Origin: Citreicoccus inhibens
GTDB taxonomy: Bacteria > Myxococcota > Myxococcia > Myxococcales > Myxococcaceae
DNA: 64,000 nt
Direction: 5' to 3'
NCBI RefSeq assembly: GCF_019039035.1
Contig: NZ_JAHNZT010000018.1
Span: 1-64,000, forward strand
This document shows positions 1-64,000 of this stretch, one piece after another (within the stretch, counting starts at the first letter, position 1; every line of letters begins with the position of its first letter). The notes under the pieces were generated by a model. The model was not told the origin of the DNA. It ran no database searches and saw nothing but the letters and a program-made list of their open reading frames with translations. Both the position numbers and the translations under genes were made by a program.

Positions 1-96
1 CTCATGGCCGAGGTGGATGCCTACCTGGAAGCGCGCAACGCGCAACAGACGTCAAGTCCGCTGCTGCGCGTCGCTCCCACTCGACGCGCAGCATGA
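1..96 (+). CDS. C-terminal fragment of an unidentified protein (5' end outside window)
   Basis: An open frame runs from base 1 to a TGA at 94-96 and encodes the last 31 residues of a protein whose start lies outside the window. The visible part is a short acidic helix-like stretch followed by a basic tail ending in TRRAA. It lies just upstream of an IS3-type fragment, and a short helical-then-basic tail would fit a DDE transposase, but no diagnostic motif is visible. Function is therefore not assigned. Confidence 0.4.
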   Translation, partial: LMAEVDAYLEARNAQQTSSPLLRVAPTRRAA

Positions 97-297
97 GACC
101 ATTCGAGAATCACGGTTCGTCGTTTAGAGGGCTCGATGCCCCAGCGTCTCCTCGCTGTTGCGGAGCGCCGAGGATTGCTGTCGGGGTAGTCCTCGGTGGA
201 GTCCCGGCGCGGGCGCGATGCCCAACACGCGCCCCGTGCCGTCCAGGCCCATGCCCCAGGGGCAGCGTGTCTAGCGGCACGAGGGCTCGGCGGCCTG

Positions 298-530
298 ACA
301 TGCCCTGGGATTTTCGGACCACCTGAAGCTTGAGAGGATGCCGCTCCGGGTACGACCGAGGCAGGCGGTGAAGGAGAGTCGGTTCAGCGAAGAGCAGAGG
401 GTCGCGAGTCTGCGCGAGGCGGAGCGGACGTCAGTCCCGGAGACCGCGAAGAAGCATGGAGTGAGCGAGCCGACGGTGTACGCGTGGCGCAAGCGATTCG
501 GGGCCATGGACGCCAACGACGTCACTCGGT
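298..530 (+). mobile_element. IS3-family insertion sequence remnant with truncated orfA
   Basis: A frame usable from the GTG at 368 encodes a start typical of IS3-family OrfA: KESRFSEEQ, then a helix-turn-helix containing VPETAKKHGVSEPTVYAWRK, then RFGAMDANDV. OrfA binds the ends of the element and makes the OrfAB transposase by frameshifting. Here similarity stops after about 52 residues, near base 525. The leucine-zipper part of OrfA and all of OrfB are missing. Bases 298-330, with TG near the edge and a run reading gattttcggacc, may be the left terminus. The stretch 97-297 shows no supported gene. This is a dead relic that abuts the 3' end of the next gene on the other strand. Confidence 0.7.
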
Positions 531-568
531 CCGGACCATCTCCTCCGTCATTGACTCCAGGAACTCGC

Positions 569-2317
569 TCAGTGCCGGTTCCAATAACGGTGGCGCTTGT
601 ATTTGCCCTTCAGTTGCTGAGTGTCGCCACAGAACGGACACCGGAACATGTAGGAATGGGGACTGGGCTTCGGATCCGCTGCGGGATTCGGCAGGGGCAC
701 CGCCGCGAGCACCAGCGGACGCACCCTGTTGGCCTCCTTGCAGGCCAGGTCGCTGACGACCTGCTCGGCCAGGTTCGGTGTCACGCCAAGATTGGCGGAG
801 ACCATCCTGCCCACGGTGTGGGATTGAAAGATGGCGCGGCCCAACTCCGCGTTGCGCATCGCCTGACTATCGGCACCTGGAATCGTGGTCGCGGGACCGG
901 CTGGAAGGATGGGATTGCGGACCGCCCCCGGTCCGCCATTGAGCAGACCGGTCAGCCTCGCGGCGATATCTCCCACGACGCCAGCGCCAGCGGCGCGCTG
1001 GGACGCGCCGGTCGCCAGGGTGGCGAGGCTCAGGCCGCTGTTACAGCAGGGGCCGGCTTGTTGCTGGAGCCGATCGACCTCGGGATCGCGACGTGCCGCC
1101 GCGGCAATGTCCCAACACAACCCTCCACCGGTCGGCTCCTCCCCCGCGTGGTAGGCGATATCGAAGGTTCCACTCCGCCCCCCGACAATCACGACATCAC
1201 GATGCAGCTCCCGCATCGTCGCCTTGAGGCGGGCCCAGAAATAGGCGCGCTGTGCCTCGGTGCGAGCGTGATTGGCGTAGAGGTCGATGTGATTGCCGCC
1301 GCCCCCCACCGGAGGGCGCCCGAAGGTCACCACCCTTCGAATGCCACGGGCGCCATTGACCGCGGCGAGGCGAGCCGGAGTGGTGTTGTGTTGGTAGTTG
1401 TAATCCTCGACACGGTTTGCCACCAGGATGTAGCCGGCGGCGGCGCTCAAACAGCCAGGAGCCTGGGTCAAGGCCTGGATCGCGCCATCAATGGCATTCT
1501 TCTCGTTGCTCATCAGACGTTCCGTCAATGTCTGCGCGAACAGCTCACAGGCGACATCCGCGATCGCGCGCTGCTCCTCCATCGCCTGCTCCACTGCGGC
1601 CTCGAAAACCCGGCGTGACGTACTCAAGCAGCTTTCAACATTCGTCCCCGCCGGAAGGCTCGCGCGTGCGATGTAGACAGGATGCCAGTGCGTCGCCTTG
1701 GTGCCCCTCGCCCAGACGGGAACCGGGGCACCCAGGGCCGGCACGGGGCCAGTGATGAGGATGGTCCGCCTGCCCAGGCGTGCCGCGACCATCTGCTCAA
1801 TCATGGCGGAGCAGACCCGCAGATGCTTCTCGGTCGGCCCGATGCGAATCGCCACCGCGAGGCTGGGGCAGAGCTTCATGGCGGCGATGAGCCAGCACAG
1901 GTCTCCAGTCATGTCGCTGTTGATCGCGATCGCGCTCGTCGTGCCATCCGGCATGTGGGCCAGCGGCGCCGCGGATGTCGCGGTGGGCAAGGAACAGTCC
2001 TCGCTCTCCGCCCGACGGACACTGTCCGCCAGTTCCTCGAAGACTCTTGCGGACTCAGGCGCCCGGTTCACCCAGGCGCCCAGCGTGTTGTAGCGCGCGT
2101 TCAGGTCGACGCCGACAGGTCGGGCGGGAGCCCCCGCGGCGGACTCACGCGGATCGATGGCAATGGCCCAGTCCTTCGCGGAGAGCTGAGTGGCCGCGCC
2201 GCCCCCTCCCGTGGCGACCCCCCGGACCGCCGTGATGCGGTTGTTCACCGCGGCAACTGCGCCGTCGGTCCAGGTGTATTGGATGGGATAGGTTCCACGA
2301 ACGGGCGTGAACGGCAT
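569..2317 (-). CDS. Orphan 582-residue protein with C-terminal CxxC motif, flanked by IS remnants
   Basis: I do not recognise this family. The ATG at 2317 has a good ribosome-binding site (GGAGG about 6 bases upstream). The protein has no signal peptide or obvious membrane span. It opens with residues rich in Gly/Ala/Thr, has a middle with several scattered cysteines (DLCWL, APGCLS, GPCCNSG), and a GGGGNHIDLY segment. It ends in a basic tail with FRCPFCGDTQ and KGKYKRHRYW, which could be half of a zinc site or a nucleic-acid contact. Remnants of two unrelated insertion sequences lie on both sides, so it may be recently acquired cargo. It could be a toxin or effector, or a surface or phage-derived protein, but nothing visible decides this. 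Confidence 0.6.
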   Translation of the reverse strand: MPFTPVRGTYPIQYTWTDGAVAAVNNRITAVRGVATGGGGAATQLSAKDWAIAIDPRESAAGAPARPVGVDLNARYNTLGAWVNRAPESARVFEELADSVRRAESEDCSLPTATSAAPLAHMPDGTTSAIAINSDMTGDLCWLIAAMKLCPSLAVAIRIGPTEKHLRVCSAMIEQMVAARLGRRTILITGPVPALGAPVPVWARGTKATHWHPVYIARASLPAGTNVESCLSTSRRVFEAAVEQAMEEQRAIADVACELFAQTLTERLMSNEKNAIDGAIQALTQAPGCLSAAAGYILVANRVEDYNYQHNTTPARLAAVNGARGIRRVVTFGRPPVGGGGNHIDLYANHARTEAQRAYFWARLKATMRELHRDVVIVGGRSGTFDIAYHAGEEPTGGGLCWDIAAAARRDPEVDRLQQQAGPCCNSGLSLATLATGASQRAAGAGVVGDIAARLTGLLNGGPGAVRNPILPAGPATTIPGADSQAMRNAELGRAIFQSHTVGRMVSANLGVTPNLAEQVVSDLACKEANRVRPLVLAAVPLPNPAADPKPSPHSYMFRCPFCGDTQQLKGKYKRHRYWNRH

Positions 2318-2395
2318 CGAACCTCCAGCCCGAGAGGGCGACGGGCGCGGTGCCAGAGTATAGGGGCGATCTCAGAACTGCCTCAAATCCCAGAA

Positions 2396-2597
2396 TTACC
2401 TCAAGAGGATGAGGATGCACCCGACGAGGAGGTGCACCACCTTCACCGTCGCGGCTCACGAAGCGACGAAAATTCTGGTGCCAGGCGAAGGGTCGCTGCA
2501 CATTCCAGCGCCGTCGGTACTGGCGGAGTTCACGCCCGCCCTGGGTCTTCGTGTGGCGCCCGCGGCGAGGCAGGGCAATCAGCTTGACTCCGTGCAC
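2396..2597 (-). mobile_element. IS5-family (IS427-like) transposase 3' remnant, frameshifted
   Basis: Read on the minus strand from 2597, the sequence encodes KLIALPRRGR, then KTQGGRELRQYRRRWNVQR and FAWHQNFRRFVSR. This is the conserved end of IS427-group IS5 transposases, whose usual form has RRRWKVERLFAWLQNFRRL. After FVSR the frame breaks. Another frame gives VVHLLVGCILILLR followed by TAA at 2398-2396, which is the usual family end. At least one frameshift and loss of the N-terminal two thirds make it inactive. The bases just below 2396, including a ttctgagatcgcc run on the minus strand near 2360-2375, resemble an IS427-type terminus. Bases 2598-2833 hold no supported gene. Confidence 0.8.
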
Positions 2598-2833
2598 TGC
2601 GCCCTCAGCGCGGAGAGGTCTCCCGGGGCAAACCCGCCCGTCTCGGCCGAGCAGCAGCAGGAGTTCATGAGCGAGCCGCCGACTACCGCAGTGGTCGGCG
2701 GGCCTGGAATATCGATCGCACCGACGCCGGCCGGGCCCGGCGGGACTTCATGCAACGGGATGCGGCCTGATTACTACCAGGCGAGTGTCTCAACCATCAG
2801 GTGCGGTACAGCGGTCCGCCACCTCTGGCGCTC

Positions 2834-3457
2834 CTAGTTCGGCTGGAGAATCAGAGGTGCCGGGACCTTGAAGGGAAACACGACCGGAGTGGAGTCCGTG
2901 TCCGAAGCGGGATGCGTCAAGGCGATGCGGAAGGCTTTCACTTCTCGTGGCTCGGCTGGCAAAGGCAAGCACTTGCCTTCACCGCTGAGATAGTGCGTCG
3001 GGGTCACGGAAACAGTCTCTTCAGTCACCCTGTACGCAACGCCGGAGCTGCCCATGAGCTCCAGGGTCTTCCTGCCACCCTGCGTCACAAAGACAGTCTT
3101 GTCCGTCACATCGCAGGTCGGACCAGTGAAGAACAGGGCGGATCCCCCCAGGACTTCGCCAGTATCCATGTCGCGCGTCACAAACACTTTCCCGACACCT
3201 GGATAGGACTCGATGAGCGTCACCGAACCCGAGTACCCAACCAGCGGGCCCAACACCTTGCGATCCGACTGAAGCACCGTGACAAGCGCAGAGCCGTCGG
3301 CACCTCGGGCTCCAGCGGGGCCTGTTGCGCCGACCGCGCCCTGTGGACCAACGGGGCCGGCAGGGCCCTGCGCACCAATGGGGCCCGGCTGGCCCTCACT
3401 TTGGGAGCAACCTGCGAGTGAGGCAGCGATACAAAGCACGGCGACTGTGGTTCGCAT
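2834..3457 (-). CDS. Collagen-like lipoprotein
   Basis: This encodes a 207-residue exported lipoprotein. The ATG at 3457 has GGGAGG six bases upstream. The signal peptide ends in the lipobox LAGC, so Cys18 would be lipidated. Residues about 22-55 are Gly-X-X collagen-like triplets of the GPIGAQGPAGP type. They are followed by a globular domain of about 140 residues that I do not recognise. Collagen-like repeats in bacteria form trimeric stalks on surface proteins, so a surface-displayed trimer is a reasonable inference. A longer frame opens 14 codons upstream but has no ribosome-binding site and would spoil the signal peptide. It is divergent from the methyltransferase gene at 3727. Confidence 0.85.
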   Translation of the reverse strand: MRTTVAVLCIAASLAGCSQSEGQPGPIGAQGPAGPVGPQGAVGATGPAGARGADGSALVTVLQSDRKVLGPLVGYSGSVTLIESYPGVGKVFVTRDMDTGEVLGGSALFFTGPTCDVTDKTVFVTQGGRKTLELMGSSGVAYRVTEETVSVTPTHYLSGEGKCLPLPAEPREVKAFRIALTHPASDTDSTPVVFPFKVPAPLILQPN

Positions 3458-3583
3458 GAACCTCCCGTCTCGTTGTTTCGGCACACCGGCCAGGGACACA
3501 GTAAACCAGGGACAGCCGTCTCAGGGTCTGCCCCTGTCGCTGAGGCCCAATGGGCGGGCCGCCAGGACGCGAGCTGTGGGCAG

Positions 3584-3598
3584 ATATTCAACGAATAT
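3584..3598. promoter_or_regulatory. Inverted repeat in divergent intergenic region
   Basis: The sequence ATATTC-aac-GAATAT forms a perfect 6-base inverted repeat with a 3-base centre, in an AT-rich patch of otherwise GC-rich DNA. It lies almost exactly midway between the divergent starts at 3457 and 3727. It could be an operator or part of either promoter. No cognate regulator is evident. Confidence 0.3.
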
Positions 3599-3726
3599 TT
3601 CAGGTCGGGCGGTTTGGGCCGCATCCACCACTGGCGGTGCGCCTTCGCGCCCCTGCCTCGAACGAAACGCACCGCTGAGACATCCCCCACCAGCGGAGCG
3701 GCGGCGCGTGCGTAGGATGCGCCCGC

Positions 3727-4941
3727 ATGGACTTCCAGGCGCGACTCGAGGCGCTCACACACCAACTCCGGCCCTGGGCCCCGCTCTGGTCCCGCTCCAT
3801 CCTCCAGGGCTGGCCCGAGTCTGGCGCCGCCTATCCCAAGGAGTGGTTGGCCTATGCCCGGTCTCTCGATGACCCGGGCGAGCGACGACTGGACCGAGGG
3901 GAACTCGTGGGCGAGCCGCCACCGTCCCTTGCCGCGCTCCTGGACGCGCTCGAGGAACTGACAGCGCTGCCCTGGCACCAGGGCAGGCACGCACTCACCG
4001 TCACGCAGACGCAGGGGCTCAGCGCCAAGAAGGCCCACGAACTGGAGCAGGTGCTCGCCCTGCTCGCGCCGAGAACACGCTCCATCCGGCTGGCGGTCGA
4101 TATCGGCGGTGGAATGGGACATCTCTCCCGCCTCTGCTCTCGAACATTCGGATGGACGTTCCACAGCATCGATCGGGACGCCGCATTGCAGGACAAGGGC
4201 CGGCGATGGCTGACGAGAACCCACTCCGCGCACGGGGATACCCTGTGTTTCATCCAGGCCTCCGTCGAGGACAGTCTTCAGCCACAGGTCGATCCGCTCT
4301 TCTCTGGCCGGGACCGAGCCTCCATCGGACTGCATACCTGCGGGCCGCTCGCCCTCACGCAACTCCGCAAGAGCCAAGGGGCGGGCTTCATCCTGAACAT
4401 TGGCTGCTGCTACGACAAGCTGGAGGTCCCTCGGGATCATCCCGTCTCCCGCTTCGGTAGCGCGCATCCGCTGCCCTTCACCCCACATGCTCTGGCGTTG
4501 ACGACACGAGGACGGCAGCACAAGACCGATGAGGAGTTCGCGCGGATGAAGCGAGTCTACGCGTGGCGCTTTTCATTCCATCTCCTCGCGCGGCAGCTCT
4601 TTCCCGAGCGCGGCTTCGTGAGAGCGGGAGACTCGCCCCGAGCACGCTATGCCGGGAGCTTCGCCGACTACGCACTCGATCGCCTGGAGCGCCTGGGTCT
4701 CCATTCCAATATGACGAACGCGCAGCTGGATGCCTTTGAGGTGTCCGTTCGCGCCGAGACACGAGATCTCTTGCTCTGCCACCTGCTGAGGGATCGCTTC
4801 GCGAGGGCACTGGAGGTCGTGCTCCTGCTGGACCGCGCGCTCCTCATGGAGGAACTGGGCTTCCAGGTCGAACTCCTCCAGCTCTTCGAGCCGAGTCTGT
4901 CTCCGCGCAACCTCGCGCTCGTCGCGTCCCGAGGCGATTGA
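3727..4941 (+). CDS. METTL25/RRNAD1-like class I methyltransferase
   Basis: This 404-residue protein has the signature order of the METTL25 family (Methyltransf_32 type). An LSAKKAHELEQV helix lies at about 99-109. The SAM-binding glycine loop is VDIGGGMGHLSR at 124-135, an acidic SIDRD sits at 147-151, GLHTCGPL at 201-208 and NIGCCYD at 224-230. The family is best known from eukaryotes, where the matching motifs are of the form HTCG and VGCCY. The substrate cannot be read from the sequence; family members are thought to modify RNA or proteins. The start follows a short gap after the divergent lipoprotein. The protein has no signal peptide, so a cytoplasmic role is expected. Fusion, truncation and frameshift are not seen. 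Confidence 0.8.
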   Translation: MDFQARLEALTHQLRPWAPLWSRSILQGWPESGAAYPKEWLAYARSLDDPGERRLDRGELVGEPPPSLAALLDALEELTALPWHQGRHALTVTQTQGLSAKKAHELEQVLALLAPRTRSIRLAVDIGGGMGHLSRLCSRTFGWTFHSIDRDAALQDKGRRWLTRTHSAHGDTLCFIQASVEDSLQPQVDPLFSGRDRASIGLHTCGPLALTQLRKSQGAGFILNIGCCYDKLEVPRDHPVSRFGSAHPLPFTPHALALTTRGRQHKTDEEFARMKRVYAWRFSFHLLARQLFPERGFVRAGDSPRARYAGSFADYALDRLERLGLHSNMTNAQLDAFEVSVRAETRDLLLCHLLRDRFARALEVVLLLDRALLMEELGFQVELLQLFEPSLSPRNLALVASRGD

Positions 4942-5046
4942 GCACCGGATGAGTCGCCCCGAGCCCAATCACGCCTCAGGAGTGACGATGCGCCAGACGC
5001 TCCTTCCCTCACGGGTCCAGCTGCACTGGGCCTGACGCATGCCGAG

Positions 5047-5688
5047 CTACAGACAGCCGAGTTCCATCGCGCGGAGGACTGCGCGCGTGCGGTCCCTCAC
5101 TCCCAGCTTGGACAGAATGCTGGAGGTCTGATTCTTCACCGTTCCTTCGGCGGTCCCGAGCGCATCGGCAATCTCTCGGTTGGACAGTCCTCTCGCGATG
5201 AGGCGCAGCACTTCCAGTTCGCGACGCGTGAGTCCATCGGGCAGCTCCGCGTGGGGGAAGTCCCGCGGTAGCTCGGCCATTCCTCGCGCCACTCGCTCCG
5301 CGACGCCGGGCGGGAGCAAGGTCTGTCCCGCGTGGACTCGGCGGATGGCATCCGCCAGCTCATCCAAGGACACGTCCTTGAGCAGGAAGCCCTGCACGCC
5401 CGCGCGCAGGGCCTCGATGATGGCGGCGTCTTCATCGAACGTGGTGAGCAGCACCACGCGGCGATGGGGGCTGTCGCGGCGCAAGGCCCGCAGAGCCTCC
5501 AGGCCTGTCATGCGCGGCATGCGCACGTCCATCAGCACCACGTCCGGATCCAACTCCGCGACCTTGCGCAGCGCTTCCTCGCCATCCACTGCCTCCCCCA
5601 CCACCCGCAAGTCCGAGGTGAGGTCCAACAGGCTTCGGAGCCCCTGCCGCACCAGGGAATGGTCATCCGCCAGGACGAGCCGAATCAT
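5047..5688 (-). CDS. NarL/FixJ-family response regulator
   Basis: This 213-residue protein is a transcriptional response regulator. The receiver has the acidic pair D8/D9, the phosphoacceptor D54 in LMDVRMP, T82 or T83, and K104 in FLLKD. The C-terminal LuxR-type helix-turn-helix covers about 150-210 and starts LTRRELEVLRLIARG. Its start codon overlaps the stop of the upstream kinase gene by four bases (ATGA, 5685-5688), so the two are translationally coupled and form a cognate pair. Target genes are unknown. Candidates by position include the divergent DUF2306 gene. Confidence 0.93.
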   Translation of the reverse strand: MIRLVLADDHSLVRQGLRSLLDLTSDLRVVGEAVDGEEALRKVAELDPDVVLMDVRMPRMTGLEALRALRRDSPHRRVVLLTTFDEDAAIIEALRAGVQGFLLKDVSLDELADAIRRVHAGQTLLPPGVAERVARGMAELPRDFPHAELPDGLTRRELEVLRLIARGLSNREIADALGTAEGTVKNQTSSILSKLGVRDRTRAVLRAMELGCL

Positions 5689-6866
5689 GAGGTTCCCCTC
5701 GCACTCGCAGGCAGCCAGGCTTCCAGCTCCCAGCCTTTCCCCGCCTCCGCTCGCCAGGACACATCGCCTCCCAGGCGAGTGAAGCGCTCGCGCATGCCCG
5801 TGAGCCCTGCGCCCGGCGTTGGAGACATCGCGCCCCGACCATCATCGTTCGTGACGACGCGGACCCCACCCGTCTCACGGGACTCCACACGGATCCACAA
5901 CTGTGTGGCACTCGCGTGGCGCAGCGTGTTCGTGAGGACCTCCTGAACACACCGAATGAGGGAGTGGGTCGCTTCGGATGACGCGAGCGCGAGGTCCTCC
6001 GGGATGTCGAGATGGACCGTCAGGCCCGGCGCGTTCGCCGCGAGCGATTGAAGTGAGGCGCGCAGCGGCGGCGGCGTGTCACGCAAAGCGGACACCGTCT
6101 CTCGCACCTCGGAGAGCAGGGTCCGTGCTGCCTCGCGGGCGCGCCGCAAGTGGTCCGCCGAGGGCGTGTCCTTCGCGGTGTACACCGCGGCTTCGAGGTT
6201 GAGTGACAGGGCCGTGAGGTGATGCCCAAGCGAATCGTGCAACTCCCTCGCGATGCGCAGCCGCTCCCCTTCCCGCTCCCGAGCCGCCAGCAGCATCTGC
6301 GTGGACTGAAGCTCCGCATGGAGCTGAGCCAGTTCTCGCCGCGCCTGCGCCTCGCGAACCATGACGATGGCCGAGGCCAACGTGAACCCCTGAAAGCCGA
6401 TGAAGATGAGGCCCTGGACCAAGGCATACGCGAACGGGTGGACCCACAGATACACCCCCACCAACACCACGGACTGCGAGGCCACCCAGAGCACCGCGCG
6501 ACGCTGGGTCAGCAGTTCTGGGACCTGGGCCGCGACGATGGCGAGCAGCGCGCCGTCCACTCCCGTGCGACTGGCGCCCACGGCGACGAGCCCTGTGAGA
6601 CTTTGGAGCGCCAGCACGGGCACGCTGCCGGCATCCTCTGCAATGGCGTTGCGGCAGTACGCCACGCCGAAGCCGACAAAGGCCACCCACCACAGCAGCG
6701 CCATGGGAGACAAAGGCGCGGAGCCGTCCGTGCGCACCAGCGCCTCGACGTGGGGTGAGCCGACAACAGCCCATGTCAGCAACCCAGCTGCGAGCAGCAG
6801 TCGCCGGGTGGAGGGTGATTTCGCAGCGCCATGCCTCTGGGCCATGTCACCCAGCATAGGGCGCAT
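5685..6866 (-). CDS. NarL-type membrane sensor histidine kinase (HisKA_3)
   Basis: This 393-residue kinase has about five hydrophobic segments in residues 22-170 and no large periplasmic domain, so it probably senses a membrane signal. A coiled coil at about 172-205 leads into the HisKA_3 dimerisation helix. The phosphoacceptor is H210 in RIARELHDSLGHH. The ATP-binding domain has the N box at EVLTNTLRHA (N313), DDGRG at 341-345 and GLTGMRER near 354-361. Starts at 6857 and 6845 are also possible, because no strong ribosome-binding site singles out one ATG. It is coupled to the response regulator gene downstream. Orphan liaF-like partners are not seen. Confidence 0.9.
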   Translation of the reverse strand: MRPMLGDMAQRHGAAKSPSTRRLLLAAGLLTWAVVGSPHVEALVRTDGSAPLSPMALLWWVAFVGFGVAYCRNAIAEDAGSVPVLALQSLTGLVAVGASRTGVDGALLAIVAAQVPELLTQRRAVLWVASQSVVLVGVYLWVHPFAYALVQGLIFIGFQGFTLASAIVMVREAQARRELAQLHAELQSTQMLLAAREREGERLRIARELHDSLGHHLTALSLNLEAAVYTAKDTPSADHLRRAREAARTLLSEVRETVSALRDTPPPLRASLQSLAANAPGLTVHLDIPEDLALASSEATHSLIRCVQEVLTNTLRHASATQLWIRVESRETGGVRVVTNDDGRGAMSPTPGAGLTGMRERFTRLGGDVSWRAEAGKGWELEAWLPASARGTS

Positions 6867-6980
6867 CGCGCGAGGAGCATGTGCCGGAAGTCACATGGAC
6901 GCGCTGTGACTTCCCGCAGATGTGGGGGCCCCCGCCCTTTCGTACCTTGGCCACCGACTCGCTGTTCGTCGGAGCCACAC

Positions 6981-7676
6981 ATGACGTTCTACTCGCTCGC
7001 TCGTTCGCTCCATATCGCCGCCGGCATCGTCGGATTCATCAGCCTGTGGTTGCCGCTGGTGGCTCGCAAGGGAGGCGCGCTGCATCGGAGGGTGGGTTGG
7101 GTGTACGTGGGCGCCATGGGCGTTGTCGCCCTGACGGCCCTGGTTCTCTCGGGGACTCGGTTCATCTTGGAGCCGGCCGCTCGCTCGGGCGCCCTGTTCT
7201 TCATCTCCCTCAGCGTCCAGAGTGCGGCGGCGGCCTCGCTGGGAGTCCGGGTGCTGCGCGCGAAGCACCGCACCGCCGGCCACCGCAACCTCTACGACCT
7301 GGGCATTGCCAGTCTCACGCTCGGCATGGGGCTCGTGACCTTGGGTTGGGGCGTGGCGATGCATGCGCCGCTGTTGTGGGGCTTCGCGCCCGTGGGGATC
7401 CTCGCGGGCGGCTCGGCGCTTCGCTACTGGCTCAGGACTCCCGGGGAGCGCATGCACTGGTGGTTCCAGCACATGGGCGCCATGGTGACCTCGGGCATCG
7501 GCACGCTCACCGCGGTCCTGGTGGTGAATGCCCGGCACCTGGGCATCGAGGGGATGCAGCTCGCCGTGTTCCTCGGTCCCACGGTGATCGGAATCACGGG
7601 CCTGCGCCTCTGGGTGCGCTACTACCGGCAGAAGTTCTCACCTCCGACCAAGACGCCGTCGAGCGCGCACCCGTAG
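6981..7676 (+). CDS. DUF2306-family integral membrane protein
   Basis: This encodes a 231-residue membrane protein with about six to seven hydrophobic segments. Conserved histidines lie at helix ends: LHIAAG near the start, LHRRVGW, HRNLYD and MHWWFQHMG. That layout fits the DUF2306 family, whose biochemical role is not established; the histidines suggest metal or heme binding. The ATG at 6981 has GGAG upstream, and the longer open frame from 6831 is rejected because it runs through the divergent promoter region. It is transcribed away from the histidine kinase at 6866, with 114 bases between them, so the two-component pair may control it. Confidence 0.75.
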   Translation: MTFYSLARSLHIAAGIVGFISLWLPLVARKGGALHRRVGWVYVGAMGVVALTALVLSGTRFILEPAARSGALFFISLSVQSAAAASLGVRVLRAKHRTAGHRNLYDLGIASLTLGMGLVTLGWGVAMHAPLLWGFAPVGILAGGSALRYWLRTPGERMHWWFQHMGAMVTSGIGTLTAVLVVNARHLGIEGMQLAVFLGPTVIGITGLRLWVRYYRQKFSPPTKTPSSAHP

Positions 7677-7848
7677 CACCGTGCACCACGACCATCTCGC
7701 GGACAGAGCGGTGTTCACACAGGACACCGTGGCTCGCGTTCTCGACAGAACCCGAGCAAGGGATGGTTTCCCTGGACAATGGAGCCATGCTCACGCGAAG
7801 ACCCGTGCCACTCCTATTCGGCGGGCGCTGAGCCCGTATTCAGAGCGC

Positions 7849-8364
7849 ATGTCCTCTTCCATTGTCATTCGTCCCGAGGCCTCCGCGGATTCGCAAGCCA
7901 TCGAGACCGTCACGGTCTCCGCCTTTCTCGAGGCACCCCATACGAGCCACAACGAGCAGGACATCGTCCGTGCCCTGCGTGAGGCCGGCGCGCTCACCGT
8001 CTCCCTGGTCGCCGAGGACTCGGGAGTCATCATTGGACATGTCGCCATTTCCCCCGTGTCGATTGCCGATGGCGCCGGCGGATGGTTCGGCCTGGGCCCC
8101 ATCTCGGTGAGGCCAGAACGACAAGGCACGGGGATCGGCGCGGCACTGATGCGGGCCGCGCTCCAGCGACTGCGCGACCTGGGTGCCTCAGGCTGCGTGG
8201 TGTTGGGTGATCCCGCGTACTACGGCCGCTTCGGATTTCGCGCGGAGCCCTCGCTCGTGTTCCCCGGCGTGGAGGCCGCATATTTCCAAGCGCAGTCCTT
8301 CACTGGACGACTGCCCCAGGGCGTGGTGACCTACCACCCGGCCTTCTACGCCTCATTTCACTGA
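7849..8364 (+). CDS. GNAT N-acetyltransferase, YhbS-like
   Basis: This 171-residue protein is a GNAT acetyltransferase. It shows the acetyl-CoA binding segment PERQGTGIGAALM, where Q/RxxGxG/A is the family motif, and the YhbS-type ending GDPAYYGRFGF. Its strong similarity is to predicted YhbS enzymes, whose substrates are mostly unknown. The ATG at 7849 begins MSSSIVIRPE; 56 codons further upstream stay open but do not look coding. The last 12 bases overlap the 3' end of the convergent zinc-finger gene. The segment 7677-7848 holds no supported gene. Confidence 0.88.
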   Translation: MSSSIVIRPEASADSQAIETVTVSAFLEAPHTSHNEQDIVRALREAGALTVSLVAEDSGVIIGHVAISPVSIADGAGGWFGLGPISVRPERQGTGIGAALMRAALQRLRDLGASGCVVLGDPAYYGRFGFRAEPSLVFPGVEAAYFQAQSFTGRLPQGVVTYHPAFYASFH

Positions 8365-9615
8365 CGCAGGAGAAGGCGCGGGAGAAGGCGCTGGTGGCGG
8401 AGCCTTGGGCACCACCGTCAGCTGTCCATCCTTCTCCTGGAGGGTGTGCGTGCTCCCCACCGCGTACTGTTGGAACTCCTCCAGCGTCGCGGGGGTGTAC
8501 GTCACGGGGGGCGCTCCTCCGCCCTGGAAGACGACGCGGTACTTCGCGCTGCGCGAGGTGCGCTCCTTCTGACCTTTCTCCAGGGGCGGGACGGGGCGCA
8601 GCTCCACATCCGATGGCCAGTACGTCTCGAGCGTGCTCCCGCTCTTCTTCACGGTCCGATCATGTGCCCAATCCCATTGCGTCCAGGAGTACCAGGGCGC
8701 ATTGCGTGGCACGCTCCGATAGTGCGGCTCCTGCCGCGAGCGTCGCTCATCCACATACCGAGGAGTCCGACGGGTCTTCGTCACCGAGCAGTAGCGGGTG
8801 GAGCACCGTCGCTCGCCGCCGGTGCAGGACGTCTTGCACGTGGCGAAGCCATTCTTGTTGCTCGTGCACTGCTCGCGGCATGAACGCGGCGTGGTGCTGC
8901 AATCCTGCCCGCAGGCCTCCTGCTCTCGATAGGACTCGGTGGTGTACCCGTCCTGTCGCTGCTCCGTGTAGTAGACAGTCTCGTAGCCATCGAGGACCTG
9001 GTCGTCGTGGTGATGGCGGGAGCCTCGGGCCTTCACCTGAAGGGCATTCGCCGGGCGAAGCTCCGCGAACCCTTCCCGCTCCGAGGCCCGGTAACGCTCC
9101 ACATCCACGAGGTGCTCCCAGGAGACCTCCTTCACCTGGAGGGCCTGTGTCCAACCGGCATCAGGCGTCCCGGCATCCCGGGCCCCCGTCGCCCCCTCCT
9201 TCCCCCCCGTCAGGATGCCGACGCCCATCGGGCAGCAGCACCCGAAGAACAGCAGGCCCAGGAGGACATAGAAACAGCCTCGCATGAACGTGAGCGGCTT
9301 CTTCTCTGGACGCGGCGGCACACCTCCGGAGGGCTCAGGGCTCGGGGGCGCGGAGGCACCGCAGTTCTCGCAGTCTCCGTTCAAGGCCCGCTGGTCGCTG
9401 TCGCAGTAGGCGCACCGCCAGTTGGGACCGGCGGTGGCCATCCGCAGGAGCGCCGTGTCAGTCACCGTCGCCGCGGAGGCCGTGTCCTCCGGCATCTCGT
9501 ACTGCTCGCTGCCGTCCTTGGCCTTCTTGCAGTGCTGACACACCAGGTGGCGGCCGAGGTTCCTGTGTTGGCAACTCGAGCACCGCCAGAACATCTCAAT
9601 CTGCCGCGTCGACAT
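8353..9615 (-). CDS. Zinc-finger membrane protein with two RanBP2-type C4 motifs
   Basis: This encodes about 420 residues. Two N-terminal C4 zinc motifs have the RanBP2-like pattern W-x-C-x2-C with a second C-x2-C: FWRCSSCQHRN with CQHC, and NWRCAYCDSD with CENC. A single membrane span rich in Leu/Phe/Cys follows at about 112-132. The rest is a hydrophilic region with many cysteines (about 230-290), aromatic and charged, ending in a Pro/Ala tail. Such zinc-ribbon plus one-helix proteins are common in myxobacteria but have no assigned role. I use the ATG at 9615; a GTG at 9627 is possible. The 3' end overlaps the convergent acetyltransferase gene by 12 bases. Confidence 0.7.
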   Translation of the reverse strand: MSTRQIEMFWRCSSCQHRNLGRHLVCQHCKKAKDGSEQYEMPEDTASAATVTDTALLRMATAGPNWRCAYCDSDQRALNGDCENCGASAPPSPEPSGGVPPRPEKKPLTFMRGCFYVLLGLLFFGCCCPMGVGILTGGKEGATGARDAGTPDAGWTQALQVKEVSWEHLVDVERYRASEREGFAELRPANALQVKARGSRHHHDDQVLDGYETVYYTEQRQDGYTTESYREQEACGQDCSTTPRSCREQCTSNKNGFATCKTSCTGGERRCSTRYCSVTKTRRTPRYVDERRSRQEPHYRSVPRNAPWYSWTQWDWAHDRTVKKSGSTLETYWPSDVELRPVPPLEKGQKERTSRSAKYRVVFQGGGAPPVTYTPATLEEFQQYAVGSTHTLQEKDGQLTVVPKAPPPAPSPAPSPASVK

Positions 9616-9779
9616 TCGTGCGCTCACCCCTGGGGCAACCCCCGCGCAAGTCGCCTGTGCTGCTCAGAGGCCGCCCTCCCCACGAGGACAACCCCGCGCT
9701 TCCATTCCCCGTGACACGCCACCACAGGGACGGGCCTGGACGTCACATCCTCGGGGATATTCAATCCACCGCGCGCGAC

Positions 9780-9944
9780 TCAGCCATCGAGGGGCTTGAA
9801 GTCCGCCTTGTCCGCGCCGCACTCGCCGCAGGTCCACTCCGTCGGAATGGACTCGAAGGGCGTCCCGGGAGGAAAGCCATCCTCTTCGATTCCCTGCTGG
9901 GGGTCGTAGACAAAGCCACAGCCCTGGCACTTGTACTTCCGCAT
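9780..9944 (-). CDS. Rubredoxin
   Basis: This 54-residue protein is a rubredoxin, a small electron carrier with one Fe(SCys)4 centre. It starts MRKYKCQGCGFVYDP and ends with TCGECGADKADF, giving the two conserved CxxCG loops that bind iron. The aromatic and PPGT positions between them also match the family. The ATG at 9944 is preceded by GGAGGTGG, an excellent ribosome-binding site. No rubredoxin reductase or alkane hydroxylase is nearby, so its partner is unknown. It stands alone between the zinc-finger gene and the S8 protease gene. Confidence 0.95.
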   Translation of the reverse strand: MRKYKCQGCGFVYDPQQGIEEDGFPPGTPFESIPTEWTCGECGADKADFKPLDG

Positions 9945-10133
9945 GACCACCTCCGGTGTGAGGCGGCACTAGACGGCGATTCCCCGCAGGCGTCCAGGGA
10001 GATTCCTCCGCCCGCCCGCGAGGCCATGCTGTCCGACCGAGCGAGCCACGCCACCCGTGTGACTCGCCCAGCGCGGTGAGGCGAACCCGTCCACCCCACC
10101 GCGCCGTTCAATGAGCGGAGTCCGCTCGCGGGC

Positions 10134-12440
10134 TCACGGGACGATGAGCCCACCGCTCACGACGAGGCCGTAGTCCGCGTCCACCGCGGGCGTCTCCACG
10201 TGGGCGTCCTGAACAATCTCGTCGCCGAGCACCTCGACCTTCCACGTCCCCGCCGCGGGGTTCTGGATGAAGACGTTCTCCACCGTGTCCTTGGTGTTGG
10301 ACGTGCCCCCCGACGTGGAGAAGTTCCCCGCCGTCAGGCCGTTGTTTCCCCAATAGAGTGTCCCGTTGGGGGCCGTCACGCGGAGCGACAAGTCATTGAC
10401 GCGAGCCTGGGCCGCGCCCACGGTGCCCATCGGATCCGTGAAGACCATCGTGACGTTCAGCTCGGTGGAGCCCGTGGCAACCGAGACGTTGTAGCTCTTG
10501 ACGCCCAGCGGGGTGATGACGTCCGTCTCATCAATCACGCTCGTCACGGGCGCGCGGTCCAGCAGGCGGCGGAGATCCGACGTGCCCCAGCCCTGCTTGT
10601 AACGGTCCAGGTCCGAGTTGGAGCCGCCCGCCAGCCAGTTGTAGCGATAGGCATTGTTGATCATCAGCGCCTTCGCCGTGGCCATCTGCGGACGGCTGGC
10701 GAAGACGTCCGCCTTGCCCCCGAAGCCGCTCCACACTCCCTGGTGCCACATCTGGAAGAGGAGCCCGAAGTGGCCCGACGTCTGCGGCGTGGCGGAGCTG
10801 GTGCCACCGAACTCCGTGTAGCTCGCGGTGCCGGTGCCCGTGGCCGAGTGGATGTTGTCGTAGAAGAACGACAGGTCCGGCTTGATGCGTCCATCCGCGG
10901 CCGGACCGATGCTGCCGCTGGAGCTCCAGCGATCATCCGTGCGCGCAGCGGTGCTCTGATGATTGAAGCCACCCACCGACACGATGTTCTTCGCCCAGGC
11001 CTGCGGGCGCGAGTCCTGGTTGCCCGCATTGCTCTGCGATTGCGTGCTGAGGATGGGGTACTTGAACAGGTAGTCATCCACCTCGGCGGACAGCGTGGTG
11101 TACGTGCGCACGCGAGCACTGCCCACGCTCGACGTCTGGAACACCGCGCGATACGTCCCGCTCGGGTCCGTCAGCTCACGATTGATGTCGTAGCGAGACT
11201 TGGTGCCACCGAACTGGGTGGACTCGCTGTAGCGGAAGAAGATGCCCTGCGCGTCCGGCAGCATGCCGCGCGCGAGCGGGTCCACGCCCTTGGCGAAGTT
11301 GTTACTGTAGCAACTGGTGCCGTGGTACTCGGAGCCGGTGGTGCCCGTGCTCTGGATGACGGGTGCGTTGGCCCATTCGCGGTGCGTGGTGAGCAGCTCG
11401 GTGTCGAAGACCTCGCCGCGCACGCCCTGCCCCGTCCATCCCTTCAGCGACTGCAGATAGTTGGCGCCGCCCACCTCGCGGACGATGTCCATGTCGAGTT
11501 CGCCTGGGCCACCCCATCGATCGATGAACTGAATCGCGTTGGAGCGCACCGCGGACAGCAGCTGGGCAGCGCTCAACGTCGCCTCGACGCGCAGCCCTCC
11601 CGGCTCCACGAGGTCCACGGCGCCGCCCAGGCGCTGCACCAGGGCGACGACCTCCGCCTGCCGAGCCTTTCCCGCCTCCCCCAACATGAGGGAGTAGCGC
11701 TGGCGCGGCAGCGCGGGCGCCAGGCCCACGAGCGCGTCACGCAGCTCGCGCTCCAATCGGTACTCCGGATGGTAGGGGCCCACCCAGCGGACGTAAGGGA
11801 GCGACTGGACGCGCTTCTGGGCGTCCGCGTCCATCTCCACGACGAAGGTGTGGTCGGTGAGGAAGCGCAGCACCTTGCCTCCCGAGCGCTCGATGGCCTC
11901 GCGGAACTCGGGCAGCGGCGTTGCCAGGAACTGGACCAACTGCAAGGTGTTGTCCGCATCCGCCGCGAGCAGACGGGCCGCCAGCGGTTGGGTGACTTGG
12001 AGCGGATCGAACTGCGCGCCCTCCAGCCTCACCAGATAGCTGGTGGGCCGAGCGCGGCCGAGCAACACCGCGCCATCCCGCGTATAGGCCGTGAAGGCCT
12101 GCTGGGTACCATCCGCTTGCAACTCCTGCCACGTATGGAGTTGGACGGTGGTGTCTGGAATGACGAGGCTGCGCAGCGCGGAGATGGGCGCCGCGGTGCG
12201 GTGGATGACAAGGCCGGACGCCGTCGTCAGGACATGGCGCCCCTCTCGCTCGGCCACCGCGCCGCTCTCGGTCACGAGCTTCGCTGGCACCAGCTGAGCC
12301 GCGCCCGGAGCAGAGGACCGGGCGGGACCCGGCTCCGAGCTGGCCGCGAGAAGGGAACCGGGCGCGACGAGCGCGCACGTCAGGACGACAGTCTTCAGCG
12401 GGCGCCACTGGCCCGCCGACCACGAGGACGTCTTTCGCAT
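10134..12440 (-). CDS. Secreted subtilisin-like serine protease (S8) with C-terminal P-like domain
   Basis: This encodes a 768-residue exported protease. A signal peptide spans about 1-33. A long propeptide-like region follows to about 310. The catalytic domain shows Asp346 in EVFDTELLTTH, His373 in YHGTS, and Ser548 in GGTSSATP. An AGN segment near 472-474 may supply the oxyanion Asn. The spacing and LLTTH context resemble kexin-type rather than classical subtilisins. A beta-rich C-terminal domain (about 630-768) resembles the P-proprotein/PPC jelly rolls that follow S8 domains. The ATG at 12440 has GGGAG upstream; the ORF continues 40 codons further but without signal-peptide character. A role in predation or nutrition is inferred from the biology of myxobacteria, not shown by the sequence. 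Confidence 0.9.
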   Translation of the reverse strand: MRKTSSWSAGQWRPLKTVVLTCALVAPGSLLAASSEPGPARSSAPGAAQLVPAKLVTESGAVAEREGRHVLTTASGLVIHRTAAPISALRSLVIPDTTVQLHTWQELQADGTQQAFTAYTRDGAVLLGRARPTSYLVRLEGAQFDPLQVTQPLAARLLAADADNTLQLVQFLATPLPEFREAIERSGGKVLRFLTDHTFVVEMDADAQKRVQSLPYVRWVGPYHPEYRLERELRDALVGLAPALPRQRYSLMLGEAGKARQAEVVALVQRLGGAVDLVEPGGLRVEATLSAAQLLSAVRSNAIQFIDRWGGPGELDMDIVREVGGANYLQSLKGWTGQGVRGEVFDTELLTTHREWANAPVIQSTGTTGSEYHGTSCYSNNFAKGVDPLARGMLPDAQGIFFRYSESTQFGGTKSRYDINRELTDPSGTYRAVFQTSSVGSARVRTYTTLSAEVDDYLFKYPILSTQSQSNAGNQDSRPQAWAKNIVSVGGFNHQSTAARTDDRWSSSGSIGPAADGRIKPDLSFFYDNIHSATGTGTASYTEFGGTSSATPQTSGHFGLLFQMWHQGVWSGFGGKADVFASRPQMATAKALMINNAYRYNWLAGGSNSDLDRYKQGWGTSDLRRLLDRAPVTSVIDETDVITPLGVKSYNVSVATGSTELNVTMVFTDPMGTVGAAQARVNDLSLRVTAPNGTLYWGNNGLTAGNFSTSGGTSNTKDTVENVFIQNPAAGTWKVEVLGDEIVQDAHVETPAVDADYGLVVSGGLIVP

Positions 12441-12573
12441 GGGTCGGTGCTCCCTGTATTCGAGTGGCTGGAGACGTCTTCCCAAACGTCCCCAGCGCTG
12501 CCGCACCTGGATACCCGCTCCCACGAATGACACGCCGGCACCCAGGCGCAAACAAGCCATTCACGACAGAGGC

Positions 12574-12607
12574 GATTTATCTATATTTCATGCAAATCAA
12601 GAATGCC
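12574..12607 (-). promoter_or_regulatory. AT-rich upstream element of the S8 protease gene
   Basis: On the minus strand the bases read ggcattcttgattt, then 12 bases, then gataaatc. This is an AT-rich island about 135-165 bases before the S8 start codon. The region upstream of the papain-like protease gene at 20171 has ggcattctcgaatt followed 3 bases later by aataaatc. The shared pieces may be a promoter or regulator site for the two secreted proteases, but the spacing differs by nine bases. Confidence 0.3.
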
Positions 12608-12673
12608 AACGGGCGGTTCGAAAGCACGCGTCCACTGTTGCGTGCTCGACACAGCGCCAATGGCGCGCGGGCA

Positions 12674-13105
12674 TCACTCCGCCGAGGTCGCCAGTCCGTT
12701 GCGCACCGCGTCCGCGACGGCGTCGCGCGAACCCTCGTCCTGGAGCTTCTCGGTGCGCAGGTAGATGCCCATCAAGCGCTCGAATAGACGGACCGGGTTC
12801 TTCTCGAGGCCCATCGCCACACCTGTCGCGAGCAGGAGCTCGGGCGTCCGGAGGAAGCGGGAGCGCGGGTCCGTCAGCGCCTCGAACAGCTGCGCGGCGG
12901 AGAACAGCGTCGGATGGCGGCGCCTGGCCGCGGCGCGCTCCTCGTCCGTGAAGGACTTCTGAGACGGGTGGATGCCCAGCAACACCTGCGCCGCGCGACG
13001 GCGCTCGGCATCGGCGCGGAGATCCTGGGTGGGCGAGGGCCCGACCCGCACCATCAGCGCCAGGAAGTCATCCGCGAGCTTCACCGGCCTGACGCCCTCC
13101 TTCAT
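12674..13105 (-). CDS. Conserved-looking hypothetical protein, 143 residues
   Basis: I do not recognise a family. The protein is soluble, highly charged and mostly alpha-helical by composition, with segments LADDFLALMVRVG, DERAAARRRHP and LFERLMGIYLR. There is no signal peptide. I use the ATG at 13105. The frame stays open upstream, but there is no ATG or GTG between 13105 and the strong AGGGGAGGG at about 13145-13155, so a rarer CTG start nearer to that site cannot be excluded. The gene lies directly downstream of a small lysine-rich frame ending at 13161, possibly in one transcript. Confidence 0.55.
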   Translation of the reverse strand: MKEGVRPVKLADDFLALMVRVGPSPTQDLRADAERRRAAQVLLGIHPSQKSFTDEERAAARRRHPTLFSAAQLFEALTDPRSRFLRTPELLLATGVAMGLEKNPVRLFERLMGIYLRTEKLQDEGSRDAVADAVRNGLATSAE

Positions 13106-13160
13106 GAAGTCGACGCGATAGCCCCTGGGGTTCAGCGTGGCCGACTCGCCGCCCTCCCCT

Positions 13161-13340
13161 TTATTCAGGCGGGAGCTGAATGTGGAGCCGTGACTCGGCG
13201 GCTCCCACGGACTCGGCGGGGCTCGTCTTGCTGGCGGTCTTCTTGGCTGCCGTCTTCCTGGCCGCGAGCTTGCTGTTCGCGGTGGCCTGCTGACTCGACG
13301 GCTCGTCGAACGGGAGCGGACTGGGCGCGCCTGAGTCCAC
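13161..13340 (-). CDS. Possible small Lys/Ala-rich protein, 59 residues
   Basis: From a GTG at 13340, with GGAG about eight bases upstream, a frame of 59 codons ends at a TAA (13163-13161). The product starts MDSGAPSPLPFDEP and has a basic ARKTAAKKTASKT stretch like histone-H1-type tails, then SRLHIQLPPE. A strong ribosome-binding-like sequence follows its stop immediately, which suggests coupling to the next gene. It could equally be the displaced N-terminal part of the downstream gene after a frameshift. Composition alone supports it. Confidence 0.3.
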   Translation of the reverse strand: MDSGAPSPLPFDEPSSQQATANSKLAARKTAAKKTASKTSPAESVGAAESRLHIQLPPE

Positions 13341-13453
13341 CTCTCGACTCCGCTCGCGGGACTTCGCAGTGCCGGGCCCAGGGCTCCGTGTATGAGAGCG
13401 CAGCCTGGAAGACGTGCTGAGCCTCCGCGCACGGGAGCCCGTGGGCGTTTGAC

Positions 13454-14050
13454 TCAGATGCTCACGTAGGTGGGGGGAGTGGTGCTGGTGAAGAAGTTCG
13501 CGTACGTGGCGATGTAATAGGAGCCGCCCGTTCCCGTCTGCCCCGGGAACGGGCCCGTCTTCGTCCCCGAGGCCGTCAGCGTCGTCCCATCCCCCGAGAT
13601 GGACAGGCTGCACGAGTTGACGTTGCCCGCCCCGAAGTTCACCACGAGGTCCGTGTCGCGCACGGTGCTCAAGGTGTCAGGAGCGACATGCTTGACCTTG
13701 CACTGGATGTTGCCGGCCGGGCTCGGGCTGCCGCGGTAGGCGAAGCTCACCGCCACGCCCAGGTCATTGGCCGCCAGCGAGATGACCGGAGTGGTGTACG
13801 AATAACCGAGAGTCACCGTGTCCGCCGTGCACGTCGCCGAAGCCGCGCGCGTGAGGTCCACGCGGTAGTACGGAGGGCTCATCGACAGCACGGTCGACGA
13901 GATGGTGAAGGAGCAGCCCTGCGACGTCCCCGTCGTCAGCCGCTGTGATTGGGCCGCCAGTGTCTGAGAATCCTGGGGCTCTGCCTCAGGACCACAGGCA
14001 GACAGGGACAGGACTGCGAGCATACCCACGGCGCACTTGAATCCTTGCAT
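13454..14050 (-). CDS. Lipoprotein of unknown function, 198 residues
   Basis: This encodes an exported lipoprotein. The ATG at 14050 has GGAG upstream, and the signal peptide MQGFKCAVGMLAVLSLSACG carries the lipobox LSAC, so Cys19 would be lipidated. The mature part has a Gln/Ser-rich linker. It then has a beta-strand-rich domain with four cysteines (CSF, CTA, CKV, CSL) that could form two disulfides. No enzyme motif is visible. The longer frame to 14134 lacks a ribosome-binding site. It is divergently placed to the macro-domain gene. Confidence 0.8.
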   Translation of the reverse strand: MQGFKCAVGMLAVLSLSACGPEAEPQDSQTLAAQSQRLTTGTSQGCSFTISSTVLSMSPPYYRVDLTRAASATCTADTVTLGYSYTTPVISLAANDLGVAVSFAYRGSPSPAGNIQCKVKHVAPDTLSTVRDTDLVVNFGAGNVNSCSLSISGDGTTLTASGTKTGPFPGQTGTGGSYYIATYANFFTSTTPPTYVSI

Positions 14051-14181
14051 GGCACGACTCCGCGTTTGGGATGAGGGCTGGGACTCGAGGAACTGTCCCT
14101 GATCTCCATTTCGGAAATCAACTCCACGGGGCAACTTCCTGTGCTAAGTGCCGCGGCACCCTTCTCACCTCGCGAGGACGC

Positions 14182-14736
14182 ATGTCTACGGAACGTCTGG
14201 AGTTGCTCCAACGGTTGGAGTTGGTCCGCGGAGACATCACGAAGGTCACCGCGGACGCAGTGGTGAACGCGGCCAACTCCGCGCTTTCAGGAGGAGGCGG
14301 TGTGGATGGAGCGATCCATCGCGCGGCGGGCCCCGGCCTCCTGGCGGAGTGTCGAACCCTGGGTCGATGTCCACCTGGAGAGGCTCGTATCACCTCAGGC
14401 CATCGGCTCCCCGCGAGGTACATCATCCACACGGTCGGGCCTGTCTGGGAGGGCGGCGGCCGGGGCGAATCGGGTGTGCTGGCCCGCTGCTACCGGAGTG
14501 TCTTTGATCTCCTGGCCCAGCGAGGATGGGTGACGGTGGCCTTCCCCTCCATCTCGACGGGCATCTTTGGGTTCCCCATCGAGCGGGCCTCAAGGATTGC
14601 CCTGAGAGAGATACTCGGAGCCCTCGAGCGCCGCCCCGCCCTGGAGCGAGTGACCGTCGTGCTGTTCAGCGATCGCGACCTCGCGGTGTATCAACACGCT
14701 CGGGATGAGCTGGCTTCGGCGGCACCGCCGGCTTGA
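14182..14736 (+). CDS. Macro-domain protein, probable O-acetyl-ADP-ribose deacetylase type
   Basis: This 184-residue protein is a single macro domain of the MacroD/YmdB type. It shows GDITKVTADAVVNAANS, the Gly-rich loop SGGGGVDGAIHRAAG, CPPGEARIT, and FPSISTGIFGFP. These residues bind ADP-ribose and, in active members, hydrolyse O-acetyl-ADP-ribose or mono-ADP-ribosyl esters. Key catalytic-loop Asn (NAANS) and the GGVD segment are intact. The ATG at 14182 is preceded by gcgaggacg. No ADP-ribosyltransferase or sirtuin is visible in the window, so its substrate source is unknown. It is 132 bases from the divergent lipoprotein. Confidence 0.93.
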   Translation: MSTERLELLQRLELVRGDITKVTADAVVNAANSALSGGGGVDGAIHRAAGPGLLAECRTLGRCPPGEARITSGHRLPARYIIHTVGPVWEGGGRGESGVLARCYRSVFDLLAQRGWVTVAFPSISTGIFGFPIERASRIALREILGALERRPALERVTVVLFSDRDLAVYQHARDELASAAPPA

Positions 14737-14799
14737 GCCTCGGCCCCGGCCAACCCGGTGCGCCCATGCGCGCATCTCTGGAAGAGTGCTTCCGGCGAG

Positions 14800-15738
14800 A
14801 TGGACCCTCGGGATGTGACAGTGGAGGAGGCCCGGCAGTGGGCGAGAGGGGATGACCTCGCGTCGCGGTGCAGGCTCGATGTCGCCAGGGTTCTCTCACG
14901 ACGGAGGGCCTCCTCCACCGCCGTGCTCCAACCCCTGGAGGAGCAGCCGTCCTCGATGATGAGCACCGCCCAGCGTGCCTCCAGTTCCTCGCGCACCTGA
15001 GCCCCGCGCGTGCCCTGCGATTCCTGGAGGAGACCGCGCGCGCTCTCTTGGGGGTGCGTCCGGGAGACCGTGCCACGTGGCGAGATGGACGCTTCGCCCT
15101 GCACCTGCTCGCCAGGATGGACGCCACCGCTCGGCCGCCCTTGGGCGTGCCGCGCGCCTTGCATGCCCACACCTTACAGCGGAGCCATGGTGACACCGAG
15201 GCCCCGCCCATCCGCATCGCCGTAGAGCGGGTGTTGTCATCCCTTGCTTGGGCGGGGCCGCGCGCACCCCTGCCCCTCGGGCCAGGGTCCGGCGCACCCG
15301 GGCTCGCCGCGCGATGGGGTGCCCTCTTGCTCACGAGCGCGCCGCCGCGAGCCTCTTCGCCCTGGAGCGCTGGGTGGATGACCCGACCGAGACATCCCGC
15401 CATGAGGTGCTCCGCGAAGGACGCTTCATCCCCCGCCAGTTCGCGCCGGCCCCGCTCTTCCACTCGGCGTGGAGCATCCACCACGCGACGTCACACCTCG
15501 GTGATGAGGCATTCCATCGGAGCAGCCGCCGGAGGAGCCTCGGGCCCTGACTCGCTGCGCGCGCTCCGCGGTCCGAGCCCTGCTCGGAGGGGAACGCCTG
15601 AGCGAGAGGGAGCTCGGCGCGCAGACCTTGTTGGCCACGCCCGTCTCTGGAGATGACGTATTGCCCTGGGCGCGCGGCATCAGCGCTCCCGTGCGTGAGC
15701 CGTTGCGAGAGCACGCACGGCTGCTCGTTTGCGACTGA
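14800..15738 (+). pseudogene. Multiply frameshifted remnant of a roughly 310-residue protein
   Basis: Protein-like sequence can be followed across all three forward frames. MDPRDVTVEEARQW starts at 14800. A shift then leads to FLAHLSPARALRFLEETARA and FALHLLARMDA. Another frame carries LFALERWVDDP and TSRHEVLREGR with HSAWSIHHATSHLGDEAFH. The first frame returns with VRALLGGERLSEREL and GDDVLPWARG and ends at TGA 15736-15738. At least three indels are needed, so this is a decayed gene. The parent family is not recognised; the text is helical and charged. Bases 15739-15945 hold no supported gene. Confidence 0.6.
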
Positions 15739-15945
15739 TTCCAGACGGGGTTGATGGAAGACAGCGTGGACTGAGCAGCAATTTCCAGGTGTGTCCACGT
15801 CTCGCGCCAAGCATTCCATCTCATTCTGTGTCGAGCACCCGATAGGGCAGCTTTCCACGAGAGACCCTGACGCCTCGACTCAGCGATGAAGGGCCCGGGA
15901 TGGAGCTCCTCCACAGAAAAGGCTCACACCCAGCCGCCCCATCCC

Positions 15946-15960
15946 ATTCACCGGGTGAAT
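15946..15960. promoter_or_regulatory. 15-base palindrome at the start of the DUF4215 gene
   Basis: ATTCACC-g-GGTGAAT is a perfect palindrome with a single-base centre. It ends ten bases before the ATG at 15971 and touches the likely ribosome-binding site (ttggag). It could be an operator or affect translation initiation. No cognate regulator is evident. Confidence 0.35.
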
Positions 15961-15970
15961 TGGAGTCCAC

Positions 15971-16672
15971 ATGAGCAAGCGTCAGAGCATCACGCTGTCA
16001 CGTGTCCTGGGTCCCCTCCTGGCCGCTGGCTTGCTGGGCGCGTGGGACAGCAGTCCCACCGAGCAGGAGTTCGTGTCCGATGCCCCGCCTCCCGAGGAGT
16101 CCAGCGAGGCGTTCTCCCTCAATCCTGGCGGCGATCCCTACGCGGACGCCATCTCCCCCGCGACGACGTCCGTCGTGCTCAACGCGTTCAACGTCCTGGG
16201 CGCCCCGGACGGCCTCACCGCCACCGTCGTGGGCCTGCTCAATACCGCCATCGTGCTCGACATGGGCGCGGGCGAGGAGGGCACCGGCAACCTGAAGATT
16301 TATTACAACGGCCTCAACGTGGCGGTGCTGGCGCAGGTGGACTTCATCAGCGCGTCCGGACACGTGCTCGCCACCACGCCGGCGAACCTGCTGGAGCTGG
16401 GCCTTGGCTCCCATGTCGCGGTGGTGCACTACCCGGCTTCCCCCCAGCCGTACCGGTACGTGCGCATGCGGGCCGTGGTGGCCTCGGTCTACACGCTGGA
16501 CGCGGTGGAGACGGTTCGGCCCGTCGTCTGCGGTGATGGCTATACCTCGGGCGCCGAGCAATGCGACGACGGGAACCAGTTGTCCGGTGATGGCTGTAAC
16601 AGTGTCTGCGAAATCGAGCCGGGCCATTCCTGCCATGGACAGCCCAGCATCTGCGGTCTCGGCTCGCGCTGA
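15971..16672 (+). CDS. Myxococcus cysteine-rich (DUF4215) exported protein with altered lipobox
   Basis: This encodes 233 residues. The N-terminus looks like a lipoprotein signal (LLAAGLLGA), but the position where the lipobox cysteine is expected is Trp25 (codon tgg), so lipidation is unlikely. A beta-rich domain of about 120 residues follows. The C-terminus has one Myxococcus cysteine-rich repeat: CGDGYTSGAEQCDDGN, SGDGCNSVCEIEPG, and HSCHGQPSIC. Such repeats are disulfide-rich or metal-binding and occur in surface proteins. The start is supported by TTGGAG upstream. The natural reading is a secreted protein released to the periplasm or outside. Confidence 0.75.
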   Translation: MSKRQSITLSRVLGPLLAAGLLGAWDSSPTEQEFVSDAPPPEESSEAFSLNPGGDPYADAISPATTSVVLNAFNVLGAPDGLTATVVGLLNTAIVLDMGAGEEGTGNLKIYYNGLNVAVLAQVDFISASGHVLATTPANLLELGLGSHVAVVHYPASPQPYRYVRMRAVVASVYTLDAVETVRPVVCGDGYTSGAEQCDDGNQLSGDGCNSVCEIEPGHSCHGQPSICGLGSR

Positions 16673-16827
16673 CGCTTCTTCCCCCTCCCCCAAAGGCCCC
16701 CCGGTTTGACGACCGCCTTCCTTGCCCCATTCCTGATTCCGGGTTGAATGGGCAGCAGGCGCCCGCGTCAAGGCGCTGACTCCGCGGATGCGCTCGCGGA
16801 GTCATTCCCACCAAGGAGCACGCATCC

Positions 16828-17544
16828 ATGATCCGCCTCATCCGGGGCCTGGCCCTGTCGTCCCTGTGTCTGTCGCTCGCTGCCTGCGGCGCCAGCAAGT
16901 ACTACTCGCTGCCGGTCGACTCCAGCCGCGCCACCGAGACCCGCTCGAACCTCTCGGCCTGCGCCACGCAGCAGGGTCTCGAATCCCAGCCCATGGATCC
17001 GGATGGTGTGAGCGTCCGCTACGACGCGGCCTCCACGCTCTACTATCGCTATGACGGCAGCGACACCTACACCCTGCAGGTCGTCGTGGACGACAAGGCG
17101 GTCCCCGCCCCCGAACTGGAGGCCCGGTTCACGGCGGCGCGCAAGCAAGGCGAGGCGCTCTACGCCTGCGCCCAGGACCGCCTCAACACGCGACTGCTCG
17201 TCTCCGAGTCAATCCCCACGGAGCCCACCGCCACCGCGTCCGTGACCGCGGGCTCGGCGACGGCCTCCATCTCTGGAGGGTCCGCCACGGCGTCAGTCTC
17301 GGGCGCTTCCGCATCCGCCTCCGTGAACGTGAACGGCGGCACCTGCGCGCAGGCCACCGAGTGCTACGCGCGGCTGGCCCGGACCGTGTGCGAGGGCGCC
17401 CAGGAGTGCAGCTTCAAGGTGACCCTCCGGGGCAATGACGAAGCCAACTGCCGTGACGCCCTCCTGCGCGTCCCGGACCTCCTCCAGCCGTTCAAGATGA
17501 TGCGGCCCGACCTCACCGCCCCCGCCATCTGCAAGGTGGAGTAG
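16828..17544 (+). CDS. Lipoprotein with Ala/Ser/Thr-rich repeat linker
   Basis: This 238-residue lipoprotein has the signal peptide MIRLIRGLALSSLCLSLAAC with lipobox LAAC. The mature N-terminal domain (about 25-125) is followed by a low-complexity tract at about 133-170. There, units of the form GSATAS and GGSATASVSG repeat three to four times. A C-terminal domain with six cysteines (CAQATEC, CEGAQEC, NCRDAL, ICKVE) follows. The repeat probably acts as a flexible spacer between two small domains. The ATG at 16828 has AAGGAG upstream. Function is unknown. Confidence 0.8.
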   Translation: MIRLIRGLALSSLCLSLAACGASKYYSLPVDSSRATETRSNLSACATQQGLESQPMDPDGVSVRYDAASTLYYRYDGSDTYTLQVVVDDKAVPAPELEARFTAARKQGEALYACAQDRLNTRLLVSESIPTEPTATASVTAGSATASISGGSATASVSGASASASVNVNGGTCAQATECYARLARTVCEGAQECSFKVTLRGNDEANCRDALLRVPDLLQPFKMMRPDLTAPAICKVE

Positions 17545-17564
17545 TTTCCCCGAGTCTCCCTCAC

Positions 17565-17591
17565 CCGCCCCCGGATCATCGCCGGGGGCGG
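17565..17591. terminator. GC-rich hairpin after lipoprotein gene
   Basis: CCGCCCCCGG and CCGGGGGCGG form a perfect 10-base stem around a 7-base loop, 20 bases after the stop at 17544 and before the next start at 17619. There is no T tract. It could terminate or attenuate transcription into the downstream gene. Confidence 0.45.
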
Positions 17592-17618
17592 GGCGGGCCC
17601 GGGTGATAGAACCACCCC

Positions 17619-18926
17619 ATGCCCTCCCTTGGCGCACGCGCGGCCCGTTGTCCCTCCTGCAAGGCCCCCTTCTCGCTCGTCGCGGGTCAGACGCTCTACA
17701 CCTGCGGCTACTGTGGTGCGTCCATCGACCTGAACGGCGCCCCGGCCCAGGCGCCCTTGCGTCCCACGCAAGCATCGGCGTCAGGCTCGGCGTCGGCGGC
17801 AATGCCGGTCATGGTCATCACCGCGCTCGTGTGCATCGTGCTCGGCGTGGGAGTGTCGGTGTTCCTCCTCCTCGATTCAGGGAGTCCGCCTCCCCGTGCT
17901 GCGCCCCCCCGCGTGGTGACACAGCCCAGGCCTCCGCCCGCCCCCCTCCCGGCGGAGAACATCCACTGGAACGCGTCCGACGGCCCCGTGGTGATGGACC
18001 TCAACGGAGACGGAACCGACGACATCATCGGGCACGTGAGCGCCATCTCGTTGCAAGCAGGCGGGACCTCGCGCGAGTTGGTGGCCGCGTTCGACGGCAA
18101 GACCTTCGCGAAGCTGTGGGAGGTGGCTCCCGAAGGCCCCGCCTCCGACGCCCAGATGAGGACCTGGGTCGCCAAGCAGGCGGGGCGCCTGGTGATGACC
18201 GAGCCCGGAGCGGTGCGCATCTTGGAGCCCGCGACGGGCCGGAACCTCGGGCGCGTGCCGCTCTCGGACAAGCCGAGTTACCTCTGCGTCCCGGTGGGCA
18301 ATCTCCATTCCGTCTGGGTGGAGGTGGAGGATGGGCAGCACCTCGAGTTCGACGTGCAGAGCGGCACCTCGCGACCGGCGCTCAAACCCCCGCCTTCATG
18401 CGCGGCGCGGCCCTTGAGTGAACAGACCTGCTCCATGTTCCGCCCTCGCGCGCTGCCCACGCGCTGTGAGGAGCCCCGCAGGGTTCCCGCCATCGCGGGC
18501 TTCACGCCTCGGATGCTCTACCGGGTCGGCGACCTTCGGCTCGTGATAGGCGTCCGGTCTCCCGGGACTTCGGTCCCCATGGCGGCGGTGTTCGAGGAGC
18601 GCGGCACAAAGCCCCTGTGGCATGGGCTGGTCGCGGACATGGACCCCCTGCGGCTCGCGGAGGATGTCTCCGAGGCGGTGGAGGTGACGCCGGACGCGGT
18701 CTACCTCGGGTACGGTCTCAAGGAGGGAGGCATGCGACTGACCCGCCGCGACATCCGCACGGGCGCCGTGGTCTGGGATGTGCCCATTCCGGGCTCGAAG
18801 GACGGCTCCCCTCCCAGCGCGCTGTGGCTGCTCGGGGGGCGGATGTACGTCCCCCATTGGACCTGGCTGGACGTGTTCGACATCCAGACAGGCCAATTGC
18901 TGGGCAGGATTGGCAAATGGATGTGA
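17619..18926 (+). CDS. Zinc-ribbon, single-span membrane protein with repeat-type C-terminal domain
   Basis: This 435-residue protein starts with a C4 zinc ribbon (ARCPSCKAPF, TCGYCGASI). It then has one membrane span at about 62-86, a Pro-rich linker, and a large C-terminal domain from about 110. That domain shows short repeats with DLNGDGTDD, which resembles the FG-GAP/EF-hand-like calcium loop. Repeated W/VW strands such as LWEVAPEG, VVWDVPIPG and FDIQTGQLLG fit a PQQ- or WD-like propeller. The layout is a cytoplasmic zinc ribbon plus an extracytoplasmic or soluble propeller, common and uncharacterised in myxobacteria. The convergent gene ends 21 bases away. Confidence 0.7.
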   Translation: MPSLGARAARCPSCKAPFSLVAGQTLYTCGYCGASIDLNGAPAQAPLRPTQASASGSASAAMPVMVITALVCIVLGVGVSVFLLLDSGSPPPRAAPPRVVTQPRPPPAPLPAENIHWNASDGPVVMDLNGDGTDDIIGHVSAISLQAGGTSRELVAAFDGKTFAKLWEVAPEGPASDAQMRTWVAKQAGRLVMTEPGAVRILEPATGRNLGRVPLSDKPSYLCVPVGNLHSVWVEVEDGQHLEFDVQSGTSRPALKPPPSCAARPLSEQTCSMFRPRALPTRCEEPRRVPAIAGFTPRMLYRVGDLRLVIGVRSPGTSVPMAAVFEERGTKPLWHGLVADMDPLRLAEDVSEAVEVTPDAVYLGYGLKEGGMRLTRRDIRTGAVVWDVPIPGSKDGSPPSALWLLGGRMYVPHWTWLDVFDIQTGQLLGRIGKWM

Positions 18927-18947
18927 GCGGGTCCCGCCGCCACCGCG

Positions 18948-19601
18948 TCAGTTGCGCAGCATCTGGTTGGCCGACTCCTTGAGCTGCTGCATCAGCTCGG
19001 GCTGACGCAGCGCCGTCTGGTCGGCGCGGATCGCCGCGTTGAAGCTCCAGGGCTGGTTGGACAGGTAGAAGATGCGCTCCTGGCCCCCCGACACCACCAG
19101 GAGGAGCTTCGCCTGCGTCTGGGCCTGGAGCACGAAGCGCAGCCGCGCGCCCGGCTGGGCATACTTGGCGGACAGCCCATCCCAGGCGGTCGCCAGGTCC
19201 GACTGGCCAAAGCCCGCGAACTGCCAGACTCCGTCCAGCTTCGCCAGCCACATCACCAGCCGCGTCTTCCCATTCACCTTCACCGGGAAGAACAGCTCAT
19301 CCATGGGAGTCAGCAGCGGCGCGATGGCTGCGCCGGGCGCATAGGCATTCAGCCCAGCGGGGTCCAACCGGAACGCCTCGACGGGCGCGCCGACGCGCAG
19401 CTGCTCCAGCTCGCGGGCATCCTTCAAGCCGAACTCGGCCAGCCCGGCCGCGTCGCGCGAGAGAATGCGCTGCATCTCCTTGAGGCCATACCCCACCTGC
19501 TCGTCGATGCGGGACTGCTCGGCCTCGGCCGCCAGGCCGGGCACGCTCGCCAGCATCACCAAGCTCACACACGTCGACAGGAAGGTCTTCATCGCGTTCA
19601 T
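18948..19601 (-). CDS. Secreted protein of unknown function, downstream partner of papain-like protease
   Basis: This encodes 217 residues starting at ATG 19601 (MNAMKTF), where AGGTGA lies at ideal spacing. A typical signal peptide ends around LAAEA. The mature protein has charged helices (YGLKEMQRIL, EQLRVGAPVEAF), then a beta-rich part with FFPVKVNGKTRLVMWLAK and FAGFGQSDLA. I do not recognise it. It lies 27 bases after the stop of the papain-like protease gene on the same strand, so the two are probably one operon. A role as propeptide-like inhibitor or chaperone for that protease is a guess. Confidence 0.65.
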   Translation of the reverse strand: MNAMKTFLSTCVSLVMLASVPGLAAEAEQSRIDEQVGYGLKEMQRILSRDAAGLAEFGLKDARELEQLRVGAPVEAFRLDPAGLNAYAPGAAIAPLLTPMDELFFPVKVNGKTRLVMWLAKLDGVWQFAGFGQSDLATAWDGLSAKYAQPGARLRFVLQAQTQAKLLLVVSGGQERIFYLSNQPWSFNAAIRADQTALRQPELMQQLKESANQMLRN

Positions 19602-19628
19602 GGGTCTCACCTGTGAGTGCGGGGAGGA

Positions 19629-20171
19629 CTACTTGTGGATGTTCCAGACGGTGTGCGTCCAGTTCCAGCTGCTGTTGCTCTGGAAATAGGCGTACGTCAC
19701 CCAGCTGGAGACTCCGCCCGAGCCCACGGGCAGCGGGTTGTTGTAGCGCACGTACTGCGGGCCCGAATCATCCACGGCGCGAATCACCATCAGGTGCCCG
19801 CCGCCGCTCGTCCAGCCAATGCGCGGGATGAAGGGCCAGCCGTTTCTGTACACGTTGATATAGGCGTCGGAGAAGGACAGCGGCGAGTACGCCACGCTGC
19901 ACGCGTACCCCATGGACTGAAGGCCCGTACACGTCTGGCCAATGCTCGCGGTGGGGCTGTTCGGACACGTCGTGCCGCCGAACTCGCGCTTCACGATGTC
20001 ACACTGGGTCCAATAACTCTCACCCCAATACGTGGCAATCATGTCAATGGAGGCCGCGTGGCACCATTGGTCATACTCCTGGCCAATCAGCGGCACCGAC
20101 AAGTCCGTGTAGGCCGCGGAGGCCGTGCCAGACACCAGCAGGGCAGCCAGCCACATCTTTCTTCTGAGCAT
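19629..20171 (-). CDS. Secreted papain-like cysteine protease (AvrRpt2/C39-like)
   Basis: This 180-residue exported protein has a signal peptide ending near ASA (about residue 19). The catalytic block is Q31 and Cys37 in QEYDQWCHAAS, His126 in GGGHLMVIR, and Asn145 in RYNNP. That order and spacing fit the AvrRpt2-type papain-like fold (peptidase_C39_2/C70 style), with Gln as oxyanion residue. It is short, so essentially only the catalytic core is present. Extra cysteines (CDIV, TCPN, CTGL, ACSV) may form disulfides. The second gene of the operon encodes another secreted protein. Extracellular proteolysis is likely; the target is unknown. Confidence 0.75.
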   Translation of the reverse strand: MLRRKMWLAALLVSGTASAAYTDLSVPLIGQEYDQWCHAASIDMIATYWGESYWTQCDIVKREFGGTTCPNSPTASIGQTCTGLQSMGYACSVAYSPLSFSDAYINVYRNGWPFIPRIGWTSGGGHLMVIRAVDDSGPQYVRYNNPLPVGSGGVSSWVTYAYFQSNSSWNWTHTVWNIHK

Positions 20172-20238
20172 GGAATGACCCTTTCAAGGGCGCGGAGCAG
20201 AACGCGACGCCCCGCTCATCATGCCAGGAATTGAAGCT

Positions 20239-20263
20239 GATTTATTGGTAATTCGAGAATGCC
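20239..20263 (-). promoter_or_regulatory. AT-rich upstream element of papain-like protease operon
   Basis: On the minus strand the bases read ggcattctcgaatt, then acc, then aataaatc, in an AT-rich island about 70-90 bases before the start at 20171. The first piece matches the block upstream of the S8 protease gene in 12 of 14 positions. It may hold the promoter for this operon. Confidence 0.3.
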
Positions 20264-20335
20264 TCATGAAATTAACAAAGCTCAGCCAGCCCGGGGAAGC
20301 CGTGCGGGAATGTCGCCGGGGGACGAGGTTCGCGC

Positions 20336-22246
20336 GTGACGCGGGGCGCCGGGACCCGCAGAGTGCGCCGCGTGTCACGACGCACCTGTGAGTTCTTCTT
20401 CGGAGTCATCGCGGCCCTGGCGCTGGGAGCCTGTGCCACGGTGCGCCCACCGCCACCGCCCCCTCCCCCCGGCCCCGCCGACGCAGCCCAGGCCTATCTG
20501 CAGGGCTGGAGCGCTGGAGACCTGACGCGACTTCGTGCGGCCGTGGTCGCGCCGCCCGAGGACTTCGAGGCCCAGCACGCGCGCTTCCGCGACGGGCTGC
20601 GCATCATCGCGTCTCGCTTCGAGCTGGGCGACGTGACGTGGCAGGGAGAGAGCGCCGTCGCGCGCTTCCGCGCGTACCACTGGCTGCGAGGCCTGGGCGA
20701 ATGGCCCGTGGAGGGAGCCTTGCGGCTGACGCGCCGCGAGGGCCGCTGGTGGGTGCGCTGGACGCCCGCGGTCCTCCACCCGGACCTCCAAGGCACCGAG
20801 CGGTTCTCTCGCACCCGGGCGTGGGGGGCTCGCGGCGAGCTGCTCGATGACTCGGGCCGGTCGCTGACCCACATTGGCGACGTCATCACCATTGGCGTGA
20901 ACCCCGCCCGCGTGCGGTCGCGCGCGGCGGTGGCCTCGGCGCTGGAGGCCCAGCTCGGCGTGGCCCCGGAGCGCATGGAGCAGGTCCTGGGGCCCGCGGG
21001 CGCCGCCGTGACGGACGGGTTCGTGCCCGTCATCGACGTGCGACCCGAGCGCTACCAACTGGTGCGGCCCGCCTTGGCGCCAGTGCCGGGCATCTTCTTT
21101 CGCCGCAAGAGCGCGCGCCTCACGCCCGCGGAGGGCTTCGCGGCGCACACCCTGGGCCGCGTGGGCGACATCACGGCCGAGGCGCTCGCGCAGTTGGGCC
21201 CGCTGTATCAACCCGGTGACGTGGTCGGCCTGTCTGGCCTGGAGCGGGCCTATGAGCGGCGGCTGGCGGGGAGCCCCTCCGGGGACGTCCTCGTCACGCG
21301 CGCGGCGGGCGACACCCGCGTCCTCTTCCACTTCGAGGGGACGCCGGGGGCGCCGCTGCCCACCACCCTGCGCCCCGACGTTCAGGCTGCCGCCGAGGCC
21401 GCCCTGGAGGGGGTGGTGGAGCCCGCCGCGCTCGTCGCGGTGGACAGCACCACGGGCGCCATCGTGGCGCTCGTCAGCCGTCCGCTCGCGCAGCCCGCGC
21501 ACCGCGCGCTCACCGGGCGCTATCCGCCCGGTTCCACGTTCAAGATTGTCACCACGGAGGCGCTGCTCGCCGAGGGCCTGGAGCCCCGCACGGCCGTGGC
21601 CTGCCCTCCCACCGTGACGGTGGGCGGGAGGACCTTCCGCAACTTCGAGGATGAGTTCCTGGGGACCACCTCGCTGCGTCTGGCCTTCGCCCACTCGTGC
21701 AACACCGCCTACGTGGCGCTGGCGGAGCAGTTGGGGCAGGAGCGGCTGGCCGCGGCGGCGCGCCGCTTCGGCTTCGAGGTGCCGTACCGCGCGGGGCTCC
21801 CTACCCCGGGCGCGTCATTCCCGGCGCCGCGCGACGTGGCCGAGCTGGCGTCCGCCGCCATCGGACAGGGCCGCGTGCTGGCCACCCCGCTGCATCTGGC
21901 CTCGGTGGGCGCGGCGGTGGCGGCCGGCCAGTGGCGCGCGCCCTATCTCGTGAAGGAGCAGGAGCCCCGGCCTCGCGAAGCCCTCGCGCCCGGCACCGCG
22001 GGGCCGCTCGCCGCGATGATGCGCGCGGTCGTCACCGAGGGCACGGGCCGCGCCCTGGCGAGCGTGCCGGGCGCGGGCGGAAAGACAGGCACCGCGGAGT
22101 TCGGCACCACGCCGCCGCTGCCCACCCATGCATGGTTCGTGGGCTTCCACGCGGGCCTCGGCTTCGCGGTCCTGGTGGAGGGCGGAGGCGTGGGAGGGCG
22201 TGTCGCCGCGCCCATCGCCGCGAGGTTCGCGAGCGCCGTGAAGTAA
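20336..22246 (+). CDS. Penicillin-binding transpeptidase lipoprotein, MecA-like architecture
   Basis: This 636-residue protein has a lipobox LGAC (Cys33), then a polyproline linker. An NTF2/MecA-N-like region follows at about 47-145, a dimerisation region at about 150-340, and a class B transpeptidase domain. The active site motifs are STFK with Ser400/Lys403, SCN at 454-456 and KTGTAE from 583. Class B PBPs cross-link peptidoglycan in the periplasm; the NTF2-like N-terminus is the arrangement of MecA/PBP2a and related enzymes of low beta-lactam affinity. The GTG at 20336 has GAGG at good spacing. Whether it confers beta-lactam tolerance cannot be judged from motifs. Expected location is the outer face of the inner membrane or the outer membrane. 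Confidence 0.85.
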   Translation: MTRGAGTRRVRRVSRRTCEFFFGVIAALALGACATVRPPPPPPPPGPADAAQAYLQGWSAGDLTRLRAAVVAPPEDFEAQHARFRDGLRIIASRFELGDVTWQGESAVARFRAYHWLRGLGEWPVEGALRLTRREGRWWVRWTPAVLHPDLQGTERFSRTRAWGARGELLDDSGRSLTHIGDVITIGVNPARVRSRAAVASALEAQLGVAPERMEQVLGPAGAAVTDGFVPVIDVRPERYQLVRPALAPVPGIFFRRKSARLTPAEGFAAHTLGRVGDITAEALAQLGPLYQPGDVVGLSGLERAYERRLAGSPSGDVLVTRAAGDTRVLFHFEGTPGAPLPTTLRPDVQAAAEAALEGVVEPAALVAVDSTTGAIVALVSRPLAQPAHRALTGRYPPGSTFKIVTTEALLAEGLEPRTAVACPPTVTVGGRTFRNFEDEFLGTTSLRLAFAHSCNTAYVALAEQLGQERLAAAARRFGFEVPYRAGLPTPGASFPAPRDVAELASAAIGQGRVLATPLHLASVGAAVAAGQWRAPYLVKEQEPRPREALAPGTAGPLAAMMRAVVTEGTGRALASVPGAGGKTGTAEFGTTPPLPTHAWFVGFHAGLGFAVLVEGGGVGGRVAAPIAARFASAVK

Positions 22247-22389
22247 TCACGGACCCCCTGGAGCGAATTTCTACCCATGCATTTATTTCCGAAGAATCTG
22301 CTTACTCACAATTCAACGAGAGACAAGTGTTGGATACACTCCAAGTGCGACCTCGGGACGGCTCGTTCCGGGCGCATCTGGGGGTGCCA

Positions 22390-24627
22390 ATGTACAGAAA
22401 CATCCGTCATGCCGTGACAGCATTGTCGTTGGCTGGAATGTTTGTCGTCGCGGCGGGCTGTAATTCCGGCGCTGAGCAGGGAACGACTCCCGCGTCAGCC
22501 CAAACACAACCACAACAGAATAATCCCGACTCGACGGCGCAAGCCGCGACGACCGAGGACCCTGAGCCAGAGACCACCATCGAGTCGATGTCGACGCTGC
22601 CGATGGTGGACCCCGAGAAGTCCGCGGACACGTTCATCCAACGGTTGAGTGACAAGACAGCGCTCAGCGAGAACATGGCCGTCCATGTCCGGCTGCCCGA
22701 GCCGGCCAACGAGAAGCTCAAGGACAGCCTCATCCGCATCGTGGGCTCCGAGTCGAGCCCGGTGGTGATGTTCCGCTCGGACGCGCTCGTGCAGATGGGC
22801 CTCATCAAGTCCAGCCCGGGGCCTGAGTTCTTCACCTCGCTGTCGAACTTCGACGACAAGGAACTCGACCGCCGCCTTCAGACCGAGGCGGATCTGTTGT
22901 CGGGCAAGTTGGGTGAGACGACCCCGGAGACGGTCCTGTTCGAGGGCCGCTCGCCGGTGGCGATGACCAAGGGCCTGTCGTTCGACCTGGCGTCGCTCAA
23001 CGCCGGCATCGCGGTCCCCGCCATGCTGTGCCCGGTGACGCCCGCGTCCACCACGGCCGCGTGGGGCAAGTCGCTGCTCATCACCGCGCCGCAGGTGGTG
23101 CAGGACCCCACGCGCACGTGGGACCCGTGCACGGGCGCCGGCACGCAGGGCGGTGTCTGGACGTTCGCGCACCTGATGCGCCAGCTGGCGACGAACTCGG
23201 GCAACACGCCGGAGGTCTTCGTGCAGCGCTGGCTGGAGACGTGGCTCAATCCGCAGGTCATCAACAATGACTCGGTGGCCCAGCGCCTCAACATGTTCAA
23301 CCAGGTCATCCAGCCGTGGGCCACCGCCAGCGGCGGCACGGCGACCCTGGTGGTGGATGGCGCGGGCCGGTTGGGTGTCAGCCTCACGGCGCCGCTCAAC
23401 CTCAACATCGCGCCCTTCCGGCTGCTGGCCATCGTGAACCGCGTGGACCTGGGCCGCACGGTGAATGGCCCGGCGGGCTACGGCGGCGGTACGACGAGCC
23501 AGCCGGTGAACGCGGGCGAGCTGCGCTTCATCTTCGGCGTGACGCAGAAGGTCTCCGCGACGAACTGCGGCCTGAAGCAGTTCACCACCATCTTCGAGTA
23601 CGGCGTGCCCATCACCGGCTGCTCCAACGTGGTGGCCTGGGCGCGCGACTGGCTCAACCTCAACAGCTTCAGCACGTTCAACAGCGGCTACCTCACGGCG
23701 CTGCAGGGAATCACGCAGCGCGTGGTGATGGCGAACCTGGCGCCCACCAAGGGCAACAAGAACGCGCTGAACCAGATCCGCACCAACGAGATCGCCCTGG
23801 CGACGGACGGCAAGTGGGAGCTGCGCGAGTTCACCCTGAGCGCGGAGAACTTCGTGGCCAACACGGACACGCCGGTCAGCGGCCTTCTGCGTCCGCACAC
23901 CGTGGCGCAGAGCCCGGATGACGGCCTGCACTCGGCGACGAGCAGCGCGCTGGTGGACCAGTACGTGCGCAACGTGGTGCTGCCCACAGTGCCGGCGGGC
24001 TCGGGCCCGGCGCCCGCGCAGTGCTCGTCCAACTACACGGTGCCCTACTCGTTCCTGGGCACGCGCTTCCGCGGTGGCAACTCGCTCATCCCGCCCAACT
24101 CCTGGAAGGCCACCAGCATCAACCCGGCGCTTCCCAAGGAGCTGTGCGCGCGGCATGACTTCTCGCTCAACACCTGCCAGGGCTGCCACCGCAGCGATAC
24201 GGCCACCGTCTTCACCCACGTGAAGCCGACGACGGGCGTTCCCGCGGCGCTGTCCTCGTTCCTCACCGGCGGCGGCCCGGGCTCGTTCATCACCGTCTCG
24301 GACACGCAGTTCCCGGCCAGCGGCGCCAAGTGGCGCTTCGCGGACCTGGACCGTCGGTGGCGCCGGCTGCACCAGCTGGCCAACTGCACGTCCTGCTCGC
24401 GCTTCCCCATCTTCTCCGGCGGGCTGGTTGACGCCGTGGGCCAGATGGCCGGCGTGGTGCCCATCGACCCCGTGGGCCCGCTCAGCTCGGATCCGAAGTT
24501 CGAGGTCGGCCCCATCACCGACTTCGCCGTGGTCAAGAAGATCCTGGACAGCCGCGCGCAGTTCGCCGTCGGAGAGACCGAGGAGCCGCTGAACCTCGTC
24601 CGCCCGGCGGAGTCCTTCACGCACTGA
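22390..24627 (+). CDS. Large lipoprotein with CxxCH motif, function unknown
   Basis: This encodes 745 residues starting at ATG 22390 after GGGGGTG. The signal peptide ends in the lipobox VAAGC, so Cys24 is lipidated. A Gln/Thr/Pro-rich linker follows. The main domain contains LRLLAIVNRVDLGRT-like strands and a long segment with RFIFGVTQK. The C-terminal third has NTCQGCHRSD, a CxxCH that could bind a c-type heme, and later CTSCSRFP. Similar long lipoproteins occur repeatedly in myxobacterial genomes, but no role is known to me. If heme is attached, it would be an outer-envelope cytochrome. Confidence 0.75.
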   Translation: MYRNIRHAVTALSLAGMFVVAAGCNSGAEQGTTPASAQTQPQQNNPDSTAQAATTEDPEPETTIESMSTLPMVDPEKSADTFIQRLSDKTALSENMAVHVRLPEPANEKLKDSLIRIVGSESSPVVMFRSDALVQMGLIKSSPGPEFFTSLSNFDDKELDRRLQTEADLLSGKLGETTPETVLFEGRSPVAMTKGLSFDLASLNAGIAVPAMLCPVTPASTTAAWGKSLLITAPQVVQDPTRTWDPCTGAGTQGGVWTFAHLMRQLATNSGNTPEVFVQRWLETWLNPQVINNDSVAQRLNMFNQVIQPWATASGGTATLVVDGAGRLGVSLTAPLNLNIAPFRLLAIVNRVDLGRTVNGPAGYGGGTTSQPVNAGELRFIFGVTQKVSATNCGLKQFTTIFEYGVPITGCSNVVAWARDWLNLNSFSTFNSGYLTALQGITQRVVMANLAPTKGNKNALNQIRTNEIALATDGKWELREFTLSAENFVANTDTPVSGLLRPHTVAQSPDDGLHSATSSALVDQYVRNVVLPTVPAGSGPAPAQCSSNYTVPYSFLGTRFRGGNSLIPPNSWKATSINPALPKELCARHDFSLNTCQGCHRSDTATVFTHVKPTTGVPAALSSFLTGGGPGSFITVSDTQFPASGAKWRFADLDRRWRRLHQLANCTSCSRFPIFSGGLVDAVGQMAGVVPIDPVGPLSSDPKFEVGPITDFAVVKKILDSRAQFAVGETEEPLNLVRPAESFTH

Positions 24628-24646
24628 CGCTTCACCGCCTCCCCCA

Positions 24647-24679
24647 CGCGCGCACGGGGCCTGCTTGCCCGTGCGCGCG
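24647..24679. terminator. Perfect 12-base hairpin after lipoprotein gene
   Basis: CGCGCGCACGGG and CCCGTGCGCGCG pair perfectly around a 9-base loop, 20 bases after the stop at 24627 and between convergent genes. No T tract follows. It probably ends the plus-strand transcript and may act from both sides. Confidence 0.55.
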
Positions 24680-24907
24680 GTCGTTATCGGTGCTCGGGCC
24701 CGCGCATGAGCAAGCGGATGCTCACGTCGAGCTGGCGCTGGCGTTCCTCGAGCAGCCTGCCCAGCTCCGCGACTTCCGTCCCCACCCGCGCGGCTCGCGA
24801 ACTCCACGCTCGGCATCACCGGCGCGTCCCCGGAGCGCGAACGAAGGAGACGACCGAGGTCGAGCAGTGGCTGGGGAAGGAGCACGGAGCGCCCCGCGCC
24901 GCACCGC

Positions 24908-26857
24908 TCACGGAGGCGAGCCGCCCGACTCCGTGACGGGCTGCACCGCCGAGTGCGCGCGAACCGGGAGCGAGACGCGAAAGGTGGAGCCTCGCCCCAG
25001 CTCGCTCTCCACCCAGATGCGTCCGTCGTGGCGCTCGATGATGTCTCGGCAGATGTAGAGCCCCAGGCCCAACCCCCCGAAGCCCGACACGGGCGAGTTG
25101 TGCGCCCGGAAGAACCGGGTGAACAGACGCGCTTGCTCCTCGGAGGGAATCCCGATGCCCGAGTCCGTCACGGACAGCACGGCCGCGGTCCCCTCGCGCA
25201 CGAGCGAGATGCGCACCGCGCCGCCCAGCGGGCTGTACTTGATGGCGTTCTCCACCAGGTTGGACAACACCTGGGTCAGCCGGCCTCGGTCCCCCTGAAC
25301 GATGAGCGCTTCGCTCGGCGCCTCGTACGTCACCACGTGGCGTTCGCTCGCGTCGCGAAAGTCGGAGGACACGTCGCGCACCACGTCCTGGAGCGGCACG
25401 GGACCGCGCTGCATGTCCAGCCGCCCCGCCCCCACCAGGGATGCGTCCAGCAAGTCATTGACGAGCGACGCGAGCCGACGCACCTGACCGAGCGCCTTGT
25501 CCACGCGCTCGGGGGTGACGGGCTGGCCCGCGACGAGCGCGTTGCGCAACGACTGGAGCAGCAGGCGCAGGGGCGTCAGCGGCGTCTTGAGTTCATGCGA
25601 GGCGATGGAGAGGAAGTCGTCGCGCACCTGGATGGCCTCATGCGCTTCACGCAGGAGGCGCTCCCGCTCTCGGGCCGCGCGCACGCGCTGCGTGACGTCC
25701 CGGAAGCTCCACACGCGCCCGGTGAGGACGCCGCCGTGGCGCTGCGGCTGCGACGAGCGCTCCATCACCCGTCCATCGTTCAACTCGATGATGTCGAAGC
25801 TGTCCGCGTCCGGCGTCTCGTACAGCGCGCGCACGCGGGCGACGAACTGCTCCGGGTCCCTCACCTGCGCACGCGCCGTCTCCAGCATCCGCGCGTCCTG
25901 CCCCACCGTGAGCAGATCCTCGGACACGCCCCACATGCGCTGGAAACGGCGGTTGTAGGCCGTCAGTCGCCCCTCGCGGTCCACCACGAGGAGTCCGTCC
26001 GTCGTGGCGTCGAGCGTGGCCTCCAGCAAGGACACGGTGCGCTCCAAGCGCTCCTGCGCGCCCCGCTGCTGGGTGACGTCCACCATGATGCCGCGCAGGC
26101 GGTGAGGCCGCCCCGCGTCCGTCAGCACGGTGACCAGGTCTCGCAGCCACACCACGCGGCCGTCGGCGGTGAGCATCCGATACTCGAACTCGTGCGGCAG
26201 ACACCGCTCGGCCGACTCGCGGCAGAACGACGCGGCCCAGTCCCGGTCATCCGGGTGCAGGTGCTTCACCCAGAAGCTCGGATCCTCGATCCACTGGCGC
26301 GCGGGATAGCCGAGCAGCCGCTCCGCCTGCTGACTCACGAAGGTGAAGTGGAAGCTCGCGTCGGCCTCCCACACGATGCCATCGATGCTGTCGATGAGCT
26401 CTTCCAGCTCGCGCCTCGCGCGCGTGAGTTGAAGCTCGGCGACCTCACAGCGCGCCGTGGCCGGGTCGGGATCCAACGCGGTGTCCCCCGCGCCCAACAC
26501 CTGCACCATGCCCAGCACCTGTCCCGCGTCGTCCGCCCCCTCCACGAGGCTGAGCGCGATGGACAGCCGCAGCACGCCGCCCTCGGGGCACGTCACGCGC
26601 ACCTCCACCGTCCGCGGGGCACGCGAGGCCACGGCCGAACGCCACGTGTCTCGCAGAGCGGGCAGGTCCCTCGGGTCCACGATGCGCTCGAGCAGCGCGG
26701 GCTCCCAGGCCTCGCCGTCGCGGCGGCCGAGCACCTGGGCGAGCGAGCGGCTCAGCCAGCGCAGGCGCGGCGGCTCGCGCTCGCCCATCCACAGCAGGGG
26801 CGCCACGGGGGGAAGCGGCACGGAGGGGCTCACGCTGTCCGACGGTGTTCCGCTCAT
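24908..26857 (-). CDS. Cytoplasmic PAS-domain sensor histidine kinase
   Basis: This 649-residue kinase has no membrane span. Three PAS-type regions are visible: about 22-125, about 150-265 (with a PAC-like GRVVWLRDLVTVL end) and about 275-390. They are followed by HisKA with the phosphoacceptor His421 in SIASHELKTPLTP, and a HATPase_c domain showing NLVENAIKYSP, DSGIGIP and GLGLGLYIC. The ATG at 26857 has AGGAGG at ideal spacing, which rules out the longer frame. No response regulator is adjacent, so it is an orphan kinase, as is common in myxobacteria. The 280 bases between 24627 and 24908 contain only the hairpin above. Confidence 0.93.
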   Translation of the reverse strand: MSGTPSDSVSPSVPLPPVAPLLWMGEREPPRLRWLSRSLAQVLGRRDGEAWEPALLERIVDPRDLPALRDTWRSAVASRAPRTVEVRVTCPEGGVLRLSIALSLVEGADDAGQVLGMVQVLGAGDTALDPDPATARCEVAELQLTRARRELEELIDSIDGIVWEADASFHFTFVSQQAERLLGYPARQWIEDPSFWVKHLHPDDRDWAASFCRESAERCLPHEFEYRMLTADGRVVWLRDLVTVLTDAGRPHRLRGIMVDVTQQRGAQERLERTVSLLEATLDATTDGLLVVDREGRLTAYNRRFQRMWGVSEDLLTVGQDARMLETARAQVRDPEQFVARVRALYETPDADSFDIIELNDGRVMERSSQPQRHGGVLTGRVWSFRDVTQRVRAARERERLLREAHEAIQVRDDFLSIASHELKTPLTPLRLLLQSLRNALVAGQPVTPERVDKALGQVRRLASLVNDLLDASLVGAGRLDMQRGPVPLQDVVRDVSSDFRDASERHVVTYEAPSEALIVQGDRGRLTQVLSNLVENAIKYSPLGGAVRISLVREGTAAVLSVTDSGIGIPSEEQARLFTRFFRAHNSPVSGFGGLGLGLYICRDIIERHDGRIWVESELGRGSTFRVSLPVRAHSAVQPVTESGGSPP

Positions 26858-26983
26858 GGCCCCTCCTTTCCTGGGACGTGATGTCCGGCGGCATGGGCTC
26901 CCTGGAGAAACACCGCGCACCTCCGGGCCGCACCTTAGAACCCAGGACTCCGCGCGCCGCGCCGAGGCCCAGGCGAGCAGCCG

Positions 26984-27898
26984 TCAGGGGGCGGAGGGGG
27001 AGCGGCCCTGGTACTGCAGCAGCTCCTTGTCGAAGAGCTCCGACGAGAAACCGACGACGAGGCGCCCCCCGAAGTCGGTGATGGGGACCCCATCGTAGGT
27101 CACCTGGGCTTGGAGCCGCTTGTTGCGCAGCTCCTGGCGCGCGGCGGGGTCCCTGCTGACGTCCTTCTGGAGGAAGGGGATGTGCTTGGACGTGAGGAAG
27201 GTCACGGCATCGCGACACACGTTGCACCCTCCGGCGACGTAGAGGACGACGGCGCGATGGGCAGGTCCCGCGGCGCCCTGCTCTGGCCCCTGCCCCTTCG
27301 GCGCATCCGCCGCGGCGTCCTGCGCCGCGGCGAGGTGCGCGTCCATGGCCTCCAGTTGTCCGCGGGCCTTCTTGGTCGTCGACTCCTGCGCGGCCGCGTC
27401 CTTGCGGAGCGCGCGCCACCGCGCCTGGGCCGGCCTGGCCAGTGACGGGGGGACCTCCGCGGACAGCAGCGAGAGCACGCGAGACCACTCCGCCTCGCCG
27501 CTGGCGATCTCCGCCCGCAGCAGGCGCGCGGCGGGCGCGGAGTTCGTCACGCGCAGCCACTTCTCGCACGCGTCCTCCGCGGAGGAGATCTGCTTCTCCG
27601 CGAAGTAGGCGCGCGAAGCCACCTCGAGCGCGGCGGGCTGCTCCGCGTCGTAGCGCAGCGACATCTGCGAGAACTGCAGCGCGAGCATGGTGTCCTTCTT
27701 CGCGAGCGCGGCGCGGCTCGCGTCCGCGAGCACCCCCGCGGCGGGGGCGCGCTCCTCGGCGGACAACGTCTGCCCATCCAGCGCGAAGAGGACGTCGTCG
27801 AGGTGGCCCTTCTTGAGATGCCCCCGAGCAACGTCCACGGGCGAGGCCGCGAGCACGGGAGCAGCGAGCGACAGCAACAGCACGAGTGCAAGGCGCAT
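26984..27898 (-). CDS. Exported protein with helical-repeat N-terminus and glutaredoxin domain
   Basis: This 304-residue protein has a signal peptide (about 1-17, ending VLA). Its alpha-helical TPR-like region spans about 19-150, a coiled linker follows to about 210, and a glutaredoxin-type thioredoxin fold ends the chain. The redox motif is CNVC in AGGCNVCRDAVTFL, followed by the strand and cis-Pro part VTYDGVPITDF. Glutaredoxin folds outside the cytoplasm are unusual, since glutathione is cytoplasmic, so a thiol-disulfide role in the periplasm is more likely. The NmrA-like gene ends 12 bases upstream on the same strand, which suggests one transcript. Confidence 0.8.
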   Translation of the reverse strand: MRLALVLLLSLAAPVLAASPVDVARGHLKKGHLDDVLFALDGQTLSAEERAPAAGVLADASRAALAKKDTMLALQFSQMSLRYDAEQPAALEVASRAYFAEKQISSAEDACEKWLRVTNSAPAARLLRAEIASGEAEWSRVLSLLSAEVPPSLARPAQARWRALRKDAAAQESTTKKARGQLEAMDAHLAAAQDAAADAPKGQGPEQGAAGPAHRAVVLYVAGGCNVCRDAVTFLTSKHIPFLQKDVSRDPAARQELRNKRLQAQVTYDGVPITDFGGRLVVGFSSELFDKELLQYQGRSPSAP

Positions 27899-27910
27899 GG
27901 CGTGCGCAGA

Positions 27911-28819
27911 CTAGGCCAGCGCCTCACCTCGCGCAGCAGGCACGTGAACGGCCGCGGACAGGTCCGCGGTCCCCCCGAGGAAGTCTCGAGAGTGCGCCTG
28001 GCACCACGCCTCGAAGCTGCGCGGACGCTGGCCCGTCATCTGTTCAACGGTGGGTGTCACCACCGCTGCCCTGCCTGCTCTGACCTGAGCGGAATCCTGC
28101 ACCACCGCCTCCGCGACCAACTCCGGGCAGCCCGTCTTGCGAAGGAGCGAAGCAGCGGCCTCCACCGACAGGTTCACCCCGCGCAGTGGACGACCCAGCG
28201 CGGCGGACAGGATGCGCACCTGCTCGCCCACGCTCAGCAGCTCGGCACCGGTGAGTTCGTACGTCCTGCCCTCGTGGCCCGGCGTGGTCAGCGCGGTGGC
28301 CGCGACGCGGGCGATGTCGCTCGCGTCGATGGGGGCGACCCGGCCGTCTCCCGTGAAATGGTACACGGCGCCCTCCGCGCGGATGGAGGCCGCCCACTGG
28401 AGCGCGTCCGACATGCAGGCGCCCGGACGAATGGCGGTCCACGCCAGCCCCGAGGTCTCCAGCAGTTGCTCGCGCTCGCGATGCCACTGCCCCAACAAGG
28501 ACAGCGGCGCCATGCCCGCCGACAGCGCGGACAGCGTCACCACGTGCCGCACGCCGGAGTGCTTCGCCGCCTCCAACGCGTGCGCCGCGGGCACCAGCGT
28601 GGGCCCCGACGTCTGGAGCAACAGCCGCTCCACGTCGCGCATGGCGACGCGCAGCGAGTCCGGCCGCCCCAGGTCACCGCGCGCCACCTCCACCCGCGCG
28701 TCCAGCCCCGCCGGCCGCGCGCCGTCCCGGCTGAGCACGCGGACGCGCTCACCCGCCGAGAGCAACTGCGTGACGACGGCGCGCCCCACGCGGCCCGTCG
28801 CGCCCGTTACGAGAATCAT
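27911..28819 (-). CDS. NmrA/NAD(P)-binding atypical SDR protein
   Basis: This 302-residue protein starts at ATG 28819 after GAGGTGG. The N-terminus MILVTGATGRVGRAVV is the GxxGxxG dinucleotide loop of NmrA-like SDRs. ARGDLGRPDSL and TLSALSA strands follow. The canonical YxxxK catalytic pair is not seen, which is usual for NmrA-type regulators and for QOR2-like quinone reductases. It probably binds NADP and senses redox state or reduces a quinone. The upstream acyl-CoA dehydrogenase gene lies 121 bases away on the same strand, while the glutaredoxin gene follows closely. Confidence 0.88.
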   Translation of the reverse strand: MILVTGATGRVGRAVVTQLLSAGERVRVLSRDGARPAGLDARVEVARGDLGRPDSLRVAMRDVERLLLQTSGPTLVPAAHALEAAKHSGVRHVVTLSALSAGMAPLSLLGQWHREREQLLETSGLAWTAIRPGACMSDALQWAASIRAEGAVYHFTGDGRVAPIDASDIARVAATALTTPGHEGRTYELTGAELLSVGEQVRILSAALGRPLRGVNLSVEAAASLLRKTGCPELVAEAVVQDSAQVRAGRAAVVTPTVEQMTGQRPRSFEAWCQAHSRDFLGGTADLSAAVHVPAARGEALA

Positions 28820-28940
28820 CGTCCACCTCGCAGCTTGTCCACGCCGGCATCCTCGGGGGCGTGCGTGAAGCCAACCCCCTGAGGCGTGTGAAGAAATGCA
28901 AAGCGACGGGCGCTCTCCCACGAAGGCGCGGCGGCCTGCG

Positions 28941-30086
28941 TCAGAACGCGAAGGTGCGCGCGATGATCTCCTTCATGACCTCGGAGGTGCCGCCCCCGAT
29001 GGTGAGCATGCGCGCGTCGCGCCACGCGCGGGCCACGGGCGTCTCCTCCACGTAGCCCATGCCGCCGTAGAACTGCTGACAGTCATAGGCCACGCGCTGG
29101 GCCAGCTCGCTGGTGAGCAGCTTGGCCATGGAGATCTCCTTCACGGGCTTGGCCTTGCGGCTGCGCTCATACAGGTCCACCGCGTGGTAGGTCAGGCGCC
29201 GCGCGGCCTCCAGCATCGTCAGGTGCTCGACGAACTTGTGGCGCCACACCTGGAAGTCGATCAACCGCTGACCGAAGGCCTCTCGCTCGCGGCCGTATCG
29301 CAGCGCGTCCTTCAAGAGCCACTCCATCACCGCCACCGTGTTGAGCGCCGTCACGAGGCGCTCCGAGTGGAAGCTGCTCATGATGTACGAGAAGCCGTCG
29401 TTCTCGCGGCCGAGCACGTAGCGCGCGGGGATGCGGCAGTCCTCGAAGTAGAGGAGGGCCATGTCCGACGCGCGCTGCCCTACCTTCTCCAGCTTGCGCG
29501 ACACCTGGAAGCCCTTCACATCCGTGGGGAACGTCACCAGCGAGATGCCCGAGGCACCCGGGCCGCCCGTGCGCACCGCCAGCACGAGGAAGTCCGCGCT
29601 CGCGCCGTTGGTGATCCACGCCTTCGAGCCGTGAATGACGTAGTCGTCGCCGTCTCGCCGCGCGGTGGTGCGCAGCTGCGCCAGGTCCGAGCCGGCGCTC
29701 GACTCACTCATCGCCAGCGCGGCGATGCGCTCCCCGCGGAGCGCGGGCGCGAGGAACTCGCGCTGCTGCTCATCCGTGCCCAGCTCGTTGAGCACCGGCG
29801 TGGCCATCTGCCCTTGCACCAGCAGCGCCATGCTCACGCCCGCGTTCTGACTGCGCGCCAGCTCCTCCGCGAACGCCGCCACGTACCAGTAATCCAGACC
29901 GCTGCCCCCATGGCGCGGATCATGGTTGATGCCGAAGAGCCCCAGCGCGCCGCACTTCGCGAACACGTCGCGCGGGAAGCTCCCCGCCCGGTCCCACTCC
30001 AGCGCGTGGGGCGCCAGCTCCCGCTCCACGAACTGCCGCACCGTGCGGCGGAAGGCGTCGTGCTCCGGGGTGAACCGCTCGTGCAT
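28941..30086 (-). CDS. Acyl-CoA dehydrogenase
   Basis: This 381-residue flavoprotein catalyses alpha,beta-dehydrogenation of an acyl-CoA thioester. It shows the FAD-binding ALAMSESSAGSDL and ITNG segments, the substrate-side FEDCRIPA, and the C-terminal YGGMGYVEETPVARAWRDAR, where the second Glu of VEETP aligns with the catalytic base. The IGGGTSEV FAD-loop follows. The ATG at 30086 has AAGGA upstream. It is a stand-alone gene with an inverted repeat in front. Its acyl specificity cannot be told; branched-chain or short-chain acyl-CoA is likely. Confidence 0.93.
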   Translation of the reverse strand: MHERFTPEHDAFRRTVRQFVERELAPHALEWDRAGSFPRDVFAKCGALGLFGINHDPRHGGSGLDYWYVAAFAEELARSQNAGVSMALLVQGQMATPVLNELGTDEQQREFLAPALRGERIAALAMSESSAGSDLAQLRTTARRDGDDYVIHGSKAWITNGASADFLVLAVRTGGPGASGISLVTFPTDVKGFQVSRKLEKVGQRASDMALLYFEDCRIPARYVLGRENDGFSYIMSSFHSERLVTALNTVAVMEWLLKDALRYGREREAFGQRLIDFQVWRHKFVEHLTMLEAARRLTYHAVDLYERSRKAKPVKEISMAKLLTSELAQRVAYDCQQFYGGMGYVEETPVARAWRDARMLTIGGGTSEVMKEIIARTFAF

Positions 30087-30138
30087 GGTGCGAGTCCTTG
30101 GGGACAGGGTCCGCCCGACTCGCGCGATATTAGTCGTG

Positions 30139-30156
30139 CCTGACGGGTTCGTCAGG
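30139..30156. promoter_or_regulatory. Inverted repeat upstream of acyl-CoA dehydrogenase gene
   Basis: CCTGACG-ggtt-CGTCAGG is a perfect 7-base inverted repeat with a 4-base centre, 53 bases before the start codon at 30086. Such TGAC/GTCA repeats are typical of TetR-family operators in fatty-acid genes, but no TetR gene lies in the window. A hairpin is the alternative. Confidence 0.35.
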
Positions 30157-30215
30157 ACTTGATGGACCCGCCGCCCTGGCACCCGCGTGGGGGGCCAAGG
30201 GCGCGCGGGGCCGCG

Positions 30216-31055
30216 TCAGAACGGGAGCCAGACGATGCGCAGGCCCATGGTGAAGAGCGCGTGGAAGCCGTCCTTCACGGCGGACACCTGGCTCTCGATG
30301 GGCTCGGTGTTGGGGACGCTCAACGTCACCGTCTGCGTGCCGGTGCGCACGGTGTAGCTGCCCACCGAGGCCGTGAAGATGGGGCCCGCCGCCACATAGC
30401 GACCGAGCCGGAGGTCACCGCCAAAGGAGAGCCGCGCGAAGGTGGGGCCTCGGTCGGTGACGTGCGTCTCCAGCTTCGCGGGCACCGCGCCCACGCCGGC
30501 CACGGGCACGGTGATGTCCCCCTTCACGCGGCTCTTGAGGAACTCCATGCCCACGCCCAGCCCCACCCACGGGTCGAACATGCCGAGCGCGAAGTGGTAG
30601 CGGGCCTCGACGCCGAAGCGCCATTGCCACGTGGAGCAATCAAACCCATCAGGACAGGAGAGCGGATTGCTCTTGGTGAAGACGGGCTCGTAGGAGCCGT
30701 AGGCCCCGCCGTACAGGTGCGGCGTGGCGCGGTAGCCCACCTCCAGGAGGATGGGCAGCGAGGCCTTCGCGGCGTCGGTGATCTTGAGGTTCTCCAATTG
30801 GCCCGTGCGCGACGTGCCGTCCTTGTAGACGTAGCCCGCGCCCAGGCCGCCGTTCACGCTGAGCGCCATCTGGAAGCCGGTGGTGTTCTTGATGGCCTCG
30901 ATGCGGGCCGCCTTGATGCGGGCCTCCATGCTCGTGGCATCGGCTCCGGGTGGAGCCCCTTGCGCCTCCTGGCTCTCTTGGGCCGCCGCGGATGCGGCGA
31001 ATCCCAGCGTGAACAGCACCGACAGCGTCCAGCAAAGCCTTGCAGTCCTCGGCAT
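30216..31055 (-). CDS. Outer-membrane beta-barrel-like protein
   Basis: This 279-residue exported protein has a signal peptide ending around AAAQ (about residue 26). A short helix follows. The mature remainder shows alternating strands with aromatic ends, such as ALSVNGGLGAGYVY, GVEARYHFALG, VGLGVGMEF and GLRIVWLPF. The final Phe is the usual C-terminal signature for outer-membrane insertion. Two cysteines near SCPDGFDCS may form a loop disulfide. It resembles OmpA/Ail-size barrels but no family is certain. The ATG at 31055 has GGAGGGG upstream. Confidence 0.75.
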   Translation of the reverse strand: MPRTARLCWTLSVLFTLGFAASAAAQESQEAQGAPPGADATSMEARIKAARIEAIKNTTGFQMALSVNGGLGAGYVYKDGTSRTGQLENLKITDAAKASLPILLEVGYRATPHLYGGAYGSYEPVFTKSNPLSCPDGFDCSTWQWRFGVEARYHFALGMFDPWVGLGVGMEFLKSRVKGDITVPVAGVGAVPAKLETHVTDRGPTFARLSFGGDLRLGRYVAAGPIFTASVGSYTVRTGTQTVTLSVPNTEPIESQVSAVKDGFHALFTMGLRIVWLPF

Positions 31056-31291
31056 GCGCCCCTCCGTGAGCAGAGCGGCAGCGACTGTGGGCGCGCCATG
31101 GAAGGCAAGGGAAGGCGAAGAAGGGCTCAGCGTTGGAGGACGACAGTGGCCGCGCTCACAACGTCAAACACTGTAGCAATCTGGCCCGCAAAACCAACGG
31201 GTTGACCTGAGCGAGCCCAGAGGTCACCTTGCGCGCCCGACGCAAAGCCCGGGCATGACGCCCGAGCGCGCACCGTCGCGAGGAGCAGACC

Positions 31292-33403
31292 ATGGGCCAG
31301 CCCGAGCAGGAGCTCTCCGTGGAGGATCGCGCGCTCATCGCGGAGGAGGAGGCGCTGCTGGAGCGTGTGCGACAGGCCATCGGCCTCGCACGTCAGGCGG
31401 CGGCGGGGCGGGCGCTGGACACTCGCGGACTGGTGGCCCAGCTCCAGGTGCTCCGCGACGACGCGTCCACGGCCCACGAGGCGGACCTCCCGCACATCTT
31501 CACGCAGATGAACGAGGCCCGCGCGCTGATGGAGCGCCAGACGCCCGTCACGCTGCCGGACCCGCAGGCGCCCTACTTCGCGCACCTGCGCCTGGAGGGC
31601 GTCACCGGCGAGCGCGACTACCTGCTGGGCCGCACCACCTTCGCGGACGTGAGCGCGGGCGTGCGCGTCATCGACTGGCGCTTCGCCCCCGTGGCGCGCG
31701 TGTTCTACGGCTACGAGGAGGGCGACGCGTACGAGGAGTCCTTCGGGGACCGAATCTCCGAGGGCACCGTCACCGCGCGGCGGCTGGTGGTCATCGAGCG
31801 CGGCGTGTTGACGCGCGTGAGCGTGGGCGCGCGGGTGTTGGAGCGCGCCCCCGAGGGGGCGTGGCGGCGCGCGGGGATGGGCGCGGCGGCGCTGCTCGCG
31901 GGGGGCACGGGCAAGGCGGCGCGGCCCGAGTTCCTCGGCGTTGGCAAGGGCCAGGCCCTGAGCGCGGACGCCTTTGGCGTCACGGCGCTGCTGGACGCCG
32001 AGCAGTACGAGGCCGTCAGCACCGGCGCGGACGAGCCCCTCCTGGTGCTGGGCAGCGCCGGCAGCGGCAAGACGACGGTGGCGCTGCATCGGCTGGCGAA
32101 GATTGCCTTCGACGCGCCCGCGAAGTACCCGCCCGCGCGCACCCAGGTCATCGTCCCCGAGGAGGGGCTGGCGCGGCTGTCACGGCGCCTGCTCGCGCCG
32201 CTCGGACTGGGGCGCGTGTCCGTGCAGACGCTGGAGGCATGGTCGCTGGCGACGGCGCGCTCGGTGTTCAGCGTGCCGGGCATCAAGCTGGCCCCGGAGA
32301 CCCCCGCGCTCGTCTCGCGCCTCAAGCGCCACCCGGCCCTGCGCCGCGCGCTCGCGGCCCGCGTGGGTGTGCCGAAGAAGTCCACCTCGGTGACGCTGGA
32401 CCGCCTGCGCACGCGGCTGACCGACGCGTACATGGACCGCCGCTTCCTCGAGAGCGTGGTGACCGCGGCCCGGGGCGAGCTGCCGCTCACGGCCATCGAG
32501 GAGACGCTGGAGCACACCAAGCTCCAGCTCGCCGTGCCGCTCTCCCGCGCGCTCAAGGACTATGACCCGGAGAGCCTCGTCACCGTGGATGGCAAGTCCA
32601 TCGAGGCCGACACGCCGGACGCGCTCGCCGAGACGCTCGACCTGGATGACCTGCCCATCCTGATGTTCCTCAAGGGACAACACGGCCCGCTGGGCGCGGA
32701 CCGGGTGGCGCACATCGTGCTCGACGAGGCCGAGGACTTCTCGCTCTTCGAGCTGTATGTCGTGGGACAGCTCTTGGGCGAGGGGCGCAGCTGCACGCTG
32801 GCGGGCGACGAGATGCAGCAGACGACCTCGGGCTTCGCGGGCTGGTCCGCCGCGCTGGGCGAGCTGGACATCCGCGACGCCGCCACCTGTCGCCTGCAGG
32901 TGTCCTACCGTTGTCCCAAGCCCGTGGTGACGCTCGCGCAGCACGTGCTCGGGCCGCTGGCGCCCGCCGCGCCCGCGCGCCCCGGTCGAGATGGCGCGCC
33001 CGTGGGCTTCCACCACTTCCCGGACGAGGCGCAGACCTGGCTCTTCCTGGGCGACGCGCTGAGGGACCTGGTGCTGCGCGAGCCGCACGCCTCCGTGGGC
33101 GTCATCGCCAGCAGCCGAGACGCCGCCGAGTCGTTCTACCGCGTCATCGCCGACATGCCGTGGGCCCGGCTGGTGCGCGACGGCGAGTTCTCCTTCGAGC
33201 CCGGCGTGGACGTGACGGACGTGGACAACGTGAAGGGGCTGGAGTTCGACTACGTGCTCCTGCCCGACGTGACGGCGCGCGCCTACCCCAGCGAGGACGA
33301 TGCCCGCCGCCGGCTGCACGTGGCCGTCACCCGCACGTCCCACCAGCTCTGGGTGCTGTCGTCCGGCGTCCGCTCGCCGCTGGTGCGCCACTTCAGCCCC
33401 TGA
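31292..33403 (+). CDS. HelD/UvrD-like superfamily 1 helicase
   Basis: This 703-residue protein has a charged helical N-terminus (about 1-80) followed by a UvrD/HelD-type ATPase. Walker A is GSAGSGKTT at about 251-259. Motif II reads LDEAEDFS where DEAQD is usual, and AGDEMQQTT is motif III. VSYRCPKPV is motif IV-like and VKGLEFDYVLLPD motif V. VAVTRTSHQLWVL forms the end of motif VI. The N-terminal helical part and the overall length suit HelD, which binds RNA polymerase and frees it from stalled complexes, rather than a DNA-repair helicase. The ATG at 31292 has AGGAG upstream. Confidence 0.8.
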   Translation: MGQPEQELSVEDRALIAEEEALLERVRQAIGLARQAAAGRALDTRGLVAQLQVLRDDASTAHEADLPHIFTQMNEARALMERQTPVTLPDPQAPYFAHLRLEGVTGERDYLLGRTTFADVSAGVRVIDWRFAPVARVFYGYEEGDAYEESFGDRISEGTVTARRLVVIERGVLTRVSVGARVLERAPEGAWRRAGMGAAALLAGGTGKAARPEFLGVGKGQALSADAFGVTALLDAEQYEAVSTGADEPLLVLGSAGSGKTTVALHRLAKIAFDAPAKYPPARTQVIVPEEGLARLSRRLLAPLGLGRVSVQTLEAWSLATARSVFSVPGIKLAPETPALVSRLKRHPALRRALAARVGVPKKSTSVTLDRLRTRLTDAYMDRRFLESVVTAARGELPLTAIEETLEHTKLQLAVPLSRALKDYDPESLVTVDGKSIEADTPDALAETLDLDDLPILMFLKGQHGPLGADRVAHIVLDEAEDFSLFELYVVGQLLGEGRSCTLAGDEMQQTTSGFAGWSAALGELDIRDAATCRLQVSYRCPKPVVTLAQHVLGPLAPAAPARPGRDGAPVGFHHFPDEAQTWLFLGDALRDLVLREPHASVGVIASSRDAAESFYRVIADMPWARLVRDGEFSFEPGVDVTDVDNVKGLEFDYVLLPDVTARAYPSEDDARRRLHVAVTRTSHQLWVLSSGVRSPLVRHFSP

Positions 33404-33502
33404 GCGTCAGCCCTGGAGGGGCCCGTCCGGGCAGGCGGGCGCCGGCCGTTCCGATGCACAAAGACGCGCCCGAACGGTCCAGGGCGTGCACAATCTCGGG
33501 GC

Positions 33503-34390
33503 ATGAACGTCACGCTCGAGCAGGCCCGCGCATTGGACGCGCTCGCCCGGCACCAGACCTTCGCCGCCGCGGCCGAGGCGCTGCACAAGGGCCACACCGC
33601 GGTGCTGTACGCGCTGCGGACCCTGGAGGAGCAGACGGAGCTGGTGCTGCTGGACCGGCGGGGCTACCGGACGCGGCTGACGCCCGCGGGGGAGCGGGTG
33701 CTGGAGCACTGCCGCCGGCTGCTGGCGGCCGAGCGCGAGTTGGCGGCGGCCTGCGCGGAGATTCGCTCCGGCTGGGAGCCCAGCCTGCGCGTCATCTTTG
33801 ACGGCATCTTCCCCGCCGAGCCCGTGCTGCGCGTGGTGAAGCAGCTGCGGGCCGAGGGCGCGGGCACGCGCTTCCACGTGTCCACCGAGTTCCTCGCCGG
33901 CGTGGAGGCGGCCTTCACCCGCGACGAGGCGGACCTCATGGTGTCGCTCCTGCCGCCCTCGCTGCCGGGCCTGCGCTCCTACGCCCTGCCCGTGCTCAAG
34001 GCGGTGCTGGTCGCGCACCGAGACCACCCGCTGGCCCGCCGTCGCGGCCCCCTGCGCGACGAGGACCTGGAGCCTCACCTGCTGCTCACCGTGCGCGGCT
34101 CCGACCCGCGCCTCCAGCTGAGCACCGGCCCATTGGAGACGCGCTCCACCGTGCACCTCAACGACTTCGCGTCCAAGAAGGCCGCCATCATGGAGGGGCT
34201 CGGGTTCGGCTGGTTGCCGGAGCATCTGGCCGGGCGCGAGCTCAAGCGCGGCGTGCTGCGCGCGCTCAAGCTCCCCGGGGGCGCCATCCATGCCTTCCAG
34301 CCTCGGCTGCATCACCGCGCGGCCACGCACCCGGGGCGCGCCGCCAGCCGCATGGTGCGCGCGCTCACCGGCGAGGAGCCCGTGACGTGA
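33503..34390 (+). CDS. LysR-family transcriptional regulator
   Basis: This 295-residue protein has the LysR winged helix at its N-terminus: LEQARALDALARHQTFAAAAEALHKGH with TAVLYALRTLEEQ and LLDRRGYRTRLTPAGE. The effector-binding domain follows from about residue 90. The DNA-binding helix reads HKGHTAVLYAL rather than the usual HISQSAVS-type segment, which is still acceptable. The gene is 100 bases after the HelD-like gene. It faces the minus-strand gene at 34404, whose stop lies 13 bases beyond its own. Its target is unknown; no divergent target gene lies upstream. Confidence 0.92.
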   Translation: MNVTLEQARALDALARHQTFAAAAEALHKGHTAVLYALRTLEEQTELVLLDRRGYRTRLTPAGERVLEHCRRLLAAERELAAACAEIRSGWEPSLRVIFDGIFPAEPVLRVVKQLRAEGAGTRFHVSTEFLAGVEAAFTRDEADLMVSLLPPSLPGLRSYALPVLKAVLVAHRDHPLARRRGPLRDEDLEPHLLLTVRGSDPRLQLSTGPLETRSTVHLNDFASKKAAIMEGLGFGWLPEHLAGRELKRGVLRALKLPGGAIHAFQPRLHHRAATHPGRAASRMVRALTGEEPVT

Positions 34391-34403
34391 CGCGGGCGCG
34401 GGC

Positions 34404-35078
34404 TCAGTTCCCGCCGCCGCGCTGGCGCCACTCACGCTGACGCTTCGCCGTCGCCTCGCGACGCGCGAGCGCCTCGTCCGTCTGCCGCGGCAGCTCCTGC
34501 AGCCGCGTGGTGTGCATCTTGATGCTCAGCTCGTAGAGCCCCTGGTCCTGGTCCGGCAGCGAGTCCCCGTACTCCCCCAGCACGCCCTGCGCGAACGCGA
34601 TGGAGTCCTCCGAGAGCTTGCGGCGGTAGTCGAAGTACCGGTGGATTTCTTCCTCGGTGGCCTCGCCGGTCTGCACCTTGCCGAAGACGACGTTCCACTG
34701 ACGCTCGGCCTCGGCCCGCTTGCGCAGCACCTCGGGGTCCTTCGTCGGGACGCCCACCTCCCAGTAGAGGTTGTCCGGCATCCGCGCGCGCAGCCGCTCC
34801 AGGTCCACCAGCGTCCGCGCCGACTCCTCGGGCGCCTCGGGCAGCTTCGCCACCGCCGCCGCGACGAGGTCCGGGCCTCCCTCCCTCGCGCGAGGCGCCA
34901 CCGCCGCCGACGCGGGCACGGGAGCCGGCTCGGACGGACGCGGACGCGCGGCTTCACTCGGGGAGACGGGCGCCCCCCCTGGCGGCGCGCGCAGCGTGTC
35001 CACCGCCACGAACACCCCCGCCACCAGCAGGACCGACGCGGCGAGCAGCGGCAGCTTCCAACGGGCCTTGTCGCTCAT
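34404..35078 (-). CDS. Membrane-anchored hypothetical protein, 224 residues
   Basis: I do not recognise this family. The N-terminus has a few charged residues and then one hydrophobic helix (about 9-26). A Pro/Ala/Ser-rich linker follows to about 65. The last 140 residues are charged and helical, with ARTLVDLERLRARMPDN, EEIHRYFDYRRKLSED, and a basic tail of ATAKRQREWRQRGGG type. The layout is one membrane anchor and a coiled-coil-like domain in the periplasm or cytoplasm. No enzyme motif is visible. It is convergent with the LysR gene. Confidence 0.6.
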   Translation of the reverse strand: MSDKARWKLPLLAASVLLVAGVFVAVDTLRAPPGGAPVSPSEAARPRPSEPAPVPASAAVAPRAREGGPDLVAAAVAKLPEAPEESARTLVDLERLRARMPDNLYWEVGVPTKDPEVLRKRAEAERQWNVVFGKVQTGEATEEEIHRYFDYRRKLSEDSIAFAQGVLGEYGDSLPDQDQGLYELSIKMHTTRLQELPRQTDEALARREATAKRQREWRQRGGGN

Positions 35079-35223
35079 TCCAACTCAGATTGCCCGCGCG
35101 CCCCGCGCCACGCAACCCACGCGCCCATTCATGCCGCATCGCATCAACAAGCGTCTCCCCGGAAGTCGACGCACAACCTACATTTCTGAACTTACCGGAC
35201 CTGCAAATTTTCCTGCTTTCCAT

Positions 35224-35238
35224 TGATACATTGTATCA
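35224..35238. promoter_or_regulatory. 15-base palindrome upstream of the pectinacetylesterase-like gene
   Basis: TGATACA-t-TGTATCA is a perfect palindrome in an AT-rich stretch 41 bases before the ATG at 35280. The whole region 35170-35240 is unusually AT-rich and probably holds the promoter. The palindrome is well placed to be an operator overlapping the promoter. Confidence 0.45.
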
Positions 35239-35279
35239 TCAGGGGCTTCACCCAACCCGCAGTCCCCTGGAGAAGCTGG

Positions 35280-36587
<1,308 letters not shown>

Positions 36588-36620
36588 GCCCTTCGGCTGA
36601 CGCACCCCCGACGGGAATGG

Positions 36621-36662
36621 ACGGGAGCGGGGTTCGCCAGCAGCCAGGGCACCCGCTCCCGT
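36621..36662. terminator. Hairpin between convergent genes
   Basis: ACGGGAGCGGG and CCCGCTCCCGT pair perfectly over 11 bases around a 20-base loop. It lies between the stops at 36587 and 36678 and is followed on the plus strand by a T-containing run. It is a likely bidirectional transcription terminator. Confidence 0.55.
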
Positions 36663-36677
36663 TCGCTCTTCCAGGGA

Positions 36678-38063
36678 CTACGTCAGGCCCGGCAGCGTGC
36701 CCGCGTAGTCCGGGTGGCCGAAGCGGTCCACCTGCACGCCAAACGCCTGGGCAATGGAGGTCAGCAGCTTGTTGTGCGGCACGGCGCCGGGCAGCGGCTC
36801 GCCCGCGCCCTGCCAGTTGGCCAGCGGATCCGTGCCGGGGCGCAGACGCAGGAAGCGGCCCATGCGGAAGCGCCCGCCCGCGCCGCCCCCGAGCACCGTG
36901 GGGATGGCCACGTTCATGTGGCCCGAGGCGTCCCCCAGCTCGTTGCCCCAGAGGATGAGCGTGTTGTCCAGGACGGAGCCGCTGCCCTCGGGCGTGGCGG
37001 CCAGCGTGTCCATCAGGCGGGCCACCTGCTCGGCGTACCACTGCTGCACGCGCACCATCTTCAGGCGGATCTCCGTGCGCAAGGGCTCGGAGCGGATGTC
37101 CGTACGGTGGGCGATGTCGTTGTGGATGTCCTCGGAGATGCCAATCCACGGCATGGTGGGCCCGGGAATCGTCATGGTCACCACGCGCGTCAAGTCACAC
37201 GCGAAGGCGCGGGCCACCAGGTCCAGGTGGAGCTGGGTGAACTCCGGCATGCGGTCCACGTCTCCCAGCTCGCCAATGCCATACGCCTGCGGTACCTCTG
37301 GCTTCACGCACCCCAGCGCGCCCGCATTGGTCAGACGCCGCTCGATGTCTCGGAGCGCCGCCATGTGCGTGTCCAGCTTCTGCCGCTCGGTGCTGCCCAG
37401 CCGGTTCTTCAGGCGGGTGGCGTCCTTGATGAGGTAGTCCATCAAGCTCTTGCGCCGCGCGAGCTGCTGCTTCGCCTCCTCGCTGGAGCCCGCCATGGAG
37501 CCGAACAGGCGCGTGTACACGTTGGCCGGGTTCAGCTCGAAGGGCACGCGCGTGCCGTTCGCCGTGAAGCTGATGCTGTTGTAGACGTGCTGTGCCCCGT
37601 ACTGCTCGAAGGCGTGGAGCTGGAGCGAGCGGAACTGGGTGGCGCCGCCAATGTTGTCGCCCAGCACCTGGTCCAACGAGGCGCCCGAGGGTAACTCCTC
37701 ACCGCTGTCCGCCACCACCTGGCTGCCGGTGAGGAAGGTGACGGGACCGCCCTCGTGGCCGGTGCGGCCGTGCTCGTAGAGGACCTTGTAGTCCAGCCCG
37801 TCCAGCACGAGCAGCTTCGAGCGGTGGCGGTCCAGCGGGGACAGCACCGCGTTCTCGAACGAGATGTCGAAGTCCGTCTCCCCGCCGCGCGGGGTCCAGT
37901 ACTCCGGCAGGCTGCCGTGGGGCGTGAAGAGCGCGATGAAGCGCAGGGGGCCCGCATCCGCGGCCTCCGCCACCGAGCTGGTCAGCAGGTGCGCGAAGGG
38001 AGCGGTCAGCGCCGTGCCAGCCAGCGCCCTGAGGATGCTGCGTCGGGAGAAGTCACGAGCCAT
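36678..38063 (-). CDS. DUF1552-family Tat-exported protein
   Basis: This 461-residue protein has a twin-arginine signal near the N-terminus (RDFSRRSILRALAG), so it is exported folded, probably with a bound cofactor or metal. The main part matches DUF1552, with FIALFTPHGSLPEYW, ANGTRVPFELNP, and LDNTLILWGNELGD; the family occurs next to DUF1592-type cytochrome-domain proteins and has an alkaline-phosphatase-like (DUF1501-related) look. I use the ATG at 38063. A GTG at 38078 overlaps the upstream stop as GTGA and is an alternative. It is the second gene of a two-gene operon. Confidence 0.85.
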   Translation of the reverse strand: MARDFSRRSILRALAGTALTAPFAHLLTSSVAEAADAGPLRFIALFTPHGSLPEYWTPRGGETDFDISFENAVLSPLDRHRSKLLVLDGLDYKVLYEHGRTGHEGGPVTFLTGSQVVADSGEELPSGASLDQVLGDNIGGATQFRSLQLHAFEQYGAQHVYNSISFTANGTRVPFELNPANVYTRLFGSMAGSSEEAKQQLARRKSLMDYLIKDATRLKNRLGSTERQKLDTHMAALRDIERRLTNAGALGCVKPEVPQAYGIGELGDVDRMPEFTQLHLDLVARAFACDLTRVVTMTIPGPTMPWIGISEDIHNDIAHRTDIRSEPLRTEIRLKMVRVQQWYAEQVARLMDTLAATPEGSGSVLDNTLILWGNELGDASGHMNVAIPTVLGGGAGGRFRMGRFLRLRPGTDPLANWQGAGEPLPGAVPHNKLLTSIAQAFGVQVDRFGHPDYAGTLPGLT

Positions 38064-38074
38064 GGTCGAAGTGC

Positions 38075-39688
38075 TCACCGGGAAGGAACGCGTCGCTGGG
38101 TGAAGGAAGGCGCCCGCACGAGGCTGACGAGCGCCTCGGTCAGCTTCAAGCGCTCCGAGCGGAAGGCGCCGCCCCGCATCGCGCTCAGCGCGTCCGCGTC
38201 CGAGGGCCGCTCGTCACGGCCCATGGCATAGCGGAACAACTGCAAGGGCGCGCAGTCCGCCACCTCGTTGCTGGTGGACAGGTAGCGCGCGAGCTGCGCG
38301 CCGCCGGAGAACGAGAACCGCGTGCCGTCCGGCGCATCCAGCCCTCCTGACGCATCCACGGTGAAGCCGTTCTCCTCCGTGCGGTGCGCGCCCAGGCCAT
38401 CGAAGTCCTCCATCCCGAAGCCGATGGGGTCGATGACCTTGTGGCAGCCCGAGCACGCCGGGTTGTTCGTGTGCGCGGCGAAGCGGTCGCGGGTGGTGGT
38501 GTCCGGCCGAGGCGACGGGGGGATGATGACCACCGACGGAGGCGGCGGTGAGACCGTGCGGCACAACAGGCGCGTGAGGATGAACTTGCCGCGCTTGATG
38601 GGCGAGCTGGAGTCGAAGTGCGCGTAGGTGGCCATGACGCTGGCCTGGGTGAGGATGCCCGCGCGCTCCGCCGGCAAGGTGATGCGGCCAATCCCGGAGT
38701 CATCCAGCGTGGTCGGCGCCGACACGCCGTAGAAGCTGGCCATCCGCTCGTCCGCCACCGAATAGCTCGCGCCCAACAGGTCCGTCACCGAGCCGCCCGT
38801 GCGCGACAGCACATCGTCGATGAAGGCATCGGTCTCGGCTTGAGCGGACTCGCGGAACTCCACGCTGAAGTCTGGATAGACCTGGTTGTTCTTGTTGATC
38901 TTGCTGATGCCCGTCAGCCCCAGCCACTCCAAGACGAACTCGTGGAGCTGGTGTCGCGCGGCGGGGGTGGCGAGCAAGCGGCGCGCTTGACGCTCGCGCT
39001 CGTCGGGCGAAGACAACGCGCCGGAGTCGGCGGCGGCGAGGAGCGCGTCATCGGGAGGACCCGCGGTGATGGCATAGGACAGCGCGGAGGCGACCTCGTA
39101 GGGCGTCAGCTCCACGAGCTGCCCGGGCCGGCCGCGCTCGGACCCCAGCTCCGTGCGATAGACGAACGAGGCCGAGGAGAAGATGCCTTGGAGCACCAGC
39201 TTCGCCCCCTCGGTCGCGGTGGCCCCGGCGGCGCCGGCGTTGTAGAGCGCCAGCAGGTCGTTCTCCTCCTCGGTCGTCACGGGACGACGGAACGCGCGGG
39301 CGCCCACCTTCCGGATGAAGGCCCGGGCGCACGCCTCGGGCGTCTGGCCTGGGCACGTGAGCAGGTTCTTCAACTGCGTGACGCCCACGTCGCTCAGGTT
39401 GATGGCGGCGGTGTCCAGCTGATCCGCCAGCAGCGACGTCACCTGGAGACGCTCATGCGTGAAGAATCCGAGGATGGAGTCCTCGGCGGCGAAGCCTTGA
39501 CCCACGGTCTGCGGCGACCCCAACACCGCGGACACGGAGTTGTCGTACTCGTCGCGAGTCAATCGGCGAACGCGCGCGGGGGCGGCGGCGCTCTCCGGGG
39601 CTTCATCCTGCCCGCCGATGTTGCCCGTCATGCAGGCACCAGAAGACAAGGCAAGCGCCGAGGCCAGCAAGAACCGATTGAATCTCAT
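38075..39688 (-). CDS. DUF1592/DUF1588/DUF1585-type cytochrome-domain lipoprotein
   Basis: This 537-residue lipoprotein has a signal peptide with lipobox SSGAC (Cys19). It shows the domain order of planctomycete-type cytochrome proteins: RRLTRDEYDNSV (DUF1587), DUF1595 around RKVGARAFRRP, then DUF1592 with HEFVLEWLG. DUF1588 follows with the heme-binding CSGCHKVIDPIGFGMEDFDG, and DUF1585 ends the chain. One CxxCH is present, so one c-type heme may be attached. The ATG at 39688 is used. It is coupled to the DUF1552 gene downstream, the usual pairing of these families. The pair is expected to act together on the outer face of the inner membrane or in the outer membrane. Confidence 0.88.
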   Translation of the reverse strand: MRFNRFLLASALALSSGACMTGNIGGQDEAPESAAAPARVRRLTRDEYDNSVSAVLGSPQTVGQGFAAEDSILGFFTHERLQVTSLLADQLDTAAINLSDVGVTQLKNLLTCPGQTPEACARAFIRKVGARAFRRPVTTEEENDLLALYNAGAAGATATEGAKLVLQGIFSSASFVYRTELGSERGRPGQLVELTPYEVASALSYAITAGPPDDALLAAADSGALSSPDERERQARRLLATPAARHQLHEFVLEWLGLTGISKINKNNQVYPDFSVEFRESAQAETDAFIDDVLSRTGGSVTDLLGASYSVADERMASFYGVSAPTTLDDSGIGRITLPAERAGILTQASVMATYAHFDSSSPIKRGKFILTRLLCRTVSPPPPSVVIIPPSPRPDTTTRDRFAAHTNNPACSGCHKVIDPIGFGMEDFDGLGAHRTEENGFTVDASGGLDAPDGTRFSFSGGAQLARYLSTSNEVADCAPLQLFRYAMGRDERPSDADALSAMRGGAFRSERLKLTEALVSLVRAPSFTQRRVPSR

Positions 39689-39797
39689 AGGTGTTCGAAT
39701 TCCTCGCACCCGCGCGCGGCGACCGGCCTGTCGCTCGGGCATCCGCAATCTATACGGCCCCGTCCCGGGTTTCAGTGAGGATTTCGTTTCCTGCCCT

Positions 39798-40223
39798 TCA
39801 GGGAGGCACCGTCATTCCCCGAGCTGACCACCATGCCTCACCGTAGCTCACGCATATCTGTTCGCCTGGGTAGATGTCGCGCAATGCGTGGAAGCGGAAG
39901 ACATCGCGATCCGAGGCGCGCGAATAGACGGCGTTGGGCTCGTTGGAGTGGTTGTAGATCATCCCGTACCCCATCACGAGGGCGACCCAGTTGCCGGGGC
40001 GCGGCTCCTCGTGGCGGTTCCAGCGAATCTCGAAGACGTAGTCATCGAGCGGCTCTCCGCGGCACTGCTTCTGCGGGACCTTGAGGTAGTGGCACTCCTC
40101 GATGAGCGCACCAGAGACGATGGGTTCGTCGGCGAAGACCCCCATGCCCCACTCGCATGGGCGAACCTTGACCCCCGGGTGAAGAAACAGCGCGGGTCCC
40201 AGGTTGTTGACGTCGGACTCCAT
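39798..40223 (-). CDS. Small SET-domain protein
   Basis: This 141-residue protein is a compact SET-domain, the lysine-methyltransferase fold. It shows GMGVFADEPIVSGALIEE, YNHSNEPNA (the NHS-x2-PN motif that binds SAM) and PGEQICVSYGEAW (the second SET signature, with the active-site Tyr). The pre- and post-SET parts are absent, as in many bacterial members. It starts at ATG 40223, six bases after the ATPase gene ends at 40229, so it closes a three-gene operon. Substrate unknown; a ribosomal or chromatin-like protein is possible. Confidence 0.85.
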   Translation of the reverse strand: MESDVNNLGPALFLHPGVKVRPCEWGMGVFADEPIVSGALIEECHYLKVPQKQCRGEPLDDYVFEIRWNRHEEPRPGNWVALVMGYGMIYNHSNEPNAVYSRASDRDVFRFHALRDIYPGEQICVSYGEAWWSARGMTVPP

Positions 40224-40228
40224 GGCAT

Positions 40229-42772
40229 TCAACCCCAGCGGCGAGAGAAACCTCGGTTGAGCCCCGCCGCGGCCAGCAGGTAGAGCACCACCAGGCCCAT
40301 CAAGGCCAGGAGGACCTGAGGGGGCGGCGGAACAAAGCCGAACGAGCGGCCCAGCGGGAGATACGGCAGCGCGAGCGCGACGCCCACCGCGCTCAGCGAG
40401 GACGCGACCAGCCAGCCCGAGGGCCGACTGCGCCAGGGCACGCCCCGCGTCCGGATGATGAAGATGACGAGCACCTGGGTGGTGAGTGACTCGACGAACC
40501 AGCTCGTCTGGAAGAGGGGCGCGTCCGCGCGGAAGACGACGAGCAGCAGCATGAAGGTGGCCGCGTCGAACACGGAGCTGAGCGTGCCGAAGAGGGCCAT
40601 GAACTGGCGCACGTGGCGCAGGTTCCACCGCGTGGGCCGCGCCAGCTGCGCGTCGTCCACGGAGTCCAGGGGGATGGCCAGCTCGGACACGTCATAGAGC
40701 AGGTTGTTGAGGAGGATCTGCAAGGGGAGCATGGGCAGGAACGGCAGCAGCACGGACGCGCCGGCCATGCTGAGCATGTTGCCGAAGTTGGAGCTGGTCC
40801 CCATGCGGATGTACTTCATGACGTTGCCGAAGGTGCGCCGCCCCTCGAGGACGCCCTCGTGCAGCACGCCCAGGTCCTGGCGCAGCAGCAAGAGGTCCGC
40901 GGCCTCGCGCGCCACGTCCACCGCGCTGTCCACCGAGATGCCCACGTCCGCGGCGCGCAGCGACGGCGCGTCGTTGATGCCGTCTCCCATGCAGCCCACC
41001 ACGTGGCCCGCTTGCCGCAACGCGCGCACCACGCGGCTCTTCTGGGCGGGGGACACGCGCGCGAACACCGTGGTGCGCTCCGCTCGCGCGCTCAGGCCCG
41101 GCTCGTCCAGCCGCGACACCTCGTCGCCCGTGAGCACGCCCTCCACGGGGAGCTCCAGCTCGCGGCACACCTGCGTGGCCACGCGCTCGTTGTCCCCCGT
41201 CACCACCTTCACCTCCACGCCCGCCCGGGTCAGCGCCGCCAGCGCCTCGCGCGCGCCGTGCTTGGGTGGATCCAAGAAGGATGTGAAGCCCGCGAAGACG
41301 AGCCCGGACTCATCGCCCACGTCCGCGCGCTGGACCTCCGACGAGGTGTCACGCCACGCCACCGCGAGCACCCGATAGCCCTCCTCGCCCAGCGCCCCGA
41401 AGCGCGCGAGCAGCGCGCCCCGCCGCCCCGCGTCCATCTGCCGGACGTGTCCCGCGGATTCCTCCAGGTGGACGCAGCGGGTGAGCAGGTCCTCCGGCGC
41501 CCCCTTGACCACGAGCACGCGTCGCCCGGCCCGCTCGAGCAGCACGGACACGCGCCGGCGAACGAAGTCGAACGGCACCTCGTCCACCTTCCCCCAGCCG
41601 TCCTCGGCCAGCTCCGTGTGCGCGAGGATGGCCTCGTCCATGGGGCCGCGCAGGCCGGACTCGAAGTGGCTGTTGAGCCAGGCCCAGCGCAGCACCGAGT
41701 CGCTCCGCGCCCCTGACGCATCCTCGTAGCGCTCCAGATGAATGAGCGCCTGGGTCAGCGTGCCCGTCTTGTCCGTGCACAGCACGTCCATGCTGCCCAG
41801 GTCGTGCACCGCGCTCAGCCGCTTGACGATGACCTCGCGCGACGCCATCCGCAGCGCGCCACGGGCCAGCGTCACCGACACCACCATGGGCAACAGCTCC
41901 GGCGTCAGCCCGACCGCCAGCGCCACCGCGAACAGGAACGACTCCAGCAACGGGCGACGCGCCGTCACGCTCACCAGCAGCACGAAGAGCACCAGCAGCA
42001 CCGTCAGCCGCATCAGCATCAGGCCAAAGGCGCGCATGTCCCGAGCGAACGCGGTGGACGCCGCGGGCGCATCCAGCCCTCGCGCGATGTCACCCACCGT
42101 GGTGCGCGCCCCCGTGGCGAAGACGAGCCCCCGCGCCGTGCCGCTGATGACCGCGGTGCCCGCGAACACCGCGTTGCGTGCCTCCGTGAGCGGCACCTCC
42201 CGAGAGCCTGCGCCGGTCTCCTTCTCCACCGGATAGGGCTCGCCCGTCAGCATCGCCTGATTGACGTAGAGGTCTCGCGACGCGAGCAGCCGCAGGTCCG
42301 CGGGCACCAGGGTGCCCGCCGCCATCAGCACCACGTCTCCGGGCACGAGCGTCCAGGCGGGGACCTCGCGCGCCTCGCCGTCGCGGAGCACGCGCGCGCG
42401 GAGGGCCGCCCGGCCTCGCAGGCGCTCCGCCGCGTTGCCCGCGCGGTGCTCCTGCACGAAGTCCAGCGCCACGCTCATCAACACGATGGTCGCGATGATG
42501 GCGGAGCTGGTCAGGTCGTGGACGACCGCGGACACCGCGCTGGCCACCAGCAACACCAACACCAGCGGGTTGCCGAAGCGCGCGAGGATGTCCCAGGCGA
42601 GCGAGCGGCGATGCGGCTCGGCCCGGTTCGGACCGAGTCGCTCCAGGCGGGCCTGGGCCTCCGACTCGCTCAGCCCCTCGGGCGCGCTGCCCAGTCGAGC
42701 CAGCAGCGCCGCCTCCGTTCCACTCCAGGGAGGTGGCCCCTCGGTGCTCGCGCGTGTCTCGCGCCGCTTCAC
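40229..42772 (-). CDS. MgtA-type P-type ATPase (Mg2+ import)
   Basis: This 847-residue P-type ATPase matches the P3B Mg2+ importer group. The cation-ATPase N-domain covers about 18-90. The TGE motif of the A domain is in MLTGEP (176-178). The phosphorylation site is Asp334 in CTDKTGT. GDGINDAP is the hinge motif. The group-specific LNNLLYDVSELAIPLD lies in the C-terminal membrane part. About ten membrane spans are expected. Mg2+ import is the family role. The GTG at 42772 has GAGGAGG at good spacing. It is the middle gene of a flippase-like/ATPase/SET operon. No Mg2+ sensing leader was recognised. Confidence 0.88.
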   Translation of the reverse strand: MKRRETRASTEGPPPWSGTEAALLARLGSAPEGLSESEAQARLERLGPNRAEPHRRSLAWDILARFGNPLVLVLLVASAVSAVVHDLTSSAIIATIVLMSVALDFVQEHRAGNAAERLRGRAALRARVLRDGEAREVPAWTLVPGDVVLMAAGTLVPADLRLLASRDLYVNQAMLTGEPYPVEKETGAGSREVPLTEARNAVFAGTAVISGTARGLVFATGARTTVGDIARGLDAPAASTAFARDMRAFGLMLMRLTVLLVLFVLLVSVTARRPLLESFLFAVALAVGLTPELLPMVVSVTLARGALRMASREVIVKRLSAVHDLGSMDVLCTDKTGTLTQALIHLERYEDASGARSDSVLRWAWLNSHFESGLRGPMDEAILAHTELAEDGWGKVDEVPFDFVRRRVSVLLERAGRRVLVVKGAPEDLLTRCVHLEESAGHVRQMDAGRRGALLARFGALGEEGYRVLAVAWRDTSSEVQRADVGDESGLVFAGFTSFLDPPKHGAREALAALTRAGVEVKVVTGDNERVATQVCRELELPVEGVLTGDEVSRLDEPGLSARAERTTVFARVSPAQKSRVVRALRQAGHVVGCMGDGINDAPSLRAADVGISVDSAVDVAREAADLLLLRQDLGVLHEGVLEGRRTFGNVMKYIRMGTSSNFGNMLSMAGASVLLPFLPMLPLQILLNNLLYDVSELAIPLDSVDDAQLARPTRWNLRHVRQFMALFGTLSSVFDAATFMLLLVVFRADAPLFQTSWFVESLTTQVLVIFIIRTRGVPWRSRPSGWLVASSLSAVGVALALPYLPLGRSFGFVPPPPQVLLALMGLVVLYLLAAAGLNRGFSRRWG

Positions 42773-42785
42773 GCCCCTGCCCTCC

Positions 42786-43868
42786 TCAGTCCGGTTGCTT
42801 CTCCATGCCCGGGGGGGGGGAGGCCGTCGTGGGCGTGCGCACCTCCGGGGGATGCGTCGTGAACGTGCGCCGCAGCAGATAGAGCCCCGGCACCATCGGC
42901 AGCCACAGCGTGAAGCCGCGCAGGAGCAAGGTGCCCGCGAGCGACACCTCCACGGGCACGCCCAGGAAGTTCAACATCCCCACGGACACGGCCTCGTAGG
43001 TGCCCACGCCGCCGGGAATGATGGAGACCGTCTCCGCCATCGACGCCACCATGAAGCCGACGAACACCGTGCTCGCGGGCACCTCTTGCTGCCCCAGCGC
43101 GCGCAGCATCGCGCCCAGGGTGGCCGCGTCCAGCACGTAGACCGAGAGCTGCAACGCGATGCCGCGCACGAGGAGACTCTGGCTCCCCAGCAGACCGGGC
43201 GGGACTTCCGCCAGGGCCTTCACCATCGCTTCGAGCCCGGGGATGCGGCGCAGCCAGCGACCGGGCTTCCAGTCGCGCCGCCGAGACAGCCACAGAATCA
43301 GCACCGGGACGATGACCGCCAGCGCGCCGAAAGCCGTCACCAGCATCTGCACCAGCGAGTTCAGCTCCGAGCGCGCCCACAAGAAGGCGATGCTCGCGGC
43401 GACGCCCAAGGCCTGGGCGGCGTAGAAGCAGAGCACCGTCAACAGCACCGCGCCGGCCGCCACCCCGGGCGCCGCGCCTTCGCGCCGCAGCCCCCGCGCC
43501 ACCACCAACGTGCCGCCAATGCCCGCCGTGGGGATGACCTGATCAAACGCCAGCTTCATCACCGACAGGCGCGACAGGGACCACACCGAGACGCGCACGC
43601 CGGTCCGCCCCAGCACGATGTGCCAGATGCCCGCCACGCACAGGTACGTGGCCAGTTGCAGCCCCAGCGCGACGAGGAGCCAGGCGGGCTGCGCCTCGCG
43701 CAGCAAGCGAAGGAACTGCTGCTCCTCCGAGTGCCGAGAGAACACGAACGCGACGAAGGCCACCAGGAGCACCGCGCCGGGGACCCACCACCACCGACGA
43801 CGGCGCCCGAGGGGGCCGTCCCATGCCTCATCCTGCTCGGAAACCTCGTCCTGGCGGGTGCCTTCCAT
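42786..43868 (-). CDS. UPF0104/LPG-synthase-TM-like membrane protein (putative flippase)
   Basis: This 360-residue integral membrane protein has about eight membrane spans and the features of the lysylphosphatidylglycerol-synthase TM (UPF0104) family: VMKLAFDQVIPTAGIGG, and SIIPGGVGTYEAVSVGM, whose PGGxGxxE is the hallmark. Members flip lipids or lipid-linked molecules or are the membrane half of MprF; the synthase domain is missing here. It has a charged N-terminal tail and a Pro-rich C-terminus coded over a 10-base homopolymer. The gene is first in the operon with the MgtA-type ATPase and SET genes, 13 bases apart. Confidence 0.85.
   Translation of the reverse strand: MEGTRQDEVSEQDEAWDGPLGRRRRWWWVPGAVLLVAFVAFVFSRHSEEQQFLRLLREAQPAWLLVALGLQLATYLCVAGIWHIVLGRTGVRVSVWSLSRLSVMKLAFDQVIPTAGIGGTLVVARGLRREGAAPGVAAGAVLLTVLCFYAAQALGVAASIAFLWARSELNSLVQMLVTAFGALAVIVPVLILWLSRRRDWKPGRWLRRIPGLEAMVKALAEVPPGLLGSQSLLVRGIALQLSVYVLDAATLGAMLRALGQQEVPASTVFVGFMVASMAETVSIIPGGVGTYEAVSVGMLNFLGVPVEVSLAGTLLLRGFTLWLPMVPGLYLLRRTFTTHPPEVRTPTTASPPPGMEKQPD
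42811..42820. repeat. Ten-base G/C homopolymer near the flippase stop codon
   Basis: Ten G on the plus strand (C in the reading direction) code for the Pro-Pro run eight residues before the stop of the flippase-like gene. Loss of one base would bring that frame in line with the MgtA-type ATPase frame, because no stop intervenes. Gain of one base would add a different short tail. Confidence 0.75.
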
Positions 43869-43979
43869 CGTGCTCCCTTCCGCTCTGGAAACGATGCGCC
43901 TTGCCGCTCCCCAGCGCAGCAGCGGGCGCCCGACTGCACGCGTGCCCTACCACCATCCAGCCCGCCCCGCCCCGCGGAC

Positions 43980-45464
43980 TCACCGGGTCAGGAGCTGAAG
44001 CGCTCGCATGGACTGGGGGTCATCCACGCCCGGCAGGGCATCCAACGGCCCCTCCCAGGGGACGACCACTTCGGGAACCAGGGGCTCGTCCTGCAACTCG
44101 CGCCCCCGAGGCGTCCTCAGCTTGCCCACCGACACCATCAGCGCCGAGCCGTCCACGAGGGGGAACAGCCCGTGCACCAGCCCCTTGCCATGCGAGCGCC
44201 GGCCCACCAGCACCGCCCGCCCATGGGCCTGGAGCGCGCCCGCCAACAGCTCCGCCGCGCTCGCCGTTCCTCCGTCCACGAGCACCACGAGCGGCCCGTC
44301 CACCTCGCGCTGCCCCTCGGCCCACAGCGGGACACCCTCCGCGGAACGACCCGCCAGCGCTCCGTCACTGTTCGCGCGCATCGCCCCCGGGGCGCCACTC
44401 CCGCCGCTGCCCGTCGGCGGGGCGCTCTCGGCACGGCGCAGCTGGGGGGCCGCGCTTCCCGCCAGGCTCGTGGGCAACAGGCCCCCGCTGGCGCGGCTCG
44501 CGACAGGTGCATCACTCGCGCGGCCCGTTGGCGGTGGCTCCGCGCCGGCGTGGCTCGGGCCGGGAGACTCGCCCGCGGCACGACTGAGGAGCGGCGCATC
44601 ACCTTCGGAGCGGGTCACGCGCAGACCGACTTCAACGGGCCCCAGAAAGAGCGCCGCCACCCGGAGCACTTCGTCCACGCGGCCCCCTGGGTTGTGGCGC
44701 AGGTCGAGCATGAGCCGGTCCGCGCCCTCCTTCCGCAGCGCCGCGAGCGCCGCGCGCACTTCGTTGGCCGTCCCGGCGGAGAACATCTCCACGCGCACGT
44801 AGCCCACGGCCCGGCCGCCTTCTCGCATGATGCGCCACTGCACCGGACGCAGCCAGGTGTCGCGCTGCTCGCGCACCAGCGTCACCGTGTGGACCTGCGT
44901 GCCGTGACGAACCTCCAGCGAGACGGGGGTGCCCGCGACGCCGCGAAGCAGCACGCCGGCGACCTCCAACTTCATGCCGCGCGCGGGTCTGCCGTCGATG
45001 GACTCCACGATGTCCCCGGGATGGATTCCCGCGCGCGACGCGGGCGAGTCTCGCAGCGGCGTCACCACCATGAGCGTCCGCGAGCGCGAGTCCACGTCCA
45101 GGCCCAGCACCTCCGGCAACCCCACGCCCACGCCCGCGCCGCCCGCCAGCTCCCGCTCCAGGCCCTCGCGTTGTTCGGGCTCCAGCAGCCGCGTGGCGGG
45201 CTCGTTCAACACGGTGGTGATGGCGCGGATGCGCGCCCAGGCCTCGCGCTGCGTCGCGGGTGGCGTGCCCGCGTGGCGCACGTCCTCGCCTCGCTTCACC
45301 GCCTCGGGATTCATGAACTCGCGCAGGAGGACCCCCCAGGCCTCATCCACCAACGACTCGGGGGTCCCCGAGGTGTTCGCGACCGTCGGGGTCACCGGCG
45401 CGGGCACGGTGCGCGTCGCACACGCGGAGAGCGCCAGGCCCAGGGCGAGGAGAAGGGGTCTCAT
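43980..45464 (-). CDS. S41-family C-terminal processing protease, lipoprotein form
   Basis: This 494-residue protein is a CtpA/S41-type serine protease. It starts with a signal peptide and lipobox LSAC (Cys15). A PDZ-like region with PASRAGIHPGDIVESIDG spans about 115-200. The protease core has MLDLRHNPGG at 252-260, the nucleophile Ser402 in GGTASAAELL, and Lys427 in RSHGKGLVHG, the usual Ser-Lys dyad. Between strands of the core lies an unusual Pro/Ala/Ser/Gly-rich insert (about 289-380). Such proteases act in the periplasm on envelope proteins. The ATG at 45464 is chosen for its signal peptide. Confidence 0.88.
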   Translation of the reverse strand: MRPLLLALGLALSACATRTVPAPVTPTVANTSGTPESLVDEAWGVLLREFMNPEAVKRGEDVRHAGTPPATQREAWARIRAITTVLNEPATRLLEPEQREGLERELAGGAGVGVGLPEVLGLDVDSRSRTLMVVTPLRDSPASRAGIHPGDIVESIDGRPARGMKLEVAGVLLRGVAGTPVSLEVRHGTQVHTVTLVREQRDTWLRPVQWRIMREGGRAVGYVRVEMFSAGTANEVRAALAALRKEGADRLMLDLRHNPGGRVDEVLRVAALFLGPVEVGLRVTRSEGDAPLLSRAAGESPGPSHAGAEPPPTGRASDAPVASRASGGLLPTSLAGSAAPQLRRAESAPPTGSGGSGAPGAMRANSDGALAGRSAEGVPLWAEGQREVDGPLVVLVDGGTASAAELLAGALQAHGRAVLVGRRSHGKGLVHGLFPLVDGSALMVSVGKLRTPRGRELQDEPLVPEVVVPWEGPLDALPGVDDPQSMRALQLLTR

Positions 45465-45521
45465 GGGCGCGAGCATACATAGGTGCCCACCTGCTGGATG
45501 GGCCTCTGGTAGAAGCCGCGC

Positions 45522-45890
45522 ATGGCCAAAGACGTCCTGTTGCTCGAGTACTCGGGCTGCGACACCTGCCGCAAGGCTCGCAAGTGGCTGGATACCCAAG
45601 GGGTGACCTACACGGTTCGCCCCATCGTCGAGTCCCCACCCACCGCGACCGAGCTGCAAACGTGGATCGCCCGCAGCGGCCTCCCCGTGCGCAAGTGGCT
45701 CAACACCAGCGGGCAGAGCTATCGGGCGCTGGGGAAGGCCTCGGTGGACGCCGCGTCAGAGGCGCAGCTGCGCGAGTGGCTCGCGCAGGATGGCAAGCTG
45801 GTGAAGCGGCCCGTGCTCATCACCTCGGACCGGGTCCTCGTCGGCTTCAAGCCCGAGGCCTACGGCGAGCTGTTCTCCGCGCGCGGATAG
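45522..45890 (+). CDS. ArsC/Spx/MgsR-family thioredoxin-fold protein
   Basis: This 122-residue protein has the family opening EYSGCDTCRKARKWL, whose CxxC pair is typical of Spx and MgsR. It continues with KWLNTSGQSYRALG and ends with KRPVLITSDRVLVGF. The latter matches the RPhi-VDG-type ending of ArsC-like proteins. The two cysteines suit an Spx/YffB-like redox switch rather than the single-Cys ArsC arsenate reductase, so I do not assign an arsenate role. The start codon is at 45522, 57 bases from the divergent S41 gene start. Its 3' end overlaps the convergent hydrolase gene by 31 bases. Confidence 0.85.
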   Translation: MAKDVLLLEYSGCDTCRKARKWLDTQGVTYTVRPIVESPPTATELQTWIARSGLPVRKWLNTSGQSYRALGKASVDAASEAQLREWLAQDGKLVKRPVLITSDRVLVGFKPEAYGELFSARG

Positions 45891-46789
45891 GCCGCCAGCG
45901 CCGCGGAGAAGAACGCACGGAGCTGGTGCGCATAGCCCACTGGATCCACCCGTGCGTATTCGCCGTGCGTCGCGCCGGGGACGCGCCACAGCGTCCTCGG
46001 CTCGTGCGCGGCGCGGTAGAGGCTGCCATCCAACTTGGCGGGCCCATCCGGATCCGTGTCGCCGTTGATGAGCAACAGCGCACGTCCCTCCAGCCGCGCC
46101 ATTCCATCCAACGGGCGCACCGCGTCCACGTCCACGCCCGCGCGACGCAGGCTCCACACGACGGGCAGCGAGTTGAGCCGCCCCAGGCGCCCGCCGTAGC
46201 AGGAGTGCACGTCCGCCTCCAACACGGGGAAGGCGCCCACCGCCGCCACCGCGCGCACGCGGGGCTCCTCCTGCGCCACCAGGAGCGCCGTGGCTCCGCC
46301 CATGGAGAACCCGAGCAATCCCAGACGTGAGGCCTCCACGTCGGGGCGCGAGGCGACGAACGCCAGCGCGGCGCGGACGTCTCCTCGCTCGCGATCGCCC
46401 CAGGTGACCGCGTCTCCATCGCTCTCTCCCTGCGCGCGCAGGTCGAAGAGCAGGACGCCGTGGCCCGCCTCCGCGAGCGCACGCGCTTCGAAGAGCAGCT
46501 GCGCCCGGTTGGCCGCGAAGCCATGCACCAGCACCACCGCGGAGCCATCTCGTGAGGGGACGTACCAGCCGCGGAGCGCATGACCCTCCGGTCCCTGGAA
46601 GGACACGCGCTCCATGCCCGCGAGTGGGCCGGTGGCGTCCGGCGGGACGACGGGCACGCGCGAGGGGTGGAGCATGCCCTGCGCGGTGCGCCATCCCTGC
46701 CAGCCCAGGACCGCCGGAAGGCCCACCCCACCCAGAGCCAGCCCGAGCGCGACGAGGCGAGGAAGGACTGCGCGAACAGAGGTCGTCAT
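45860..46789 (-). CDS. Membrane-anchored alpha/beta hydrolase
   Basis: This 309-residue protein has an N-terminal hydrophobic helix (about 7-30) and an alpha/beta hydrolase domain. The nucleophile elbow is LLGFSMGGATA. The oxyanion-side LVHGFAANRAQ motif and the final His in PGATHGEY are in place, with an acidic residue in NGDTDPDG. It resembles the BAAT/Hydrolase_4 group. The membrane anchor places it at the inner membrane, with the enzyme probably outside. Its last 31 bases overlap the convergent Spx/ArsC-like gene. Substrate unknown. Confidence 0.85.
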   Translation of the reverse strand: MTTSVRAVLPRLVALGLALGGVGLPAVLGWQGWRTAQGMLHPSRVPVVPPDATGPLAGMERVSFQGPEGHALRGWYVPSRDGSAVVLVHGFAANRAQLLFEARALAEAGHGVLLFDLRAQGESDGDAVTWGDRERGDVRAALAFVASRPDVEASRLGLLGFSMGGATALLVAQEEPRVRAVAAVGAFPVLEADVHSCYGGRLGRLNSLPVVWSLRRAGVDVDAVRPLDGMARLEGRALLLINGDTDPDGPAKLDGSLYRAAHEPRTLWRVPGATHGEYARVDPVGYAHQLRAFFSAALAAYPRAENSSP

Positions 46790-46865
46790 CGGCGGAAGCC
46801 CGGCGAGAAGGAGCGAGCGCGCCAGCGTAGCCGAGACGGACTTGATTCACGCCCCCTCGCGCGGT

Positions 46866-46896
46866 GGCGGGCAGGGCAATGGCTCCCCTGCCCGCC
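46866..46896. terminator. Perfect 11-base hairpin between divergent genes
   Basis: GGCGGGCAGGG and CCCTGCCCGCC pair perfectly around a 9-base loop. It lies upstream of the start at 46942 and so would be in the leader of that gene or at the end of an unseen transcript. Its role is undecided: attenuator, terminator or operator. Confidence 0.35.
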
Positions 46897-46941
46897 CGTC
46901 GTCGCGCGGGCCGACCGTTGCCAGACTCGAGGGGCATGGAG

Positions 46942-47796
46942 ATGGGAGCCAAGCGGCCCCTGGGAGAGATCCTCCTGGCGATGGGCGTGGTGGACAGGGC
47001 CCAGCTCCGGCTCGGGTTGGTGCACCACTACGAGGTGCACGTCCCCCTCGGCCGGGCGCTGGTGCGGGAAGGCGTGTGCACGGAGGCGGACGTCCTGCGG
47101 GGCCTTGCCGCGCAAGCGGGCGTGGACGCGGTGGACCTGGACCACGAGCCCTTGGACCGAGCCCTCACCTCGCTCGTCCCGGCGCGCATCGCCCGGCAGT
47201 ACCGAGTCATTCCCTTGCGCATCGAGCAGCGCGACGAGCGCGAGGTGCTCCATCTCGCCCTGCCCGCGCCGGTCTCGCTGGAGGCCGTGGACGACGTGCG
47301 CGCCATCTCCGGCAAGGCGCGCGTCGAGCCGCACCTCGCCGCGGACAGCGCCCTCACCCGCGCGCTGGGCACGATGTACGGAATCCACGAGGCCGCGGAC
47401 TTCACGGCCCCTTCCGAAGCGGCCACCGCCCCCGAGTCTCCGCTCCTGCTCTACGGCTGGCCTCCCGTGACGGCGGTGCTCATCTCCCGAGCCCTGGCTC
47501 GACACCGGATTCCGTCGCGCACCGCGACACCGCTGGAGGTGCTGCACACGCGCGCCAGCGACATCGTCATCGCGCCCATCCAGGCCATGGAGGGACTGCT
47601 CGCGGGCGAGGTCCGCATCGCGGGCGGGCTCATCGTGCACGGCAGCTCGGATGACGAGGGATTCGAGCGCGCACTGCGACTCGGAGCCCGCGGCTTCCTC
47701 GCCAATCCACGCGACGAAGAGCTGCTGCTGCGAGCGGTCCGCCGAGTCCTCCAGCGGCAGCGCGACCCCGAACCACGGGCCCCAGGCCTTCGGTGA
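46942..47796 (+). CDS. MshEN (GspE N-terminal) domain protein with pseudoreceiver-like C-terminus
   Basis: This 284-residue protein begins with an MshEN/T2SSE_N domain (about 1-145): PLGEILLAMGVVDRAQL, LGRALVREGVC, YRVIPLRIEQ. MshEN domains bind cyclic-di-GMP in some ATPases. The C-terminal part (about 167-275) has the alpha/beta pattern of a response-regulator receiver: LLLYGW, VIAPIQAM, GLIVHGS, ARGFLANPRD. It lacks the acidic pocket and phosphoacceptor. A protein with only these two parts probably signals through protein contacts. The ATG at 46942 has GAGGGG at spacing 7; the in-frame ATG at 46936 is too close. It is divergent from the hydrolase at 46789. Confidence 0.75.
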   Translation: MGAKRPLGEILLAMGVVDRAQLRLGLVHHYEVHVPLGRALVREGVCTEADVLRGLAAQAGVDAVDLDHEPLDRALTSLVPARIARQYRVIPLRIEQRDEREVLHLALPAPVSLEAVDDVRAISGKARVEPHLAADSALTRALGTMYGIHEAADFTAPSEAATAPESPLLLYGWPPVTAVLISRALARHRIPSRTATPLEVLHTRASDIVIAPIQAMEGLLAGEVRIAGGLIVHGSSDDEGFERALRLGARGFLANPRDEELLLRAVRRVLQRQRDPEPRAPGLR

Positions 47797-47853
47797 CGTG
47801 CGCTGGCCCGCGTCTCAAGAGCGGGCCAGTCCGTCACCCGCCAGCCGCGGCGC

Positions 47854-48765
47854 TCAGGGCGTGGCGACCACCGGCTCCGCGGCGTGGGAAGCGGAGGAGG
47901 CCCCGTGTCCACTGGCGCTGTGAGCCGTGCCGTGCGCGGGCGCGATGGCGTGGCGCGGCGCGGGCTCCAGGCCGAGCACGCCGAGCACCTCGGGATAGAC
48001 CTTGTCCGCGAAGTAGCGACCGCCCGCGACGGTGAAGTGGACGCCGTCCGTCATTCGCAGCCGCATGGGCTTGCGGAAGCCCTCCACGTGGGCCTCCTGG
48101 AGCGCGTGCCCCCGCGCGTCCGTGAAGAACGGATGCGTGTCCACGTGCACCGCGTCCTCGCGCGCGGCGATGACTTCACGCTGGAGCCCTCGGATGAGCG
48201 CCAGCTTCTTCTCGAAGCGGCGCAGCCCCGTCGTCGGCAGCTCCAACCAGACAATCTTCCGGCCCGGAGCCGCGATGACGCCCAGGAAGTCCTGCACGCG
48301 CTGCCGGTAGGCAGTCTCCCACTCGGCCTGTCCCCAGGCGATGGCCGAGCCGCCCGCCTTGTCGCGCAGCGCCTGCCCGTCATTGCCGCCCAGGATGACG
48401 ACCACCACCTCTGGCTGGTGCCGCTCCACCTCCTGGCGGCCCGCCTCCATCCAGTCGAAGAAGTCCGGGCGCGACAGCCCCGTCGAGGACTTCGCCTTGC
48501 GACGGCAGCGGACGCTCGGGTGCGCATCCAGCTCGGCTTGCAGGGTGTCTCCGAAGCCCGTGGCGATGAGGCTGTCGCCGAGCAGGAGCACCGTGTGCTC
48601 GGCACCAGGCGCGGGCGCGGGCGCGGGACGAGGCGTGGGCTGGACGGGGACCGCCGGCAGCACGGGCGCCGGGGACACGGCGCCCTCCGCGGGAGATGCC
48701 GCCCGCGAACCCATCGCGAACAGGGAAACGAAAAGGAGGAGCGAGCGCGTGAACCGGTTCCGCAT
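47854..48765 (-). CDS. Exported SGNH/GDSL-type hydrolase
   Basis: This 303-residue protein has a signal peptide (MRNRFTRSLLLFVSLFAMG) and a Pro/Ala linker. The SGNH blocks follow: block I LLLGDSLIATG with the nucleophile Ser, block III VILGGNDGQ with the Asn, and block V MTDGVHFTVAG with Asp and His. SGNH enzymes hydrolyse esters or deacetylate sugars and peptidoglycan; which applies here is not visible. The C-terminal tail is His/Ala/Ser-rich. The ATG at 48765 is chosen for the signal peptide; a GTG at 48792 is also possible. It lies 36 bases after the alpha/beta-hydrolase gene on the same strand. Confidence 0.82.
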   Translation of the reverse strand: MRNRFTRSLLLFVSLFAMGSRAASPAEGAVSPAPVLPAVPVQPTPRPAPAPAPGAEHTVLLLGDSLIATGFGDTLQAELDAHPSVRCRRKAKSSTGLSRPDFFDWMEAGRQEVERHQPEVVVVILGGNDGQALRDKAGGSAIAWGQAEWETAYRQRVQDFLGVIAAPGRKIVWLELPTTGLRRFEKKLALIRGLQREVIAAREDAVHVDTHPFFTDARGHALQEAHVEGFRKPMRLRMTDGVHFTVAGGRYFADKVYPEVLGVLGLEPAPRHAIAPAHGTAHSASGHGASSASHAAEPVVATP

Positions 48766-48801
48766 CGGCGCCCGCAACCTACTCGGCCCCACGTGGTGAC
48801 G

Positions 48802-49581
48802 TCACCCCTTCGTCGCGGCCATCGACCGAGGCCACTCGGAACTTGACTCCACGGACAGCGCGGCCAACCACGGGCGCAGGAGGCGAGCGCACGCGTCCGG
48901 GTGGCTGAAGTAGGGCACGTGGCCCGCGCCCCGCAGCACATGCTGGGGCGTTCCCGGCGGCAGCGCCGCGGCCAGCCGGCCCAGCGTGCTCGGAGGAACC
49001 AGCACGTCTCGGTCACCTTGAATGCAGATGCAGGCCACGGGCAGCCGGCGCAGCTCCGGAGGAGGCGGCTCGGAGCGGATGGCGAACGCGCGATACAGCG
49101 TGGTGACGCGCTCCTCCCAGGTCGTGGGCACGACCTCCGCGACCTGCGCGCGCGGCAGGGGCTTCCATGCGGCCAGCGACGCGGCACCCCACCCCGGGCG
49201 GCCCAGGACGGCGATGGGCCCCATCATGCGGATGAGCCGACCACGAACACCCAGGTGCTCGGTGCGAGCGAACGAGCCGAGGAACGCCACCCCCCGCGTC
49301 GCTCCGCCCGCGGCCAGGTGCGCGGCCACCATCCCGCCGTAGGAGCTGGCCACCACCGCGTCCACCGGCCCCGCCGCGCGCAGCACCCTCGCGGCGAGCG
49401 AGCGAGCGCCCTGTGAGGCATGCACGCCCTCGGGATACTCGACGAGCACCGGCCGAGAGCACTCCGCCAGCCGCTCGGCCAACGCACGAAAGCCCGAACC
49501 CCGTGCCCCGAGCCCCGCCAAGAGGAGCACGCGAGGCCCCTCTGCCTGTCCGACTTCCGTGAGCTGTACCTCGCGACGCAT
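48802..49581 (-). CDS. Soluble alpha/beta hydrolase
   Basis: This 259-residue enzyme has an alpha/beta hydrolase fold without signal peptide. The nucleophile is Ser80 in ASSYGG. The acid appears in QGDRDVLVP, and the His in GAGHVPYFSHPD. The oxyanion-side segment is LLLAGLGARGSGF. It is of the short AB-hydrolase type close to esterases and biotin-pathway BioH-like enzymes, but a specific role is not assigned. The ATG at 49581 has GAGGAAG at ideal spacing. The SGNH hydrolase gene follows 36 bases later on the same strand, so they may form an operon. Confidence 0.85.
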   Translation of the reverse strand: MRREVQLTEVGQAEGPRVLLLAGLGARGSGFRALAERLAECSRPVLVEYPEGVHASQGARSLAARVLRAAGPVDAVVASSYGGMVAAHLAAGGATRGVAFLGSFARTEHLGVRGRLIRMMGPIAVLGRPGWGAASLAAWKPLPRAQVAEVVPTTWEERVTTLYRAFAIRSEPPPPELRRLPVACICIQGDRDVLVPPSTLGRLAAALPPGTPQHVLRGAGHVPYFSHPDACARLLRPWLAALSVESSSEWPRSMAATKG

Positions 49582-49729
49582 GCAATCTTCCTCGGGTGAG
49601 CGCGATGGCGAACACGGCGACGACGCGGCGTCTGCCCCGCGCCCGGCCCTTCGCAGGCTCCCAGGCGGCGACAGCAAGGGGAAGGCCGCCCGCCCTCCAC
49701 TTTCAGCCCGTGCACATCCGACGCGCGGT

Positions 49730-49932
49730 TCAGCCACGCGCCCGACGCTTCGCCCGCGCCACCGCCGCCACGCAGTCCTCCGCGCCAGGCACCTCGACGC
49801 ACCAGGACACGCCCCCGCGCGGAGAGCACGTCCGACCTGGGGCGTAGCGACGCCAGCCTCGCGCTGCGCCTCGGTGCGCTCGAACGCGACCGCGCCGGAC
49901 CAGCCGCAGACCCGGCACGACGCACTTCTCAC
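49730..49932 (-). pseudogene. Frameshifted small zinc-ribbon-like gene
   Basis: From a GTG at 49932 the minus strand encodes SCRVCGWSGAVAFERTEAQREAG. It reads like half of a C4 zinc ribbon. Around 49820-49850 the likely continuation switches to another frame: GGVSWCVEVPGAEDCVAAVARAKRR, ending in TGA (49732-49730). The two pieces together would be a protein of about 66 residues with two CxxC-like pairs. The frame shift makes it either a pseudogene or a programmed frameshift; the former is more likely. The surrounding gap 49582-49979 holds nothing else supported. Confidence 0.4.
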
Positions 49933-49979
49933 GCCTCGAATCGCCTCCCCCCGGACGCGGTGCGGCTCAGCGCGACACC

Positions 49980-50729
49980 TCAGCCACGCGCGGAGCGGTC
50001 CAGACCGAGGAAGGCGCGCGTCCGTGCATGGTTCGGCCGCGTGAGGACCTCGTCGGGCACACCTTCTTCGATGACGCGCCCTCCGTGCAGCACGAGCACC
50101 CGCGAGGCCAGCTCGCGCGCGAAGCGCATCTCGTGCGTCACCGCCACCATCGTCAGGCCCTCCGCGCGCAGGCCCGCCAGCAGGTCCACCAGCTCGCCCA
50201 CTCGCTCCGGATCCAACGCGCTGGTGGGCTCGTCCAGGAGCAACACCTCCGGATCCATCGCCAGCGCTCGCGCGATGGCCACCCGCTGCTGCTCCCCTCC
50301 CGACAGCGCCGCTGGGTACGCGCTCTCGCGATGCGACAGCCCCACGCGCGCCAGCAGCGCCCTGCCGCGCTCGGTGGCCTCACGAACCCCGAGCCCTCGC
50401 ACGAACACCGGCGCCTCGATGACATTGCCCAGCGCGGTGCGGTGCGCGAACAGGTGCCACTGCTGAAAGACGAAGCCCACCCGCTGGCGGATGCGCCCCA
50501 GCACCGCCCCCTGCGACCGCCCACACCCCGGCCCCAGCGTGTCCCCCCCCACGCGCACCGAGCCCGCGTCAAACGACTCCAGCCCGTTGAGGCACCGCAG
50601 GAACGTGCTCTTGCCGCCCCCCGAAGGGCCCACCAGCGCCACCACCTCGCCGCGAGCGAACGTCGCGCTCACGCCGTCCAGCACGGCCTGTCCGTCGTAG
50701 CGCTTGCGCAGCTCCTTGACGTCAATCAT
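49980..50729 (-). CDS. ABC transporter ATP-binding protein, polar amino acid type
   Basis: This 249-residue ATPase powers the transporter encoded just upstream. It has Walker A GPSGGGKST, the Q-loop FVFQQWHLF, the signature LSGGEQQR, Walker B LLLDEPTSALD and the H-loop AVTHEM. The pattern matches GlnQ/HisP-type amino-acid importers. The ATG at 50729 overlaps the stop of the upstream gene by four bases (ATGA, 50726-50729), so both are made in step. The longer open frame that begins at 50807 overlaps the permease gene and is rejected. Confidence 0.94.
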   Translation of the reverse strand: MIDVKELRKRYDGQAVLDGVSATFARGEVVALVGPSGGGKSTFLRCLNGLESFDAGSVRVGGDTLGPGCGRSQGAVLGRIRQRVGFVFQQWHLFAHRTALGNVIEAPVFVRGLGVREATERGRALLARVGLSHRESAYPAALSGGEQQRVAIARALAMDPEVLLLDEPTSALDPERVGELVDLLAGLRAEGLTMVAVTHEMRFARELASRVLVLHGGRVIEEGVPDEVLTRPNHARTRAFLGLDRSARG

Positions 50730-52225
50730 CCACGCTCCAGTCGCGCCTCCAGACGCCTCGCCAACCGCGCCAGGGGATAGCTCATCGCCAGGTAGAGCGC
50801 GGCGCACAGCGCGCCGGGCACCAGCCAGCTGCGAACATCCACCGCGGTGATGGTCATCCGCTTCGTCAGCTCGACCACCGAGATGACCGACACGAGCGAG
50901 CTGTCCTTCAGGAGCGCGATGAAGTCGTTGGTCACGCCCGGCAACGCCACCCGGAACGCCTGCGGCATCACCACGCGCCGCAAGGCCAGCCGCAGCGGCA
51001 TGCCCAACGAGAGCGCGGCCTCCAACTGTCCGCGCGGCACCGCCTGCACCCCCGCGCGGTACACCTCGGCCTCGTAGGCGGCGTAGTTGAGCCCCAACCC
51101 CACCACCGACGCGCTCAGCGCGTCCAACCGCAGCACGCCCGCCAGCCCGTAGTACAAGACATACAGCTGCAACAGCACCGGCGTGCCTCGCAGCAGCTCC
51201 ACGTAGAGCGTGGAGGCCCGAGACACCACCCCGTTCCCGTACAGCCTCGCCAAGGCCAGGAGCACGCCCAGGGGAATGGCCACCGCCATGGCCAGCACCG
51301 ACACCAGCAGCGTCACGCCCGCGGCCTGGAGGAAGAGCACCGCCTGCCCCCAGCCCAGGTGCGCCGTGGACGTGTCCGCCAGGAGCGCCTTGGTGTCCGC
51401 CTCCGTCCAGTCCACCATGCGCTGCTCGGCGTCATCGTCGACGTGCCAGCGCTGGAAGATGGCGCGCAGCTCGCCCGAGCGCGCCAGCCGCGTCAGCGCC
51501 GCGTCCAACGCCGCGCGAAGGTCCTCCTCCCCCGGGCGCACGGCGATGGCGTAGTGCCCCTCCCCCACATCGCCCACCACGCGCAGCCTCGGGCGCGTCT
51601 GGCCGTAGCGCTCCGCGATGATGTCGTCCAGGAGCACCGCGTCCAGCCGCCCCTCCTCCAGGTCGATGTACGGCTCCTGCACGCCCTCGTAGGGCAGGGC
51701 CTGCGCCCCAACCCGCAGCAGCAGGTCCCACGCCTGCGAGTTGGCCAACGTGCCCACCCGCTTGCCCCGCAGCGACGCCAGGTCCGTGATGCGCGCGTCG
51801 CCCAGCCGGGCCATCAACCGTTGCTGGAAGACGTAGTAGGGCCGCGTGAAGAGGACTCGGCCCGCGCGCGCCGGAGTGACCTCCAACCCATTGAGCGCCA
51901 CGTCGAACGAGCCGCGATCCAACGACGGAATCAGGTTGGACCAATCGTTCTGCACGAACGCGGCGCGCACGCCCAGCTCGCGCGCCAGCGCGTCCGCCAG
52001 CTCCACCTCGAAGCCCCGCACGCCCCCCACCTGCTCGGGGTCCTCCATGACGTAGGGCTCGCCCCCTTGCGCGTCCCCACCCCACCGGAGCACCCCCGCC
52101 CGGCGCACGCGCTCCAGGCCCGTACCCGTCTCGTGGCCGCAGGCGGCGCACAACAGCACGAGCACCGCCAGCGCCCAGCGCCAGGTGTGTGGGGGCCGGG
52201 TCGCCCACGACCAGGGTTGTTCCAT
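50726..52225 (-). CDS. Fused substrate-binding protein and permease of an amino-acid ABC transporter
   Basis: This 499-residue protein joins two parts that are usually separate. A hydrophobic N-terminal signal (LVLLCAAC, with a lipobox-like ACG at about Cys29) is followed by a type II periplasmic binding domain (about 35-265) with SBP_bac_3 features: GFEVELADALARELG, DVALNGLEVTPAR and RPYYVFQQRL. A His/Gln/Arg-type permease follows (about 290-490), with LEAALSLGMPLRLALRRVVMPQA as the EAA loop and about four to five spans. Binding protein and channel are thus tethered, as in some Gram-positive glutamine transporters. Likely substrate: polar amino acids. Confidence 0.92.
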   Translation of the reverse strand: MEQPWSWATRPPHTWRWALAVLVLLCAACGHETGTGLERVRRAGVLRWGGDAQGGEPYVMEDPEQVGGVRGFEVELADALARELGVRAAFVQNDWSNLIPSLDRGSFDVALNGLEVTPARAGRVLFTRPYYVFQQRLMARLGDARITDLASLRGKRVGTLANSQAWDLLLRVGAQALPYEGVQEPYIDLEEGRLDAVLLDDIIAERYGQTRPRLRVVGDVGEGHYAIAVRPGEEDLRAALDAALTRLARSGELRAIFQRWHVDDDAEQRMVDWTEADTKALLADTSTAHLGWGQAVLFLQAAGVTLLVSVLAMAVAIPLGVLLALARLYGNGVVSRASTLYVELLRGTPVLLQLYVLYYGLAGVLRLDALSASVVGLGLNYAAYEAEVYRAGVQAVPRGQLEAALSLGMPLRLALRRVVMPQAFRVALPGVTNDFIALLKDSSLVSVISVVELTKRMTITAVDVRSWLVPGALCAALYLAMSYPLARLARRLEARLERG

Positions 52226-52311
52226 CTCGCTCGAGTTTTGGATGCCACCGACATAGGCGAAATCCGAGCGGCAGTGCGGTAGTTTGTCGCGACCTGAACT
52301 CCTGGATATTC

Positions 52312-53007
52312 ATGGAAGAGTCTAAAGTCTTGATAGTGGACGACGAGCCCCAAGTGGCGCACGCCCTGCGCCGCCTGCTGCGCCGCGAAGGCTTCACGGT
52401 CGAGGTGGCGTACAACGGCGAGGAGGCCTTGGAGCGGCTCCAGCAGTTCACACCGGACATTGTCCTGTCGGACTTCCGGATGCCCGGGATGACGGGGAGC
52501 GAGTTGCTCCAGCAAGTCAAACGCAGTCACCCCCTGGCGCTGCGGCTCATCATCTCCGGCTACGCGGACTTCAAGTCGGTGGTGGCGTCGGTGAACGACG
52601 GAGAGATTTGTCGCTTCATCAGCAAACCGTGGGACGACGCGGAGCTCGTGGCCTACCTGCTGGGGCTGCTGCGGCACCGCGAGGTGATGGCGCAGCTGTA
52701 CCAGCCGTTCCTCGGGGAGCGGACGGGGCGCACCGCGGAGGCGTGTCCGGCGGACTCGGCGCTGGTGGTGAAGGTGCAGCTGACGGAGCCCGCGTTCGCG
52801 ACGGACCAGGCGATGAAGCTCATCGAGCGCTTCGCCGGGCTGTTGGCCGACGACAGCCTCAAGGTGGTGGGCGGGTTGCTGGAGCGCTACGGCGGCAAGG
52901 TGTCCTTCGTGGCGGAGGTGGGCGGCCCGCAGCGGCTCAAGGTGGAGCTGCCCGTGCGGACGGAGCTGGCGCCCACGGCGGCTCGGTCCCTCGTGGGCAA
53001 GGCATGA
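52312..53007 (+). CDS. Response regulator with receiver and unknown C-terminal domain
   Basis: This 231-residue protein has an N-terminal receiver: the acidic pair at D10-D11 (VDDEP), phosphoacceptor Asp54 in LSDFRMPG, Ser82 and Lys105 in RFISKPW. The receiver resembles those of RpfG-like and similar regulators with RFISKPW endings. The last 100 residues (about 130-231) carry no HD-GYP, GGDEF or DNA-binding motif and are not recognised. The stop overlaps the start of the kinase gene by four bases (ATGA). The gene is divergent from the ABC transporter at 52225 with 86 bases between. Confidence 0.85.
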   Translation: MEESKVLIVDDEPQVAHALRRLLRREGFTVEVAYNGEEALERLQQFTPDIVLSDFRMPGMTGSELLQQVKRSHPLALRLIISGYADFKSVVASVNDGEICRFISKPWDDAELVAYLLGLLRHREVMAQLYQPFLGERTGRTAEACPADSALVVKVQLTEPAFATDQAMKLIERFAGLLADDSLKVVGGLLERYGGKVSFVAEVGGPQRLKVELPVRTELAPTAARSLVGKA

Positions 53008-54341
53008 GTCCGGCGCCCTGGGAGCGGGAGATGGACCTCCCGCCCGAGGAGGCCGCCCGACGCGTGAACCAGCGCGTCCGGCGCATCACGCTCGCGGCGG
53101 TGACGGCCCTCCACGCCCTGCTCCTGTGGACGTTGTGGGGGAAGTGGGGCCGCATGGCGCTGGTGACCGCGGTGTTCGCCGCGGTGACGGCCATCAACGT
53201 CGTGCTGGCCCGGGCGTTCTTCAGCCGGCACACGCGCGTGGCCGAGGCCCTGCGCGTGGGGCTCAACCTGCTGGCCACCCTGCTCTACGGCACGGTGAGC
53301 GATTGGGCCCTCCCCGTGTGGTTGTACCTGCCCCTCAACAGCCTCTGGGTGGATGGCTACGTGGACCCGACCGCGCGCCGGCGCCTGGGGCTCCTGCTGG
53401 GGCTGGTGGCGGGCGTGGCCCTGCTGGATGGCTGCGAGCCGATGCTGCCCGCGTGCTTCCTGCTCTTGTCCCTGCTGGTGGGCCTCATCTCCGAGGCGCG
53501 CGTCTTCCTCACCCATCAGGCGATGCGCGGCCTGGACCGCCAGCACCAGGCCCTGGCGCGGGCGCACGCGGCGCTGGACGAGGCGCACCGCCGCGCCCAC
53601 GAGCAGGAGCGGCTCTCCAGCCTGGGCCTGCTCGCCGCGGGCGTGGCGCACGAAATCAACAACCCGATGAGCTACGTGAAGAGCAACGTCAACTCGCTGC
53701 TCGTGGAGCTGAAGGCGACCCCGAACCTGTCGCCCCTGCTCACCGAGTACGTGGAGGACGTGCTGCCGGCCACGCTCGATGGCATCCGCCGCGTGACGGC
53801 CATCGTGGCGGACCTGCGCCGCTTCGCGCGGGGAGACCCGGAGGCGCTGACCGAGTACGACCTCAACGACGAGGTGGCCGTCGCGCTGCGCATCACCCGA
53901 AGCCAGCTCCACCCGCGTTGCGAGGTGGTGCCTCAGTTGGGCGACGTGCCGGTGCTGCTCGGACGTCCGGGCCAGATTGCCCAGGTGGTGGTCAACCTGC
54001 TGATGAACGCCTCGCAGGCCATGCCAGAGGGCGGGCGCATCGTCGTGTCCACCCAGATTGTCCAGGACCACGCGGTGCTACAGGTGAGCGACACGGGCAC
54101 GGGCATGACGGCCGACGTGCGCGCGCGCATGTTCGAGCCCTTCTTCACCACCAAGCCCGTGGGCGAGGGCACCGGCATGGGCTTGTCCGTCGTGCACGGC
54201 ATCGTCACCACGCACCACGGCCGCATCGACGTGGAGTCTCAGCCCCGTCAAGGCAGCACCTTCACCATCCGCCTCCCCCTGCATCCGCCATACCTGATGG
54301 GGCTGGCCTCCACCGCGGCGCCCGGGTCCCACGGCGCCTGA
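53004..54341 (+). CDS. Membrane histidine kinase of the response-regulator/P450 cluster
   Basis: This 445-residue kinase has about six hydrophobic segments in residues 28-170. A coiled coil at about 172-205 precedes the HisKA domain with the phosphoacceptor His216 in GVAHEINNPMSYV. The HATPase_c domain shows VVNLLMNASQAMPEGG, DTGTGM and GTGMGLSVVHGI. Family members with AGVAHEINNP are NtrB-like. The start overlaps the response-regulator stop by four bases, so the pair is coupled and cognate. The P450 gene begins six bases after the stop at 54341, so it is probably co-transcribed. Confidence 0.93.
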   Translation: MSPAPWEREMDLPPEEAARRVNQRVRRITLAAVTALHALLLWTLWGKWGRMALVTAVFAAVTAINVVLARAFFSRHTRVAEALRVGLNLLATLLYGTVSDWALPVWLYLPLNSLWVDGYVDPTARRRLGLLLGLVAGVALLDGCEPMLPACFLLLSLLVGLISEARVFLTHQAMRGLDRQHQALARAHAALDEAHRRAHEQERLSSLGLLAAGVAHEINNPMSYVKSNVNSLLVELKATPNLSPLLTEYVEDVLPATLDGIRRVTAIVADLRRFARGDPEALTEYDLNDEVAVALRITRSQLHPRCEVVPQLGDVPVLLGRPGQIAQVVVNLLMNASQAMPEGGRIVVSTQIVQDHAVLQVSDTGTGMTADVRARMFEPFFTTKPVGEGTGMGLSVVHGIVTTHHGRIDVESQPRQGSTFTIRLPLHPPYLMGLASTAAPGSHGA

Positions 54342-54346
54342 GCACC

Positions 54347-55582
54347 ATGTCCACCCCCTCCGCCCCCGACTTCCAGCAGCGCTTCCAGTCTCCGCACCTG
54401 GAAGACCCCTATCCCCTCTATGAGCGCCTGCGGCACGAGGCGCCCATCCACTTCAGCGAGGCGCTGAGCCTGTGGGTCGTCACGCGGCACGAGGACGTGC
54501 GCGCGGTGCTGGGCAACCCCGGGGACTTCCTGTCCGCCAACGCCTTCGCCAGCCCCGTGCCGCCGCCGCCCGAGGTCCTGGAGGTGTTGGCCCAGGGCTA
54601 TCCACGCCTGCCCTCGCTGGTGGACGCGGACGCGCCCTACCACACGCGCATGCGCGCCATCGTCTCTCGCGCGCTGGCGCCGCAGCGGGTGGGGGCCCTC
54701 GAGCCGCGCATCCGCGAGCTGGCCACGCGCATGGCGGATGACTTCGTGCCGTTGGGGCGCGCGGAGGTGGTGTCGCGCTTCAACTTCCCGCTGCCGGCGC
54801 GGGTCATCGGCCTGCTGCTCGGCATGCCGGACGCGGACCTGGAGCGCTTCCGCGTGTGGACCGAGGACATGTCGCTGTTGTCCGGCGGCAACCTGCCGGT
54901 GGCGCGGCAGGTGGAGTGCGCGCGCAGCCTCGTCGCCTTCCAGCACTACATGGCCGCGCTCATCCACGAGCGGCGCCAGGTCCCTCGCGACGACCTGACG
55001 AGCGCGCTCGTCGCCACGCGGCCCGAGGAAGGTCCTCCGCTGGAGGACGCGGAGCTCATCAACCTGGTGATGGGCCTGCACTTCGGCGGGCACGAGACGA
55101 CCACCAACCTGCTGGGCAACATGCAGGTGATGCTGCTGCGCGAGCCCGAGCGATGGAAGGCGCTGCGCGACGAGCCCACCCTGCTGCCGCGCGCGGTGGA
55201 GGAGGCGGTGCGCCTGGACACGCCGCTCCAAGGGATGATGCGCACCACGCGGCGCGCGGTGACGCTGGGCGGCGCCGAGCTGCCCGAGGGCGCGCGGGTG
55301 CTGGTGTTGTTCGGCTCGGCCAACCGGGACGCGGGCACGTTCCAGGCGCCGGACCGGTTCCAGATTCGCCGGCCGGACACCGGCCGTCACCTGGGCTTTG
55401 GCGCGGGCATCCACTACTGCCTGGGCGCGCAGCTCGCCCGCCTGGAGGTGCGCGTGGCCATGGAGGTGCTGCTGGCGCGGATGGACACCCCGCGCCTCCA
55501 GGCGGACAAGCCCATTGTCTACCTGCCCAACTTCCTGCACCGGGGCCCCAAGCAGCTCTACCTCGAGTGGGAGCCCCGCTGA
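54347..55582 (+). CDS. Cytochrome P450
   Basis: This 411-residue soluble P450 is a bacterial class enzyme. The heme thiolate is Cys358 in FGAGIHYCLGAQLARLE. The I-helix oxygen-activation segment is FGGHETTTN, with Glu250/Thr251, and the K-helix ExxR is E286-A-V-R289. The substrate is unknown; bacterial P450s of this type oxidise lipids, steroids or secondary metabolites. The ATG at 54347 follows the kinase gene by five bases. Ferredoxin and reductase partners are not in the window. Its transcription with a two-component pair is unusual. Confidence 0.94.
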   Translation: MSTPSAPDFQQRFQSPHLEDPYPLYERLRHEAPIHFSEALSLWVVTRHEDVRAVLGNPGDFLSANAFASPVPPPPEVLEVLAQGYPRLPSLVDADAPYHTRMRAIVSRALAPQRVGALEPRIRELATRMADDFVPLGRAEVVSRFNFPLPARVIGLLLGMPDADLERFRVWTEDMSLLSGGNLPVARQVECARSLVAFQHYMAALIHERRQVPRDDLTSALVATRPEEGPPLEDAELINLVMGLHFGGHETTTNLLGNMQVMLLREPERWKALRDEPTLLPRAVEEAVRLDTPLQGMMRTTRRAVTLGGAELPEGARVLVLFGSANRDAGTFQAPDRFQIRRPDTGRHLGFGAGIHYCLGAQLARLEVRVAMEVLLARMDTPRLQADKPIVYLPNFLHRGPKQLYLEWEPR

Positions 55583-55624
55583 GGGCCCCTCGCAAGGCAG
55601 CGCCTGCCAGGGGCTGGCCGGGAC

Positions 55625-56263
55625 TCAGCGCGCCAGCTCCGCGTCGATGAGCCGCACGAAGTCCTCGACGGGCTGCGCGCCCGTCACCGCCTGGCTGTTG
55701 ACGAAGAAGGTGGGCGTGCCGAGGACTCCGCGCGAGCGCGCCTCCACCGCGTCCGCCTCCACGTAGGAATCCCACGCGTGCTTGTCGAGCGCGCCGCGGA
55801 AGCGCGCCACGTCCAACCCCAGCTTGCGCGCCAGCGCCTCCAGCCCCGCGCGCTCCAACGCGTCCTGGTTGGCGAAGAGGGCGTCGTGGAACTCCCAGAA
55901 CTTCCCCTGCTCGTTCGCGGCCATGGCGGCGGCGGCGGCCTGCCTGGCGTGCGGGTGCGACGGCAGCGGCAGATGACGGAAGACGAAGCGCACCCGGTCC
56001 CCGTACTTCGCACGCAGCGCGCTCAAGGTCGTCGCGCCGCGCGCGCAATAGGGGCACTCGAAGTCGGACCACACCTCCACCGTCACGCGCGCGGCGGTGG
56101 GCCCCACCGACGGGGCCTCGGCGCGGGGCGTGGCGGCGCGGGGCGTGGGGCGCGCGTCGACCGCCTCGGGGCGCGCCTTGTCACACTCGGCCGCGGAGCT
56201 GGCGAGCGACGTGAGCGGGAACAGCAGGACAGCAGACCACGACAGCATGAGCCGACGGTTCAT
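55625..56263 (-). CDS. DsbA-family exported thiol-disulfide protein
   Basis: This 212-residue protein has a signal peptide (about 1-27), then a Pro/Ala/Arg linker. A DsbA/Thioredoxin_4-type domain follows from about 58: WSDFECPYCARG with the redox CPYC, and GVLGTPTFFVN with the cis-Pro. A helical insert with PHARQAAAAAMAANEQG and KFWEFHDALF is typical of the DsbA-like group. It probably introduces or isomerises disulfides in the periplasm, which suits the many cysteine-rich exported proteins in this window. The ATG at 56263 has AGGTG at ideal spacing. It is convergent with the P450 gene. Confidence 0.9.
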   Translation of the reverse strand: MNRRLMLSWSAVLLFPLTSLASSAAECDKARPEAVDARPTPRAATPRAEAPSVGPTAARVTVEVWSDFECPYCARGATTLSALRAKYGDRVRFVFRHLPLPSHPHARQAAAAAMAANEQGKFWEFHDALFANQDALERAGLEALARKLGLDVARFRGALDKHAWDSYVEADAVEARSRGVLGTPTFFVNSQAVTGAQPVEDFVRLIDAELAR

Positions 56264-56385
56264 GGACATCACCTGGAGATGTGGGGTGTGAAAAGGGCCA
56301 GCAGCGCGGAGCGACCTTGGCCGCGCGCCAAGGAGTGACCCGAGCGCGCCGCCGGTTTCATCGACCGCGTGTTATCCCCTTCACC

Positions 56386-57588
56386 ATGCGCCCCACCGAG
56401 CGGCTCTACTTCGCGGATCCCTTCCTCCTCCACTTCCAAGCCCGAGTGCTCGCCCATGCGCAGTTCCAGGGCGTGCCCTCCGTCGTGCTGGACCAGACCG
56501 CCTTCTATCCGGAGGCGGGCGGGCAGATGGCGGACCACGGCGTGCTCGGCGGCCTGCTTGTGCGCGATGTCCAGGTGGACGACGCGGGCGTGGTGCACCA
56601 CCTGCTCACGCGGGATGCCGGCGCCGCGCTCCCCGACGTGGGCACCGAGCTGACCGGCGACGTGGACCGCGCGCGGCGCCGCGCGCACATGGCGCTGCAC
56701 ACCGGCCAGCACATGCTGTCGCGAGCGCTCCTGGACGTGGCGGGCGCGGCCACGGTGTCCTCGCGGCTGGGCGAGACGCTGTGCACCCTCGACACGGACC
56801 TGGACGCGCTCGATGAGCGGCGAGTGGCCGAGGCCGAGGCGCTCGTCAACGCGGTCATCGACGACGACGTGCGGATTCGCGCCTTCTTCCCCACCCCGGA
56901 GGAGCTGGCCGCGCTGCCGCTGCGCCGGGCGCCCAAGGTGAGCGCCTCCATCCGCATCATCCAGATTGGCGACTTCGACGTGTCCCCCTGCGGCGGGACC
57001 CACTGCACGGGCTCGGCGCAGGTGGGGCTCGTGCGCGTGCTGGGCGTGGAGCGCTACAAGGGCAAGGGGCGCGTCCTCTTCTCCGCGGGGCCACGCGCGC
57101 GCCGCGAGCTGTGGGAGGAGGCCGGCGTCCTCAGGAGCCTGGGCCGCGCCTTCAGCTGCGGCCCCGCCGAGGTCCCCACCGTGGTGGACAAGCTCCAGCG
57201 CGACCTCACCACCGCCCGCGAGGCCCTGGGCGCGGCCCGCGCGCGGCAGGCCGAGCACACCGCCCGGCAGTTGGCGGAGCAACTGGCGCGCGCCGACGAT
57301 GCCCGCGTGGTCGCGGTGCTGGACACCGCCGGCCCGGAGGAGCTGCGCGCCGTGGCCGCCCGCCTCCTCTCCCACCCCAAGGCCGTGGTGCTCCTGGCGG
57401 GGCGCACGCCCGAGGGCATGCCGGTGCTGGTGGCCCGAGGCCCCCAGTCCACCTTCGCCTGCGGGGCCTTCCTCAAGCGCGCCGCCGAGGCCGCGGGAGG
57501 CCGGGGCGGCGGACGCCCCGAGCACGCGGAGGGTCGCCTGCCCCTCACCACCGACTGGCCCGCGCTCGTCGCCAGACTCTGGGAGTGA
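56386..57588 (+). CDS. Alanyl-tRNA editing protein, long AlaX type
   Basis: This 400-residue protein hydrolyses mischarged Ser- or Gly-tRNA(Ala). It has the AlaRS editing fold without the aminoacylation domain. The zinc/active-site residues are intact: H105 and H109 in HTGQH, and C202 and H206 in PCGGTHC. The N-terminal add domain contains YPEAGGQ, and the C-terminal part (about 300-400) resembles the AlaRS DHHA1 domain, so it is the long AlaX group. The ATG at 56386 (MRPTERLYF) is the likely start. No neighbour points to a specific pathway. The divergent DsbA-like gene starts 123 bases away. Confidence 0.9.
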   Translation: MRPTERLYFADPFLLHFQARVLAHAQFQGVPSVVLDQTAFYPEAGGQMADHGVLGGLLVRDVQVDDAGVVHHLLTRDAGAALPDVGTELTGDVDRARRRAHMALHTGQHMLSRALLDVAGAATVSSRLGETLCTLDTDLDALDERRVAEAEALVNAVIDDDVRIRAFFPTPEELAALPLRRAPKVSASIRIIQIGDFDVSPCGGTHCTGSAQVGLVRVLGVERYKGKGRVLFSAGPRARRELWEEAGVLRSLGRAFSCGPAEVPTVVDKLQRDLTTAREALGAARARQAEHTARQLAEQLARADDARVVAVLDTAGPEELRAVAARLLSHPKAVVLLAGRTPEGMPVLVARGPQSTFACGAFLKRAAEAAGGRGGGRPEHAEGRLPLTTDWPALVARLWE

Positions 57589-57864
57589 GGGTTTCGCAGC
57601 CTGCCAGCGCAACGCCGGAGGTGGATTCGCGAAAATGTTTCATCCACCTGATTCATCGTCTCACAGGGTGGGAGGACTTCACCCCATGGCGGGTTCAGAC
57701 CCACCCAGGTTTCCCTCTGAGAGCGCGGGTAATTTGACTCTTCGCACCATGTGTTTTGATCCAAGATTCAGCATGGTGAGCGTTGTATCGGACGCGACCC
57801 CAGCAGGTGCGTCAGGGCTGGAGCGTAATGTGCACGGCATCAAGAAGGGGCTGGGGGGACTTGG

Positions 57865-58302
57865 ATGAAGTTGAACGGCCGTTTGAATGCCTTTGGTGAT
57901 TTCGTCCGTGAGTACCGACCGGACCTGGAGCGCCTGGCCGCGCGGTTGTGCGCGGGCAGCAAGTTCGATCCGGAAGACCTGGTGAGCGAGACCCTGGAGC
58001 AGGCCCTGCACGTCTTCGAGACGCTGGAGGACCGGAACGCCAGCGCCGTGCGCGGCTGGCTGCTCACCACGATGCACCAGTGCTTCCTGGAGCAGTGCAG
58101 CCGGCAGGTCTCGGACGCGCGCCCGGTGGCGCCGCCCGTGCCGCTGGAGCTGGCCCGGCTGTCCGCGCCGGCGCTGGATGAGGGCGTCAAGAAGACCCTC
58201 GAGATGCTGCGCGCCCGCTTCCGCGAGGTGTACGCGAAGCCCGCCTCCGCCACGGAGCCTTCCCCCCTGCCGAGCGGTGGCGCCACGCACTGGCGGATGT
58301 AA
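57865..58302 (+). CDS. Truncated sigma-70-like protein (region 2, region 4 cut)
   Basis: This 145-residue protein resembles an ECF sigma factor without a functional C-terminus. Region 2 is clear: KFDPEDLVSETLEQALHVFE and AVRGWLLTTMHQCFLEQC. The start of region 4 appears as LEMLRARFREVY, but it then switches to a Pro/Ala/Ser-rich tail ending in THWRM. The helix-turn-helix that would bind the -35 element is absent. It could be a decoy, an anti-sigma-like partner, or a decaying gene. Position, 167 bases upstream of a full sigma gene of the same type, makes a regulatory role possible. The start lacks a strong ribosome-binding site (ggggactTggATG-like). Confidence 0.65.
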   Translation: MKLNGRLNAFGDFVREYRPDLERLAARLCAGSKFDPEDLVSETLEQALHVFETLEDRNASAVRGWLLTTMHQCFLEQCSRQVSDARPVAPPVPLELARLSAPALDEGVKKTLEMLRARFREVYAKPASATEPSPLPSGGATHWRM

Positions 58303-58469
58303 CGAAGACAGCGGCCTCCCCACACCCGAGCACGGGCACAGCCCCCCAGGGCCGCCCAGAGCCGGTGTGGGTGGTGAGGCCCCGGCCCCTGGGCCGTGAC
58401 GCGTCCTGGACTTTCCCGCGAAGAGACTTCACGTTCGGCGTTCATACGGCCGGAGGGGGCACTCCAAGC

Positions 58470-59048
58470 TTGGACCGACGCGAATTCAGGGAGACGAAGA
58501 ACGGGCCTGCCGCCCCGCCAGTCGACCGTCGTCGGTTCGAGGCGTTCGCGCGTGCGCGGCGGCCGGGCCTGCTGCGCATGGCCATGCGGCTGTGCACGGG
58601 CGGCGGCATCGACGCGGAGGACCTGGTGCAGGAGACCCTGGAGCGCGCCTATCGGCATTTCGACCAGTTGGAGGGAGAACCCGTCGGCGCGATCGCCGTC
58701 TGGCTGAGTACCACCCTGAGCAACCGCTTCCTGGACCACTGCCGTCGCCGGCGCACCGAGGCGCTGGGCCAGCCCGCCCTGCGCGTGGTGCAGCTCGCCG
58801 AGACCTCCTCCGAGCCCACGCCCCATGAGCAGTGGGAGCGCGTCTCCCGCGAGGACTTCGAGCGCGCCATCGAGGCGCTCCCCGAGCCCCAACGCACCGC
58901 CTACCGCCTGCACGCCTCCGGCCTGCGCTACCGCGCCATCTCCCGCCAGTTGGAAGGCGTCCCGGAAGGCACCGTGGGGCGCTGGCTGACCGAGGCGCGC
59001 CAGTCCCTGCGCCTCCAGCTGTCCGCCGACGACGGGTCCACGCCATGA
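58470..59048 (+). CDS. ECF-type sigma-70 family RNA polymerase sigma factor
   Basis: This 192-residue sigma factor has region 2 with GGIDAEDLVQETLERAYRHF and AIAVWLSTTLSNRFLDHC, and region 4 with LPEPQRTAYRLHASGLRYRA and VPEGTVGRWLTEARQSL. The region 4 helix-turn-helix binds the -35 element. The chosen start is TTG at 58470, preceded by GGAGGGGG at 11 bases; a GTG at 58365 is possible but weak. Its stop overlaps the start of the CHAT-anti-sigma gene by four bases (ATGA, 59045-59048). It is therefore made in step with that protein, which is expected to restrain it. Confidence 0.9.
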   Translation: MDRREFRETKNGPAAPPVDRRRFEAFARARRPGLLRMAMRLCTGGGIDAEDLVQETLERAYRHFDQLEGEPVGAIAVWLSTTLSNRFLDHCRRRRTEALGQPALRVVQLAETSSEPTPHEQWERVSREDFERAIEALPEPQRTAYRLHASGLRYRAISRQLEGVPEGTVGRWLTEARQSLRLQLSADDGSTP

Positions 59049-61975
59049 GCGCCCCCTGCGACAAGCTGGAGTCCTTCGTCGATGGGGAGCTGCCCCCGGT
59101 GGACGCGGAGAACTTCCGCCACCACCTGGCCCAGTGCGGCACATGTCCACCGCGCATGCAGGAGCTGCTCGCCCTGGAGCTGCTGGCGGATGACGTCCTG
59201 CACCCCGCCGAGGTCAAGGAGCCCCCGAGGCCGCTGCGCGCTCGCGCCCGTTGGGCGTGGGTGGCGGCGCCGCTGGCGCTCGCGGCCAGCCTCGCGGTGG
59301 TGATGGTCGTCTCCCGCCGCGCGGACGAGCGGGCGGGCTCCGCGCTGTGGCTCGCCCAGGCCCCCACGCGCTCGCTGGAGGCGCGCCTGACGCACCCGGG
59401 GGCGGACCGCCACCGGCCCTACGAGGTGATGCGCGGCGCCCCCGACGCATCCCAAGCGCTGTCCCTGCGAGAGCTGGCCCGCTTGGAGGACGCGGGAGAC
59501 AAGCGGGGCATCGCGGCCGCCTACCTGCTGCGCGGCGAGTTGGTCCAGGCGGCGCCCTTCCTCGACGCGCTGGCGCCTTCGCCCGACGCGAGCAGCGACC
59601 GGGCCGTGCTGGCCCTCGCGCGCGGCGCGCCAGAGGAGGCGCTGGCGCTCGCGGAGCAGGCCCTCAAGGAGCGGCCTCAGCATCCCCAGGCCCTGTGGAA
59701 CCGCGGGCTCGCGCTGCGCGCCCTGGGCCTGTTCATGACGGCGGCCGGGGCCTTCGAGCAGGTGGCCGCCCTCAAGGAGCCCGGGTGGAGCGACGAGGCC
59801 GCGCGGCGCGCCGTGGAGCTGCGCACGCGGGCCCAAGAGGAGAAGAAGTCCTGGGAGGGCGCGTGGGAGTCCTGCCGCCGCATGGTGACGGGCGGCACGC
59901 CCATGTCCGTCCAGGAAGCGCGGACGGTCCCCGGCATGGCGCGGCTGTGCCTCTATGACGGCCTGCGCACCGCGGACTCGCCCGAGCGCGCCGAGGCGCT
60001 GCGCGAGCTGGCCGCGGCGCTGGACGCGCATGACGGCGGCTCGGACCTGGAGGACGCCGTGCGCCGCACCGCGTCCCGGCGCGACTTCGCCATCCGGCGT
60101 CCCCTGGCCCAGGCCTATGCCCAGCTGTCCGTGGGGACCCTGCCCCCCGGCGAGCTGACCGCGCTGCTCCCCCGCCTGCGCGAGGCCCGGCAGGAGGATC
60201 AGCTCCTGGGCGCGCTCGTGTTCGTGCAGGATGCGCGCACCCACCTGGCGGAGTACCAGGCGCTGGCCCGCGAGGCCCGGGACCCGTGGTTCACCTTGCT
60301 GGCGCTGGAGCGACGGACGCGGGCCGCGGTGATGGCGGGCGAGCCCAGGCGCGCCCAGGCGCTCACGCCCGAGGTGCTGCGCGCGTGTGGCGAGGATGCG
60401 CGGCCCGCGTACCGCTGCATCACGCTCTTGCGCGAGCTGGCGCTCTTGGAGGGAAACCTGCACCACCTCGTGGAGGCGCACGCCCACGCGCTCTCCGCGC
60501 TTCAGCGAGCCCGCGCGGGCCACGAGTGGGGCCAGGAGCTGCGCCTGCTCCAGGAGCTGGGGCAGACCGCGCGCATGCGGGGCGAGCTGGCCCTGGCGCA
60601 CGCGTACACCGAGGAGGCCATCCAGCGCTCCCCGGACAACTGCGCCTACACGGAGCTGGCGTACACCGGGCTCGCCACGGCGTTCCACCGCGCGCTGGAC
60701 TTCCCCGCCGCGCGCGCGCAGCTCGACCGCGCGGCCCGCTGCGACACCCCGCCCTCGCTCGCGCGGCTCTTTGTCCTGGCGGACCTGGCGCGCACGCCGC
60801 TGCGCCGCCCCGAGGACGAGGCCCTCCTGCGCAAGGCCCTGGACGCGCTGCGGACTCCTGGCGCGCTGGACGCGGGCGAGGACCTCCTCTTGCGCCACAT
60901 CGAGGGGCGCTTCTTCCTGGAGCTGGACCGCGCCCGTGGACAGGCCCTGCTGCGTCAGACGCTGACCGAGTCCGCGCCCCTGCTGGCCACGACGCCCAAC
61001 GCCCGCAAGGCGCGCGTCTACACGTACACCTCGCTCATCCTGGACGCGGCCCGCCACGGCGAGTTCGAGCAGGGAATGGCCCTCATCGCCGAGGAGCTGG
61101 GGCTGTCCACCGCGGACCGCTGCCTGCTGGGCGTGACGGTGGATGACGAGCGCACCTTCGTGGCGGCGCTCGGCGCGGACGGCCGCAGGGTGGCGCACTA
61201 CGACGACCGCCGGCGCACGCCGCTCTCCGACGTGACGGGGCTCATTCCGCCGGACGTGCTGGCGGCGCTGCGCGACTGCCCGAGCATCCAGGTGGTGGCG
61301 CGCCCGCCCGTGCAAGGCCAGGCGGGCCTGCTGCCCTCGGAGTTCGCGTGGTCCTACCAGCTGGGCCCACCCCAACCTTTTGCGCCCGCCGTCGCGCCGC
61401 GCCGGTTGGTGGTGTCGGACGTGGTGCCTCCGGCGGAGCTGCGCCTGCCCGAGCTTCAGCCGTGGCACGACGCCGCGACCGAGGGAGACGCGCCCATCGT
61501 GCTGCGCGGCCCGGCCGCCACGCCCTCGCGCGTGCTGGAGGCGATGCGGGATGCCACCGAGGTTCAAATCCACGCGCACGGGCTCATCGACCCGGGCATG
61601 TCGGACGCCTCGGTGCTGGTGCTGTCCCCCGAGTCCGAGGGCGGGCGCTTCGCCCTGACGGCCGCGGACGTCCAGGCGTCTCCACTCCGTGGCCATCCGG
61701 TGGTGGTGCTCGCGGCCTGCCACGCGGCGCACGCCACGGCCTATATCCACGAGAACTTCGGCCTTCCGTTGGCCTTTGTCACGGCCGGCGCCCGCGCGGT
61801 ACTGGCCGCGACGCAGGTGATTCCCGACAGCGAGGCCTCGGCGTTCTTCACGCCGGTCCTCTCGCGCATCCGAGCCGGAGAGCCTGCCGCCCCGGTGCTG
61901 CGCGACGCGCGGCGGACCTGGCTTGTGGCCCACCCTGGCGCCACCTGGGTCGAGCAGGTCTTGTTGTTCGAGTAG
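59045..61975 (+). CDS. Zinc anti-sigma domain fused to TM, helical repeats and CHAT protease
   Basis: This 976-residue protein joins several parts. Residues 1-50 form a zinc-binding anti-sigma domain (zf-HC2/ZAS): Cys5, HHLAQCGTC with H27-x3-C31-x2-C34. One membrane span lies at about 71-90. A long alpha-helical TPR-like region follows (about 130-660). A CHAT caspase-like domain fills about 700-976, with the catalytic His845 in IHAHG and Cys892 in VLAACHAA. The end matches CHAT (FVTAGARAVLAAT, RDARRTW). The CHAT domain would thus be outside the cytoplasm and the anti-sigma domain inside, facing the sigma. The sigma gene overlaps its start (ATGA). CHAT domains are proteases activated by partner signals in other systems. 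Confidence 0.88.
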   Translation: MSAPCDKLESFVDGELPPVDAENFRHHLAQCGTCPPRMQELLALELLADDVLHPAEVKEPPRPLRARARWAWVAAPLALAASLAVVMVVSRRADERAGSALWLAQAPTRSLEARLTHPGADRHRPYEVMRGAPDASQALSLRELARLEDAGDKRGIAAAYLLRGELVQAAPFLDALAPSPDASSDRAVLALARGAPEEALALAEQALKERPQHPQALWNRGLALRALGLFMTAAGAFEQVAALKEPGWSDEAARRAVELRTRAQEEKKSWEGAWESCRRMVTGGTPMSVQEARTVPGMARLCLYDGLRTADSPERAEALRELAAALDAHDGGSDLEDAVRRTASRRDFAIRRPLAQAYAQLSVGTLPPGELTALLPRLREARQEDQLLGALVFVQDARTHLAEYQALAREARDPWFTLLALERRTRAAVMAGEPRRAQALTPEVLRACGEDARPAYRCITLLRELALLEGNLHHLVEAHAHALSALQRARAGHEWGQELRLLQELGQTARMRGELALAHAYTEEAIQRSPDNCAYTELAYTGLATAFHRALDFPAARAQLDRAARCDTPPSLARLFVLADLARTPLRRPEDEALLRKALDALRTPGALDAGEDLLLRHIEGRFFLELDRARGQALLRQTLTESAPLLATTPNARKARVYTYTSLILDAARHGEFEQGMALIAEELGLSTADRCLLGVTVDDERTFVAALGADGRRVAHYDDRRRTPLSDVTGLIPPDVLAALRDCPSIQVVARPPVQGQAGLLPSEFAWSYQLGPPQPFAPAVAPRRLVVSDVVPPAELRLPELQPWHDAATEGDAPIVLRGPAATPSRVLEAMRDATEVQIHAHGLIDPGMSDASVLVLSPESEGGRFALTAADVQASPLRGHPVVVLAACHAAHATAYIHENFGLPLAFVTAGARAVLAATQVIPDSEASAFFTPVLSRIRAGEPAAPVLRDARRTWLVAHPGATWVEQVLLFE

Positions 61976-62002
61976 TCCCACCCCCACGACGAGCTACGAA
62001 CC

Positions 62003-62521
62003 ATGAAGAAGCATCTGCTGCTGCTGCCGCTGCTGCTGCTGGCGGTCTCCGGCTGTTTCTCCCGTTCCATCGAGCCAGACCGAATCCTGCCCAAGGACAT
62101 CCCGGCGGGGATGGTCGTCACGGTCGTCGCCAGCAGCCCCCAGAACCCGGACCTCTACGTGGGCTACGTCGTGGACGCCAACACCGCCGCTGTTCTCCTC
62201 CAGCGCGAGTCCAGCAGCCTCGACGAGTTGGCCGTCTGGCTGCGCCGCTCGACCGGCAACACGCCGAGACTTCAAGCGCAGGCGCAGGCGCAGCACACCG
62301 CGTCCGGTGCCTCCGCGCCGTCCGCCGTGGCGACCTGCATCGACGCGGCGGGCAAGCCCTGCTCGCTCATCGCCAACGCGGGTGACGTCCCCGGCAAGGG
62401 CGGCGGCCCAGGCCCCACAGGCACCGAGTGGAGGAGGTACATCTACCAGCTCTCGCGCTTCATCATCTCCAACAACCTGCCCTACAAGACCCTGGAGCAG
62501 GTGACGCACGTCGCGAAGTAG
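62003..62521 (+). CDS. Small lipoprotein downstream of the CHAT-anti-sigma gene
   Basis: This 172-residue lipoprotein starts at ATG 62003, 27 bases after the CHAT gene, and probably shares its transcript. The signal peptide is a Leu/CTG-rich run (KKHLLLLPLLLLAVSGC) ending in lipobox VSGC, so Cys18 is lipidated. The mature protein has a small beta-rich part (VVTVVASSPQNPDLYVGYVVD), an Ala/Gln-rich linker, and two cysteines (ATCIDAAGKPCS). I do not recognise it. It may be a sensor or a substrate for the CHAT protease in the periplasm. Confidence 0.7.
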   Translation: MKKHLLLLPLLLLAVSGCFSRSIEPDRILPKDIPAGMVVTVVASSPQNPDLYVGYVVDANTAAVLLQRESSSLDELAVWLRRSTGNTPRLQAQAQAQHTASGASAPSAVATCIDAAGKPCSLIANAGDVPGKGGGPGPTGTEWRRYIYQLSRFIISNNLPYKTLEQVTHVAK

Positions 62522-62530
62522 CGCGAAAGA

Positions 62531-62563
62531 AAGCCCCCGGTGCCAGCGTGACACCGGGGGCTT
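62531..62563. terminator. Perfect 12-base hairpin ending the sigma/CHAT operon
   Basis: AAGCCCCCGGTG and CACCGGGGGCTT pair perfectly around a 9-base loop, ten bases after the stop at 62521. On the minus strand the stem is followed by a T-rich run (ttcttt), so it may also end the convergent helicase transcript. Confidence 0.65.
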
Positions 62564-62652
62564 GGGCAGGGCCGTGGTAGGGGCACTCGAAAGCGCCACG
62601 GCCCACCGCCCACAAGAACGAGGCGCGCCGCACTCCTTCGCCAGGTTCGCCG

Positions 62653-64000
62653 TCACTCCGTCGCGGCGCGCCCCTGGGTGAGCGCCTCGACGTAGGCCGT
62701 GGCCACCGCGAGGAACCGCCCGCCCCGCACGCCCGTCAGGTACTGGCGCTTCATGGCGCGCGTGGCCCCCACGTAGAACATGGCGCGGCGGATCCGCTCG
62801 TTCTCCCGCGCGCCGCGCTGGCGGGCCCCGGCCATCCACGCCTCGATGGCGTCCAGCGCCTCCAACCCCGCGAAGAAGACGACGGGGCACTCGTGGCCCT
62901 TGCACGAGAAGACCGTGGTGGCGCGCACATGGTCCACGCCCGTGACGCGGAAGTCCGCCGCGTCTCGGCCCCCCTTGCCACCGTAGGCCTCGGCCGGAAC
63001 GCCCGCGCGCTGGAGCGCCTGGGTGAAGGTGGCCGGCATCACCGGCGCCACCACGAGGATGTCTCCCGGCTTCACGCCCTCCTCGCGCACCAGCCGCGCC
63101 ACCTCCTTGGCCACCCAGCGCGCCTCGCTCGTCGTGGAGGCGAAGCCGCGCACGGTGGGCACCACGCCGCCGCGCTCGGTGGACTGCACGCGGTAGAGCC
63201 CTTCCAGCGTCTCCTCGGGGAGCCACACGAGCCCCTCGCGCGCCAATTCCCCCACCTTCATGTACTCGCGCATCCCGGGGTCACCCACGGCGTGCTGGCG
63301 CAAGGGGTCCAGCACCACGTTGAAGGCCACGTCGAGGATGTCGCGCGTGGCGCGGAACGTCTCCTTCAGCACGCGGGTGCGGCCTCGGAAGGACAGGCCC
63401 TCCGGGAGCTGCTCCTTGAGCAACTCGATGGGCACCTGGCCGTAGACGTTCTGCGAGTCATCCATGAAGAGCTGGAAGCAGCGCGCCTCCTTCCCGTCCT
63501 CGGTGAGGTGCGGGCGCACGAGCCCGTAGAGCGTGGCCAGCGCCTTGGCGTCCATGTCCTGCGCCTCGTCCACGAAGACGGCGTCGAAGCTGCCGGGCTC
63601 GGGCCGGCGCAGCGCGCCCACGTGCCGCACCGTCACCTGGGTGCGCAGCTCGCGCACCCGCTCCGCTCCCGCGCGCTGCGTGAGCGCCTCCTTCAACAGC
63701 ACCTCCACCAGCGGCGCCAGCGAGCGGTTGTAGAAGGACACCAGCACACGCGCGCGGGGGTGTTCGAGCAGGTAGCGCGCCACCCAGTTCGTCAGCACGT
63801 ACGTCTTGCCGCTGCCCGCCACGCCGCGCACCAGGTGGTGGCCTCCGTCGAAGTTGCGCTCGAAGAGGGACACCTGCTCCTGCGTGAAGAGCGGCTGCGA
63901 GCCCTTGGCGCCTTCAATCTCTCCCCCCAGGCCCGAGGGGACGAGGGGCGGCGGTGGAGGCGGTGGAGGACGCGGCTGCGGGGCGAGCGGCTCCAGGCGC
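62653..64000 (-). CDS. UvrD-like superfamily 1 helicase, N-terminus outside window
   Basis: The 449 visible residues form the C-terminal part of an SF1 helicase whose start is beyond base 64000. The visible N-terminal end is a Pro-rich linker and TQEQVSLFERN. Then come Walker A VAGSGKTYVLT, motif II VFVDEAQDMD, motif III-like MDDSQNVYG, and LKETFRAT. Motif V-like CKGHECPVVFF and motif VI GATRAMKRQYL end the core. It resembles UvrD/DEAD-type DNA helicases with ATP-dependent roles in repair. Unlike the HelD-like protein at 31292, motif II here is the ordinary DEAQD. Confidence 0.85.
   Translation of the reverse strand, partial: RLEPLAPQPRPPPPPPPPLVPSGLGGEIEGAKGSQPLFTQEQVSLFERNFDGGHHLVRGVAGSGKTYVLTNWVARYLLEHPRARVLVSFYNRSLAPLVEVLLKEALTQRAGAERVRELRTQVTVRHVGALRRPEPGSFDAVFVDEAQDMDAKALATLYGLVRPHLTEDGKEARCFQLFMDDSQNVYGQVPIELLKEQLPEGLSFRGRTRVLKETFRATRDILDVAFNVVLDPLRQHAVGDPGMREYMKVGELAREGLVWLPEETLEGLYRVQSTERGGVVPTVRGFASTTSEARWVAKEVARLVREEGVKPGDILVVAPVMPATFTQALQRAGVPAEAYGGKGGRDAADFRVTGVDHVRATTVFSCKGHECPVVFFAGLEALDAIEAWMAGARQRGARENERIRRAMFYVGATRAMKRQYLTGVRGGRFLAVATAYVEALTQGRAATE

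Follow-up and report, generated by a model that had tools for sequence, protein, structure and literature searches.

The window, a 64,000-nucleotide stretch of Citreicoccus inhibens DNA, contains an open reading frame whose product is a truncated ECF sigma-like protein, as the original prediction had described (Table 1). Specifically, Pfam assigns residues 13-81 to Sigma70_r2 (PF04542, E=3.2e-9), a domain for which a permissive threshold gave matches in 12 of the 12 members of alignment A1, and finds in the 145-residue product neither a region 4 match (PF08281) nor a second domain such as a receiver domain. In a small local search, the stretch DEGVKKTLEMLRARFREVYA aligned with the first region 4 helix of a homologous full sigma factor (E=0.003). 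The protein thus comprises region 2, a linker and this helix 1. In a comparison of region 4 from four homologous sigma factors with all frames, helix 1 alone was matched and no hidden helix-turn-helix (HTH) was found downstream, which rules out a frameshifted or hidden region 4 and bears out the earlier view that region 4 opens and its HTH is missing. The Pro/Ala tail predicted in place of the HTH needs qualification: there is no HTH, but the tail is not arbitrary, as the protein ends in Trp-Arg-Met, with the Trp-Arg invariant in two genera. Because MAFFT places this final Trp on the W of the HTH motif GTVGxW of full sigma factors, the truncated protein may owe its form to an internal deletion combined with an early stop and not to a clean cut, a hint only, given the shortness of the aligned stretch.

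A complete sigma gene does lie 167 bases downstream on the same strand, as predicted, with a possible TTG start and with regions 2 and 4 present. This full sigma factor retains region 4 together with the signature residues of regions 2.2 and 2.4. In the ZAS-TPR-CHAT protein encoded next to it, His843 or His845 forms a candidate protease dyad with Cys892, at a distance of 47-49 residues. CHAT proteins in the genomic context have been described for the group ECF54 (PMC8999054). Additionally, the TPR-CHAT protease Csx29 of type III-E CRISPR cleaves the sigma inhibitor Csx30 (PMC10028731), and by analogy CHAT-based sigma control may therefore recur here within a single anti-sigma-TPR-CHAT chain.

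Table 1. Genes and sequence features at the truncated sigma locus, in window coordinates
Feature	Position	Strand	Remarks
DsbA-like thioredoxin-fold (-) and AlaX-like alanyl-tRNA editing (+) proteins	55625-57585	-, +	Upstream neighbours
ECF-type promoter-like site of the truncated gene, CCAAGA-N14-CGTTGTATCG	57761-57790	+	Ends 75 bases before the ATG
Truncated ECF sigma-like protein	57865-58302	+	ATG start, 145 aa; conserved in genome G001 and 15 Corallococcus genomes
Sigma region 2 domain, residues 13-81	57901-58107	+	Pfam match, model, alignment
Retained region 4 helix 1, residues 106-123	58180-58233	+	Alignment, model
Conserved C-terminal Trp-Arg-Met	58291-58299	+	Directly before the stop; comparison across copies
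ECF-type promoter-like site of the full sigma gene, CGAAGA-N14-CGTTCATACG	58419-58448	+	Same blocks and spacing
Complete ECF sigma factor, regions 2 and 4	58470-59048	+	Pfam; TTG start assumed
zf-HC2 (ZAS-type anti-sigma)-TPR-CHAT protein, 976 aa	59045-61975	+	Pfam; N-terminal HxxxCxxC
Small lipoprotein-like gene	62003-62521	+	Last in the sigma/ZAS-CHAT module
Helicase gene, synteny anchor	62653-64000	-	Tail-to-tail with the module; runs past the window end

Distribution, selection and synteny

Whole-genome searches across the family turned up the truncated form in the window's genus, where both genomes carry it (94% identity), and in 15 of the 16 Corallococcus genomes. Each of the 17 copies is intact, free of disruptions and has the same end point, and these homologues in two genera lack region 4 as well; the presence of the form in the second own-genus genome and in Corallococcus rules out a strain-specific oddity. 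Between the genera, the truncated proteins share about 50% identity, with LRARFREVY and the C-terminal WR invariant. An alignment search returned truncated copies only from Corallococcus and one Myxococcaceae MAG, and a profile search of 145 genomes found no truncated members elsewhere in the order. Searching the genome contigs with the single truncated protein yielded no relative, a 29-residue C-terminal query gave no convincing further members in the family, and a literature search returned nothing on truncated ECF sigma factors in myxobacteria.

The truncated gene is constrained in both genera. In the own-genus pair its dN/dS is 0.22. Among its neighbours, the CHAT gene has a value of 0.21, the AlaX-like gene 0.18 and the lipoprotein-like gene 0.68; this last gene evolves far faster than the genes around it and perhaps encodes the system's sensor or its output. 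In Corallococcus, the median dN/dS of the truncated gene is 0.215 over 105 pairs, and pN/pS is 0.19 in region 2, 0.19 in the region 4 helix and 0.72 in the linker. Relaxed selection and scattered disruptions, the hallmarks of a pseudogene, are not observed; with 17 genomes carrying the gene and dN/dS at about 0.22, it is neither confined to this strain nor loosely constrained.

Three gene arrangements are found around the same helicase gene. In the window's genus, the truncated gene is followed by the sigma, ZAS-TPR-CHAT and lipoprotein genes and then by the helicase gene tail-to-tail. The Myxococcus-like genomes examined have the module of sigma, CHAT and lipoprotein genes before the helicase gene, again tail-to-tail with it, and the truncated gene is absent. 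In Corallococcus, the truncated gene itself stands directly tail-to-tail with the helicase gene, with about 25-40 bases between them, and the sigma/ZAS-TPR-CHAT/lipoprotein operon is gone from this site. The second neighbour of the Corallococcus gene is an alpha/beta-hydrolase-like gene, and the DsbA-like and AlaX-like genes do not adjoin it. Because the sixteenth Corallococcus genome, which has no truncated gene, has no match to the anchor helicase either, the locus is absent from it or falls into an assembly gap. The Corallococcus genomes tested yielded no close orthologue of the neighbouring sigma factor (best match 51% identity); paralogous ECF and ZAS-TPR/CHAT genes persist there.

Residues, fold and promoter-like motif

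A comparison of the truncated proteins with 30 distinct full sigma factors separates what has been kept from what has been lost. Residues of the fold core are kept, such as Trp65, Leu66, Leu21 and Ala25. The region 2.2 Gln41 position, which by alignment corresponds to a core-contact Gln of sigma70, carries Gln in 26 of the 30 full sigma factors and is occupied by Ser or Gly in all truncated proteins of both genera (Ser41 in the window's protein). In region 2.4, the Asp76 position is Glu (Glu76 in the window's protein) or mostly Ala, and the Arg79 position is Ser (Ser79) or Gly. This Gln and the Asp/Arg pair are conserved at 87-100% in the full sigma factors, and the truncated proteins do not carry them. 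Additionally, the Corallococcus proteins have a one-residue deletion in the region 2.4 helix, the positions of Arg46 in the window's protein and of Asp38 in Corallococcus are changed, and the HTH Thr and Val, near-invariant in the 30 full sigma factors, are missing.

In two AlphaFold models, the region 2 helices are confident (pLDDT about 83-94), the region 4 helix is less certain and the tail is disordered. The model of the window's protein matches ECF region 2 structures, including those of sigma factors bound to anti-sigmas, at Z of about 9-12, and its region 2 matches the PhyR-NepR entries 3t0y and 2lfw at Z of 6.9 and 6.5. In a region-2 tree, the truncated proteins group together in a single clade (support 100/99) that lies within the full-sigma family. 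The tree places no single full sigma factor as nearest to this clade, and a tandem duplication of exactly the neighbouring sigma gene is therefore not established. Judged by the sequence features tested, the truncated protein is neither a functional sigma factor nor a PhyR.

Upstream of the truncated gene, CCAAGG and CGTTCTGACA blocks 14 bases apart are invariant in 15 of 15 Corallococcus copies, with drift in the surrounding bases. The same arrangement precedes the truncated gene of the window, the sigma gene of the window and the Myxococcus-like orthologues of that sigma gene, so that an ECF-type promoter-like motif is common to truncated and full sigma genes. Across 39 distinct ECF upstream clusters, AAGR-N14-CGTT occurs in 14, against a mean of 0.24 and a maximum of 2 in shuffles, a comparison that overstates the strength of the motif because the pattern was first spotted by eye in part of the data later counted. 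Four of these 14 clusters belong to truncated genes and 10 to full sigma genes, and the ten full-sigma clusters beyond those first seen provide the fairer support. The stronger test is the comparison of spacers, rather than a genome-wide pattern count: among the 39 clusters, other spacer lengths between AAGR and CGTT occur in 0 to 3 and reversed controls in 0 to 2. A strict genome-wide promoter pattern gave 1 site in the window's own genome and 2 in the reversed control, which is weak as statistics; in both own-genus genomes, the site lies directly upstream of another ECF gene. From its position and sequence, AAGR-N14-CGTT looks like the autoregulatory promoter of this ECF family.

Two further observations concern this motif. 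A second cluster in the genome of the window (L214; G000:C29, about 28250-30000) contains a pair of ECF sigma genes separated by about 700 bases; another ZAS-TPR-CHAT gene follows the second of them, and AAGG-N14-CGTT stands upstream of both sigma genes. In a sister ECF group (L062, L031, L188 and L103), the ECF gene is preceded by AAGR-N14-CGTC with the same spacing, which suggests that the -10 element has diverged and that a natural series of specificities exists.

Proposed sigma mimicry and its alternatives

We propose that the truncated protein is an ECF sigma paralogue cut down to region 2 and the first helix of region 4, a form with an apparently single origin within the myxobacterial ECF sigma factors that work with ZAS-TPR(-CHAT) proteins. 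Because its gene carries its own ECF-type promoter-like site, it is probably expressed while an ECF sigma factor of its family is active. The protein is very probably unable to recognise promoters, and since it keeps the region 2 fold, has lost the DNA-reading parts and is probably made together with ECF sigma factors, action through protein binding is most likely. The likeliest target would be the ZAS domain of the neighbouring anti-sigma and, in Corallococcus, that of a paralogous one; occupying it would create positive feedback by partner competition. Degenerate DNA-contact regions, a retained region 2 core and region 4 helix, and the ECF-type promoter-like motif lend indirect support to such a protein-binding mimic. 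Tentatively, therefore, our leading explanation is a conserved sigma mimic that would most likely titrate the ZAS anti-sigma so that the full sigma factor stays free for longer.

ECF anti-sigmas usually grip both sigma regions 2 and 4, and the absence of most of region 4 from the truncated protein counts against ZAS titration. We count in favour of the mimic that the gene is retained in Corallococcus without the neighbouring sigma gene, where paralogous ECF and ZAS-TPR pairs remain; a paralogous partner must be assumed there because the ancestral neighbouring anti-sigma is gone. A narrower version, rather doubtful as it stands, is a free-standing anti-anti-sigma of region 2 plus one region 4 helix that is driven by an ECF-type promoter, survived genus-wide after loss of the adjacent sigma and anti-sigma genes, and now serves paralogous ECF/ZAS-CHAT systems.

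The persistence of the Corallococcus gene without the sigma operon could also reflect a new job outside sigma regulation, for which the region 2 scaffold was co-opted. Several sigma-typical residues are lost and the conserved C-terminal Trp-Arg has no assigned role, in line with such a change, but the gene keeps the ECF-type promoter-like site that it has in common with sigma genes, and we consider this explanation unlikely, if the best placed of the alternatives. Sigma factors bind core RNA polymerase mainly through region 2, and the retained fold of this region, together with the common promoter-like motif, would equally suit negative feedback, in which the truncated protein competes with full ECF sigma factors for core RNA polymerase and forms a complex that cannot open promoters. 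However, the region 2.2 Gln is Ser or Gly in all truncated proteins and the Arg46 and Asp38 positions are altered, which leaves this explanation unlikely too and ranked next. The original prediction had offered a decoy holding either RNA polymerase or the anti-sigma; because the region 2.2 Gln, a sigma70 core contact, is replaced in both genera, the former is the weaker option and titration of the anti-sigma is preferred.

The truncated protein might instead supply region 2 of a split sigma factor, with another protein supplying region 4. Its architecture resembles that of RsoA of Bacillus subtilis, a region-2 protein that acts with SigO in promoter-specific transcription (PMC8103513), but region 2.4 residues that are near-invariant in the 30 full sigma factors are lost, the Corallococcus helix carries its deletion, and no separate region-4 gene adjoins the truncated gene in Corallococcus, which makes this explanation improbable. 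Both RNA polymerase competition and a split sigma factor are less likely than anti-sigma titration. Finally, the loss of the DNA-binding parts and the restriction to two genera would fit a decayed duplicate of the neighbouring sigma gene on its way to being lost, as had been suggested, but 17 intact and constrained copies with the same end point and a conserved promoter-like site exclude it in practice and leave it very improbable indeed.

Sigma mimicry has a functional precedent, by analogy, in PhyR of the alphaproteobacterial general stress response, a sigma-fold protein that binds the anti-sigma NepR in place of the sigma factor and so frees the latter (PMC8999054). Region 2 of the modelled truncated protein resembles that of PhyR in the complex with NepR. 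Unlike PhyR, the truncated protein has no receiver domain and lacks most of region 4, it matches the Pfam PhyR_sigma2 family only below the cut-off of that family (E=0.037), and the anti-sigma type at its locus is ZAS-TPR-CHAT rather than NepR. SigO-RsoA and a region-2-only EcfG paralogue are structural precedents. The truncated protein is, like RsoA, built on sigma region 2; in contrast to RsoA, its region 2.4 is degenerate, and the SigO-RsoA pairing differs from the locus in that the window neighbour is a complete sigma factor. Mext_0132 of Methylobacterium extorquens is such an EcfG paralogue, likewise a sigma paralogue with region 2 only (PMC4814048), but of another ECF group and class. 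The neighbouring ECF sigma factor belongs to the same family, is adjacent and has the same promoter-like motif, but keeps region 4.

Truncated sigma-like open reading frames are readily dismissed as decayed or mis-called, and the gene described here is a conserved case. Nature provides the controls, with both genes in the window's genus, the short gene only in Corallococcus and the full system only in Myxococcus-like genomes. These three arrangements therefore offer a direct test of whether sigma duplicates become feedback regulators, here with an anti-sigma that carries a fused, caspase-like CHAT domain.
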